A stretch of DNA of 43,673 bases from a virus. This document shows positions 1-43,673 of the stretch, piece by piece (the stretch's first letter is position 1; each line of letters starts with the position of its first letter). The stretch is taken from IMG/VR virus record IMGVR_UViG_3300033149_001421, positions 1 to 43,673 of that record; one strand, 5' to 3'. A program made the position numbers and the translations under genes. The notes below the pieces were generated by a model that saw only the letters and a list, made by a program, of their open reading frames with translations, ran no database searches and was not told the origin of the DNA.

Positions 1-63
1 GGTGGCGCAGCGTGCGAAAAGACGCTAGTTAATGCAATGAAAACAGGCGGTTGTCAGAAATGA
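1..63 (+). CDS. partial C-terminal end of an unidentified gene
   Basis: The first reading frame is open from base 1 to a TGA at 61-63, giving 20 residues that include two cysteines. Its stop overlaps the ATG of the small terminase gene (ATGA), the same coupling used throughout this genome. That suggests the true end of a gene that begins before the window. The only in-frame ATG inside the window (position 37) would leave eight codons. The product cannot be identified. If the window is a circular genome opened here, this frame should continue from the other end of the window, but no ATG, GTG or TTG is found in that frame across the junction before a stop. Confidence 0.35.
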   Translation, partial: GGAACEKTLVNAMKTGGCQK

Positions 64-779
64 AAAAACCCCTTAAAAATAAGGCTGAAAAGCCTGTGAA
101 GAAATCTACTAAAAAAGTAACTACTTCTAGTAAGAAAAAACCATTAGCTAAAAAGAAAAAAGCTAAGAAAAAAGCTAAAAAGAAAACTACGAAGAAAGCA
201 ATGATACCAGATGGCTGGTTGTCTATGTCTGAGTTTTGCGACATCATAAAAGCTTCTCCTTCCGGAGTCCGATACGCTTGTACAAGAGGCCGGATAACTT
301 CCTGTAAAAAGTATGGCATTAAAGGGAGGTATTTCGATCCGATAGCTGCCCCAAAAGAGTGGGAAGAGAACGTAGATCATATTCAAAGAGCAAAAAACAA
401 CAAAGTTAGGAGTGATCCGAGTGATCCAGAGACTCTTAAAAAATATTTAGAGCAAAAGAAAGAAGAGATTGCGCATTTTTCTAAGATGGATTTCGATAAA
501 ATTACATCTACAGAAGCAGAGCGAAGAGAAAAAGTTTATAAAGCTAAACTTGCAGAGATAAAATTCTTAGAGCAATCGGGAAAACTAATTGAACTAGAGC
601 TAATAAAATCTGAATGGTTTGAGCTGGTAAGAAAGGTACGCGATTCATTAGAAACTATACCCGCTAGGTTGGCTCCCGAGTTAGCTTCCGAAACTAACTC
701 CCATAAAATAGAAAGGCGAATAGTTAAAGAGATAAACGATAGCTTACAAAAATTGGTGGACGAAAATGCTAGCAGATAA
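60..779 (+). CDS. terminase small subunit, with lysine-rich N-terminal tail
   Basis: About 239 residues, directly upstream of and overlapping the large terminase gene, which is the usual place for the DNA-recognising small subunit. The first 50 or so residues are almost only K, A, T and S, resembling a histone H1 tail. A putative helix-turn-helix segment follows (around residues 50-95, with 'MSEFCDIIKASPSGVRYAC'), then a long charged helical region. I chose ATG 60 rather than the upstream TTG 51 because the purine-rich AGGCGG at 45-50 is too close to the TTG. The lysine tail is unusual for this family and could add non-specific DNA affinity. The assignment rests on position plus the HTH-like segment, not on a strong family signature. 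Confidence 0.7.
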   Translation: MKKPLKNKAEKPVKKSTKKVTTSSKKKPLAKKKKAKKKAKKKTTKKAMIPDGWLSMSEFCDIIKASPSGVRYACTRGRITSCKKYGIKGRYFDPIAAPKEWEENVDHIQRAKNNKVRSDPSDPETLKKYLEQKKEEIAHFSKMDFDKITSTEAERREKVYKAKLAEIKFLEQSGKLIELELIKSEWFELVRKVRDSLETIPARLAPELASETNSHKIERRIVKEINDSLQKLVDENASR

Positions 780-2712
780 AAAACTATTGCACGAATCTTT
801 CTTTAACGGGTTGGCTCCTGATCCAATACTTACAGTTAGCGAGTGGTCTGATAAATATAGAATGCTATCTAGGGTATCGAGTGCAGAGCCTGGTAAGTGG
901 CGTACTAAAAGAACTCCATATTTAAAAGATATAATGGATGATTTATCCACGAGTTCTCCTATCCAGGAAGTTATTTTTCAAAAAGGCGCGCAGATCGGAG
1001 CGACTGAGCTTGGCAATAATTGGATTGGCTACATCATGGATCATGCGCCTGGGCCTATACTTTCTGTAATGCCAAGGGAGGAAGATGCGAAGAAAAATTC
1101 TAAGATAAGAATTACTCCAATGATAGAAGCTAGTGAGCGTTTATCTTTGTTAGTCAGCAATCCTAAAACAAAAGCAAAAGACTCTGGCAATACTATTTTA
1201 CAAAAAGACTTCCCCGGTGGCGTTCTATATATGACAGGAGCTAATAGCTCTGCCGGTTTAAGATCTATGCCAGTAAGATATTTATTCCTAGACGAGTGCG
1301 ATGAATACCCTGGCGACTTGGAAGGTCAGGGGGATGCAGTTATTTTAGCTAAAAAAAGAACTGCTACTTTCTCTTCTAAGAAAAAAATATTTATGCCATC
1401 CACTCCTACTGTAGAAGGCAGATCTCGAATAGCTTCTGCTTTTTTAGCGACTAATCAAAAATATTTTTTCGTTCCATGCCCTACGTGTGGCGCTATGCAG
1501 ACTTTAGAATGGGGAAACTTAAAATGGGACTGGGGGCATTTATCAACAGTACATTACGAATGCAACGAGAACGGTTGTGAGATAAAGAACTGGCAAAAAA
1601 CAAAGATGCTAGAGGGTGGCGAGTGGCGAGCGACTAAAGAAGGAAAGAGTGAAGTAGTAAACGGATACCATTTAAACTCTATGTACTCCCCGGTTGGCTG
1701 GTTTTCGTGGGAAGAAATGGTAGCGGAGTGGGAAGAAGCGCGTAATGAAAAAAATAATGAAAAATTAAAAACTTTTGTAAATACAAACTTAGGAGAAACG
1801 TGGAAAGATGCGGGCGAAGCTCCTGACTGGAAAAGATTGTACGAAAGAAAAGATGAATACAAAACAAATACTTTACCAGATGGCGTATGTTTTATTACGG
1901 CTGGAGTCGATGTCCAGGAAGATAGATTGGAAGTTGAGATAGTTGGCTGGGGTAGAAATAAAAGATCTTGGTCATTGGATTTCAGAGTTTTACTTGGCGA
2001 CACTAGTGATTTAGAAGGAAACGCATGGACACAACTAGATGATCTAGTATATGAATCGTGGGTTACACAAGGCGGAGCGGATTTACCTTTAAAAATGATG
2101 GCGGTTGACTCTGGTTATAGAACCCAAACGGTCTATAGTTGGTGTAGAAAATACCCTTTAGCTAAAGTAATAGCTGTAAAAGGATCGGATGCGCAATCCA
2201 CTATTATTAGCGAGCCAAGATCAGTAGATGTTAAGCTTTCTCATAAGAGAAAAAAGATAAGAAGGGGACTTAAACTTTTTACTCTAGGTACATCTGTGGC
2301 TAAGAGTGAGCTATATGGTTGGCTAAGAATGCCTGCTCCAGAACCTAAAGAGGATGGGGAAGAAATGATTTACCCATACGGCTTTTGTCATTTTCCTGAG
2401 AACTACGGGGAAGAGCATTTTAAAAGACTTACATCAGAAGAAATGCAGACAACTTTCCTTCGTGGATTTAAAAAAGTGGTGTGGGTTAAAGCTAACAATG
2501 ATAGAAACGAGCAACTAGATTGCCGTATATATGCGCGAGCTGCTGCTGCAATAATAGGAATGGACAGATACAGAGATCCGCAATGGACTAGACTAGAGAT
2601 GGAAGCGCGTGTAAGTTTAGAGAAGCAAGCTAATAAAGAAGGGCAGCCTTCTGCTGAAAAAATAAAAGTTAAACATGGTAAACTTAAACGAAGAAAATCC
2701 AGATTTACATAA
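766..2712 (+). CDS. terminase large subunit (GpA family)
   Basis: 648 residues, normal for the lambda GpA-type family (Phage_GPA). It packages DNA: an N-terminal ATPase drives translocation and a C-terminal nuclease cuts the concatemer. Visible signs are a family-type Walker A region (KGAQIGATELGNN), a Walker B segment (YLFLDECDEYP), a CxxC zinc-binding region near PCPTCG, and an acidic nuclease strand (AGVDVQEDRLEVEIVGW). The gene overlaps the end of the small subunit by 14 bases, implying coupled translation. Lysine-rich C-terminus. The family call is firm; the packaging mode (cos or headful) cannot be read from this window. Confidence 0.93.
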   Translation: MLADKKLLHESFFNGLAPDPILTVSEWSDKYRMLSRVSSAEPGKWRTKRTPYLKDIMDDLSTSSPIQEVIFQKGAQIGATELGNNWIGYIMDHAPGPILSVMPREEDAKKNSKIRITPMIEASERLSLLVSNPKTKAKDSGNTILQKDFPGGVLYMTGANSSAGLRSMPVRYLFLDECDEYPGDLEGQGDAVILAKKRTATFSSKKKIFMPSTPTVEGRSRIASAFLATNQKYFFVPCPTCGAMQTLEWGNLKWDWGHLSTVHYECNENGCEIKNWQKTKMLEGGEWRATKEGKSEVVNGYHLNSMYSPVGWFSWEEMVAEWEEARNEKNNEKLKTFVNTNLGETWKDAGEAPDWKRLYERKDEYKTNTLPDGVCFITAGVDVQEDRLEVEIVGWGRNKRSWSLDFRVLLGDTSDLEGNAWTQLDDLVYESWVTQGGADLPLKMMAVDSGYRTQTVYSWCRKYPLAKVIAVKGSDAQSTIISEPRSVDVKLSHKRKKIRRGLKLFTLGTSVAKSELYGWLRMPAPEPKEDGEEMIYPYGFCHFPENYGEEHFKRLTSEEMQTTFLRGFKKVVWVKANNDRNEQLDCRIYARAAAAIIGMDRYRDPQWTRLEMEARVSLEKQANKEGQPSAEKIKVKHGKLKRRKSRFT

Positions 2713-2721
2713 AGGTATGAC

Positions 2722-2922
2722 ATGGCTTTTACACAAGATGATCTTACAGCAATAGAAGAAGCGATAGCTTCCGGGGCTTTAGAAGTTGAGTATAACGATA
2801 GAAAAGTTAAGTACAGAAGTATAAATGAGCTTTTAAAGGCTAGAGATTTAATACAAAAAAAGCTAGGTTTAACTAAACGAAGCGCAAGAGTACTTTGCAA
2901 CGCTAAAAAAGGAACATGCTAA
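2722..2922 (+). CDS. gpW-like head-tail joining protein
   Basis: 66 residues, lying between the large terminase and the portal, exactly where lambda gpW lies. gpW completes filled heads and provides the surface for tail joining. The sequence has the expected small two-helix layout: an N-terminal helix (EDLTAIEEAIASG-like), a short beta hairpin segment (LEVEYNDRKVKYRS), then a second helix starting INELLKARDLIQ. The C-terminus is basic and has two cysteines. The call is from size, position and pattern. Confidence 0.75.
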   Translation: MAFTQDDLTAIEEAIASGALEVEYNDRKVKYRSINELLKARDLIQKKLGLTKRSARVLCNAKKGTC

Positions 2923-2923
2923 C

Positions 2924-4435
2924 GTGGCTAAAAAGAAAAGAAAATTTAAAGCGAGCTTGATAGATAACGTCGTAGGCGTATTTTCTCCTAGAGCTAAAGT
3001 AAAACGTTTAAAATACAAAGCCATTAGCGCAGGTATTAAAAGAAAATACGAAGGAGCGGACTCTGGGCGTAGAACTGAAGGGTGGATAACACACGGAAAC
3101 TCTTCTAATGCAGAGATACAAGCGGCTCTACCTAAACTAAGAAACCGCTCTAGGGATCTTATAAGAAATAACCCCTATGCTAAAAATGGGGTAAGGCTTA
3201 TAGCTAATAGTACTATAGGCAAAGGTATAATGACTCAGTTAAAGCTTGACGATAGTAAAGAGATAAGCGTTAGAGAGCAGAAATTAAATGAAGTATATAA
3301 AGCTTGGAGCAGGACAACAGCTTGCGACTTTGAAGGGAGAAAAACATTAGCAGCTATACAAAGGCTGGTAATGAAATCAATAGTAGAAAGCGGCGAATCT
3401 ATTATTCGCTATAGAAGAGAAGGTGTAAGAAAACAAAGATATAAAGGAAAAACGTACACCGTTCCTGCTTTCTCTTTGCAAGTATTGGAGTCTGATTTCT
3501 TAAGATCTGATTCACTTCCTATTAAACTAGATAACGGAAACACTATAAAACAAGGTATAGAGTTCGATTCACAAGGGAAAATCTTAAGCTACCATCTATA
3601 CCAAGATCATCCAGGTGATATAGGGCTTTTTTCAGGTGCGAGACAAAAAACTATTGAAGTTCCTGCGGAAGAAATACTACACGTATACAACGAAGAAAGA
3701 GCCGGTCAGCTAAGAGGTATCCCGTGGCTACACCCTGTTATGCTTCGTTTAAGAGACTTCGATCTTTTTGAAGATGCTACTTTAAAAAGGCAGCAATGCG
3801 CCGCCATGTTTGTAGCTTTCGTTCACGATAACGAAGGGCTGGACGAGCTGGAAGAAGAGAAAGAAGAGATTGCGCTTGGCGAAAAGATGGAACCAGGCTT
3901 AATAGAGTTATTGCCAACAGGCAAAAATGTTACTCTATCAAAACCACCGGGGGCGGAAGGCTACGAGCCTTATACTTCAGTGGTATTGCATTCAATAGCT
4001 ACAGGCTTAGGAGTGACTTACAGCGCTCTAACTGGTAATTTAAAAGAAGTAAACTTTTCAAGTGGCCGAATGGGTTGGCTTGAGATGCAAAGAAATATTG
4101 ATGCTTGGCGAGCTGAATTAATTATTGATCAATTTATGTCACCGATGACTGAAAAATTCATAGATGAAGCGGAACTAGTCGGCGCTCCAAGTCAAGGGGC
4201 AAGATCAGTGTTTACCCCACCAAAAAGGGAGATGATAGATCCAACTAAAGAAGTGGAAGCATTGCAGACTTCAGTACGTAGTGGCTTTAAAACCTTAAGC
4301 TCTGCTATAAAGGAAGCCGGTGAAGATCCAGATACCCACTTTAAGGAACTAGCATCAGATAACGAAATATTAGATAGTTTAAAGTTGACCCTAGACAGCG
4401 ATGCCAGAACAGTGCAGACTGAAGGTGTGGAATAA
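2924..4435 (+). CDS. portal protein (lambda gpB type)
   Basis: 503 residues, typical for the lambda-type portal family. It forms the dodecameric ring through which DNA enters the head and to which the tail attaches. Family-typical stretches include the N-terminal RNNPYAKNGVRLIANS segment, the central 'RAGQLRGIPWLHPVML' region and the C-terminal VNFSSGRMGWLEMQRN region. It starts with GTG at 2924, two bases after the gpW stop, with a GGA-containing ribosome site about ten bases upstream. The first 25 residues are very basic. A 71-base gap follows before the capsid gene. Confidence 0.9.
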   Translation: MAKKKRKFKASLIDNVVGVFSPRAKVKRLKYKAISAGIKRKYEGADSGRRTEGWITHGNSSNAEIQAALPKLRNRSRDLIRNNPYAKNGVRLIANSTIGKGIMTQLKLDDSKEISVREQKLNEVYKAWSRTTACDFEGRKTLAAIQRLVMKSIVESGESIIRYRREGVRKQRYKGKTYTVPAFSLQVLESDFLRSDSLPIKLDNGNTIKQGIEFDSQGKILSYHLYQDHPGDIGLFSGARQKTIEVPAEEILHVYNEERAGQLRGIPWLHPVMLRLRDFDLFEDATLKRQQCAAMFVAFVHDNEGLDELEEEKEEIALGEKMEPGLIELLPTGKNVTLSKPPGAEGYEPYTSVVLHSIATGLGVTYSALTGNLKEVNFSSGRMGWLEMQRNIDAWRAELIIDQFMSPMTEKFIDEAELVGAPSQGARSVFTPPKREMIDPTKEVEALQTSVRSGFKTLSSAIKEAGEDPDTHFKELASDNEILDSLKLTLDSDARTVQTEGVE

Positions 4436-4506
4436 TTTCTGCTTTACTTTTTGAGATATTTAATGCTAAGAAAATTACAGAGTAATTATTTATAAAAGGT
4501 GACACT

Positions 4507-6606
4507 TTGGCAAAAAGAACTATTTCGCTTCCAACTATGACGCGCATGGCCCCCGTTGTTCCTTCTTCTGTGAATGTAGAAGAAAGAACTTTCGATATTG
4601 TTTGGACAACAGGAGCAAGAGTTCGTAGGGATTCGTACTGGGATGGCCCTTTTTACGAAGAGCTAGGTATTAAGAAATCTGAAGTTAGAATGGGCAGACT
4701 TAAAAATGGCGCTCCATTCCTAGATAACCATGGATTTACAGAAGCCCGTGGCGTTAAGCAAGTTCTAGGTGTCCATACAGAAGCTAAGTTAACTTCCGGT
4801 AAAGAAGGAACTGCTACTATAAAGCTTTCTAAGCGTGCAGTGGCGGACGGCATTCTAGATGATATCGCTGATGGCATCCTTCGCAATGTATCTGTTGGAT
4901 ACGACATCCATGCTATGAGAAAAGTAGGCGAGCAAGATGGCGTCCCTATTTTTAGAATCACAGACTGGGAACCTATCGAAAATTCGTTAGTTCCTGCGGG
5001 CGCTGATGATTTAGCTATGGTAAGAAATAAAAAAGCTGCCACACGAGAAATAGAAATAGAAGGGTTTGAAGACGAAACCCCAGCTACTACAACAGATCCC
5101 GAGCCTGATGCGGCTCGCTCTAATCCAGATATTGACAATAAGCCTATTAAGACAGACAATAATAGGGATAACCAACCTACGGGAGAACCACAGATGACAC
5201 CAGAAGAAATAGAAGCAAAGCGAAAAAAAGCGGCGGACGAGAAAGCGGAAGTAGCAAAAGTAGCTAGAGCAACGGAAAAGAAAAGAATTTCTGATATTCG
5301 TTCTACTGTTTCTAAAGCTGGTTTGGATATTAAATTAGCGGATACTTATATCGAAGATGATAAATCTATTGATGAAGTTCGTGAATTGGTTATTGATGCT
5401 TTACACGAAAAAGATAAGAAGCCAGAACAACAAACACGATCAACAAACTCAACTGTAGAAGTTGGGGACGATCTTGCTCGTAAAGCTAGAGTTAAAGGCA
5501 TGGGGGATTCTCTTCTCCATAGATATCGCCCAACTAGCATAAAAGATCCTAAAACGGGTGCTATAAGATCTGCTTATGAGATGACAGATGAAGCTAAACC
5601 TTACGCATACAGTTCTTTAACTGATTTAGCGCGTATGTGTTTAGAAGAAAATGGCGTAAGCACTCGTGGTTTAGCTAAACATCAAATTGCAGAAAAAGCT
5701 TTACAGCTAAGAGCGTCGCACGCTATTGCTGATTTTTCTGAGATCTTAGCTAATACAGTTAACAGAACATTAAGGGACGGCTATGCGGCTGCTCCTCAAA
5801 CCTGGAGAAACTTCACTAACATCGTTTTTGTTCCTGATTTCAAAGAAATTAGCAGAACAAACCTAGGCGATGCTCCTGAATTAAGAAAAGTTCAAGAGAA
5901 TGGTGAAGTTGAGCGCGGAACATTAAGCGAAGCAGCAGAGAAATACAGAGTAGAAGAGTTCGCTCGCATTGTAGCGATTTCTAGAAAGGTTATCGTAAAT
6001 GATGACTTAAACGCTATGACTAGACTACCCGATAGAATGGGTAGAAGAGCTGCTGATCTTGAGTCGGATACAGTTTGGGATATCATCAAAGCTAACCCAT
6101 TAATGTCTGATGGACTTGCTTTATTCTCAGCAGGTCACGGAAACCTTTCAACCGCGCCAGCCGCTCCTTCAGATACAGGTCTAGGCGAAGCTCGTAAGAA
6201 TATGAGAAGGCAAGTGGGGCTAGATGGAGCAGAAATTTCTATAGTTCCTATCTGGATGTATGTTCCACCTGAGCATGAGACTGCGGCGGAGAAGCTAATT
6301 GCTTCTATCGTTCCTGACTCATCCACGAATGTTAGCCCATTCTCTTCATCTGGAAGAACGCCGCTACAGCTTGCTGTAGAGCCTCGTATTGAGACTGGCG
6401 TGAATGGCACTATCAACCAATGGTTTGAGACTTCTAGTCTTGATCAAGTGGATATGATGGAGATGGCATTTTTAGAAGGAACCGATGGCCCTCAGATGGC
6501 TACTAGAGAAGGTTTCGATGTTGCTGGTATGGAGTTAAAAATAACTCACGATCTTGGCTCAAAAGCTATTGATCATAGAGGTCTTTTCAAGAACGCCGGT
6601 ATCTAA
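4507..6606 (+). CDS. prohead protease / major capsid protein fusion
   Basis: 699 residues with three parts. Residues 1-180 resemble an HK97-type (U35) prohead protease, with a GAPFLDNHGF motif carrying the candidate catalytic histidine and a later serine-containing strand (ILRNVSVGYDI). Residues 180-310 are a charged, low-complexity and helical linker (EEIEAKRKKAADEK) that looks like a scaffold. The rest looks like a Mu gpT-like major capsid domain (AAPQTWRNFTNIVFVPDF, ESDTVWDIIKANP). Fused protease/capsid genes are a known architecture; maturation would cut the chain. It starts with TTG at 4507, four bases after AAGGTGA. No separate scaffold or capsid gene exists nearby. Confidence 0.88.
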   Translation: MAKRTISLPTMTRMAPVVPSSVNVEERTFDIVWTTGARVRRDSYWDGPFYEELGIKKSEVRMGRLKNGAPFLDNHGFTEARGVKQVLGVHTEAKLTSGKEGTATIKLSKRAVADGILDDIADGILRNVSVGYDIHAMRKVGEQDGVPIFRITDWEPIENSLVPAGADDLAMVRNKKAATREIEIEGFEDETPATTTDPEPDAARSNPDIDNKPIKTDNNRDNQPTGEPQMTPEEIEAKRKKAADEKAEVAKVARATEKKRISDIRSTVSKAGLDIKLADTYIEDDKSIDEVRELVIDALHEKDKKPEQQTRSTNSTVEVGDDLARKARVKGMGDSLLHRYRPTSIKDPKTGAIRSAYEMTDEAKPYAYSSLTDLARMCLEENGVSTRGLAKHQIAEKALQLRASHAIADFSEILANTVNRTLRDGYAAAPQTWRNFTNIVFVPDFKEISRTNLGDAPELRKVQENGEVERGTLSEAAEKYRVEEFARIVAISRKVIVNDDLNAMTRLPDRMGRRAADLESDTVWDIIKANPLMSDGLALFSAGHGNLSTAPAAPSDTGLGEARKNMRRQVGLDGAEISIVPIWMYVPPEHETAAEKLIASIVPDSSTNVSPFSSSGRTPLQLAVEPRIETGVNGTINQWFETSSLDQVDMMEMAFLEGTDGPQMATREGFDVAGMELKITHDLGSKAIDHRGLFKNAGI

Positions 6607-6624
6607 TTTAATTTATAAGTAATA

Positions 6625-6641
6625 TCCGTCTAATAGGCGGA
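6625..6641 (+). other. intergenic hairpin between capsid and decoration genes
   Basis: TCCGTCT and AGGCGGA can form a 7-bp stem (one G-U pair) around a 3-base loop, 19 bases after the capsid stop. There is no T-run after it, so it is not a standard terminator. It could be an RNA-processing or stability element that helps set capsid versus decoration protein levels; that is inference. Confidence 0.4.
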
Positions 6642-6669
6642 CTTCCATATGAGCTAGGAGCTTTTTAAG

Positions 6670-6996
6670 ATGAAAAATTTCGTAAAACCAGGAAATATTC
6701 TAGAGTTTATCGCTACTGCTGATGTAGAAAGCGGCGAAGCTGTTTTAGTAGGAGCTAACCTTTTCGGGTACTCAGCTAATAAAACTTTAACTGGGGAAAA
6801 AGGTTCTCTAGTTGTAGAAGGCGAAGTGGACGTACCTAAGTTAGCTGCGGACAACATGGCTGTAGGCGCTAGTGTAAACTTCAATAGTGCAACCGGAGAA
6901 GTCCAGTTAGCTACTAGTACTAAAGATGGCGTCGGCCTTGTAACTGTGGCAGCAGCAGCAGCAACAACCGATGTTAGAATTAAGCTTACTCTTTAA
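6670..6996 (+). CDS. capsid decoration protein (DUF2190-like)
   Basis: 108 residues, immediately after the capsid fusion gene. The sequence shows the DUF2190 pattern: an N-terminal beta strand with a G-x-I-x-x-x-x-A motif (GNILEFIATADVESGEAVLVG), a central 'GSLVVEGEVDVPK' strand, and a small-residue loop ending in an alanine run before the last strand. Members of this family are head cement or decoration proteins that bind the outside of the capsid. The ribosome site is AGGAG. The product is small, acidic and probably abundant. Confidence 0.8.
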   Translation: MKNFVKPGNILEFIATADVESGEAVLVGANLFGYSANKTLTGEKGSLVVEGEVDVPKLAADNMAVGASVNFNSATGEVQLATSTKDGVGLVTVAAAAATTDVRIKLTL

Positions 6997-7013
6997 ATAG
7001 AAAAGGTTTGATC

Positions 7014-7346
7014 ATGGCCCGATCGCCGTTTTCTAAATTAGCGGATAAAGCTTTTAAACCTATCCGCGACACATTTAATACACCTATAGAATGGCTCCCT
7101 AAATCTGGGGGCCGCTATAGTTTTCTGGGTATATTCGATGACATAACGGAGATGATAGATCCTGACACTGAAGTTTTAGTATCAAGTAATTTATTTTCTT
7201 TAGGTTTTAGGTTTCTAGATCTCCCTTCTGCTCCGGTTGTCGGGGATAAAGCCATTATAAACGATAAAAAATATCGTGTAATAGAAGTAAAAGAAGATGG
7301 CGTGGAAGATGTTAGTGGCGTTCTAATAATGCATAAGGTGAGCTAA
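7014..7346 (+). CDS. head-tail connector protein (FII-like or Mu gp36 position)
   Basis: 111 residues. ATG 7014 was chosen over an in-frame TTG at 7008 because AAAAGG ends only 1 base before the TTG but 7 bases before the ATG. The pattern (strand-rich, a GDKAIINDKKYRVIEV hairpin near the C-terminus) fits small head-tail attachment proteins that sit under the portal. It occupies the Mu gp35/36 position between head genes and the gp37-like gene. The stop codon overlaps the next ATG. The exact family is uncertain. Confidence 0.55.
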   Translation: MARSPFSKLADKAFKPIRDTFNTPIEWLPKSGGRYSFLGIFDDITEMIDPDTEVLVSSNLFSLGFRFLDLPSAPVVGDKAIINDKKYRVIEVKEDGVEDVSGVLIMHKVS

Positions 7347-7945
7347 TGGCTGTTTCTGTAATACCTATAAAAACCAGAAAAGCTATAAGAAAGAAAATAG
7401 TTTCCATCTTAAAAGGTAAAACTGATGTGGGGGATAAAGTTTTTCCTAATGCATCTGTCCCCCAAGGTGAGCAAAACTTGCCTGTTATCCTAGTTTACCC
7501 CAGAACAGAACCAGCCGAATTATATGCAGAGTCCCCAAGGGAACTTAAGCGGGAACCTTTATTTTCTATAGAAATAGTAGCATCAGGCCCGGAAGTTGAT
7601 GAAGACGGTAATCCTCCTGAAGATAAAAAAGAACTAGAAGATATACTGGATGATATCGCCGAACAAGTGGAAAAGGCTATGTCAAAGGATGAAACTTTTG
7701 GCGGGGTATGTGATGACAGTATTTTAACGAGTACAGATTTCGAGTTTGACGGGGGTGGCGGACTTCCTATAGGATCAGCTAGGCTGCAATACACAGTTAC
7801 ATACTACAGAAGATCCCCTGACACTATCGAGGATCAACTAGGCAAGCTTCCTGATCATACAGGAGCGGATACCGAGTGGCATACTGGGGATGAAGATCCT
7901 GATACAAGAGAAGCAAAAGACACTATTGCTGTAACCCAAGATTAG
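7346..7945 (+). CDS. tail terminator/completion protein (Mu gp37 position)
   Basis: 199 residues, starting in an overlap with the connector gene. It has an N-terminal basic helix (KTRKAIRKKIVSILKG), a 'PVILVYPRTEPAELY' strand, and a helix DILDDIAEQVEKAM, matching the general layout of minor tail, gpU and gp37-like proteins that cap the tail tube. The last 40 residues are very acidic (D, E and T). Position two genes before the sheath, as Mu gp37, supports the role; no decisive motif was seen. Confidence 0.5.
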   Translation: MAVSVIPIKTRKAIRKKIVSILKGKTDVGDKVFPNASVPQGEQNLPVILVYPRTEPAELYAESPRELKREPLFSIEIVASGPEVDEDGNPPEDKKELEDILDDIAEQVEKAMSKDETFGGVCDDSILTSTDFEFDGGGGLPIGSARLQYTVTYYRRSPDTIEDQLGKLPDHTGADTEWHTGDEDPDTREAKDTIAVTQD

Positions 7946-7960
7946 AGGTAGGATTATACT

Positions 7961-8218
7961 ATGAAACACGCGCATAACGACATGAGAATAGAAATTAAAA
8001 ACTCTTTTATGAATCCACGGACGAATTCCATGGCTAAAAAAGGAGAAATTTTTAATGTTCCTAAGAATCAGTTTTGGTTAAGAAGATTAGCTGAAGAAGA
8101 TATTGAAAAAACAAAAAAAGATAAAACCGAAAAGCGCGAAGAAGTAAAAACGAATTCAAAGGAAGTGGGTAAGCCAGCTAGAGCAGGCGTACCTAAAACC
8201 AGTACACCAAAAAAATAA
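7961..8218 (+). CDS. DUF2635 family protein (Mu gp38-like)
   Basis: 85 residues. The central segment GEIFNVPKNQFWLRRLAEEDIE carries the DUF2635 signature (VP..xFWLRRL..GD) found in Mu gp38, which always lies just before the sheath gene, as here. The function of the family is unknown. The last 40 residues are an added lysine-rich tail absent from the short Mu protein. The ATG at 7982 is an alternative start; ATG 7961 has the better GAGGTAGGA ribosome site. Confidence 0.75.
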   Translation: MKHAHNDMRIEIKNSFMNPRTNSMAKKGEIFNVPKNQFWLRRLAEEDIEKTKKDKTEKREEVKTNSKEVGKPARAGVPKTSTPKK

Positions 8219-8234
8219 TTAGAGGTAAAAAAGC

Positions 8235-9707
8235 ATGTCAATTACTTTTCTTTCTATCCCAACTGGCCTTAAAGTTCCTGGTACTTATGTTGAATTCGAT
8301 ACTAGTAAAGCACAGCAAGGGGCATCTATTCAAAACCACGTTGCTCTTTTGGTAGGGCAAAGGTTATCCGCTGGAACGAAACCGGCTGGACAAATAGACG
8401 CTATAACAAGCGCAGCTCAAGCGAGGCAATACTACGGGCCTGGTTCTATGTTGGCTAAGATGGCAGAGTCTTTTATAAACGCTAATGGCGGAGTGAATGC
8501 AGTTAAAGCTATTTCTCTGGATGACGATGGCGGAGCTGTTAAAGCAGCAGGAAGTTTTGAAATCTTAACAGCTCCTTCCGCAGCAGGAACTTTAAGTTTA
8601 TATATTGCAGGGAAAAAGTATGCAGTAGCAGTGGCCGCAACAGATACAGAAGCCGCTATCATAACAGCTTTGATAGCGTTAGTCGTAGCAGATGACGATA
8701 GGCAAGTTGATGTGGCTGTGGATGGCGGAAACCCTGATTCTATGGACATCACAGCTAGGCATGGCGGCGAAGCTCCTAACGATATTGATATTCGTTTAAA
8801 TTATAACGGAGAAGTTTTACCTACAGGTATTACTAGTACAATAGTGGCGATGACTGGCGGAACTACTAACCCAGATGTAGCATCTGTTATCGCGGCTATG
8901 GGCGAAACTCAATACCACGAAATAGCGCAGCCGTATTCCGATACTGCTAACCTTCTTTTATTTACTACAGAACTAGATGATAGATGGGGGCCGATCAGAC
9001 AAAACGATGGCCATCTATATTATTGTAGAAAAGAATCTTTTGCAGCTCACTCTACTTTCTTAGATGGAAGAAATAATGGCCAGGAAACTGTTATGAATGT
9101 TGCGGGGCCGACTCCGACATGGCAATGGGCTGCTAATATAGCAGCGCAGATAGCTTCCGCAGCCCAGGCAGATCCAGCACTCCCATTCGAGACTTTAGCT
9201 TTAACACAGGTAAACATGCCTACAGAAGCGGAGCTATTTAGCTTCACTGAAAGAGATCAGTTCTTAAAAGCTGGATCTTCTACGTTCACAGTGGACGCTG
9301 GCGGAGTGGTTAGAATTGAACGCATGAGAACTACCAGAGTAGAGAACGAATTCGATGCGCCGGATGAAGCTCTAGCGGATCTTAACCCTAAACTTACATT
9401 GTCGTATTTACGTTTCGATTTTAGAGTAAATTGGGCCACTAAATTTAGTCGCCATAAATTAGCTGACGATGGAACTAGGTTCGGAGCAGGTCAAAGAATA
9501 ATGACTCCTAAAATCGGCAAAGCTGAAAGTATTGCCAGATTTAGGTTATGGGAAGAGCTTGGATTGGTGGAAGGAGTCGATCAATTTAAAAGAGATCTAA
9601 TTGTAGAAAGATCATCTTCTGATGTAACTAGATTAGATATCTTGTTACCTCCTGATTTAATAAATCAGCTAAGGGTTACAGGAGTTCAAATAGGATTCTT
9701 ATTATAA
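8235..9707 (+). CDS. tail sheath protein (Mu gpL-like)
   Basis: 490 residues, the usual size for Mu-type sheath subunits. It polymerises around the tail tube and contracts on infection. Family-typical features are the N-terminal 'PTGLKVPGTYVEFDTSKA' strand, the QARQYYGPGSMLAKM segment, and the C-terminal half with RFRLWEELGLVEGVDQFKRD and LPPDLINQLRV. It is followed by the tube gene after a 61-base gap. It shows the myovirus nature of the phage. Confidence 0.95.
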   Translation: MSITFLSIPTGLKVPGTYVEFDTSKAQQGASIQNHVALLVGQRLSAGTKPAGQIDAITSAAQARQYYGPGSMLAKMAESFINANGGVNAVKAISLDDDGGAVKAAGSFEILTAPSAAGTLSLYIAGKKYAVAVAATDTEAAIITALIALVVADDDRQVDVAVDGGNPDSMDITARHGGEAPNDIDIRLNYNGEVLPTGITSTIVAMTGGTTNPDVASVIAAMGETQYHEIAQPYSDTANLLLFTTELDDRWGPIRQNDGHLYYCRKESFAAHSTFLDGRNNGQETVMNVAGPTPTWQWAANIAAQIASAAQADPALPFETLALTQVNMPTEAELFSFTERDQFLKAGSSTFTVDAGGVVRIERMRTTRVENEFDAPDEALADLNPKLTLSYLRFDFRVNWATKFSRHKLADDGTRFGAGQRIMTPKIGKAESIARFRLWEELGLVEGVDQFKRDLIVERSSSDVTRLDILLPPDLINQLRVTGVQIGFLL

Positions 9708-9768
9708 GCTAAAGTTAAAAAGCAAAAAGTAAAAGAGAACTAAAAAGCACTAAAGGGAGCATTATACC

Positions 9769-10134
9769 ATGGCAAATAGAAGAGTCGGCGGCATTATATT
9801 TTTAAAAGTAGATGGCGAGCTTTTTCAAGCTAAGGGTGAATTTACTTATAATATAAATCCTAATAAAAGAGAGTCTGTTGTAGGGCAAGATAGTGTACAC
9901 GGTTTTAGTGAAACACCAAAAGCTATCTTTATAGAAGGCGCTATTACTGATAGCGACGAGCTTGATCTTGAAGGATTTCAAGCCATAAGAGATGCAACTA
10001 TAACTCTAGAATTGGCTAACGAAAAAGTTATCGTTTTACGCGAAGCATTTTATGCAGCGGATGGCGATGTAACTTCCGGCCAGGGTGAGATTCAAGTAAG
10101 ATTCGAAGCTATTGGTGGCGAAGAAGTAAGATAA
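9769..10134 (+). CDS. tail tube protein (Mu gpM-like)
   Basis: 121 residues, directly after the sheath, the standard sheath-tube pair. The start has the family pattern 'RRVGGIIFLKVDGELFQAKGEFTYN', and the middle has the conserved G-x-D-x-V-H-G-F segment (GQDSVHGFSETPK) followed by an 'EGAITDSDELDLE' strand. It forms the inner tail tube through which DNA passes. A strong terminator lies 15 bases after the stop codon, which would let sheath and tube be made at higher levels than genes downstream. Confidence 0.92.
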   Translation: MANRRVGGIIFLKVDGELFQAKGEFTYNINPNKRESVVGQDSVHGFSETPKAIFIEGAITDSDELDLEGFQAIRDATITLELANEKVIVLREAFYAADGDVTSGQGEIQVRFEAIGGEEVR

Positions 10135-10148
10135 GAAAAACGCTATTG

Positions 10149-10183
10149 CCGCAGGAAAGCTAATTGGCCTCCTGCGGTTTATT
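10149..10183 (+). terminator. rho-independent terminator after the tail tube gene
   Basis: CCGCAGGA (10149-10156) pairs perfectly with TCCTGCGG (10170-10177) around a 13-base loop and is followed by TTTATTCTTT. It is likely partial, since tail assembly genes continue on the same strand. Confidence 0.85.
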
Positions 10184-10216
10184 CTTTAATAACTATTTTT
10201 TGGATCGGAGCCAAAA

Positions 10217-10534
10217 ATGACAGAACAAGAAAACACGCCTGAAAACATTTCAAAAGTAAAAACCGTAACTATCGAGTTATCAGAACCTATTGAATGGGGG
10301 AAAGATAACACTATCACAGAACTAAAACTCAGAAGACCTAAAGGAAAAGATTTAAAAAATCTTTCTAGCGAGCCAACAATGGGCGAGCTACTTTCCGTTG
10401 CGCAAAGATGCGCTGGCGTTCCTAAAACTGTCATGGATGATTTAGATGGAGCTGATGCAATGGAAGTAGTAGAGGTTATCGGCGATTTTTTGGATTCTGG
10501 TCAGAAGACTGGGAGGAAGCGCTCGTACTCATAG
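10217..10534 (+). CDS. tail assembly chaperone, short form (Mu gp41-like)
   Basis: 105 residues, located between tube and tape measure. The pattern 'TIELSEPIEWGKDNTITELKLRRPKGKDL' matches the Mu gp41 / phage tail assembly chaperone family. The protein is non-virion and binds the tape measure during tail assembly. A slippery heptamer near the 3' end (10486-10492) allows a -1 shift into a longer product, as in many phages. The ribosome site is GGATCGGAG upstream of ATG 10217. Confidence 0.85.
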   Translation: MTEQENTPENISKVKTVTIELSEPIEWGKDNTITELKLRRPKGKDLKNLSSEPTMGELLSVAQRCAGVPKTVMDDLDGADAMEVVEVIGDFLDSGQKTGRKRSYS

Positions 10535-10653
10535 GCTTTATATTTAAGTGGCGGTACAGCGAGCTTTACGATCTTAATGATCTTGATATTTCATACTGGC
10601 ATACACATGCTGAGAATATTCGTGATAAGATTTATCCATCAGGGGAAAATTAG
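10217..10653 (+). CDS. tail assembly chaperone, -1 frameshift fusion (gp41/gp42-like)
   Basis: A -1 shift at T-TTT-TTG (10486-10492) replaces the last 13 or so codons of the short form with about 54 codons that end at TAG 10651-10653. The added part contains FWSEDWEEALVLIGFIFKW and a tail with several aromatic residues, resembling the second-frame segment of G/GT-type chaperones. The short form ends at TAG 10532-10534. No separate start codon with a ribosome site was found for the downstream frame, and it fills the gap exactly up to the tape measure gene. The short form would be dominant and the fusion a minor product. Confidence 0.82.
10486..10492 (+). promoter_or_regulatory. programmed -1 ribosomal frameshift site T TTT TTG
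   Basis: The zero frame reads GAT TTT TTG GAT; slipping back one base reads TTT TTT GGA. It fits the X XXY YYZ rule exactly in the correct frame. A small inverted repeat (TTCTG/CAGAA, 10495-10506) lies three bases downstream but is weak. Confidence 0.85.
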
Positions 10654-10665
10654 AGGGAGCTTACT

Positions 10666-12591
10666 GTGGGAACAGAAAAAGAAGTCAGGATAAAGATAAG
10701 GGCTTTGGATAGAATTTCTAGAACCCTTTCCCGCGTAAGAAGACAGTTCCCTCAATTGGAACGTGCAGTTAAAAAGACTAGCAAGACGTTCCAACTTATC
10801 AATGAAAAAACTAAAAAATTTAGAAAGACGTTAAGCAAAGTAGGCGCTGGGATGAGAAAATTCGGCGGCTCTATGACGCGAGCTATAACTTTACCTGTAG
10901 GGCTTGCGGCTGCGGGTATAATAAAACTGGGAGTGGATTTTCAAAGGTCTATGAACAGGGTTGGCGCTTTAACGAGAACAATTATTGGCGGAAAAGTTAC
11001 TCCGCAATTTGAAGCTTTGGAAGCGCAAGCTCTTAAGCTAGGAGCTTCTACAGAGTTCACAGCCAGGCAAGTAGCGGATGCGATGGGCTTTATGGGAAGA
11101 GCGGGCTTTGGTGTTAACGAAATACTAGCTTCCACATCAGATGTTTTAGCTCTTGCAAGTGCAACGGGCATGGACTTGGCTTTCACCGCAGATGTAATGA
11201 CAAAAACAATAAGACAGTTTGGCCTCGAAGCGAAAGATGCTAGTAGAGTAGCGGATGTGTTGGCCGATGTATCTAGAAGAACGAATGTAGATCTAGAATC
11301 TATTTCGGAAACTATGAAAGATGCCGCGCCTATTGCTAAACAGTATGGCGCTACGCTGGAACAAACCGCAGCTCTTACAGGTCTTTTAGGCGATGTAGGT
11401 ATCCAAGGTAGTAAAGCCGGAACTACATTAAAAAATATATTTATAAAACTTGCCACTCCATCTAAAACAGCAATAAAGCTTTTAGAAAGAATGGGCATAA
11501 CAATAAAAAAGACTAATGGCGAAATGATGTCCGCAGGTGAAGTGCTAACTGCCATTGGCCCGAAAATAGGTGGCCTTAATAAAGGAAACCAACTCGCAAT
11601 AATGAATGAGCTTTTCGGCCTCAGAGGTATAGCAGGAGCGATGGCCTTGATGTCAAAGGCAATGGATGAAGGTAAAAACCCTGTTGCCACTTTAACTAAA
11701 ATATTAAAAGACAATAACGGTGTGGCTAAGGACATGCAAAAAACTATGTTGATAGGAGCGCCTGGGGCATTGGCTAGATTTAGTTCTGCATTGGAAGGAG
11801 CTGGATTAGCGTTTTCTAAATCAGGTATACTAGATGCGTTTACTTCTATACTAGAAACAACTACAGGCTGGTTTACCGCACTATCAAAACTTGATCCTGC
11901 TATTTTAAAAACTATAACTGTCATGGCAGCATTAGCGGCAGCTTTCGGCCCTATAGTTATAGGTATGGGGGCGATGCTAACCTTGGCTGCACAGCTAGCA
12001 ATAATAATACCAACACTTAACGTGGCGATGATACCGATGGCTATTACCGCAGGGATTATAGCATTTAAAATAATTCTTATATCCGCAGCTATAGGGGCTT
12101 TAGTGTTCTTAGTAACTAGGCTTATAGATAGATGGGAGCATATGCTTTCCGCTTTCAAAAGGAGTAAAGGAGTAATGAGCGGTTTAAAGAATTTCTTTGG
12201 GGCGTTCTTTACTGATCGGGATGAAGTAGCTATTTCTAGAAATGCAAAGAAAGGCGCTTTCCCTGGTAGAAATATTGATAGGGGTTTCGATCCTTTAAGT
12301 AAAATAAAAAGAAAAAGCCCAACAGAAAATGTAGAAGATACTTTTGTAAACTTAAGTAAACTTTTAGCTACCAATAAATCTAGAAGGGAAGAAGCTGGTA
12401 AAAAGCTATTCGGCCCTGCTATAGGAGCGTTAAGAGGTATAAATCAAATAGGTACGAGGGGCGTAACTCAAACCAATAATGCCAACGTAAAAATAGATAT
12501 AGCTGCGCCTCCAGGAACTAAAGTTAAATCAGAAGCGGACGATCCTTCTTTGTTTGGCTTAAACCTCGGAATGGTTGGGAGTATACAATAA
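10666..12591 (+). CDS. tail tape measure protein (TP901 type)
   Basis: 641 residues, the longest tail gene after the chaperones. It begins with GTG at 10666, 5 bases after the GAGGGAGC ribosome site. N-terminal basic helices (residues 1-60) precede a TP901-type tape measure domain (LGASTEFTARQVADAMGFMGRAGF, GATLEQTAALTGLLGDVGI). Two or three hydrophobic segments follow around residues 410-490 (for example TVMAALAAAFGPIVIG and AITAGIIAFKIILISAAIGAL), which are usual in tape measures and may reach the host inner membrane during injection. Gene length sets tail length; by family experience this would be a fairly short contractile tail. Confidence 0.92.
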   Translation: MGTEKEVRIKIRALDRISRTLSRVRRQFPQLERAVKKTSKTFQLINEKTKKFRKTLSKVGAGMRKFGGSMTRAITLPVGLAAAGIIKLGVDFQRSMNRVGALTRTIIGGKVTPQFEALEAQALKLGASTEFTARQVADAMGFMGRAGFGVNEILASTSDVLALASATGMDLAFTADVMTKTIRQFGLEAKDASRVADVLADVSRRTNVDLESISETMKDAAPIAKQYGATLEQTAALTGLLGDVGIQGSKAGTTLKNIFIKLATPSKTAIKLLERMGITIKKTNGEMMSAGEVLTAIGPKIGGLNKGNQLAIMNELFGLRGIAGAMALMSKAMDEGKNPVATLTKILKDNNGVAKDMQKTMLIGAPGALARFSSALEGAGLAFSKSGILDAFTSILETTTGWFTALSKLDPAILKTITVMAALAAAFGPIVIGMGAMLTLAAQLAIIIPTLNVAMIPMAITAGIIAFKIILISAAIGALVFLVTRLIDRWEHMLSAFKRSKGVMSGLKNFFGAFFTDRDEVAISRNAKKGAFPGRNIDRGFDPLSKIKRKSPTENVEDTFVNLSKLLATNKSRREEAGKKLFGPAIGALRGINQIGTRGVTQTNNANVKIDIAAPPGTKVKSEADDPSLFGLNLGMVGSIQ

Positions 12592-13800
12592 ATGGGTTTA
12601 CGAATCTCGCAATGGAAAACTAAATTTAGGGGCGGATCTTTTCGGGGAGCCGCATTTAAAATAAGAAGCCATCAAAAAGAAGGTGGGCGACGAGTACAGG
12701 AACACGAGTTCCCTCAGTTAGAACAAAACAGATCGGAAGATCTAGGCCGAAAGATCGGCAGGCATACGCTGGATCTGTACATCATTGCGGACGATTATTT
12801 TCCCGCACGCGATGCGCTAGAAGCTGCATTAAATAAAGAAGGTTCTGGGGAACTTATACATCCATACCTTGGCCGGTTAACAGTACAAGCCGGGGACTAT
12901 ATTTTAAGTGAGTCTGTAGATGAAGGCCGGATGGCTAGGTTTACAGTTAAGTTTTCTGAAGCGGGAGCAGCTAAGTTCCCACAGCAATTCGTGGACTCAA
13001 TTGCTAACGTGAGTTCTGGAGCTAATGAATACATAACGAGTAGTAAAAGTTCTTTCGAAGATATCTACTCGGTGGCCAATGCTCCAGCTTTCATAGTGCA
13101 ATCCGCAGCAGATGCTTTAACTACTGTGGCAGACTTTGCAGAAACAGCTATCAAAAAAGTAACACAGCCAGTGGCTAATTTAACTTTTGCATTAAGAAAT
13201 TTAAGAACAAGTGCAGAAGACTTAGTACAATTACCGGGAGAACTAGCGGACAGGTTATCCAGTTTCTTCGAAGACCTATTAGCTGAATTCGAAAACGATC
13301 AGGAAACATCTTCTAGGATAACAAAACAATTTAAAGATCTACAAGATGAGTATGAAGATGTAATAGGAGATACTCCTTCTAGAAACAGAGAGCGAGTAAA
13401 CCAGCAAGCTACTATTGATTTAACAAAAGATTTAGCTTTTGCAACTCAGTCGAAATCAGTATCAGAAACTCCTTTCGGATCTACACAGGAAGCAGTTACG
13501 GAGCGCGACGAGCTTATAAATAACTTAGATGACAGGGCTACAGAAGTAGCAGACAACGACGGCGACGATGATCTTTACCAAACAAATAAAGATCTTCAAG
13601 CTGCACTTATAAGAGCTGTTCCACAAGCTGGGCTTACTGAATTGATAAACTTTACTCCGCCGAAAACACTTCCGGCTCTAGTTATTGCTCACAACATTTT
13701 CGGCAACATAGATAAAGAGCAAGAGATCATAGATCAGAACAGCATAGAACATCCAGGGTTTACGCCTGGTAATGAATTAATAGAGGTATCAGGTGGCTAA
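12592..13800 (+). CDS. Mu gpN-like DNA circularisation/tail hub protein
   Basis: 402 residues, starting at the base after the tape measure stop. The first 120 residues match the DNA_circ_N domain: SFRGAAFKIRSHQKEGGRR, then HEFPQLEQNRSEDLGRK and 'GSGELIHPYLGRLTVQAGDY'. In Mu this protein is a baseplate hub/tail component (named for DNA circularisation). The C-terminal two thirds are helical and acidic. It overlaps gpP by 8 bases. Confidence 0.88.
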   Translation: MGLRISQWKTKFRGGSFRGAAFKIRSHQKEGGRRVQEHEFPQLEQNRSEDLGRKIGRHTLDLYIIADDYFPARDALEAALNKEGSGELIHPYLGRLTVQAGDYILSESVDEGRMARFTVKFSEAGAAKFPQQFVDSIANVSSGANEYITSSKSSFEDIYSVANAPAFIVQSAADALTTVADFAETAIKKVTQPVANLTFALRNLRTSAEDLVQLPGELADRLSSFFEDLLAEFENDQETSSRITKQFKDLQDEYEDVIGDTPSRNRERVNQQATIDLTKDLAFATQSKSVSETPFGSTQEAVTERDELINNLDDRATEVADNDGDDDLYQTNKDLQAALIRAVPQAGLTELINFTPPKTLPALVIAHNIFGNIDKEQEIIDQNSIEHPGFTPGNELIEVSGG

Positions 13801-14956
13801 TTTCGGGGAAGATGTTGTAGCTCCAGTAACCCCACCACTGCAAAACGGTAGGCCACTTGCTGATGCCGTATCTATTTTAGTAGGAGGACAAGCTTTCCAC
13901 GGGTGGAAAACTGTAAGTGTAGGAAAGCATATCGAATCCATATGTAATACCTTTTCCATTCTTTTGGATGATAGGTTTGATGGGATGAATTCCACATGGC
14001 CACTTAAACCAGATACAGATATTAAAATAGGTATTGGAAGCGAAAGAGTTCTCACAGGTAGAATAGAAATAGCTTCCCCACAGTTTAACTCTGAAGGCAG
14101 AAGCTTTACGATATCAGGGCGATCTAATGCCGGTGATATCGTAGACTGTACACACGAAGGGCCAACAGAGTTTAAAAATATTCGCCTAGATAGATTGGCG
14201 GAAGAACTTATAAAACCTTTTGGCCTCAAAGTATATCTATCAGTAACTCCTTTAGTTATAAAAAAATTCGCAGTTAAACCAGGCGAATCAGTTTTTGAAG
14301 CCATAGATCGTGCAGCTAGACTTCAGGGATTTTTCTGGATAGCGACTCGTGGCGGAAACATCCGTTTAACTAGAGCGGGACGAGCTAGATCTTTCTCAGC
14401 ATTAGAACAAGATGTAAATATATTGGCAGCGAGTGCTGTATATGATGGCTCTAAAAGATTTAGTAAGTACACAGTTAAAGGGCAGGCCGGTGGATTAGAA
14501 GAGTTTTTTGGAAAGAGCGCATCGCAGCCAAAAGGAACAGCTACAGACAAGGGCGCTCCAAGGTATAGACCTCTTACAATTATTGCAGAAGGCGATGTAA
14601 ACGGAGCGCAAGCTAAAACTAGAGCGGAGTGGGAAGCTTCTAGTAGACTAGCACAGATGGCTAGAATAGAAGTAACAACTGATAGCTGGACGCAAGCGGA
14701 CGACTCTTTATGGGGTTTAAATCAAATAACTAAAGTAAGATCTACATATCTGGGAATGGATAGGGATCTCTTATCGGCATCAATAAACCATACAAAAACA
14801 AATGGCGGCGGAACTACTACGAACATAACGCTAGTAGATGCCCAAGCATATAACCCAGCTCCTATAGTAAACGCTAAGGCCACAGATGATCTTATGGCTA
14901 ACCTTGGGCCATTAAGCCCTTTTGCTGCATCAAACGGGGAGTCTTTCATTGCCTGA
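13793..14956 (+). CDS. Mu gpP-like baseplate hub protein
   Basis: 387 residues. The family pattern is visible: an N-terminal strand 'DAVSILVGGQAFHGWKTVSVGKHIES', 'FTISGRSNAGDIVDCT', and 'ESVFEAIDRAARLQGFFWIA'. Together with N it forms the central hub, related to T4 gp27/phage gp44. The order N-P-45 is as in Mu. The C-terminus extends 8 bases into the spike gene's TTG start. Confidence 0.9.
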   Translation: MANFGEDVVAPVTPPLQNGRPLADAVSILVGGQAFHGWKTVSVGKHIESICNTFSILLDDRFDGMNSTWPLKPDTDIKIGIGSERVLTGRIEIASPQFNSEGRSFTISGRSNAGDIVDCTHEGPTEFKNIRLDRLAEELIKPFGLKVYLSVTPLVIKKFAVKPGESVFEAIDRAARLQGFFWIATRGGNIRLTRAGRARSFSALEQDVNILAASAVYDGSKRFSKYTVKGQAGGLEEFFGKSASQPKGTATDKGAPRYRPLTIIAEGDVNGAQAKTRAEWEASSRLAQMARIEVTTDSWTQADDSLWGLNQITKVRSTYLGMDRDLLSASINHTKTNGGGTTTNITLVDAQAYNPAPIVNAKATDDLMANLGPLSPFAASNGESFIA

Positions 14957-15530
14957 TTTAAAAAGACAAATAGGAGAAATGATATCCAACATGATGCGGC
15001 CACTGAGAAACCGCGTTTACATGATGATATCTAGAGCGGTTATTGAAGTGGCCAAAGATAGCCAAGGTATGCAGACACTTAAGATGTCTGTGTTAGCGGA
15101 TGAAGAGCGCGACGATGTAGAGCGTTTTCAAAACTATGGTTTCACTTCAGTACCAAAAGAAGGAGCGGAAGCTGTTGTGGTATGCCCACAGGGAAACCGC
15201 GAGCATATGATAGCTATTGTCGTGGATGATAGGCGCTTTAGATTTAAGGCTATGGCAGAGGGTGAAGTGGCCATGTACACGGACGAGGGCGACTACATAC
15301 ATTTTAAACGCGGTGGCAATATAGATATTAAAGCAGCGGCTAAAGTTAAAGTTGAATCTTCTGCGGTAGAGCTTGGGGAAACAGCAGTGGAAGCAGTTAT
15401 AAAAGGCGATACATTTCAAACACTATTTAATGCGCATACGCACATTACCACTTCAGCAGGAAGCGCAACATCTGCGCCAGTGCAACAGCTTACTGGTAGT
15501 GAACTTTCCACAGTAACAAAAACGGAGTAA
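14949..15530 (+). CDS. Mu gp45-like baseplate spike/assembly protein
   Basis: About 193 residues. The Mu gp45 pattern is clear: RDDVERFQNYGFTSVP, GAEAVVVCPQGNREH, and AIVVDDRRFR, followed by a beta-helical stretch (YIHFKRGGNIDIKAAAKVKVES). The C-terminus has an H-x-H motif (FNAHTHITT) like those that bind iron at the tip of P2-type spikes. I chose TTG 14949 because GGGGAG ends 7 bases upstream; ATG 14979 has an AGGAG only 2 bases away and TTG 14922 has none. It pierces the outer membrane. Confidence 0.9.
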   Translation: MPDLKRQIGEMISNMMRPLRNRVYMMISRAVIEVAKDSQGMQTLKMSVLADEERDDVERFQNYGFTSVPKEGAEAVVVCPQGNREHMIAIVVDDRRFRFKAMAEGEVAMYTDEGDYIHFKRGGNIDIKAAAKVKVESSAVELGETAVEAVIKGDTFQTLFNAHTHITTSAGSATSAPVQQLTGSELSTVTKTE

Positions 15531-15533
15531 GAG

Positions 15534-15749
15534 ATGGCGCTATCTGTAGCCAGTATAAAAGCAGCTATTAAAGCTAAAAGGGAAGCAGCCTTTGGGCCTC
15601 CTGACGACGTTCTAGTGGCGGATGCGGCTTACCAGGCAGATGCAGAGTGGATGTTCGATGTTCTTACGATACAAGCGTCCACTACTTTAGCGAATGGTTT
15701 AGATAGCGGCGGCGATCTCTTAGTTAGCTTAGTAGGAGTAATAAACTGA
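15534..15749 (+). CDS. small protein between spike and gp46-like gene
   Basis: 71 residues, not recognised. It starts with an alanine-rich basic helix (SIKAAIKAKREAAFGPPDD) and ends with a hydrophobic segment. It is tightly packed: 3 bases after the spike stop, with the next ATG overlapping its stop. Small proteins of this general form (helix, GPPDD turn, helix) are common among phage structural genes, so a virion or assembly role is likely but unproven. Confidence 0.6.
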   Translation: MALSVASIKAAIKAKREAAFGPPDDVLVADAAYQADAEWMFDVLTIQASTTLANGLDSGGDLLVSLVGVIN

Positions 15750-16222
15750 TGGCGGAAAAACAAGGTATAGGATTTTTTAATGTCGGAACTGAATGCCCTG
15801 ATTTAGTTATAGAGAATGGAACTCTTAAAGCGGATAACACTTTAGAAACTTCTATGCTTATATCAGCTTTTTCAAATAGAAGGGTAGGAAGAGAAGACCT
15901 CCCGCCTGGTATTACAGAGCAGCAAGGTTGGTGGGCAGATCAGCTATCTGAGGTTAACGGCAATCTTATTGGATCTAGGCTGTGGACTTTGGCTAGAAAA
16001 GGTAAAATAATAGATGAAACCATAAGCGAGATGGAAAGCATTATACTTGAGCTGTTAAATTGGTTGATAGAAGACGGAATAGCTGACACGATAACAGCAA
16101 CATCAGAACGAGATGGCACTTATGGTATTAAAGGTTCGGGTGAAATAAAAAAACCAGATGGCGACAACATCCCTTTTAGTTTTATATGGGATGGCCAAGC
16201 TTTAAAGTTAACAGCAGTTTAA
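15749..16222 (+). CDS. Mu gp46-like baseplate protein (GP46 family)
   Basis: 157 residues. The signature of the GP46 family is present: 'SMLISAFSNRRVGREDLPPG', 'GWWADQLSE', 'IGSRLWTLARKGKI' and a C-terminal strand. It is a baseplate wedge component (T4 gp25-related position), encoded between spike and the J-like wedge protein as in Mu. Confidence 0.92.
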   Translation: MAEKQGIGFFNVGTECPDLVIENGTLKADNTLETSMLISAFSNRRVGREDLPPGITEQQGWWADQLSEVNGNLIGSRLWTLARKGKIIDETISEMESIILELLNWLIEDGIADTITATSERDGTYGIKGSGEIKKPDGDNIPFSFIWDGQALKLTAV

Positions 16223-16237
16223 AAAGGATAAAATAAG

Positions 16238-17347
16238 ATGGCATTTACTAGACCTAAACTAAGTCAAATAATTGAAAGAGTAGAATCGGATCTTAAAAAC
16301 GGCCTCGGTTTAACTGCAATACTTAGAAGATCATTTGAATATGTTTTAGCCAGAGTACTAGGTGGCCTTAGCCACGTACTACATGGGCATATCGACTACG
16401 CTATTGTAATGAAATTTTTCTTAGATACAGGAGATGAAGAAACTGTAGTTAGATGGGGAACGATTTATAATTTACCTAGAAAAGATGCGACTTTTGCAGA
16501 GCTGGTAGTTGACGTAGTGGGTACTAGTGGCGGCTCTGTTGTTGGCGGGGCTACTATATTTGTAAGATCGGATGGAGTGGAATACATAGTAAAAGACAGC
16601 ACAGTGATACCTGCATCCACTACAGTACCCGTGACTATTGTAGCGCAAGTAGAAGGTGACAGTGGCAATATGAATGACGGGGATTCAGTAGAGCTTCAAA
16701 GTGCGATTGCTGGAATAGAATCCGCAGCCCTTGTAACTTCTACATCTATAGAAGGAGCTGATCTTGAAGACCTTGAACTTTACAGAGAGCGTGTACTCGC
16801 TCGCTTGCAAAACCCTCCAGCCGGTGGCAAGGTTACAGACTATATTGCTTTTGCAAAAACAGTTACAGGAGTAACAAGGGCGTGGGTTTTACCTAACCAT
16901 ATCGGTCAAGGTACTGTAGGGCTTACTTTTGTAGAAGATAACGAAGTCCCTATAATACCCGATGCATCTAAAGTGCAGGAAGTGCAAGAGGCGGTACTGG
17001 CCTTGCAACCTATAAACGCTGATCTTATAACTTTCATTCCTAATGAAACAGAAATGAACCCGCAGATACAGCTTAAACCTAATACCAGTGATGTACAGGA
17101 TGCGGTTACCGCAGAGCTAAATGATATGTTGCAAAGAGAAGCGCAGGTACGTGATGCTTCTGATCCTGATAAGGTTGGCCAAGGCGTACAATTTGATGGA
17201 AAGATAGCTTTATCTTTAATTAATGAAGCCATATCTATTGCCGCAGGGGAAGAAGATCATGTGATTTTATCTCCTACTACAGATGTGCAGCCACTATCAG
17301 GCGGCATAGTTACGCTAGGAACTCCTATATTTACAACGCTTCCTTAA
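16238..17347 (+). CDS. Mu gp47-like baseplate wedge protein (Baseplate_J family)
   Basis: 369 residues with the Baseplate_J/gp47 layout: an N-terminal helix, 'VLARVLGGLSHVLHGHIDY', 'TGDEETVVRWGTIYNLPRKDAT', a beta domain with repeated S-x-G elements, then the conserved GADLEDLELYRERVLARLQNPPAGG. It corresponds to T4 gp6 in the wedge. The ribosome site AAAAAGGAT precedes ATG 16238. Confidence 0.94.
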   Translation: MAFTRPKLSQIIERVESDLKNGLGLTAILRRSFEYVLARVLGGLSHVLHGHIDYAIVMKFFLDTGDEETVVRWGTIYNLPRKDATFAELVVDVVGTSGGSVVGGATIFVRSDGVEYIVKDSTVIPASTTVPVTIVAQVEGDSGNMNDGDSVELQSAIAGIESAALVTSTSIEGADLEDLELYRERVLARLQNPPAGGKVTDYIAFAKTVTGVTRAWVLPNHIGQGTVGLTFVEDNEVPIIPDASKVQEVQEAVLALQPINADLITFIPNETEMNPQIQLKPNTSDVQDAVTAELNDMLQREAQVRDASDPDKVGQGVQFDGKIALSLINEAISIAAGEEDHVILSPTTDVQPLSGGIVTLGTPIFTTLP

Positions 17348-17357
17348 AGGAAAAGAC

Positions 17358-18005
17358 ATGTCAGGAACTAAACTAGATAAATATAAAAAGCTTTTTATAA
17401 ACCTTCTTCCTTATGGAAAGCTGTGGCAACCAAAGAGCCAACCAACATTTACAAATCTTATAGGATCTTTAGTGCAAGAGTTTTGCCGTGTTGACGATCG
17501 TGTGGAAGACATGAGGGCCACAGTAGATCCACGTACAGCGGATGAAGCTTTGGATCTTTGGGAAAACATGATGGGGATACCCGACGAATGTACTCCCACA
17601 GATCAAACACTAGTAGAAAGACAACAGCAAGTTGTGCAGAAGCTTACGAATATTGGTGGGCTTTCAAAAACATTTTACGAATTCATCGGAGCGCAGCTAG
17701 GTTTCCCAGATGTAGAAGTAAAAAACTGGGTTAACTTTACAGCAGGAAGAGCTAGGGCAGGAGATCCTTTAACAAACTACTGGGATATTCCTTTTGTTGC
17801 TGGGAGTGAGTGCGGCAACCAATTGAATAGCGTAGGGTGGCTATACTATTTCAATGTTGATATGCCAGTGACAGCCTCGGAGCATTTCGTAGCTGGATCA
17901 TTGGCGGGAGAAGTAATAAGAGATTTTAGTAATGAACTTTTGCAGTGTACATATAGACAGATAAAGCCCGCTAATGCTGGCGTGACTTTCTCATTTTTTG
18001 AATAG
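17358..18005 (+). CDS. Mu gp48-like tail protein (DUF2313)
   Basis: 215 residues. The family pattern 'LLPYGKLWQ' near the N-terminus and 'ERQQQVVQKLTNIGGLSKTFYEFIGAQLGF' in the middle identify the DUF2313/gp48 group, the last wedge protein (T4 gp53/gp7-like position) that links the baseplate to tail fibres. It is followed 10 bases later by the fibre-adjacent gene. Confidence 0.9.
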   Translation: MSGTKLDKYKKLFINLLPYGKLWQPKSQPTFTNLIGSLVQEFCRVDDRVEDMRATVDPRTADEALDLWENMMGIPDECTPTDQTLVERQQQVVQKLTNIGGLSKTFYEFIGAQLGFPDVEVKNWVNFTAGRARAGDPLTNYWDIPFVAGSECGNQLNSVGWLYYFNVDMPVTASEHFVAGSLAGEVIRDFSNELLQCTYRQIKPANAGVTFSFFE

Positions 18006-18015
18006 GAGTTTTGAG

Positions 18016-18570
18016 ATGCATAGAATAGACGCGCCGGGCGCAACGGTTGGCAACTTATTTACAGAAGGTAACCCTTCTCTTTCCATTCCAGCCACGGAGG
18101 TTTCTGCGGATTGGCTAAACGATACCCAGGAAGAGATCGTAAATGTTATCGAAGGTCAGGGTATAACTTTAATTAAGGGGGTACAAACCCAGTTAAACGA
18201 AGCTCTATTTAACATGATAGGGGCAGGCGGCCAAAGCTTTAAGCTAGATCCTCTTGCGAATAACACTGCGGATCAGGTTATCACTGATCTAAATTTCGAT
18301 AAGGTAGTGACTAAAGCGGCTATGATTTTTTACGAAGTACATAGACAAACGGCCACACAAGATGTGCAGGAGATGGGTACGCTATTTGTATCTCACGATA
18401 CTAAAGACGATGTGTGGCGAGTAGAAAAAGGTATCTTTGGTTTGGACAACTCAGGCACTTCGTTTAACATTACAGCAGCAGGACAGATTAGAGCTACAAC
18501 TACAGACCTTACAGGTGCAAGTTATGCAGCGCAGTTTAGAGCAACCGGCGTTATAAGAATGGCGCTATAA
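18016..18570 (+). CDS. tail fibre or fibre-attachment protein
   Basis: About 184 residues. The N-terminus HRIDAPGATVGNLFTEGNPS and the 'ADWLNDTQEEIVNVIE' segment recur in tail fibre proteins of many Mu-like and related phages, at the domain that anchors the fibre to the baseplate. The C-terminal half is beta-rich and short, so this is smaller than a complete fibre and may be a fibre base to which later proteins attach. ATG 18016 was preferred over TTG 17998 because AGGAG at 18004-18008 is 7 bases upstream. Confidence 0.65.
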   Translation: MHRIDAPGATVGNLFTEGNPSLSIPATEVSADWLNDTQEEIVNVIEGQGITLIKGVQTQLNEALFNMIGAGGQSFKLDPLANNTADQVITDLNFDKVVTKAAMIFYEVHRQTATQDVQEMGTLFVSHDTKDDVWRVEKGIFGLDNSGTSFNITAAGQIRATTTDLTGASYAAQFRATGVIRMAL

Positions 18571-18613
18571 TATTTAATGTGAATAATAAATTTATATATG
18601 AAAGGTTTTTAAG

Positions 18614-20650
18614 ATGAATAAAGTAGTTAAATGGGGATGGCTTGCAATAGCCATGGTTTTATTAGTTGCCGCAGGTGTTGGCGGTAATATTTTTGAGATC
18701 GGCGACGGTACTAGTACAGATAAAGATATTGAATTTAAGTTAGGGCTAGGGGGTAGCAATCCTAGAATTAGAGCTACCACTGCGGGGCTTAACTTTACAA
18801 ATGACGGCACTAATTTTCTTCCTTTTGGATCAGGAACAGGCGGCGGCACAGGTGGCGAAAATGTTGTAAAAAATCCAGGCTTTGAAATCGGTGAAACGAA
18901 TTGGAACAATACAGGTACGGGTGCTTTCGCCACTACCGTTGTAGCAGCCAATGTAGGTTTTGGGGATGCATCAGGTGACTGGGATGCGAGTGCAGCCGCA
19001 GATAAGCTTACAAGTGATGTGCAGATAACTCCTAACGGCATTGCAGGCTCTCTGTGTATTGCAGAAATGTTTTATAAGGGTGGCGGCACTTCAGATATTA
19101 CAATGCGAGTTATTGATGGCAGTGATGTTTTGATACCTGGCTTTACTGAAGTTGTAGTAACAGATGCGGCCACTTCCTTTAAACGTATCTTCTCCGAGTT
19201 TATATGTCCTGCTGAAGGTACTTCTATGAAGTTCCAGCTAGAAGCGGCAGGAGATGCGCCAAACCTCTACATAGACAATGTGCATGTGGGTACAAAAGGA
19301 ATTACTCGCGGCGCTGTTATAACAGAGTGGGAGGATTTTACTCCTGTATTTTCTACGGATACAACTTGGACAATCAATAGAGCCAAGCTATCCCAAAGTG
19401 GTTCTAACATGCTTGTAGATATTGCAATGGTTGCTAATGTTTCTGGCGGCGGCGCTGAAAATATTTATTTAGCTATTCCAAAGTCTACAACGGTCTTGGA
19501 TACTACTACAGATATGCAGATCGGCGAAGGCCACTTGCGACCTAACGCCGGGGGAGATGCCCATGATATTTCTGTTATTTACGACGGCACTGGTTGGCTA
19601 ATGAGGACAGCCCCCCTTTATAGTGGTTCTAATAGAATTACCGATAACACAATTGTAAGCGGTGATAACATAACGCTCCAGTTAAGAATCCCCATAGCGG
19701 AGTGGGTTGGCCAAGGCACAGTCAACATGCTTAATAATAGTGTTATCGGTAGCAGTGATAAGATGTCAGTCTTTGGATTGACAGCAGTAGCCTCTACAGT
19801 ATCAGGTGTTGTTAAAGAGATAACAACTTGGGATACGGCTAACCTTTCTTTAACGGGTGGCGGCTCTTTCGATGGTACAACTTATACGAATGCTTCTGCT
19901 GGTAACTATACTATTAGAGCTTCTATGCGCTGGGGCAATGCCATAACCGCTACAGATGCAGTTATTTATATTTATAAAAATGGAGTAGGAATAAAAAGAT
20001 CGCATTACGACTTTGCTGCCACAGGTGGCCCTTCGATGTCTGCGGACTTTGATACAGATTTAGTAGAAGGTGATTTGATAACTATATGGGTATCCCAAAA
20101 CAGTGGCGGTGGTGAAGATACTAGAGTAGCAGATGAAGAACTAACTTTTTCAGTAAAAAGAAATTCAGAAATTTCTTCTGAATCTCCTTTAGGTTTCGGT
20201 TTGGCGGATGCGGAAAATGCTGGACTAATTTCTAATCAAACTGAAAACGGAAGGGTGTTTGTTACTCTTGCGGACGGGGGAGCTGCCGCTAATTGCTCGC
20301 CTTCAGATACTACAGCGGAGTTTTGCTCTGTAGCAGGTAATACTTTCGGTAGGGGTGATGCCTATCCTTATAAAACAACTAGCGGTCAATGGAGATTGAA
20401 GTTTAATATTACAATAGAGTTAGCATCAGCGGCAGCGGTTACAAACTTTGAAATAAGTGGTGTAACTTTTGATTTTTCTCAAAGCATCTCCATACTATGT
20501 GCCAACGATTTAGATGGCGGCAGTAATGTAGCAGGTCACGCTTTTGTTAACAGAACTGGCAATTTAATAAAAACTACGTGCAGTACTTCAAGGGATGCTA
20601 AAATGCTATCCGGGGATGTTGCTCTAACCTCTAAACCTTTATGGCTATAA
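18614..20650 (+). CDS. large fibre-like/adhesin protein with N-terminal membrane segment
   Basis: 678 residues, mainly beta-sheet with G, S and T. Residues 1-25 are a basic start followed by WLAIAMVLLVAAGVGG, a signal peptide or membrane anchor. Next comes 'FEIGDGTSTDKDIEFKLGLGG', a motif of the kind seen in fibre and surface proteins, a glycine-rich linker, and a domain starting NVVKNPGFEIG that resembles carbohydrate-binding modules (VKNPGFE...WN...). The C-terminal third has paired cysteines (ANCSPSD, EFCSVAG). Position just after the baseplate genes suggests a receptor-binding role; the signal segment is unexpected for a virion protein. Confidence 0.6.
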   Translation: MNKVVKWGWLAIAMVLLVAAGVGGNIFEIGDGTSTDKDIEFKLGLGGSNPRIRATTAGLNFTNDGTNFLPFGSGTGGGTGGENVVKNPGFEIGETNWNNTGTGAFATTVVAANVGFGDASGDWDASAAADKLTSDVQITPNGIAGSLCIAEMFYKGGGTSDITMRVIDGSDVLIPGFTEVVVTDAATSFKRIFSEFICPAEGTSMKFQLEAAGDAPNLYIDNVHVGTKGITRGAVITEWEDFTPVFSTDTTWTINRAKLSQSGSNMLVDIAMVANVSGGGAENIYLAIPKSTTVLDTTTDMQIGEGHLRPNAGGDAHDISVIYDGTGWLMRTAPLYSGSNRITDNTIVSGDNITLQLRIPIAEWVGQGTVNMLNNSVIGSSDKMSVFGLTAVASTVSGVVKEITTWDTANLSLTGGGSFDGTTYTNASAGNYTIRASMRWGNAITATDAVIYIYKNGVGIKRSHYDFAATGGPSMSADFDTDLVEGDLITIWVSQNSGGGEDTRVADEELTFSVKRNSEISSESPLGFGLADAENAGLISNQTENGRVFVTLADGGAAANCSPSDTTAEFCSVAGNTFGRGDAYPYKTTSGQWRLKFNITIELASAAAVTNFEISGVTFDFSQSISILCANDLDGGSNVAGHAFVNRTGNLIKTTCSTSRDAKMLSGDVALTSKPLWL

Positions 20651-20651
20651 T

Positions 20652-21578
20652 ATGAAAAAATATCTACTACTCTGCATCTTAATATCTTGTGGCCAAGTTG
20701 AAAAAGCGGAGCCACAGGACGCCACTTTGGACGATGTAAGATTTACTTTAAATGAATTAAAAGAAGAAGCCATAAACTATACTAACCAAGATACTGGTTG
20801 GCTTGCTAACGGTTGCGATGGGATGTTGTGGAATGGAAAATATGCGGCTGCCGCTGATCGTGGAGATATACGCGCTTCTGAATCTGATATTAGTGGGCGC
20901 TTTTCTCGTACACCTCTTAAAAAATGTTGGGATAAAAAAGACAACGGAGCCAAGTCTACGTGGTCTAGAGATATGGCTTTGGGTTTTATTTACTGGGCAT
21001 ATCGCACTAACAATTTATCTGTGCTACAAGATCATGCGGATTACGGCGTAGCTAATCAGTGGAAAATGGGAGATCCTTTAGGAGATTTCAGAGTAGTTTA
21101 CACGCCACAGATGATAGGGCTTTTATACAAAGCTATTTATGCTTTAGGGGGTAAAGCCAACCATAACCGCTTATGGCCAACATCATGGACTAGCGGTTTG
21201 GTTGACTATGAATCCCACTTACAAGTATTGAATATCGCACTTCAGGGGGAGATAGCTGAGAGGTTGAAAGAAGCCGACGCTATGCCGCGCCAACCTCTAA
21301 CTATGGAAACTCGTACTACCTTAACAGCGGGCGAGCTGTCATTAAGTGTATCGGATACGATGTTTAAAAGATTAGAAGAACATGTAATAAGAGAACCTAA
21401 CAATGCATTTTTTCAGGCTATTTATTCTAAGTATACTGGCAACTATACCGATGCTATTAATCTATGTACAAGTAAAAGTGTGGGTAGCTATGTTAGGTGC
21501 GATGACAACATTAGTTGTGTCTTATCTGAATTAATTTTTTCTTGTGATTTTATTCTAAAACAATATGAGGGGATTTAA
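20652..21578 (+). CDS. exported lipoprotein of unknown function
   Basis: 308 residues, starting one base after the previous stop. The first 13 residues form a lipoprotein signal (MKKYLLLCILISC, lipobox LISC, acyl-cysteine 13). The mature protein is mostly helical and soluble, with conserved-looking aromatic/acidic stretches such as NQDTGWLANGCDGMLWNGKY, STWSRDMALGFIYWAYR and YTPQMIGLLYKAIYALGG. The arrangement of repeated helix pairs with W, D and R hints at an alpha/alpha-barrel fold such as some glycosidases have, but no catalytic motif can be named. It lies between a fibre-like gene and the holin-like gene. Confidence 0.6.
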   Translation: MKKYLLLCILISCGQVEKAEPQDATLDDVRFTLNELKEEAINYTNQDTGWLANGCDGMLWNGKYAAAADRGDIRASESDISGRFSRTPLKKCWDKKDNGAKSTWSRDMALGFIYWAYRTNNLSVLQDHADYGVANQWKMGDPLGDFRVVYTPQMIGLLYKAIYALGGKANHNRLWPTSWTSGLVDYESHLQVLNIALQGEIAERLKEADAMPRQPLTMETRTTLTAGELSLSVSDTMFKRLEEHVIREPNNAFFQAIYSKYTGNYTDAINLCTSKSVGSYVRCDDNISCVLSELIFSCDFILKQYEGI

Positions 21579-21580
21579 AA

Positions 21581-21775
21581 ATGAATGAAGTAAAAACAAA
21601 TGAAGTAAAAAAGCCATGGCAATCAAAGACTCTTTGGGTAAATACCATTTTAGCTATAGCGGGTTTTTTCCCTGTAGTAAAAGAAGCTTTAACACCGGAA
21701 GCGGTTAGCATGATCTTTATGCTAGTAAATACTGTTCTAAGATTTACAACTAAAAGCGGCATCTCTATAAAATAA
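21581..21775 (+). CDS. holin-like small membrane protein
   Basis: 64 residues with a basic, polar N-terminus (15 residues), one hydrophobic stretch LWVNTILAIAGFFPVV, a short turn, and a second hydrophobic stretch SMIFMLVNTVLRF. The pattern W-x-S-K-T-x-W-V-N near the start is seen in phage-encoded holin-like proteins. A holin sets lysis timing by permeabilising the inner membrane. Its place directly before other lysis genes supports the call; no functional proof is visible. Confidence 0.6.
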   Translation: MNEVKTNEVKKPWQSKTLWVNTILAIAGFFPVVKEALTPEAVSMIFMLVNTVLRFTTKSGISIK

Positions 21776-21785
21776 AGGTGGCCAT

Positions 21786-22097
21786 ATGGATTCAGAAACG
21801 TCATCGCTTATAAAAACCGCCATTACCATTATTACTTTTATTATTGGTTTGGCGGTTTCTGTTTGGCGAATAACTAATGCCAGTAACAAAAATAAAGAAG
21901 AGTTGAAAACTTTAATACACGGCATAGATAAAAGAATGGTAGCCATAGAAGTTGAAACAAAACATACTAGGGAAGATCATGATCGGGTTGTGAAAGTAGA
22001 GAGTCGTGTGGATGGCCACGACGATGACTTGGCTAGGCAGTGGGGGAGGATCAGAACCGCAGAAAAAGAAGAACAGAAAGAAGTGAGATCGACATGA
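21786..22097 (+). CDS. membrane-anchored coiled-coil protein (i-spanin or holin-associated candidate)
   Basis: 103 residues: one N-terminal transmembrane helix (TAITIITFIIGLAVSVW, about residues 11-27) and then a long charged helix predicted to be periplasmic coiled coil. That is the architecture of inner-membrane spanins (Rz), and also of holin-associated XhlA-like proteins in reversed order. The stop codon overlaps the next ATG. Which of the two roles applies cannot be decided from sequence. Confidence 0.5.
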   Translation: MDSETSSLIKTAITIITFIIGLAVSVWRITNASNKNKEELKTLIHGIDKRMVAIEVETKHTREDHDRVVKVESRVDGHDDDLARQWGRIRTAEKEEQKEVRST

Positions 22098-22345
22098 TAG
22101 CGTATTTACAAATAGCACTACAAAACATTAAAATAATAATGGCCGCTCTTAAAGTGGCTAAAGAGTTTATTGAATATTTAAACTCAACAGAAAGAAGCCA
22201 CATAGATAAAGCTGAAGCTGGTAAAATTTTTGCTACCAGTATTGCAACAGCACGAAAGAAAGGAAACACAGATGAAATTGAGCGTATTTTTGGCCAGCCT
22301 GCTAATAGTAGCGTTAACGAGCTGCAAGACAAAAAAGATTTATAA
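22094..22345 (+). CDS. small helical protein overlapping a lipoprotein gene
   Basis: 83 residues from ATG 22094, which overlaps the previous stop as ATGA. The N-terminal 30 residues are hydrophobic or amphipathic (IALQNIKIIMAALKVA), the rest is charged. The last 74 bases overlap, in another frame, the start of a lipoprotein gene, an Rz/Rz1-like layout. It could therefore be the inner-membrane spanin partner or a holin/antiholin. No family was recognised. Confidence 0.5.
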   Translation: MIAYLQIALQNIKIIMAALKVAKEFIEYLNSTERSHIDKAEAGKIFATSIATARKKGNTDEIERIFGQPANSSVNELQDKKDL

Positions 22346-22511
22346 TCCAGAGTTCTTTTTAACTAATCCAGTTAAAGGAGAAATTTACCGCAAAGATAAA
22401 AAAGTAAGTTGTATGGATATGGAGTTTAAAAACTATATCTGCATGACTGATAGCCAACTTAAAAGATTGCATAACCAATGCGTAGAAGCTAACAAAAACT
22501 TTTGGGAGTAA
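22272..22511 (+). CDS. lipoprotein, possible outer-membrane spanin (Rz1-like)
   Basis: 79 residues from ATG 22272, preceded by AGGAAA. It starts inside the preceding gene in a different reading frame. Residues 1-18 are a lipoprotein signal ending in LTSC. The mature part is 62 residues and has three more cysteines in a 'SCMDMEFKNYICM' and 'HNQC' pattern. Size, lipid anchor, nested start and lysis context fit an o-spanin, but unlike classic Rz1 it is not proline-rich. Confidence 0.55.
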   Translation: MKLSVFLASLLIVALTSCKTKKIYNPEFFLTNPVKGEIYRKDKKVSCMDMEFKNYICMTDSQLKRLHNQCVEANKNFWE

Positions 22512-22513
22512 AT

Positions 22514-22903
22514 ATGTATAAGTTTAGTAAACGAAGTGAAGGCAATTTGAAACACCTTGATACAAGGTTAGAAAAAATATGCCGCGAAGCTATAAAGCTT
22601 ATGAATTTTTCTGTAATAGAAGGGTATAGGAATGAAGAAAGGCAAAACCATTTACATGATATCGGTTTTTCAAAACTTAAATACCCGCATTCTAAACACA
22701 ACAGCATGCCTTCACGCGCTGTTGACATCGTACCCTTCCCTGTAGATTGGAATGATCGGGAACGCTTCCAACACTTAGCGGGGATAATGTTCGGCATTGC
22801 TCACGGTATGGGTGTTAAACTACGTTTCGGGGGAGATTGGGACGGAGACAAATCCTTTACAGATCAGACCTTCCACGATCTAGCTCATTTCGAATTAATC
22901 TAA
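22514..22903 (+). CDS. endolysin, peptidase M15 family (VanY/L-Ala-D-Glu peptidase type)
   Basis: 129 residues, the usual size of single-domain M15 phage endolysins. It cuts the peptide stems of peptidoglycan. The zinc-binding residues fit the family: H62 and D71 in SKHNSMPSRAVDIVPFP, and H125 with E127 in HDLAHFELI; 'EGYRNEERQ' and 'LRFGGDWDGD' are also family-typical. ATG 22514 was chosen over TTG 22502 because GGGAG is 5 bases upstream. It follows the spanin-like gene by two bases. No signal peptide, so it needs a holin. Confidence 0.9.
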   Translation: MYKFSKRSEGNLKHLDTRLEKICREAIKLMNFSVIEGYRNEERQNHLHDIGFSKLKYPHSKHNSMPSRAVDIVPFPVDWNDRERFQHLAGIMFGIAHGMGVKLRFGGDWDGDKSFTDQTFHDLAHFELI

Positions 22904-22946
22904 TAATATAAATAACTTACACCTTTTATCGTCCTCCGCCATATAA

Positions 22947-22965
22947 AATGCTATCATATAGCATT
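22947..22965 (+). promoter_or_regulatory. hairpin/palindrome upstream of second appendage block
   Basis: AATGCTAT (22947-22954) pairs with ATAGCATT (22958-22965) around CAT, an 8-bp perfect inverted repeat in the 83-base gap between the endolysin and the next gene. It overlaps TATAAA-like -10 sequence at 22943-22948. It may be an operator or a transcription pause; there is no T-run directly after it. Confidence 0.4.
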
Positions 22966-22986
22966 CACACATAGCGGGGGTATAGG

Positions 22987-23328
22987 GTGGCCACAGGAAG
23001 ACCTTTATCTAAATGGAAGACGGTAAGGGGCGTGGTTCCTGCGGGCGCTACAGTGGACTTTGATCCACTTGTATTCGATGATATTGCTGGAGTCGACTAC
23101 CAGATATCCCTTTTTAATAAAACTGAAAACAAATTTTTAAGCTTTACCTTAGATGGCAAAAGAGAAAACGCGGATATTTGTTCTAGTGTTTCCAAGCTCA
23201 TAGGAGATTCTATATCCAGAACAGTAAACCTTCTGAAGATTGGAACCGAAGTAAAGCTACGCATTTCAAATGGGGAATCTTTCCCACTCACTCTTAAAGG
23301 CATAAGAAACGAAAGGAAGACTATATGA
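22987..23328 (+). CDS. unidentified beta-rich protein, probably virion-associated
   Basis: 113 residues from GTG 22987 with GCGGGGG 6 bases upstream. No family recognised. It has alternating beta strands (VDYQISLFNKTENKFLSF, TEVKLRISNGESFPLTLKG) and no signal peptide. It begins a new transcription block of fibre-like genes, and its stop overlaps the next ATG, so it probably acts with the fibre-like protein downstream. Confidence 0.6.
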   Translation: MATGRPLSKWKTVRGVVPAGATVDFDPLVFDDIAGVDYQISLFNKTENKFLSFTLDGKRENADICSSVSKLIGDSISRTVNLLKIGTEVKLRISNGESFPLTLKGIRNERKTI

Positions 23329-24380
23329 CAATAACAAATAGAGGACTAATACAAGAGGGCTACATAGGTACGATACCGGCCAATGGTAACCCCGGAGCAG
23401 ATGCAGAAGTCCGTTTAGGTCTTCAAGGCACAGCTCTGCCAGGTGGCGACGCAGGCGAGCAAGATGCAGCCGGTATCAGTTCCATGTACCATAAAACTGA
23501 TGACGGTAAGATTTTTAAAAAGGTAGCGGATGCGGGATCAACTGCTGACTGGGAGGAGATAAGTGCAGTATCTATTACAAGATGGCGTACAGAAACAGTA
23601 CGTGCTTCCACTAATGATACTTTATCCGCAGGAGCCACAGATCCTACCTCATGGTCAGATAACGATGGCGGTCTAGATGACACTGCTTTCGCTATTGGTG
23701 AGCATGTGTATGCAGACTACGATGGCACTCCGGCTCTTTTTAAAATCACAGCTATCTCAACGCCAAACATTACTCTTGCAGCAGCAGACACCGCTATTGC
23801 AGCGGGAGATGTTTTTGTAATTGATAACAACCTTCCAGATCCAGTGTCAGCAGAAAACGAAGCTATTGTACTTTTCAATGGTAGCTCTTCTAAGAAATTA
23901 GGAGATGTGGATTGGCAGGCTCTTGTTACTCTTTCAGGTGTAGCTGAAGGATCTACAAACTTTGGCACATGGACTGCGCCAGTAACTCTTTTATTCTCTG
24001 CTACAGCCACAGCTAAAGCTCTTTACCAGCGTATTGGTGACTTGCTTATGCAGATCCGTGGAACGGAAACTGCGGTAGTTGCAGCAACGGCTACGACTAT
24101 AGATGAAGTTCCTATGGCAACAGTTAAAATGGTTAAGTGGCTTGTGAAATTTCACGAGACAGCAACACCGGCCAATGTAAGGTCTTTCGAAATTACAGCT
24201 ATCAATGATGGTACTAATATCGACTACAAAAACCCTACTAATAACTTAAAGCTAGGATCTAATATCGCTTATGCTGTAGCGGTAGATGATAGTGCAGGAA
24301 GTATGCGCCTTCGTTTAACTCCTACGCCAGCGGTGACCGCAACTGTTAGAAGGATAGAAGTAGTAAAAACTCTTTTATAA
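23325..24380 (+). CDS. fibre-like or appendage protein
   Basis: 351 residues, rich in A, T, G and D, beta-structured, without signal peptide. The N-terminus 'YIGTIPANGNPGADAEVRLG' and the segment 'SSMYHKTDDGKIFKKVADAGSTADWEE' match the style of phage virion proteins that carry short receptor-binding modules; a similar K-x-x-x-x-T-D-W element occurs in the next gene. The C-terminal domain may bind a partner or receptor. Specific function unknown. Confidence 0.6.
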   Translation: MTITNRGLIQEGYIGTIPANGNPGADAEVRLGLQGTALPGGDAGEQDAAGISSMYHKTDDGKIFKKVADAGSTADWEEISAVSITRWRTETVRASTNDTLSAGATDPTSWSDNDGGLDDTAFAIGEHVYADYDGTPALFKITAISTPNITLAAADTAIAAGDVFVIDNNLPDPVSAENEAIVLFNGSSSKKLGDVDWQALVTLSGVAEGSTNFGTWTAPVTLLFSATATAKALYQRIGDLLMQIRGTETAVVAATATTIDEVPMATVKMVKWLVKFHETATPANVRSFEITAINDGTNIDYKNPTNNLKLGSNIAYAVAVDDSAGSMRLRLTPTPAVTATVRRIEVVKTLL

Positions 24381-24394
24381 AATAAAGGCTTAAA

Positions 24395-25042
24395 ATGAGA
24401 TCTTTGTTTGGAATGCTATTAGTGGTGGCCGCGATGTTGGCCGCCACTTCTTACTCTCAAATAGATACTACGAAATCATTTAACACCACTGATGGCGTTA
24501 TGATTTCTAACACTACAAATGGCGATCTTATATGGCTAGGTGGCGGAGAAATAGATCCAACTATTCTACCAGGCATTGCTGCTCCTCTAGGATCTTCCTA
24601 CACTAGAACAAATAATAACAGATACCAAAAGACCGGGCCACTAGCCACCGATTGGACGCTTGAAGGGCTGGGATCTGCGGTAGTAACACAGACCGCAGAC
24701 TTTGGTACAAGCGGGAACGCTTCCGCTAATTCGTATTTAGATAGAGCGGGTGGCGTGTCTTCTAATATTTCTGGTATACCCATCATGGTTAGCGCTGGTA
24801 AAATTAAATCAATATCATGCGGAAGTGAAAACATAGAAACTTATAGCGTGGAAGTGTACGAGCATGAAGGGGATTTTATAAATCCAGTACTACTCTACAC
24901 TCTATCTGTAGTGGCTAGTAGAAGTGGCAGTGTACATGGCCTAGATGTATCAGTAACACAGGATAGCCAACTAGCTACAAAAGTATTAAATAGCGTTAAG
25001 AATATAGGGTGTACTATAGGACTGAAAGGCTTAAGCTTATGA
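24395..25042 (+). CDS. secreted fibre-like protein with signal peptide
   Basis: 215 residues. Residues 1-21 form a Sec signal peptide with hydrophobic core GMLLVVAAMLAATSYS. The mature N-terminus is followed by 'IAAPLGSSYTRTNNNRYQKTG' and 'ATDWTLEG', a motif type found in phage virion proteins. It has two cysteines near the C-terminus. Its location among fibre genes and the signal peptide are in conflict if it were a simple virion part. The stop codon overlaps the next ATG. Confidence 0.6.
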   Translation: MRSLFGMLLVVAAMLAATSYSQIDTTKSFNTTDGVMISNTTNGDLIWLGGGEIDPTILPGIAAPLGSSYTRTNNNRYQKTGPLATDWTLEGLGSAVVTQTADFGTSGNASANSYLDRAGGVSSNISGIPIMVSAGKIKSISCGSENIETYSVEVYEHEGDFINPVLLYTLSVVASRSGSVHGLDVSVTQDSQLATKVLNSVKNIGCTIGLKGLSL

Positions 25043-25689
25043 GTAAAATTTTTATAAACTCAAATAATGCTGCGGAACCTATAGCAGATATGGGTGTTGA
25101 GATCCCAGCGAATGGCCAACTTATAATTGATCCCTCCCAGTACGCTAAACTTGTCAGTAGCGATGACGCCATTCTCGCTTTATCTTTATCTCACATAACA
25201 TATAGCGACGGCACGAATGCCTTAAGCATTTCTGATGCGGTGAATCATATAAAAGGTTTTTTCCCTACTGAAATAAAAACTTCAAGTGTTCCAGCCCTAT
25301 CCGATCCTGGTATGTATCATTTTCGTGGTACTCGTATTGTAAATGGAACCATACTGGCTAATGAGTCTGTTAAAGTTTTTGAATATATCATGGCAGAAAC
25401 TTTAAGTATTACTGGCGTAATAATAAAAGGTTTCAATACTCACGCTTTCGACTGGGTTACACTGGCTGTAGTAATACCTGTAGGCCATCCCCATAACCCA
25501 GGAACAGAAGAAATTATAGCAGAAACTTTCGCGCCATCGTGGGGCGTTTCTAATGATCTTCAAATTTTAGATATCTACAAAGCCACTGTGTACGTAGGCT
25601 TTAAGATTCGTATTACTTACAACACACAAGCGACTAATGATGTGGACTTTTGGATAAATGCTTTTTTGCATAAGGTAGTGACGCCATGA
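25039..25689 (+). CDS. appendage protein of unknown function
   Basis: 216 residues from ATG 25039 (ATGA overlap with the previous gene; an upstream in-frame start at 25009 has no better site). It is beta-rich, with 'VEIPANGQLIIDPSQYAKLVSS' and 'YSDGTNALSISDAVNHIKG' near the N-terminus, a pattern I have seen in phage structural proteins, and a compact C-terminal domain that could be lectin-like. Overlaps the next gene by 4 bases. Confidence 0.55.
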   Translation: MSKIFINSNNAAEPIADMGVEIPANGQLIIDPSQYAKLVSSDDAILALSLSHITYSDGTNALSISDAVNHIKGFFPTEIKTSSVPALSDPGMYHFRGTRIVNGTILANESVKVFEYIMAETLSITGVIIKGFNTHAFDWVTLAVVIPVGHPHNPGTEEIIAETFAPSWGVSNDLQILDIYKATVYVGFKIRITYNTQATNDVDFWINAFLHKVVTP

Positions 25690-26225
25690 TATTCCTATTC
25701 ACGAAATCTGATAAAGTTGGTTCCAAGCTTATACGCTGGGGGCTAAGTACTGATATAAGCCACCTTGCAATACTAGAAGACTACCTGCCAGATGATCTCT
25801 CTTTAGTGATAGAATCCAGGATGCTAACCGGCGTCGATATAACATGGCTGCGATCTTTTGAAAAACATAGTACTATTGTAAAAGCGTATAGAGCTAAAGA
25901 AATGGAGCCTTTAGAGAGTGTAAGACTGTTTCAAAAGGTAAGTTTATCTATTGGCGGGGCGGACTATGACATCAAAGGGGTTGGCTTTTTAGCTGCTAGT
26001 GTTATCATTTGTATAAAACTACTTGGGAAAGAATTACCAACAGAAAACAAGTGGGCGGATAAAGATGATTTTTATTGCTCAGAAACTTTAAGGGCTATCA
26101 AAAAGGAGCTACTAGCTCTGGGAGTGAATCTTGATAAATTCGCTAATCAAATGGTAACCCCAGATAGAGCTGAATTTTTATTTAAGAATTCTCCTTTTTT
26201 TGAAGATGTGACTCATTTATTTTGA
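25686..26225 (+). CDS. permuted NlpC/P60-like (YiiX-type) cysteine hydrolase
   Basis: 179 residues with the circularly permuted papain-like layout: the candidate catalytic histidine comes first (S25-H26 in DISHLAIL) and the cysteine last (C131 in 'DDFYCSETLRAI'), with the family-typical 'YDIKGVGFL' between. Such proteins cut peptide or amide bonds in peptidoglycan or act on lipids. No signal peptide. It sits among fibre-like genes, so it may be a virion-carried wall-degrading enzyme used at entry; a cytoplasmic role is also possible. The residues fit, but substrate is inferred. Confidence 0.65.
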   Translation: MIFLFTKSDKVGSKLIRWGLSTDISHLAILEDYLPDDLSLVIESRMLTGVDITWLRSFEKHSTIVKAYRAKEMEPLESVRLFQKVSLSIGGADYDIKGVGFLAASVIICIKLLGKELPTENKWADKDDFYCSETLRAIKKELLALGVNLDKFANQMVTPDRAEFLFKNSPFFEDVTHLF

Positions 26226-26234
26226 AGGATAAGT

Positions 26235-26726
26235 ATGAGCTTACCAGTAAAACAAAACAGCTTAGTACCACTTTGCTACTTATCCCCTTTTAAAAATATT
26301 GCTCTTTTTGTAAGGGCTAGAGTTTACGATCCAGCCAACACACTTTTAGCTACAAAAAATTTAACTCACATAGAAGAAGGACGCTACACGGACGCCACCT
26401 TTTTTATGCCAAGTGTTGATAGCTTAAAAGTAAGATATGATATTTACACAGATGCCGGTTACTCTGTGGCGAATGAAGACGAGGGATCTATAGACGAGCG
26501 TTTCCATTTACTAGAAACACTGGACGCTCTTATAAGAAACGACGAGCTAGAGCTTATCTTTGATGACGATGACAGTGATATGTTTTTAACTTTTGGGGAC
26601 GATGAAACTGAAATTATAATGACAGCAGAAGACAGCGACTTTGTAACTGAGTTTGGCGATGACGATACTACACTATCTTTTGAAGACGATAACGACGATT
26701 TTTCTATAGAATTAAACGACTGCTAA
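26235..26726 (+). CDS. unidentified protein with hyperacidic repeat tail
   Basis: 163 residues. The first 90 residues look like a small beta domain (IALFVRARVYDPANTLLATKNLTHIE-like, with D-x-Y-T-D-A-G-Y) of the type found in phage structural proteins. Residues 95-162 are extremely rich in D and E and consist of three imperfect repeats of about 18-20 residues built on F-x-D-D-D or F-G-D-D. Such repeats could bind calcium or shield a basic partner. Function unknown. Confidence 0.6.
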   Translation: MSLPVKQNSLVPLCYLSPFKNIALFVRARVYDPANTLLATKNLTHIEEGRYTDATFFMPSVDSLKVRYDIYTDAGYSVANEDEGSIDERFHLLETLDALIRNDELELIFDDDDSDMFLTFGDDETEIIMTAEDSDFVTEFGDDDTTLSFEDDNDDFSIELNDC

Positions 26727-26738
26727 AAGGGGACTAAA

Positions 26739-27095
26739 GTGGCCATTAAAATAACGCAAGGCGAGAACAAAACTTTTACAATAACTTTAAGAGATAAAGA
26801 TGGAAACCCTTTTGATCTTTCAAACTTCAGCAAGTTTAAAGTATGCTTACCACTAGAGAACGATGCAAAGCTTACTCTAACTGAATTAATAAACGGTAAT
26901 GGCAGCATAGTGGCGATACTTGGCAGCCCGCTTTTAGGTAAGCTGGAAGTGACTGTAAATTTCTTAGATACATTAAACCTTAAACCAGGGGCTAACCAGG
27001 ACATCGGTGTTGTACTAGATAACGCTGGTAATACAGATCCTAGACCTAAGAATGGGTTGGGAGTTCTTACTGTAGAAGACGCTGTGTGTGCATAA
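26739..27095 (+). CDS. small beta-sandwich virion protein candidate
   Basis: 118 residues from GTG 26739, with AAAAGGGG 6 bases upstream. The start 'IKITQGENKTFTITLRDKDGNPFDLS' is typical of N-terminal beta-sandwich domains of phage fibre and baseplate appendage proteins (BppU-N-like). It is the last gene of the rightward operon; a strong terminator follows the stop directly. Confidence 0.6.
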   Translation: MAIKITQGENKTFTITLRDKDGNPFDLSNFSKFKVCLPLENDAKLTLTELINGNGSIVAILGSPLLGKLEVTVNFLDTLNLKPGANQDIGVVLDNAGNTDPRPKNGLGVLTVEDAVCA

Positions 27096-27132
27096 CAAAA
27101 AACTCCCATCTGAATTTCAAATGGGAGTTTCT
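27096..27132. terminator. bidirectional terminator between convergent operons
   Basis: AACTCCCAT (27101-27109) pairs with ATGGGAGTT (27121-27129), 9 bp with an 11-base loop. It is flanked by an A-run on the left and TTTCTTCT on the right, so it can stop transcription from both sides. Confidence 0.88.
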
Positions 27133-27175
27133 TCTGTTGTCGGATTACTAACGCCCCTTACTGCATCTGTAACCC

Positions 27176-27203
27176 TTGACTGCAAAGTCAAAGATACTAT
27201 ACT
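27176..27203 (+). promoter_or_regulatory. candidate sigma70 promoter, antisense to the early operon end
   Basis: TTGACT (27176-27181), 16-base spacer, TATACT (27198-27203), matching the consensus at 5/6 positions in each hexamer. Transcription would run into the antisense strand of the coiled-coil gene. TTGACT-GCAA-AGTCAA (27176-27191) is also a perfect 6-bp hairpin, so part of the match could be structural. Confidence 0.4.
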
Positions 27204-27696
27204 AGCCTTCTAGAAAATTTTCATCCTTTTTCTCTAACTTCATCAATCTTCTACTATATGCCATGGCCTTTTGGATATCTACGACTTCACCCAAAGTAAC
27301 CAAACACATTTCTCTAACAATAAGTTTCTTAAGAGAATCAATATTGTCCGCAACATCTTCCGCTGCCAGCTCTGCATCTTCTACACTATTCTCTACAGGA
27401 GCTGTTTTATTCTTATCTTTTTCCACTTGCTTTGCAGCAGCTTCTCTTTCTGCTTCAGCGGCTTCTGCATCTTCTTTTTCTTTTTCTTCAGCTTCTAAAG
27501 CTTCCAGCTCTGCATCTTCTTTAGCCGTTTCTTTTTCTTCATCAGATAGATCATCATTGTTATCTATCTCCGCAGCTTTTTCGTCAGCTTCTCTTTTCTT
27601 CTTTGCTGCTAATTCGTCTTCTCTTTTCTTTTTAGCTGCTCTTTCCTTATCAGCTTTAATTTTTGCTGCTTTTTGCTTTTCTGTTGGTTTCGCCAT
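27202..27696 (-). CDS. highly charged coiled-coil protein
   Basis: 164 residues. Residues 1-100 are nearly all A, K, E and D (for example KKKREDELAAKKKREADEKAAE), predicting a long single helix or coiled coil. The last 50 residues are less repetitive (LKKLIVREMCLVTLGEVVDIQKAMAYSRRLMKLE) and could be a small partner-binding domain. It is the last gene of the leftward operon. No family was recognised. The ribosome site GGAAGG is 9 bases upstream of the ATG. Confidence 0.65.
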   Translation of the reverse strand: MAKPTEKQKAAKIKADKERAAKKKREDELAAKKKREADEKAAEIDNNDDLSDEEKETAKEDAELEALEAEEKEKEDAEAAEAEREAAAKQVEKDKNKTAPVENSVEDAELAAEDVADNIDSLKKLIVREMCLVTLGEVVDIQKAMAYSRRLMKLEKKDENFLEG

Positions 27697-27747
27697 GGCT
27701 TATTACCTTCCATATATGTGTTAAAAAATTCTCCAGAGAACTCAAGT

Positions 27748-29955
27748 TTAACTAAAAACATCAACTTCATCAACTATAGAAGGCCACTTGACTGGGTGGC
27801 GGATAAATTTATCGAACTCTGCCCTAGAAGTTTCCAAGTTTGGCAGCTCATACACCCACTGGCGTTGCTCTCTAGATCCCAGTCTTCTATCTCCCATAGC
27901 GGGGCATGCTTTTTTAAGATCTTTGCCAAAAGCACTTGAGCTAGGCAGCCATGACCTTATTCCACGCTGTTTAGCATAGTTTATAAACGCATCCCTCATG
28001 CGGTTTCTAGACACTTTACTGGGCCACACGCCACTAGCCACATCCATCTCTGCAATCTGCCCATCTTGAAGCGACTGAAGCCACCACGCATGTACTAAGT
28101 TAAGACTCTCGATTTTCTGATCCAAAAGGCCAACAGTAGATGGCGCTTTATTTACATTTATAGTATCCACATCGAAGTCCATTAGCTCCTGAATCAACAG
28201 CCTATTCCCGCCTTCTTCATCTATATACTTTCGCATCTTCTTAAAAAATTTAGTATCTTGTCGCCTTGCATTCCCTACATTAAAGACCGCAAAACGTCGC
28301 TCGTCCTGTGTTGCTGGAGTAAGCCACTCTTCATTACCTATAATACATATGCGCGTGATGTTTTTAGCCATGTACATCTCACGGCCTTTTTGCTCTATAA
28401 GATGTTTATTACCAGTAATAAGATCTTTTAAAATACCTTCCGCTTGTTTATCACCACTCCAAAAAGCCTCATCCAAAACAAAGAGCAAAAGCTTTGAAAG
28501 GTGGTTGTTAAAGCTGGAAGTAAGGTATCTCTTATTTGAAGTAAGAAGGTAGTGCGCTCTGAATAGGTGGCCGATTCTATCTATTAAAGCATTCTTACCT
28601 ACACCTTTTTCACCTTTAAAAACGAGTGCAGTCGTGGGCTTTTGCTGTGGCTTCTGTATCATGTGAGCAAAGTATCCCATGAGCCAATGATATAAAGATT
28701 CGTCCCCATCACACACATTCTCTAGCGCATGCTCTTTAAACATGGCCACACCTTCTATAGCTTTTTTAGAAGGCTTTTCATCTTTGCCATAAGGCTCGCA
28801 GCTAAAACCACGCCAAAGATTATATACATCGTCGGGGACTTCGCAGTTAGGAAGCATTTCTACACGATCATAACTAGATCTATTCGGGGATGCCATCCAT
28901 ACTTCAGAAAGCTTATCCCATTTTTTACCTGCATATATCTCTTGTGACTTAAGCATGTCGTGAAAGGTATTAGTCTGTAAGTAAAGCACATCCCCGCAGG
29001 GAAGTTTTTTAAGTATCGTACTCCTGCCACCCATAACTACAAAAGAATATTCTTTGTTTATCTTCTCAATAGGAGAAGCCACATCGTCGTCTTCTGAAGG
29101 TTCTGCTTCTTCAAAGTCTGCTTCCGGCGCGTCAGATCCTGGCTCGTTTTGCCCATACTCAAAAGCGTTATCTATTTTTATTTTTAATTCATCACTGGGC
29201 CATGGCGGTCTACACTTAACATTCCAAAGATCAGACATAAGCTCGAAAGCTTTTTCTTCATCCACTCCAAGATCTTTACAGCGACTGGCCACTTTAAAAG
29301 TATGTTCGTCCCCAGCTTCACCTGCAATGGCTACTTTAGCTTTTCGCAAGTACTCTGTTACTCTTGCAATAGATGCCATGCTATTTATTTTTAAATTTTT
29401 ATTGTTACGAGTTCTTTTAGCTACAGTTTTTTCATTACACTTCTCTATCATCCATTCAGGAGCTTCTGCTATTTCGTAGTCATTTGAAAAAGTATAAGCT
29501 TTGCCATCAATTTCAGAACCAGCGCCAACGATATACCCGCCACGCGATCTTATATCTAAGCCAACACCTAAAACATTGGCCCCTTGTTTCACAGACTCCC
29601 TAGTTTTATAAACTAAGTGCATGCCGCCTGTAGGTGTTTTCTGTGTCATTGTAAGAGGGAATGCTTTTCCATTAAGCTCTAATTCATTAAGCGAATTTAC
29701 GCCATTCCTACCGTCTTTCATATCTACATCTACAACTAGAAGAGATCCTTCTTTATAGTTTGTTGTGGCTATACCTATATTATAAGGCTGCGGTATCTCC
29801 ATCACGGGATCTACCCACATCTTTTTTGCATCTTCTACAGTGTGCGCAGCCTTTTCAGTAAAATTGCTGATATGTGGCTTTTTACCATTCACTTGTAAAG
29901 GGAATACTTCAAAACCTTTACTAACTAGTTTTTCAATGTCGCCAATAGTATTCAT
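27748..29955 (-). CDS. bifunctional DNA primase-polymerase / helicase
   Basis: 735 residues with two domains. Residues 1-170 match the prim-pol (primase/polymerase) domain: catalytic acids in LLVVDVDMKDG (D76, D78) and histidine H113 in GGMHLVYK. Residues 195-270 resemble the primase C-terminal linker domain. Residues 440-640 are a superfamily 3/D5-like or DUF5906-type helicase: Walker A GEKGVGKNAL (448-457), Walker B LLLFVLDEAFW (about 490-499). The enzyme would synthesise primers and unwind the fork for the split polymerase upstream in the same operon. The family assignment is solid; helicase direction is unknown. Confidence 0.88.
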   Translation of the reverse strand: MNTIGDIEKLVSKGFEVFPLQVNGKKPHISNFTEKAAHTVEDAKKMWVDPVMEIPQPYNIGIATTNYKEGSLLVVDVDMKDGRNGVNSLNELELNGKAFPLTMTQKTPTGGMHLVYKTRESVKQGANVLGVGLDIRSRGGYIVGAGSEIDGKAYTFSNDYEIAEAPEWMIEKCNEKTVAKRTRNNKNLKINSMASIARVTEYLRKAKVAIAGEAGDEHTFKVASRCKDLGVDEEKAFELMSDLWNVKCRPPWPSDELKIKIDNAFEYGQNEPGSDAPEADFEEAEPSEDDDVASPIEKINKEYSFVVMGGRSTILKKLPCGDVLYLQTNTFHDMLKSQEIYAGKKWDKLSEVWMASPNRSSYDRVEMLPNCEVPDDVYNLWRGFSCEPYGKDEKPSKKAIEGVAMFKEHALENVCDGDESLYHWLMGYFAHMIQKPQQKPTTALVFKGEKGVGKNALIDRIGHLFRAHYLLTSNKRYLTSSFNNHLSKLLLFVLDEAFWSGDKQAEGILKDLITGNKHLIEQKGREMYMAKNITRICIIGNEEWLTPATQDERRFAVFNVGNARRQDTKFFKKMRKYIDEEGGNRLLIQELMDFDVDTINVNKAPSTVGLLDQKIESLNLVHAWWLQSLQDGQIAEMDVASGVWPSKVSRNRMRDAFINYAKQRGIRSWLPSSSAFGKDLKKACPAMGDRRLGSREQRQWVYELPNLETSRAEFDKFIRHPVKWPSIVDEVDVFS

Positions 29956-29967
29956 ACCTAAATCCTT

Positions 29968-30180
29968 TTAGCCTTTGTTTATAATATCTTTTAGCTCTAA
30001 CAGCTTCCTAGTACACGTCCGGTGTAGCTCCGCAGCTATATCTTTTACTTGTAAAAGTTCTTCTCCTGTAAGCCGGTCGAATTCGCCTTGAGAAGTTAAA
30101 TAATAAACCTCTACGCGACTGCCACCCTCGCAGGGAACCTCTTCTTTACTAACTTGAAATATAAAATCGTTATCACTCAT
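29968..30180 (-). CDS. small acidic hypothetical protein
   Basis: 70 residues from ATG 30180, overlapping the polymerase stop as ATGA and with AGAGG 7 bases upstream; a longer version from 30204 would start within the polymerase gene without a site. It has a beta-hairpin-like part (VPCEGGSRVEVYYL) and a helical C-terminus (LLQVKDIAAELHRTC). Two cysteines. It lies between polymerase and prim-pol genes, so a replication accessory role is possible but not shown. Confidence 0.6.
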   Translation of the reverse strand: MSDNDFIFQVSKEEVPCEGGSRVEVYYLTSQGEFDRLTGEELLQVKDIAAELHRTCTRKLLELKDIINKG

Positions 30181-31124
30181 TTTCTGTACCTCTTTCCTTC
30201 CCATCCATCTGCATTAATAGGTAAACCAGTAGCCCACTCTGGCACTTCGCACATAAGAGCTTCTGCTTCTGCTAAGGTTTTTTTATTATTATTTTTTACT
30301 TCAGATACAATTTCATCATGTACATGCATAACAACAGGGTAACCATTACTTTCCCACCTAAAAATGCCATCTCGTAAAAGATCCCTAGCCACCGCTTGTG
30401 TAATGTTTTCTGCAAGTAAACCGCCATATGCTGCTCGTCTTCTAAAGTGCCTATCCACTTCACTCTTATATGTTAGAGCGTTTTTAGGTTCCCCCCATGG
30501 CGTTCTTACTGTGGCCATACGTGGGTATGGGTAAAAAATTACTCTACCAGATGGCAACCTGCACATGAGAAAAGATCCTTTTTTCATATAAGTAATGTGC
30601 CGACCTTTAACGCCAACGTGAAATTTTTCACCGGGAGTTCTATTAGCGGCAATAGCTGCATCCTCTAAACGATACCAGTAGGCCACGATATTTCTATTAG
30701 CATCGCGCCACCGCTGTTTAATATCTTCAGCTTTTTGATCTGGTATTTTTACATTGTAGTTTTTAGCCATAGACTGGAAGGCCACAACGCCACCTTGAAA
30801 GCCCAGTGCCAATTCACTTACTTTACCAATTTGTCTTTGCTCTGATGTAACCTGATCCATTCTAATACCATAGATCTGCGTGGCCGCATGCTCGTACATC
30901 TTCCCATGTGTTCTAAAAATATTTAATTTATTTTCTTCACTAGCCAACCACGCCAACACCCGAGACTCGATAGATGAGAAATCGACAGCAATAAGTTTAT
31001 TGCCTGGGGCTGCGGTGATAAACCCACGAAGACAGCTAGCAATAGTCTTAAGTGGCGGCCCATAGAAAACATCTATGCTATCGCGCACATTTTTAAGCTT
31101 ATTTATTTTATTAAAATCAACCAT
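30177..31124 (-). CDS. DNA polymerase I-like, catalytic (palm/fingers) half of a split enzyme
   Basis: 315 residues holding all three polymerase motifs of family A: motif A around D48 (AVDFSSIESRVLAWLA), motif B/O-helix R97-K101-F109 (RQIGKVSELALGFQGG), and motif C H269-D270-E271 (MHVHDEIVSE). It lacks the exonuclease domain and the GRWAGR element, which are on a separate gene (31748-32836). It starts 'MVDFNKINKLKNVRDSIDVFYG', just before the region that precedes motif A in single-chain homologues. At the usual Tyr of the O-helix this protein has Phe109. Translation probably depends on coupling with the gene before it, as no strong ribosome site is seen. Confidence 0.88.
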   Translation of the reverse strand: MVDFNKINKLKNVRDSIDVFYGPPLKTIASCLRGFITAAPGNKLIAVDFSSIESRVLAWLASEENKLNIFRTHGKMYEHAATQIYGIRMDQVTSEQRQIGKVSELALGFQGGVVAFQSMAKNYNVKIPDQKAEDIKQRWRDANRNIVAYWYRLEDAAIAANRTPGEKFHVGVKGRHITYMKKGSFLMCRLPSGRVIFYPYPRMATVRTPWGEPKNALTYKSEVDRHFRRRAAYGGLLAENITQAVARDLLRDGIFRWESNGYPVVMHVHDEIVSEVKNNNKKTLAEAEALMCEVPEWATGLPINADGWEGKRYRK

Positions 31125-31383
31125 TAGAAGTGCTTTCTTCTTCTTCTTTCTTTTCTCCGCCAGTATCTATGTGGCCAACACCCATAAATTTCTTTTTAAA
31201 ATCTTCTGCCACTCTACAGTACTTATTTGTTTTCATAGTAAGAGAGCCATCCACTTTGCTAATATCTATGCTTTGATAGATTACAGCCGGTTTCCATCTA
31301 CCAAAAAACTTTAAGTCAACTTTATCAGTTATAATATACTTATTTTTTGTCTTCTTATGCTGCCACACAGTTATGTTACTCAT
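31117..31383 (-). CDS. small protein inserted between the polymerase halves
   Basis: 88 residues. The segment 'RWKPAVIYQSIDISKVDGSL' with a later 'YCRVAEDFKKKF' resembles DUF1653-like proteins (basic beta-barrel with W-x-P-x-V-I-Y and a C-terminal R-x-x-x-x-F), but the match is weak. The C-terminus is a run of glutamates. It overlaps both neighbours by a few bases (ATGA type), so it is co-translated with the polymerase halves. ATG 31383 has AAAGG 6 bases upstream. Confidence 0.6.
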   Translation of the reverse strand: MSNITVWQHKKTKNKYIITDKVDLKFFGRWKPAVIYQSIDISKVDGSLTMKTNKYCRVAEDFKKKFMGVGHIDTGGEKKEEEESTSNG

Positions 31384-31751
31384 ATCAAACCTTTCTCTTT
31401 AGCCAACCACTCCGCCATCTCAAGTTCTTCGTAAAAACCTTTTTCAAGATCATTGCCATCACGTATCTGCGATCTAGGTAGCCACTCTTCCACTCCATCA
31501 ATTTCTGCAAGTACTGCTTTATCTGTAGATCCTACTATGGTTACTTCGCTAGTGAATACATATTCTATTTCTTTCATCACTCTTCCCTTTTTTGTCTTTT
31601 CATCAATATCGTAAGCGATACCTTTGTTTTTTAACGCAAATGCTATAAGCAAAGCCGACGCTGCTATAACTACTTCTGTGTGGCGGGTGTAGCTGCTCCA
31701 TACTAGCGGAACCATGATAAGCGCTTCCACTATAATTCTTAAAATTCTCAT
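31380..31751 (-). CDS. membrane-segment protein with phage 'WLPRSQI' domain, between polymerase halves
   Basis: 123 residues. The first 42 residues hold two hydrophobic segments (ILRIIVEALIMVPLVW and VVIAASALLIAFAL). Residues 60-123 form the compact domain with 'TDKAVLAEIDGVEEWLPRSQI' and a C-terminal AEWLAKEKGLI helix, a pattern frequent in small phage early proteins of unknown function. Here it is fused to a membrane part, which is unusual. It overlaps the exonuclease half upstream by 4 bases and the next gene by 4 bases. Confidence 0.6.
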   Translation of the reverse strand: MRILRIIVEALIMVPLVWSSYTRHTEVVIAASALLIAFALKNKGIAYDIDEKTKKGRVMKEIEYVFTSEVTIVGSTDKAVLAEIDGVEEWLPRSQIRDGNDLEKGFYEELEMAEWLAKEKGLI

Positions 31752-32836
31752 TTTACTTTCCCTAACATATTTAATACTTCTTCAATTTCTTTTTGTTTTA
31801 ATTTAGGGCGTGGGAAGTTTTGTAACTGTATGCCCCGCCCTGCCCATCTTCCTGTCGACGCTGCGCCGTAGTACTGAAGGCAGCCTTTAACTCTGCCATC
31901 TTTGTTCTGGTAAGCGATCATTTTTTTAATTTTACTTACAGAACTTTTTGCAGCGGACTGCCTTACATCTAAAACTCGTCTTACTTTTTTTGGTAATTTT
32001 TCTCTAGCCAACAACTCGATAACTGTAGCAGCGTCCACGGACTCAGTTTCTACGCCCTGCTCATTCACCCATTTTCTTAATGCAGCATGCGCGTTGCAAC
32101 TTGATACGACATTTTTAGTTAGCTTTTGCATGCTTTCATTAAGGTTAAAAGCTTCTATAGTCGCCAACATAATAGCGTTTTTACCTGCTCTGATATCAAT
32201 ATACACGCCACGGTCATTGATGCATTGATCTAAAAGCCACATCTTTCTCTCAGTTTCATCTAGCGGAACCATACGCTTGAACGCTTCCCGCATAACATCT
32301 ATATCAGTCGCGCAGTAGCTATAAGTATCGTCGTATTTTTTATTAATATCTAAAGAAGGAGTACTGTCTTCGCGCTCCCACCACGTTATCTTACCTTTTT
32401 CATCTACGTTTCTGGGCTTTGCCAATTGCAACATGACACGGTGGCCACGCATATCTTTTTCTATTTTAAGGCCAAGGCATACCGCCATATTTTCAAGGCT
32501 TGCCATGATCCCCATAGAGAGAGCCATTACCATAGTGCAGAAAATTTGTTCTATAGGGATTGGTGGCCAACCATATCTTACATGTAAAACATAGTGCCAT
32601 ATAAGCCTATCAAAGTTGGCGTTATGCGCATAAAACTCCGCGCCATCTTCAATAAGTTTAAAAAGTTCTTCAGGTATTTCATCGCCATCTAGTGGCCTAT
32701 ATACTTTAACCGGCCCGTCATCTACAGCCCACCCTAAACAAACGATATCTGTTGTAGGATGTTGAGCATAAACGTGCGTGCCTGCCTTTCTAAGATCGAC
32801 AGTACTACGAGTTTCAAAGTCAAAAAATACTTTCAT
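31748..32836 (-). CDS. DNA polymerase I-like, 3'-5' exonuclease half of a split enzyme
   Basis: 362 residues from ATG 32836 (AAAAGG 6 bases upstream; the TTG at 32842 is less likely). It has all exonuclease motifs: ExoI D6-x-E8 (FFDFETRS), ExoII D76 (AHNANFDR), ExoIII Y174-x3-D178 (YCATD). It then continues into the polymerase thumb/palm and stops after 'GAASTGRWAGRGIQLQNFPRP' (about 323-344), the element that in one-chain enzymes precedes motif A. Together with the 30177-31124 gene it adds up to about 677 residues, a normal full length for this polymerase group. The stop is a clean end overlapping the next gene, not an obvious frameshift. Confidence 0.88.
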   Translation of the reverse strand: MKVFFDFETRSTVDLRKAGTHVYAQHPTTDIVCLGWAVDDGPVKVYRPLDGDEIPEELFKLIEDGAEFYAHNANFDRLIWHYVLHVRYGWPPIPIEQIFCTMVMALSMGIMASLENMAVCLGLKIEKDMRGHRVMLQLAKPRNVDEKGKITWWEREDSTPSLDINKKYDDTYSYCATDIDVMREAFKRMVPLDETERKMWLLDQCINDRGVYIDIRAGKNAIMLATIEAFNLNESMQKLTKNVVSSCNAHAALRKWVNEQGVETESVDAATVIELLAREKLPKKVRRVLDVRQSAAKSSVSKIKKMIAYQNKDGRVKGCLQYYGAASTGRWAGRGIQLQNFPRPKLKQKEIEEVLNMLGKVK

Positions 32837-32862
32837 TACCAACCTTTTAGTATTTAATTAAT

Positions 32863-32893
32863 GTGGTTATCGAGTTTCAAAAGGTGAAACCAC
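32863..32893 (-). promoter_or_regulatory. two competing hairpins upstream of the exonuclease half
   Basis: GTGGTT/AACCAC (6 bp, 19-base loop, 32863-32893) and GTTTCA/TGAAAC (6 bp, 5-base loop, 32874-32890) share bases 32888-32890, so only one can form. They lie about 16 bases before the polymerase ribosome site. They could control read-through or translation between the ssDNA-binding and polymerase genes. Confidence 0.4.
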
Positions 32894-32947
32894 AAAAGCC
32901 CTTTTTCGTAACCATAACGCTGGTTCAGAACGTCGTCGTAGATTTAC

Positions 32948-33547
32948 TTAACTAAACATATTTGTAGCAGAAGCCGCTGGCGCATCTGCAACTGTGTTGC
33001 CACCTGCTACGGGAGCAAAGTCATCCTGTGGCTTAGTACGGTTTCCAAACGGATCTCCATCCTTTTGCTTTTGGATATTACCAAGGCCGAAAGAAATACC
33101 GCGGTTTCCTTTTTGATCATAAGCAAAAGCATTTATAGAAGCCACCGCATAACACCCGCCGTAAAAATCTGCGGTATCAATGATGTCTGATACCTGCTGA
33201 TCTACAACACCTGGGCGATCTGTAGTACGAAGTGTAAGAAAAGTAGCTCCTGCTTCGTAGCCATCCGGCAGTGTCACCTGTCCTGCATCATTCTTTTTTG
33301 CCTTGTCGCCTTGATCTCTAAATGGAGTTTTCAAACCTGTGGGCCACTTAGTTTGATCTGCTCCCCACTTATTAATAGCTGCATTCATCGCTAAAGTTTT
33401 TAACGAAGAGAGGTCTTCGCCTTTAGCAAAAAGAGCTACGATACTGTACTCGTCTTTTCCATTCATATCGTTTCTACGTGGCTTAAACACGTTAGGAAAC
33501 GCTACTCTAAACATCGGCGTATTGCCTTTTGTTACTGCTGTTGTCAT
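32948..33547 (-). CDS. DUF2815 family, ssDNA-binding-like protein
   Basis: 199 residues. ATG 33547 was chosen because GGAAGG lies upstream with good spacing; an upstream in-frame start (33565) has none. The DUF2815 pattern is clear: 'PMFRVAFPNVFKPR', 'EYSIVALFAKGED', 'GCYAVASINAFAYDQKGNRGISFGLGNIQK', and an acidic/proline C-terminal tail ending in F. These proteins are OB-fold-like and considered single-strand DNA-binding proteins of phages. It is encoded just before the polymerase, as in other phages with this replication set. Confidence 0.85.
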   Translation of the reverse strand: MTTAVTKGNTPMFRVAFPNVFKPRRNDMNGKDEYSIVALFAKGEDLSSLKTLAMNAAINKWGADQTKWPTGLKTPFRDQGDKAKKNDAGQVTLPDGYEAGATFLTLRTTDRPGVVDQQVSDIIDTADFYGGCYAVASINAFAYDQKGNRGISFGLGNIQKQKDGDPFGNRTKPQDDFAPVAGGNTVADAPAASATNMFS

Positions 33548-33577
33548 ACTTAATTCCTTCCACAAAAAATGTTATAT

Positions 33578-33597
33578 TGCTTCAATGCTTCAATGCA
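33578..33597. repeat. tandem 8-bp direct repeat upstream of the ssDNA-binding gene
   Basis: TGCTTCAA is repeated twice in tandem (33578-33593) and continues with TGCA. It lies 31-50 bases before the start of the leftward DUF2815 gene. It could be a protein-binding repeat, or a slippage product. Confidence 0.6.
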
Positions 33598-33609
33598 CTG
33601 TGAAAGCTG

Positions 33610-33777
33610 TTACTGTATTTTTAAAATAAAGCCCACAAGAGCAACCAAACTTAGCGCCGACACTACTGCATCCCTTAAGCGATACTTATACCCTTTAATA
33701 TTTATGCCTGCTGAAAAGTAGCCGCAACTGTGGGCGAGAATAAAAATAATTATAGTATTTAAGAAAACTACTACCAT
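33610..33777 (-). CDS. small membrane protein, 55 residues
   Basis: An ORF of 55 codons with ATG at 33777, AGAGG 7 bases upstream, and its start overlapping the preceding gene's end. It predicts two transmembrane helices: residues 2-16 (VVVFLNTIIIFILAH) and about 37-53 (AVVSALSLVALVGFIL), with a basic loop between (KGYKYRLR), so both termini would be on the same side. It fills what otherwise would be a 200-base gap in a tightly packed operon. Function unknown; small phage membrane proteins often block superinfection or act in lysis timing. Confidence 0.65.
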   Translation of the reverse strand: MVVVFLNTIIIFILAHSCGYFSAGINIKGYKYRLRDAVVSALSLVALVGFILKIQ

Positions 33778-34010
33778 ACTTTTACCTCTTTAAAATAAAA
33801 TGGCCCTATGTCGGGGGCGAGCCGTCCACACTTTTGCAAGGTAGTTGGCGCAACCTCGCTAAGTGTGGAAAAACTCAAGTTATCATTATACTCATAGCTA
33901 TCGCAAGTGCTTTCTCTATCGTATTTTCTATTAAAAGCGTTTACTACAAACGACATGTGCAAGCCAACATATGCAGAAAATAAAATATATTGTAAAAGTA
34001 AATCAGTCAT
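33771..34010 (-). CDS. small membrane-anchored protein
   Basis: 79 residues from ATG 34010, which overlaps the stop of the previous gene and has AAGGA 5 bases upstream. The N-terminus is hydrophobic (LLLQYILFSAYVGLHMSFVV), a single membrane helix or signal anchor; the rest is soluble with two cysteines. No family recognised. Sits in a run of three small membrane-protein genes (33.6-34.3 kb). Confidence 0.55.
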   Translation of the reverse strand: MTDLLLQYILFSAYVGLHMSFVVNAFNRKYDRESTCDSYEYNDNLSFSTLSEVAPTTLQKCGRLAPDIGPFYFKEVKVW

Positions 34011-34257
34011 CAGCTTCCTTTTTATTTTTAAGAACTTCATCAGTTACTACTTTTCTTGCTTCTACACATTGATCAAAAGTAAAAAGAGTTTTTGCAGGTT
34101 CTGGGTTAAACCACATATGTATATTAAGAGCCACCCATACGATACATATTGCACTCATGGCAGCACCCAACAGCTCCGCTATAGACTCAAGCGTACTTAA
34201 GAAAGCCTTTGTAGCCATCTTCCTAAACTCTTCTTTTGTAATATTTATTTTTATCAT
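34003..34257 (-). CDS. small membrane protein
   Basis: 84 residues. A polar N-terminus of about 20 residues is followed by a helix with hydrophobic stretch IAELLGAAMSAICIVWVAL (about residues 26-44), then a soluble C-terminus with one cysteine and a basic end. AAAGG lies 7 bases upstream of ATG 34257. No family recognised. Expression is coupled to neighbours by overlaps. Confidence 0.6.
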   Translation of the reverse strand: MIKINITKEEFRKMATKAFLSTLESIAELLGAAMSAICIVWVALNIHMWFNPEPAKTLFTFDQCVEARKVVTDEVLKNKKEADD

Positions 34258-34260
34258 TAC

Positions 34261-35064
34261 TTAGCCTTTCACGACTTTAAAATCTTTTTTCGGATCGCTC
34301 TTAAATCTTGGCATCATTGCCTTACTTCTTTTTGCTTCTTTAGCCTTTATGCTTTCAGGACATAAATGAATTGCAGCGCAAAAAAAGCAGTGCGCTCCTG
34401 ACTCGAAGTGTGGCTTTTTATGTTCTGTTCTTTTTGCTGCGGCAATAAGATCCGCTCTAAAATCTAACATCGTTTCCACTCCTACTATCCAATTTCTTAT
34501 TGGCCCTTTAGGGTGGAAGGCACGCGGCTGCACTACAACCAGCTCAACCGCGCGGAAAGGATAGTTCAAAGTGGTAATTGCGCCTAGGGCATAGTATAGG
34601 AGCTGGGTGTTGTTCTCTACCTCAACTACCAAACCTTTGCCATGTTTATAGTCGACAACTTTTAAGTATTTATCAGTAGGGTTGTAAGAAACAAAGTCAG
34701 CAGTGCCAAAGGCGTCGGGATATACTTTTTCCATATCAAAACTATGCTCAACATGAAAATTATTATTAGGTTCTAAGTCTTTCATTCTTTGTATGTAGTC
34801 AGTGTAAACAGAAATAGCTTTTACCATTTCATCTAGCTCTGACATGGAAAGATCGAACTCGTCGGGGATTGGCCAATAGCCTTTCTCTAAATAAAAAGCA
34901 GCCACCTCGTGAGCTATAGTTCCCATGATAGCGTGGATAGATGAAGAAGGTTTTTCTGAAAGATCACACATCTGGACACTACCAGGACATCTGCTCCATC
35001 GGTACATAGAACTAGCACCAATTTTACTATGCTTCGTGTTATCTACTATTTCTTTTATCGACAT
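34261..35064 (-). CDS. DUF2800 family, Cas4-like PD-(D/E)XK nuclease
   Basis: 267 residues. Signature elements: 'SSMYRWSRCPGS' near the N-terminus, 'GTIAHEVAAFYLEKG' (residues 49-63), the nuclease core FGTADFVSYN then LKVVDYKHGKG (D and K of the D...D/E-x-K motif), and a C-terminal cysteine cluster HCFFCAAIHLCPE that with the early Cys could hold an Fe-S cluster as in Cas4/AddB. It would resect DNA ends and feed recombination-dependent replication along with the SSB-like protein and RuvC-like resolvase of this operon. Confidence 0.85.
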   Translation of the reverse strand: MSIKEIVDNTKHSKIGASSMYRWSRCPGSVQMCDLSEKPSSSIHAIMGTIAHEVAAFYLEKGYWPIPDEFDLSMSELDEMVKAISVYTDYIQRMKDLEPNNNFHVEHSFDMEKVYPDAFGTADFVSYNPTDKYLKVVDYKHGKGLVVEVENNTQLLYYALGAITTLNYPFRAVELVVVQPRAFHPKGPIRNWIVGVETMLDFRADLIAAAKRTEHKKPHFESGAHCFFCAAIHLCPESIKAKEAKRSKAMMPRFKSDPKKDFKVVKG

Positions 35065-35098
35065 CTTTTAAAGGCTCCATCCTTTTTACTGCATTTCA

Positions 35099-35338
35099 CT
35101 ATATACTACGTACAGAACATTCTTTTTTTGTATCCTGAAGAGAAATATTAAAAGAATCTTCTACCCAGTAGTCATCGTCCCAGTCCATAAGTGGCACTCT
35201 AGTCGCTGGGTATAAGAGCGCATGGCTTTCGCTAATAGCCATAACTTTTACTGGAAGCCCTACCATATAGGAAACATCGCCTCTCTTGTTAGGGGCTGTT
35301 CTCATAACTTCTTTGCCAATTAGCGCTCTTAGTTTCAT
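35099..35338 (-). CDS. small hypothetical protein
   Basis: 79 residues, not recognised. It has a basic beta-like N-terminal half (KLRALIGKEVMRTAPNKRGD, VGLPVKVMAISE) and an acidic aromatic segment DWDDDYWVED. This looks like a small SH3-like barrel. Ribosome site is weak (GAAAG). It directly follows, on the same transcript, the tRNA-like element. Confidence 0.5.
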   Translation of the reverse strand: MKLRALIGKEVMRTAPNKRGDVSYMVGLPVKVMAISESHALLYPATRVPLMDWDDDYWVEDSFNISLQDTKKECSVRSI

Positions 35339-35383
35339 AAGTTTCTTTCATAAATTTTACATACAAAAAGTATGTATTTTAAG

Positions 35384-35496
35384 TGGTGGCCTAGGTAGGA
35401 ATCGAACCTACTCCCCAACGAGCTTTGTTTAACGCAACTTTAAAGGAGAAACGCACAAGCAATTCCGTTGTATGCACAACCATACACCACAAGGCC
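35384..35496 (-). tRNA. tRNA-like RNA with CCA end; non-canonical cloverleaf
   Basis: On the minus strand the 3' end reads as a T-arm (GTAGG-TTCGATT-CCTAC, 5 bp, consensus T-loop), a 7-base acceptor strand (CTAGGCC), A, and encoded CCA. The 5' strand GGCCTTG lies 113 bases upstream and pairs at 6 of 7 positions. A D-arm-like stem (GTGT/ATAC with GG in the loop) follows. Then AACG/CGTT with a 12-base loop takes the anticodon place, and a 38-base variable region contains TCTCC/GGGGA and TTTAA/TTAAA stems. I cannot assign an anticodon. It may be an aberrant or degenerate tRNA, a tRNA-like regulatory RNA, or a tRNA-derived attachment site. It fills the gap between two early genes. Confidence 0.5.
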
Positions 35497-35505
35497 ACGG
35501 ATCAT

Positions 35506-36195
35506 TTACAAAAAGCTTGTACTAGCTGCGTTGTTATTGACAGCCGCAATGCCGCTACATGCTTCTACAAATTTAGGGTAGTCCATCTCTTTAATTTCAC
35601 TTACACGATCAGCTTTAAACTCTGTAAGAAGCTCCCTTACTTTTTCCATACCATGATCAGCACTTACTTTTTGAAGCGCTTCAGTGACATGATCTTTTGT
35701 AACAACAGGAGCTTTGTTAGTTTCTGTTTTTTTAGATGGAGAATTTAAAAAGTCATCAGTAGCTTTCGACACCGCTTGTGGTGAAGCAGAACTAGCAGGG
35801 TTTAAGAAATCCCCTACAGATGCGCTTTTACCTTCAGCATTCGTACTGTGTATGACACCGGGAGCGTCAAGGTTTAAGTTATCTATGTTCATAGCCGCAG
35901 AGCTGAAAGCTTCAGAGATAGCATTGCCTAGAGCAGCCACAGCGTTTATGGTTTTTTGCTGCAATTTAATTAAAGTAGCCAACTGTGGATTGCTTGCAGG
36001 TGTTTTTGTAGTGGGAGTAGCCTTAACCGTTGCATTGGCTCTCTTAGCCACAGGCTTTGCTGCTTTAGTAGCTTTTTTTGCTACTCTCGTTGCTGCCTTT
36101 TTTGCTACCTTAGCTCTTTTAGCAGGAGCTTTCTTTGCTACTTTCTTCGCAGCTTTCTTTTTAACTGGTTTCTTTTTTGAAGACGCGCGTGCCAT
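35506..36195 (-). CDS. histone H1-like lysine/alanine-rich protein with C-terminal phage domain
   Basis: 229 residues. Residues 1-65 are composed of repeats such as KKAAKKVAKKAP and AKKAATRVAKKA, as in H1-like bacterial proteins (HctB, AlgP). Residues 70-110 are a helical, alanine-rich part; 110-165 a low-complexity S/A/N linker; 165-215 a compact domain (VTEALQKVSADHGMEKVRELL then MDYPKFVEAC) that resembles a domain found in phage ssDNA-binding or recombination-related proteins. It would bind DNA non-specifically, possibly compacting or protecting phage DNA. It has its own promoter-like sequence upstream, unusual in this operon. Confidence 0.75.
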   Translation of the reverse strand: MARASSKKKPVKKKAAKKVAKKAPAKRAKVAKKAATRVAKKATKAAKPVAKRANATVKATPTTKTPASNPQLATLIKLQQKTINAVAALGNAISEAFSSAAMNIDNLNLDAPGVIHSTNAEGKSASVGDFLNPASSASPQAVSKATDDFLNSPSKKTETNKAPVVTKDHVTEALQKVSADHGMEKVRELLTEFKADRVSEIKEMDYPKFVEACSGIAAVNNNAASTSFL

Positions 36196-36265
36196 GTGGC
36201 CACCAACCTTTCTTTGTACTGCTTTTTATCGCAGAAATGTAAATTAAAAAAATAAAGTATTAAAT

Positions 36266-36295
36266 TGAATAACTAAAAGCTTTAATACTTGTCAA
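36266..36295 (-). promoter_or_regulatory. candidate promoter for the H1-like gene
   Basis: On the minus strand: TTGACA (36295-36290, perfect -35), 18-base spacer, TATTCA (36271-36266, weak -10). It lies in the 103-base gap between the SNF2 helicase and H1-like genes, one of the few gaps of this operon. A leader of about 60 bases would result. Confidence 0.4.
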
Positions 36296-36298
36296 CAC

Positions 36299-37621
36299 CT
36301 AAACTATAAACGTCGATATCTCTTGAGTTTTTCTAGCCAATGCACTCGCAAGCCTGTCGTCAAAGCCTGGGAGTGAAAAAAAGCGACACACCACAGGTAG
36401 TGTCTGTGTAAGTCGCCTAGCCCTACCCGCCGCTTGTTGGTTGTTACCAGGAACCCAGTCTGATTCTATAAATGCGACTTGATTCGCTGCATCTAAATTA
36501 ATAGCTGTACCCGCAGATAAAATGTTTCCTACAAACACACGACACTCGGGGTTGTGTTGAAAATCTTGTATCGCTTTATCTCTCTTTTTTTCAGATACTT
36601 TGCCGTTTATAATTGCTGGTTTAAATTTCTTAAGTTTCTTCACTATCATATTTATAACGTCGGTATGTATGGCAAAGATTATTATTTTTTCATAAGCGTT
36701 ATCTGTAAGCTCTTGTTCTATTATTTCTGTACATACAGGAACTTTTTTAAGGCCATGATACCTTCGTAATGAAGATATAGAAGGAGCCAACACTGTCATA
36801 GTATCTAGAAGTTTTTCATCTGATACCGCCATGTCGTCCATATCAATTTTTGATCTTAATATTTTCCACTCTTCCTGTAGTTTTTCTTTCATCTCAGGAA
36901 AATCTTTTAGTGGATCGTAACTTGTCTCTACAGCCACAGTGTTAAAGCTCATTGGCGGTACATCTTTGGCCACATCACTTAGCATTCTACGCAATGAGAA
37001 TTGTTTAAGTAGCGGTTTTATTTCGTGAGATGTAGCGGTGTTTGTACCTGTTATACTAAGCGCTGCGTATTTTCTTCTTACATGCGCAGTCGTGCAGTAT
37101 CTATTTACAAAACCTTCATATGAAAGCTCTGTGTAGCCAAACGTATAGAGCAACACCCACAACTCGCCTGCATGGTTGGGAGCAGGTGTTCCAGATAAGC
37201 ACCAAATTTGTTTACATTTATGTATTAAACCATTTTTACCAAACAAGGCATGTGTGCGGTTGGCTGTAGGCTCTTTTACGAAATGACTTTCATCAAATAT
37301 TACAACATCCCACTCTATACTTCTGTACTTGGATAACTTGTTAACAACTTGGTGATAGTTTGTTATTACAATATTTGATGTTGGCTGTTTCTTCTGCCCC
37401 ACAACGAAAGCATCTCGCCCGCTAAATTTTATAAATTCACGCTTCCAATTTAACTTAGCAGTAGCAGGGCATACAATAAGTATTCTTTGCATGGCCTTAG
37501 CAGCTAAGATAACTTGCGCTGTTTTACCTACTCCCATTTCATCAGCGAGAAGAGCAAAGCGCCTACCTTTTAAAAACGCTGCGCCTTCTATTTGATGTGG
37601 CCTGAAATTTATTTTTGTCAT
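36299..37621 (-). CDS. SNF2-family DNA helicase/translocase
   Basis: 440 residues with the superfamily 2 core: 'FRPHQIEGAAFLKGRRFALLADEMGVGKTAQ' (motifs Q and I), IVCPATAKLNWKREF (Ia), VVIFDESHFVK (II, DESH), 'CLSGTPAPN' (III), 'IIFAIHTDVINMIVKKL' (IV), and AGTAINLDAANQVAFIESDWVPGNNQQAAGRARR (V-VI; split here for length as AGTAINLDAANQ, then QQAAGRARR). It is a compact phage type (SMARCAL1/HARP-like size class). It would remodel forks or displace proteins during recombination-linked replication. Start overlaps the previous stop (ATGA). Confidence 0.9.
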   Translation of the reverse strand: MTKINFRPHQIEGAAFLKGRRFALLADEMGVGKTAQVILAAKAMQRILIVCPATAKLNWKREFIKFSGRDAFVVGQKKQPTSNIVITNYHQVVNKLSKYRSIEWDVVIFDESHFVKEPTANRTHALFGKNGLIHKCKQIWCLSGTPAPNHAGELWVLLYTFGYTELSYEGFVNRYCTTAHVRRKYAALSITGTNTATSHEIKPLLKQFSLRRMLSDVAKDVPPMSFNTVAVETSYDPLKDFPEMKEKLQEEWKILRSKIDMDDMAVSDEKLLDTMTVLAPSISSLRRYHGLKKVPVCTEIIEQELTDNAYEKIIIFAIHTDVINMIVKKLKKFKPAIINGKVSEKKRDKAIQDFQHNPECRVFVGNILSAGTAINLDAANQVAFIESDWVPGNNQQAAGRARRLTQTLPVVCRFFSLPGFDDRLASALARKTQEISTFIV

Positions 37622-38010
37622 TTAAGTAAACCAAGATATCCTAGCTTACACCTTGCGCTCTCTACAGTTAAATTAAATTGCTCAGACACAACCATAACCG
37701 CAGTATCTTGTCTCAACTTACTTACAGTGGTAAGTGATAAGTACAACGCACGTATGCCGTTTAACTTATCTCCTTCAGTAACATTAGGTTCTTTCATAAG
37801 GCCATAGTCTATAAATAACTGATCGCCCTGCGTGTGATAGATCGCTAGCATTTCTGGTAGTAAAGGAAAACCTTTTGAAAGGCGAATCCTTTCTCCCGCT
37901 GAAGCTTCCATGTATAGGTCTATAACCTTCGTATAAAATACGTTATGTATTTTTCCTTTGGCCCACATGTAAATGTGTTTTACTGCTTCTTCTTTGTTAT
38001 CAAAACTCAT
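37618..38010 (-). CDS. hypothetical protein with possible C-terminal HTH
   Basis: 130 residues, mostly helical, not recognised. The C-terminal 45 residues (LSLTTVSKLRQDTAVMVVSEQFNLTVESARCKLGYLG) have the rhythm of a helix-turn-helix with 'SEQFNLTVESAR' as candidate recognition part, but this is weak. It overlaps both neighbours by 4 bases, so it is co-translated with the SNF2 helicase and could be its partner or a transcription factor for late genes. Confidence 0.55.
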   Translation of the reverse strand: MSFDNKEEAVKHIYMWAKGKIHNVFYTKVIDLYMEASAGERIRLSKGFPLLPEMLAIYHTQGDQLFIDYGLMKEPNVTEGDKLNGIRALYLSLTTVSKLRQDTAVMVVSEQFNLTVESARCKLGYLGLLK

Positions 38011-38342
38011 TCTCCGCCCTCATCGTTAGATACTTCATTGCTGTGGCTAAACTCTTCTTCTTCTTTTGTTGGCTCTTCTTTTTCTAATTTAGTGCCATAA
38101 GCATCGTGATTTTCTTCTTCGTGAATAGGGTTACAGTCTTTTACTTCTACAAACCTACTAAATTCACCTTCTCCGAATTCTTTCTCGCAATCCCCTAATG
38201 CATCGTCAAGCTCCATAAGTGCTGTAGTTTTTCTAGAGCCATCTTCCCCTCTAATAGCATCAGCTATTTCTTTAGCTGCATTCGCCACTCTATGTAGTGC
38301 CTTGTACTCATTTTCTTCTAATTCATAAACATACTCTTGCAT
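38007..38342 (-). CDS. acidic hypothetical protein
   Basis: 111 residues, strongly acidic (C-terminal third is E-rich: KEEPTKEEEEFSHSNE), N-terminal 45 residues helical (ALHRVANAAKEIADAIRG). No family recognised. Ribosome site AAGGAAAG precedes ATG 38342. Such acidic early proteins are often host-enzyme inhibitors or DNA mimics; nothing here proves it. Confidence 0.55.
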   Translation of the reverse strand: MQEYVYELEENEYKALHRVANAAKEIADAIRGEDGSRKTTALMELDDALGDCEKEFGEGEFSRFVEVKDCNPIHEEENHDAYGTKLEKEEPTKEEEEFSHSNEVSNDEGGE

Positions 38343-38381
38343 TTTACTTTCCTTCTTTGTTGTTATCTTTTAAAAATGATT

Positions 38382-38660
38382 TCACAATAACGCTTTGTCT
38401 ACTAATCTTATTGCTTCAGTTATCTCTGGGTATTTTTCACTACTCAGTCGTTCGTTAAATAAATGCAGAATTTCTCTAGATTTTTCTAAAGCCACTTCCG
38501 TTGTAATTTGTTTGGGTGTCTTAAATCCTAATTTGCTAAACATTCTACCCAAAAGGAGATCTGACTTCTTATCAGAAATCCGTAAACCGATTTCTTCTGC
38601 ACTCTCTATGAAAGCTCCTATTATTTTATCTTCCATTTCATCCATTAATTTTTTATTCAT
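38382..38660 (-). CDS. small helical hypothetical protein
   Basis: 92 residues, entirely helical, no cysteine, no membrane segment. Contains 'GLRISDKKSDLLLGRMFSKLGFKTPKQI' and an E/R-rich C-terminal helix. Not recognised. Overlaps the following upstream gene's end by 4 bases (ATGA). Confidence 0.5.
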   Translation of the reverse strand: MNKKLMDEMEDKIIGAFIESAEEIGLRISDKKSDLLLGRMFSKLGFKTPKQITTEVALEKSREILHLFNERLSSEKYPEITEAIRLVDKALL

Positions 38661-38860
38661 AACACTTCTCTCCTAGGGTTATAGATACCAAGCTCCCGCC
38701 ACAGTAATAAATTGCCTTGCTGTATTACTGAAAGCTGTAGCTTTTCTTCTTTAGTTACTAAAGCTCTCTGCTCTAAGTTAAGCTTTTTCCTATAATACTT
38801 TTTATAGTACTCGCGTCTTCTAGCTCTTTTCTCTAGTAATTGTTTTTCTGATAAAATCAT
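38657..38860 (-). CDS. small basic protein
   Basis: 67 residues, with a very basic helix KRARRREYYKKYYRKKLNLE at residues 11-30, similar in style to the repeated R/Y/K helices of DNA-binding phage proteins (compare the 40580-40864 gene). Probably nucleic-acid binding by composition. No family recognised. Confidence 0.5.
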   Translation of the reverse strand: MILSEKQLLEKRARRREYYKKYYRKKLNLEQRALVTKEEKLQLSVIQQGNLLLWRELGIYNPRREVL

Positions 38861-39058
38861 TTATCCATCTTCTTCCATGCAATCTCTTAAGTCTTCAAGC
38901 TCTATAATACTTCTCAGCTCCTTAATGTTTCTGGCCATGATACCTATGTTAGTTCTTAGAACTTCTGTTAGTACGGGATTACTATCGCCCGCCATTGCTG
39001 TCATTGTTGTCGTGATAACTTCTAAACAATCTAATATAAGTTCCTCTTGTTTAGTCAT
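38861..39058 (-). CDS. small acidic helical protein
   Basis: 65 residues, predicted two helices (QEELILDCLEVITTTMTAM and LRTNIGIMARNIKELRSII), acidic C-terminus. ATG 39058 overlaps the end of the lipoprotein gene. Not recognised. Confidence 0.5.
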   Translation of the reverse strand: MTKQEELILDCLEVITTTMTAMAGDSNPVLTEVLRTNIGIMARNIKELRSIIELEDLRDCMEEDG

Positions 39059-39242
39059 ATCCTACTTCGCATTTTTCTGGCTTGCCATCTCTATTGAATT
39101 TAGGAGCCATAGCCGTTTTTTGATAAGCTCTGTAAAAATAATATTTTACGCCATCTAAACATCTTACCCTTAACTCTTCCCTCATTTCTTTATCTGATGT
39201 ATCACAGCCGACTAACAGCAAAACTAAAATTAAATACTTCAT
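39051..39242 (-). CDS. small lipoprotein in the early operon
   Basis: 63 residues. The first 13 form a lipoprotein signal (MKYLILVLLLVGC), predicting export and acylation at Cys13. The mature 50 residues are basic and contain two further cysteines. The start codon overlaps the RuvC-like gene's stop (TAATG). An early-expressed lipoprotein in a phage suggests a surface function such as blocking superinfection, by analogy with T5 Llp; this is inference only. Confidence 0.6.
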   Translation of the reverse strand: MKYLILVLLLVGCDTSDKEMREELRVRCLDGVKYYFYRAYQKTAMAPKFNRDGKPEKCEVGYD

Positions 39243-39736
39243 TATAAGTACCTCATTGCAAAAACAGCCATAAGCGCAGCTTCAGCGCGGCCATCGTGTT
39301 TCTTAAATTTGAAAAAATCTTTATGATCAGGGAATAGCTCTCTTGCCATCACTAGAGAATCATTTTTAACTCTACTTAACCCCATGCCTGCTTTCCACAC
39401 CGCAGGTTTTACTTTTATAATTTTAATACCCAGCGCTTGTAGTACTCCTGTAACCACGCCAGTACCAAAACCAAAACTAAAAGCAGAAACAGCTCCATCC
39501 GCCGGCATGCTGTGTACATCTTCGATAACTGCATATTTTAACTGACCTACATATGGCCTTAGTGCTTTAGCGATTGCCACGCCGTCTACTATTTTCTTTT
39601 TACCATTTTTCTTTAATGGCATATCTAGTACTTTGACACTATTGCTCCATTCAGAGAATATAGCGAAAGCTCCAGTAAGACCTGGATCAATACCTAATAC
39701 GTAAGGTCTATGACTTCTATCTGCTGTTATCGCCAT
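39242..39736 (-). CDS. RuvC-like Holliday junction resolvase
   Basis: 164 residues. The RuvC/RNase H-fold catalytic acids are in VLGIDPGLTGAFAIF (first D), AVIEDVHSMP (E/D in the middle), and HDGRAEAALMAVFA (last D). Length and pattern fit the phage RuvC subgroup. It would resolve branched DNA before packaging. ATG 39736 is preceded by a perfect AGGAGG 7 bases upstream, the best ribosome site in this operon. Confidence 0.88.
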   Translation of the reverse strand: MAITADRSHRPYVLGIDPGLTGAFAIFSEWSNSVKVLDMPLKKNGKKKIVDGVAIAKALRPYVGQLKYAVIEDVHSMPADGAVSAFSFGFGTGVVTGVLQALGIKIIKVKPAVWKAGMGLSRVKNDSLVMARELFPDHKDFFKFKKHDGRAEAALMAVFAMRYL

Positions 39737-39908
39737 CAGTATGCCTCCTATTTCTTATTTCATCCCAACATTTTTCAGAACAAATAGGTGGGTTTGTTGG
39801 CTTTCCTTGACAATGGCAATCGAAACTATTACAGCAGAAAGTAGGTTCGTACTCTGTAGGCATTTCACAGCTACATACATCGCATGTAGGGTTATCTTCA
39901 TTAGCCAC
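39717..39908 (-). CDS. small cysteine-rich zinc-binding protein
   Basis: 63 residues from GTG 39908 (GAGG 6 bases upstream). Eight cysteines in pairs: CDVCSC, CCNSFDCHC, and CSEKCW. It is probably one or two zinc ribbons or knuckles. Overlaps RuvC-like by 20 bases. Role unknown; nucleic-acid or protein binding is likely. Confidence 0.6.
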   Translation of the reverse strand: MANEDNPTCDVCSCEMPTEYEPTFCCNSFDCHCQGKPTNPPICSEKCWDEIRNRRHTDGDNSR

Positions 39909-40200
39909 GAGTTACCTCTGTTTTTCTTTTTATATTCATCATGATCGTATGCTCAAGGCCAGTAGCTATATCTTGCGTAAGCTGATGTGCTTTATCTATA
40001 CTTTTACTTTCTACAATTAAATCCGCTACCATAGAGCCTAGGATGTTTAATGTAATTGTCACTAAATCGCTACACTCTATTCCGTGTTTGTTTTGTAGAT
40101 CAATTGCATACTGGGTGAGATCTCTGCCAGCTTCCATGCAGTTATCTTCTGTACTAAATGGCTTATCTTTTTTTACAAATGTGTATTTCAAGTCACCCAC
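39901..40200 (-). CDS. helical hypothetical protein
   Basis: 99 residues, all-helical after a basic N-terminal strand, with one mid-protein helix 'SDLVTITLNILGSMVADLI' that is hydrophobic but has polar residues. Not recognised. It overlaps both neighbours by 8-13 bases. Confidence 0.5.
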   Translation of the reverse strand: MGDLKYTFVKKDKPFSTEDNCMEAGRDLTQYAIDLQNKHGIECSDLVTITLNILGSMVADLIVESKSIDKAHQLTQDIATGLEHTIMMNIKRKTEVTRG

Positions 40201-40583
40201 TTCATTTTCTCCTCTATTGTTTTTAGTGTTTCGTTTGAAAGTCTTGCTATCGCTCTTATGGTAAGTAGATTGCTAAACCAAGTATTCCTTTTACATTCCA
40301 TCGCCATCTTATTTATTTGTCGCATTGAATCTTGTAAAATTACTAATGCTATTCTCGCTTTAAGTTCTCCTGCACTTTCGCACTCTGGACAAAACGACTT
40401 ACACTCTGCACTCCATTTATGTTCTAAAGGTTTTTTAACATCAGGCATAGGATGCGGCTTTGGTGATTTCGGTATGCCTCTTTTATTGAAACAAGATTCA
40501 CATATATAAACTCTTGGCGCTCTCGTTGCACTAGTAACATATGACTCAAGGCAATTAGTACATATTAGCTGTCTTGGTTTCAT
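40188..40583 (-). CDS. zinc-finger protein
   Basis: 131 residues. N-terminal 60 residues have CTNC and CESC motifs (ICTNCLESYV, ICESCFNKRG) that form one treble-clef or ribbon zinc site, followed by a second pair CKSFCPEC. The C-terminal half is helical and basic. Not recognised as a known family; DNA or RNA binding is likely. Confidence 0.55.
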   Translation of the reverse strand: MKPRQLICTNCLESYVTSATRAPRVYICESCFNKRGIPKSPKPHPMPDVKKPLEHKWSAECKSFCPECESAGELKARIALVILQDSMRQINKMAMECKRNTWFSNLLTIRAIARLSNETLKTIEEKMKWVT

Positions 40584-40864
40584 ATAGTAGCCATCCTTAG
40601 TATTTCATTTATAGGTTTTATATTTATAAGTAATTTTTTCTTTTTCTTTTTATCTCTATAAATTTTCTGTGTTGCTAGTACATGTTTTCTATTTTCAAAG
40701 TAGTATACACGGTGGTACTTTTTAGCTTCTTCTTTACGGTCTTCTCTTTTAGCTTTTATTTTTTCTTTGTTATTAAAATTATATATTTTTTTGCGAGTTA
40801 AAATGGCTTCTCTATTTTTGTCATAGTAGGCTTTATTCATTATTTGTCTGTATAAATCGGCCAC
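40580..40864 (-). CDS. basic protein with N/K/Y repeats
   Basis: 94 residues from GTG 40864, whose G is shared with the stop of the small upstream gene (TAGTG) and which has GGGAG 8 bases upstream; ATG 40825 is an alternative. The sequence has repeated units like YYDKNREAILTRKKIYNFN and YYFENRKHVLATQKIYRDK, known as short K/Y/N repeats found next to HNH nucleases and in phage DNA-binding proteins. Net charge is strongly positive. No catalytic motif. Confidence 0.6.
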   Translation of the reverse strand: MADLYRQIMNKAYYDKNREAILTRKKIYNFNNKEKIKAKREDRKEEAKKYHRVYYFENRKHVLATQKIYRDKKKKKKLLINIKPINEILRMATI

Positions 40865-40995
40865 TAATACAGCTCCCACTTCCCGTTTATAAATGTAATG
40901 TATTTTACACTTTCGCTATGCGGTCGGGAGCGCCACGCACTAATGGGATGAGTTAACCACATTACTAAGTTAAAAATAAATTTAATAAATCGCAT
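40864..40995 (-). CDS. 43-residue protein, first gene of the leftward operon
   Basis: A short ORF from ATG 40995 with a strong ribosome site (GGAAAGGAG, 4 bases before ATG). The product has a hydrophobic N-terminus (IKFIFNLVMWL) and a basic middle (AWRSRPHS). The stop overlaps the next gene's start. The site and position, in the first gene of a promoter-proximal operon, make it credible despite its size. Function unknown. Confidence 0.6.
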   Translation of the reverse strand: MRFIKFIFNLVMWLTHPISAWRSRPHSESVKYITFINGKWELY

Positions 40996-41104
40996 GACGC
41001 TCCTTTCCTATAACTACAAAAAAGGTGTAACTGAGTTCTAAACCGTTGTAAATTACTTAATGAATAGCCACCTTATTACCGCCACTTATGAGAAAAGTTA
41101 AAGA

Positions 41105-41132
41105 ATCTTAACTAAGATCCGTAAAGTATTAT
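41105..41132 (+). promoter_or_regulatory. candidate promoter with operator for the rightward early operon
   Basis: TATTAT (41127-41132, 5/6 to -10) has no good -35. At that place lies a 14-bp palindrome, ATCTTA-AC-TAAGAT (41105-41118). A regulated promoter between the divergent early operons is likely, possibly under the RHH-like protein of 41440-41625. GGGG at 41152-41155 is the ribosome site of the first gene. Confidence 0.4.
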
Positions 41133-41161
41133 ATAAAGCAAAACAACTACCGGGGTAAGTT

Positions 41162-41347
41162 ATGATTTTTAAAGAGCGATTAGAAGAAATGAAATTGAGA
41201 TTAGCAGAACTAAAAGCGGAATGGGATCGCCTTGATCATGTTGGTACAGAAACAGATGCGCAAAGACTTATTGCATTCGAAATGAAAAAGATCTCAGAGA
41301 CTATGGTTTTTTGGGTAGATCTTTTAAAAGAGAAAGAAAAGAAATGA
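41162..41347 (+). CDS. small coiled-coil protein
   Basis: 61 residues, one long charged helix (ERLEEMKLRLAELKAEWDRL and FEMKKISETMVFWVDLLKEKEKK). First gene of the rightward early operon, preceded by GGGG 6 bases before the ATG. Not recognised. Confidence 0.55.
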   Translation: MIFKERLEEMKLRLAELKAEWDRLDHVGTETDAQRLIAFEMKKISETMVFWVDLLKEKEKK

Positions 41348-41439
41348 AACGTACACGAGATGAAGAAATAACTTTAAGAGTAATAGCTACAATTGTTTTT
41401 ATAATATTTGTTATGGTTTTGATTAGGAATATAAAATAA
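41344..41439 (+). CDS. 31-residue single-span membrane protein
   Basis: ATG 41344 overlaps the preceding stop (ATGA), and the next ATG follows the stop directly. The product is a basic/acidic head of about 9 residues followed by one transmembrane helix (LRVIATIVFIIFVMVLI) and a short basic end. Compact overlap arrangement on both sides supports that it is translated. Function unknown. Confidence 0.5.
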   Translation: MKRTRDEEITLRVIATIVFIIFVMVLIRNIK

Positions 41440-41625
41440 ATGAAACGTAAAGAAAAGAAAAAACCTGTAACACTATCGCTACACGTATCACTGTGGAAGC
41501 GTGTGCAAAGAGAAGCTCGTAGAAGAAACATATCTGGAGCAGCTCTTGCAGCCATGATGTTTGAAGCAGGACTGGAGAAACTTGAGAAAGAAGAAATAGA
41601 AATTTATGAAAGGTTGGTAGGATGA
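41440..41625 (+). CDS. ribbon-helix-helix (CopG-like) DNA-binding protein
   Basis: 61 residues. Pattern: basic N-terminus, short strand PVTLSLHVSLW, then two helices KRVQREARRRNISGAALAAMMFEAG with the turn N-I-S-G. This is the RHH layout: dimer strands insert into the major groove. It may control the promoters in the 40996-41161 divergent region, where a palindrome lies. The family call is by pattern. Confidence 0.6.
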   Translation: MKRKEKKKPVTLSLHVSLWKRVQREARRRNISGAALAAMMFEAGLEKLEKEEIEIYERLVG

Positions 41626-41993
41626 CAATAAAAGTAGAACATTTACATGACAGGAGAGGAGTTAGCCTTTTATCAGATAACGACTACGTTATTTTAGATT
41701 TAGAAGAGAGTAAAAAACTCTTGGAGTCTTTAAGAAAAGCAATAGTTATAGCTGAATATAAAGTACCTCCAGCGCCTAGTCCTATAGATTGGAGTAAAGA
41801 ATATGGCAAAGAAGCAAAGGAATGGGCGGGAGCTTCAGCTTGCCACGGCAATGATAACTGTCATGTAGATATAGCTAAGTATGAATTAGGTATGGCCCAG
41901 GTAGTAGAATTAAGATCGTGGTGTAGTGCAGTCATTAAGTATCATCTTAAACGAAAATGTACAGAACTTAAAAGAATAGAGTGTAAGAAATGA
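41622..41993 (+). CDS. hypothetical protein
   Basis: 123 residues, not recognised. N-terminal beta/alpha part (VEHLHDRRGVSLLSDNDYVILDLEESKKLLESLR) and a helical rest with four cysteines (SACHGNDNCH, WCSAV, KCTELKRIECKK). Overlaps both neighbours by 4 bases. Could be a zinc-binding protein. Confidence 0.5.
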   Translation: MTIKVEHLHDRRGVSLLSDNDYVILDLEESKKLLESLRKAIVIAEYKVPPAPSPIDWSKEYGKEAKEWAGASACHGNDNCHVDIAKYELGMAQVVELRSWCSAVIKYHLKRKCTELKRIECKK

Positions 41994-42205
41994 AACACGA
42001 TACTATCTTAAATAAAATATGTGAAGAGTGTAAAAAGCCAAACGACATCCCTATCATGGTTGGGTTTACCATTACTGCTAGTTGGGAATGTAAAGAGTGT
42101 GGCCACATGCAGAAGTTATTTGAAAGGCCACCTACATTAAATATAGATGGCCATCAGCTTAAGCCCAGAGACTTTAGTTTTGAAGTTAAGGCATCAACTA
42201 AATAA
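41990..42205 (+). CDS. small zinc-ribbon protein
   Basis: 71 residues with two C-x-x-C pairs (CEECKKPN, WECKECGHMQK) about 20 residues apart, a rubredoxin/zinc-ribbon type site. Last gene of the rightward early operon; its 3' end overlaps by 12 bases the 3' end of the leftward regulator gene. Function unknown. Confidence 0.6.
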   Translation: MKHDTILNKICEECKKPNDIPIMVGFTITASWECKECGHMQKLFERPPTLNIDGHQLKPRDFSFEVKASTK

Positions 42206-42637
42206 GTAATCAGTATCTGCATCAACTTCTTTATGTGGTGGGTGTTGTGGTGAAGTGTTTTCTTTTTTTATCTCATTCCCGTAATGCTCCATCTTGTTAT
42301 GACTAGATAGCCCTTTACTAATAAATAGCTCTGCTGCTTCATTGGCGCTAGTACATCCCTTATAAGTTTTCAGCATGTGCATAGTATCCTTAGAAAGCAG
42401 TACCCGCTCCTTCATTGCTTCGCTTATAGAAACAGATAAATGCTCATTATAGCGCTTCTTAAGATTCTCCCTCTTTACTAGCTCAGGCCATACGATCTCT
42501 TCCAATAGCCTTGATAAGGTAGTATTGCTCATGAGTGCATGAGTTTTAGCCAGTAGGTGGAAGCTTGGGTGTAGAGAAATTGAGTAGACCTTTTTTATCT
42601 CTCTATTAGTTTTTAGTATCCGAGTATCGTTTCCCAT
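42194..42637 (-). CDS. putative RHH-type regulator, convergent with the early operon
   Basis: 147 residues. Residues 12-55 (VYSISLHPSFHLLAKTHALM, TTLSRLLEEIVWPEL) have a strand-helix-helix layout as in RHH proteins; a second similar part occurs at residues 65-110 (VSISEAMKERVLLSKDTMHML, ANEAAELFISKGL), so it may be a tandem RHH or ParB/omega-like protein. The last 35 residues are low-complexity. It is preceded by AAGGAG and, 64-80 bases upstream, by a CCTAGA direct repeat with 10-bp spacing. It may be the early or copy-number regulator of the phage. Confidence 0.5.
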   Translation of the reverse strand: MGNDTRILKTNREIKKVYSISLHPSFHLLAKTHALMSNTTLSRLLEEIVWPELVKRENLKKRYNEHLSVSISEAMKERVLLSKDTMHMLKTYKGCTSANEAAELFISKGLSSHNKMEHYGNEIKKENTSPQHPPHKEVDADTDYLFS

Positions 42638-42700
42638 GTAGTTTTCTCCTTCGTGAGTAGTGTTGTTATAGGTGGATAGCCCCGCTCATGCCACAGATAT

Positions 42701-42716
42701 CCTAGAATTGCCTAGA
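42701..42716. repeat. CCTAGA direct repeat, 10-bp spacing
   Basis: CCTAGA at 42701 and 42711 are exactly one helical turn apart, 64 bases upstream of the leftward RHH-like gene. RHH proteins often bind such repeats on one DNA face, so autoregulation is a good possibility. Confidence 0.45.
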
Positions 42717-42991
42717 TAGCAAGCATTACTTATAGTAAAAAGAACCGATTTAAGCCCAGAGTTATGAAAACCTATAGAGCGAGTTATGGGATCTTATCAG
42801 ATAAAAGTGGCCTGCTACTGGGCGAGTTACGAGCCATTCATCTGATGTCCAGAAAATATCAGAGACACTTGAGGACACTTTAAGCAACTTACAAGGAAAA
42901 AAGTCAATGATTTCAGGAGCGCGTCTAGGATGCCCGTGTCCAAGCTACAGTTTCAAAACGCTTAGGGATAGAAACGTGATTGTTATGTGTT

Positions 42992-43006
42992 TTATATAGT
43001 ATATAA
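42992..43006. promoter_or_regulatory. 15-bp palindrome TTATATA-G-TATATAA
   Basis: Perfect 7+1+7 inverted repeat in the non-coding region, very AT-rich. Candidate operator or origin melting element. Confidence 0.5.
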
Positions 43007-43010
43007 CATC

Positions 43011-43270
43011 ACACTATATATTACCCTGATACATATTCTCACCTTACAGACAACTATGATTATCATAGACACTATAGACACTTAATATATTTAGTTATAA
43101 GTAAGTAATAATAAAGGTATAAGTAAGAGAAAACGTGTCCTGTTGAAAAAGCGGGACTATAGGTCACCCTGGGTATGGCCATTTTAGCTCATGTAAGTGG
43201 CTAGTATTACAATGCATCTCATGTCCAGTGTAAAGAATAAGCTACTTTTTATAAAAATAAACACTATATA
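43011..43270. repeat. dispersed ACACTATA repeats
   Basis: ACACTATA occurs at 43011, 43069 and 43261, all on the + strand; the first and last extend to ACACTATATA. They flank the palindromes. Could be iterons or regulator sites. Confidence 0.45.
43054..43068. promoter_or_regulatory. 15-bp palindrome CTATGAT-T-ATCATAG
   Basis: Perfect 7+1+7 inverted repeat, 62 bases after the first palindrome and with the same 1-base centre. Typical of a dimeric repressor site; the responsible protein is not known. Confidence 0.55.
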
Positions 43271-43284
43271 AGGTCTGTTTTCCC

Positions 43285-43313
43285 TTGACTCGGCCTTTCT
43301 TCTTCGTTATTGC
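43285..43313 (+). promoter_or_regulatory. candidate promoter giving a leaderless transcript
   Basis: TTGACT (43285-43290), 17-base spacer, TATTGC (43308-43313, only 3/6 to consensus). Transcription would start at about 43320, which is the ATG of the next gene. No ribosome site is seen upstream of that ATG. Confidence 0.3.
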
Positions 43314-43319
43314 TTGAGT

Positions 43320-43589
43320 ATGACAAAAGGCGATGAGAAAAGTGAAGATACCCCAGTCTCTCATATGGTTAAGCAGGAAGACGCTGCCATCCTACGAGAG
43401 GCATTAGCTTGGGTTATAAAGAAAAGCCATCCAACTGTGGCCCGTCATTGCGATCAGTCACTAAAGCGATACGCTATGAACCTCTCAGCGTACTGTAAAT
43501 GCCCACAGAAGTCCTACGTGGTGGCAGAAGATAAGAATGCATGCCTAGACTGTGGCAAGCGCCATGAGGCCATCCTCAAGCCCATATAA
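43320..43589 (+). CDS. small zinc-ribbon protein
   Basis: 89 residues from ATG 43320 (the TTG at 43314 is less likely). The C-terminal 35 residues hold CKCP and CLDCG pairs about 14 residues apart, a zinc ribbon with 'RHEAIL' after it; the N-terminal part is helical (REALAWVIKKSHPTVARHC). It has no visible ribosome site and its codon use looks more GC-rich than the neighbours (many C- and G-ending codons), suggesting a different origin or expression mode. Function unknown. Confidence 0.55.
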   Translation: MTKGDEKSEDTPVSHMVKQEDAAILREALAWVIKKSHPTVARHCDQSLKRYAMNLSAYCKCPQKSYVVAEDKNACLDCGKRHEAILKPI

Positions 43590-43611
43590 CGAACCCCATC
43601 TTTTATTAAAA

Positions 43612-43660
43612 AGCCCACTAGTGTATCATAGGTATAAATCAATGGAGTAACAAGTGGGCT
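43612..43660. terminator. inverted repeat after the last gene
   Basis: AGCCCACT (43612-43619) and AGTGGGCT (43653-43660) form an 8-bp stem with a 33-base loop, followed by ATTTAATTATT. It could be a terminator with a large loop or a small structured RNA. The loop holds GGAG, 6 bases before a GTG. Confidence 0.45.
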
Positions 43661-43673
43661 ATTTAATTATTAC

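Follow-up and report, generated by a model that had tools for sequence, protein, structure and literature searches.

A family A DNA polymerase encoded in two genes by a phage, and probable recurrent gene fission among its relatives

The phage sequence analysed here (the window, all 43,673 nucleotides of IMG/VR virus record IMGVR_UViG_3300033149_001421) encodes a family A DNA polymerase as two separate genes with two further genes lying between them. We consider it likely that the polymerase gene underwent fission within a linker and that its products form a two-polypeptide replicase; judged from the sequences, the halves would associate non-covalently, and the inserted genes would be dispensable for assembly. 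An earlier note on this DNA had described a split polymerase with two genes between its parts, and the open reading frames, coordinates and motifs are as given there. The genes at the locus and in its immediate context are:

34261..35064, minus strand: DUF2800 / PD-(D/E)XK nuclease, context (PF10926, 4.4e-47)
32948..33565, minus strand: Enc34-type ssDNA-binding protein (SSB), upstream context (PF10991, 1.4e-36)
31748..32836, minus strand: N half of the family A DNA polymerase, 362 aa, ending inside the phage-specific linker (phrog_17, E 4.7e-47; motifs)
31380..31751, minus strand: 123-aa protein between the halves (phrog_8389, E 2.7e-9; hydropathy)
31117..31383, minus strand: 88-aa protein between the halves (phrog_11651, E 2.4e-10)
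30177..31124, minus strand: C half of the polymerase, 315 aa, palm and fingers (Pfam DNA_pol_A, 8.8e-18; phrog_17)
29968..30204, minus strand: 78-aa ORF in the interval between the C half and the primase, where the relative L001 (below) has an HNH endonuclease gene
27748..29955, minus strand: Prim-Pol/DUF5906 primase-helicase, downstream context (PF09250, 2.1e-28; PF19263, 3.1e-16)

Along the minus strand the order of transcription is SSB, N half, 123-aa gene, 88-aa gene, C half, 78-aa ORF and primase. The N half overlaps the 123-aa gene, and the 123-aa gene the 88-aa gene, through ATGA, as had been reported; the report did not hold at the third junction, where the 88-aa gene and the C half share 8 nt (ATGGTTGA).

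The N half comprises the 3'-5' exonuclease and the thumb of a family A DNA polymerase together with its STGRWAGR...QNFPRP element, and the C half carries motifs A, B and C. We found the exonuclease motifs at D6/E8, N72...F75-D76 and Y174...D178 of the N half, with D6, E8, Y174 and D178 invariant in alignments A1 and A6; across alignment A6 the catalytic residues and the TGRW/QN/PR motif are conserved. In the C half, motif A is at D48, motif B at R97...K101 and motif C at H267-V-H269-D270-E271, and D48, R97, K101, H269 and D270 are invariant in alignment A11. This agrees with the earlier description of a complete exonuclease in the 362-residue gene and motifs A, B and C in the 315-residue gene. 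Against phrog_17, the PHROG DNA polymerase profile, the N half matches positions 673–989 and the C half positions 992–1232; as these stretches abut, the polymerase is complete, with nothing missing. The halves had also been said to sum to a normal full-length polymerase, and their 677 residues (362 + 315) compare with 669 in the fused enzyme of L001.

The nearest relatives of the window, L001 (IMG/VR 3300033407_000044) and L015, carry the same polymerase as a single gene, and the L001 protein is 53% identical to the N half and 60% identical to the C half. What is one gene in these relatives is two complete genes in the window, with nothing lost. The closest annotated phage record, L006 (MW202898), is also fused (44 and 51% identity to the N and C halves), and the polymerases of L001 and L006 share family and neighbours with that of the window, differing in being one gene instead of two. 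Polymerase is followed by primase in fused L001, L002, L003 and L006, as in the window. Fusion is the prevailing state, found in 159 of 174 fetched loci (duplicate contigs partly included) and in 81 of 88 in a second tally of fetched loci. Scans of bacterial genome contigs gave no relative at first and nine on the second occasion, none of the nine being split, although the short contig L187 stops before the gene is complete. A search for closer relatives of the window again returned the fused L001 and L015 plus distant ones. The homologue search that the earlier note had proposed thus shows close relatives that are fused and some others, described below, that are split. When annotated phages were searched for split polymerases with tblastn, the records opened were fused, and Javan93 was annotated as two pieces; we rejected Javan93 as a comparable split, its break lying inside the exonuclease and probably reflecting a frameshift. 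The 383-aa polymerase of Ralstonia phage Simangalove in BFVD could be another fragment. Two fused members, L077 and L088 (~6270–7210), contain an intein-like insertion of ~300 residues at motif B, and in L001 the fused polymerase gene overlaps at its end with a free-standing HNH endonuclease gene (6870–7247).

The position of the break coincides with a feature of this phage family. In fused members, 35–46 residues separate the QN.PR motif from an RG.. motif (27 sequences in which both motifs were found automatically). By profile alignment the two motifs are adjacent in the solved cellular Pol I 8jrb, so the phage family has gained the linker. An AlphaFold model of the L001 polymerase (mean pLDDT 94.6, pTM 0.90), whose nearest solved structures by Foldseek are Klenow-type polymerases, shows the linker as a helix (347–359), a two-residue turn and a second helix (362–373), and the end of the window's N half aligns to the turn predicted between these helices. 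Modelled alone, the C half reached a mean pLDDT of 89.0, with values of 51–63 over its first 30 residues, a stretch that includes the equivalent of helix 362–373. This low-confidence start is consistent with an interface between the halves at that point. The break had been placed at the linker ahead of motif A, and we can now describe that linker as phage-specific and as running from the QN.PR element to motif A. In L007 (Shewanella phage SppYZU01) and L010 (Acinetobacter phage Scuro) the polymerases are fused and the linker holds a cysteine-rich, zinc-finger-like insertion, which indicates that it tolerates additions.

Other members of the family are split as well. Loci were flagged if their two halves had best matches in different frames, so that breaks elsewhere in the gene could be detected too. 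The splits of L182, of L017 and L026, and of L176 and L177 fall, like that of the window, in the 35–46-residue helix-loop-helix linker. L182 is cut at the same point, and no gene separates its halves, which overlap by ATGA; a strong ribosome-binding site (AGGAGGT) stands a few bases ahead of the ATG of the C half. L017 and L026 have one gene of ~59 aa between the halves, 53% identical between the two and unrelated to the window's inserts. In L176 and L177 the halves are ~10 kb apart on opposite strands, the N half next to SSB-DUF2800 and the C half next to the primase; both keep their usual neighbours:

1337–2434 and 12528–13478, opposite strands: polymerase halves of L176 (G002); L177 (G003) has the same arrangement

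The N half of L176 and L177 ends at a tRNA-Lys gene, the stop codon overlapping the tRNA in L176, and lies beside a DUF4102-type integrase in the clade, with the C half on the other strand beyond putative regulator genes. Five further contigs (L021, L031, L032, L036 and L039) carry an N half with the same end point, the C half being absent from the contig. L164 (4480–4780) has another split family A polymerase, but here it is the thumb that is cut; a 63-aa ORF separates the pieces, and GGAGGAGA precedes the start of the second gene.

These splits point to more than one event. On a tree of 60 rows, built from both halves with six split rows and sampled from relatives found by N- or C-half patterns, the fused/split label has to change four times, and well supported branches force three of those changes; the window clusters with L001 and L015, both fused (SH-aLRT 100). 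A single clade of all six split rows was rejected (AU p = 6e-5, somewhat optimistic since the groups were chosen once the tree was known). That the gene has undergone fission more than once in this polymerase family is, on this rejection, well supported by the sequences. A clade of the window with L017, L026 and L182 was not rejected (AU p 0.15), and the window and the L017 group may share one fission, followed by re-fusion in L001 and L015.

The two inserted genes match solely PHROGs of unknown function. The 123-aa protein, earlier described as a membrane-segment protein, has hydrophobic stretches at residues 3–17 and 26–40 by hydropathy, and its C-terminal part matches phrog_8389. Ahead of that part is a second in-frame ATG (M59), so the membrane part may not always be made. 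The 88-aa protein had been called DUF1653-like, an identity we rejected as unsupported: it has no Pfam match at E<0.01 and is matched just by phrog_11651 and, weakly, phrog_19795. Among phage records it had no tblastn match at E<=0.01. The same note proposed the inserted proteins as assembly or localisation partners, and one or both could in principle be genuine subunits, tethering the split polymerase or helping it to assemble: the small genes overlap both halves, making translational coupling probable, and two hydrophobic segments would suit such a role for the 123-aa protein. We regard this as improbable, however, in view of the other split phages, which have no insert (L182), an unrelated one (L017 and L026) or halves far apart (L176 and L177). 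Relatives of the 123-aa protein also occur away from polymerase breaks, upstream of the fused polymerase in L001 and near dCMP-deaminase genes in Pseudomonas phages. Because other split phages carry different inserts or none, and relatives of the 123-aa protein occur elsewhere, both genes are probably passengers at a tolerated site.

Another alternative is that the polymerase is decaying or non-functional and that a host or other polymerase replicates the phage. Gene fragments do occur, as Javan93 shows. This reading is improbable here: all catalytic motifs are intact in the two halves, which have their own start and stop signals, several lineages have kept both halves, and the query used found no other polymerase gene, fused or otherwise, in the window's record. 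Constraint could also be measured in one case. Within the dispersed split clade dN/dS is 0.08–0.16 for the N halves, and between L176 and L177 it is 0.30 for the N half and 0.28 for the C half. Purifying selection is acting in this clade, the sole one in which it was measurable; between the window and its nearest relatives synonymous divergence is near saturation and the ratio is not useful. The N halves of the split clades aligned keep TGRW and QN.PR, which are residues of the polymerase core. In Pol I this element (for instance Klenow R668 and its neighbours) is part of the polymerase site, and a stand-alone exonuclease would have no need of it.

Two other explanations are very improbable. 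In the first, a self-splicing intron, an intein or frameshifting would unite the halves after transcription or translation, and inteins occur in the family (L077 and L088). Those inteins lie at motif B and not at the window's break, the halves of L176 and L177 are on opposite strands, and at each junction in the window one gene's stop codon and the next gene's start codon mark two separate genes that overlap. An Rfam search at a permissive threshold gave chance matches only and no credible intron element in the region, and overlapping genes fill the 0.6-kb insert completely, in keeping with the earlier observation of no intein or intron signal. In the second, equally improbable, the locus would be a chimera or contain a misassembled insert. 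Only one record has the window's exact arrangement, no other phage with it having been found, and the state of this one phage therefore rests on one assembly; against an artefact, genes overlap at every junction and GC3 of the inserts (0.315–0.339) is near that of the neighbours (0.326–0.373), so the assembly looks sound, and independent contigs are split at the same place.

Returning to fission in the linker with reassembly of the products, we propose that the polymerase gene was cut between the thumb/QN.PR element and motif A, and that an exonuclease-plus-thumb and a palm-plus-fingers polypeptide would be translated from a single operon of overlapping genes and join non-covalently to give one working polymerase-exonuclease. 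The small genes may have arrived once the polymerase gene was split, or together with whatever split it. The trigger of the fission is a guess, for example a homing endonuclease or illegitimate recombination. An HNH endonuclease gene sits right behind the fused polymerase of L001, making an endonuclease-driven origin possible; none remains at the window's break, and a homing endonuclease gene between the pieces, as in mobE-type fission, is absent. The two-subunit replicase of the earlier note is in line with the fused relatives, the splits at the same point (including the ribosome-binding site of L182) and the purifying selection in one clade. Given the core motifs kept in the N half, the constraint and published split enzymes that reassemble, non-covalent reconstitution is the simplest reading.

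Split phage replicases of family B are already known, and family A examples have been known since 2023. In Methylophilales phages MEP401 and MEP402 and related marine genomes (OP830906) a family A polymerase is split around a small ORF (PMC10580990), so the earlier view that a family A split is unusual is only partly right. As in the window, two ORFs (exonuclease plus N-terminal part, and C-terminal part) flank a small ORF of unknown function, and introns have been suggested for the MEP401 polymerase (PMC10580990). The MEP401/MEP402 polymerases differ in belonging to another lineage, in having no long linker and one 77-aa insert, and in breaking ~15 profile positions nearer motif A (phrog_17 1003/1008 vs 989/992 in the window); MEP401 is a further split case at a slightly different site. 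The T4-type family B polymerases gp43A/gp43B of Aeromonas phages 25 and 44RR are likewise replicative phage polymerases in two genes with something lying between, and the phage 25 pieces co-purify and are active (PMC2988022); unlike in the window, the insert is untranslated sequence or a seg-type homing endonuclease gene. Another fissioned essential phage enzyme is the genes-in-pieces ribonucleotide reductase NrdA of Aeh1, whose pieces reassemble from two polypeptides and are fully active (PMC2988022); it is associated with the MobE homing endonuclease, whereas the window's break has none. Within the open-licence PMC literature, outside which family A splits may already have been described, what is new here is a second family A lineage, recurrent fission, a site with a structural reason and a range of arrangements. 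The analysis rests on metagenomic contigs.

It is conceivable, though we put it forward only tentatively, that the linker is a repeated fission point at which splitting is kept because it is useful. Its use could be that two different operons can then supply the halves, as in L176 and L177, where the halves flank a putative regulator region. If so, the replicase would form only with both operons on, and the exonuclease half might act alone. Replicases are among the most constrained enzymes. The surviving arrangements (fused, a bare ATGA split, a split with one gene, a split with two genes, and opposite operons) would form a natural series for testing how a single-chain essential enzyme becomes a two-subunit one, and polymerase engineers would find in the linker a split site ready for use. 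Such phages would be misread by gene callers, and by surveys of polA as a single gene, as having truncated polymerases.

Elsewhere in the window, two proteins (35506–36195 and 51–779) have long lysine/alanine-rich, histone-tail-like stretches, and a 164-aa highly charged (K/E/A-rich) protein is encoded directly downstream of the primase (27202–27696).
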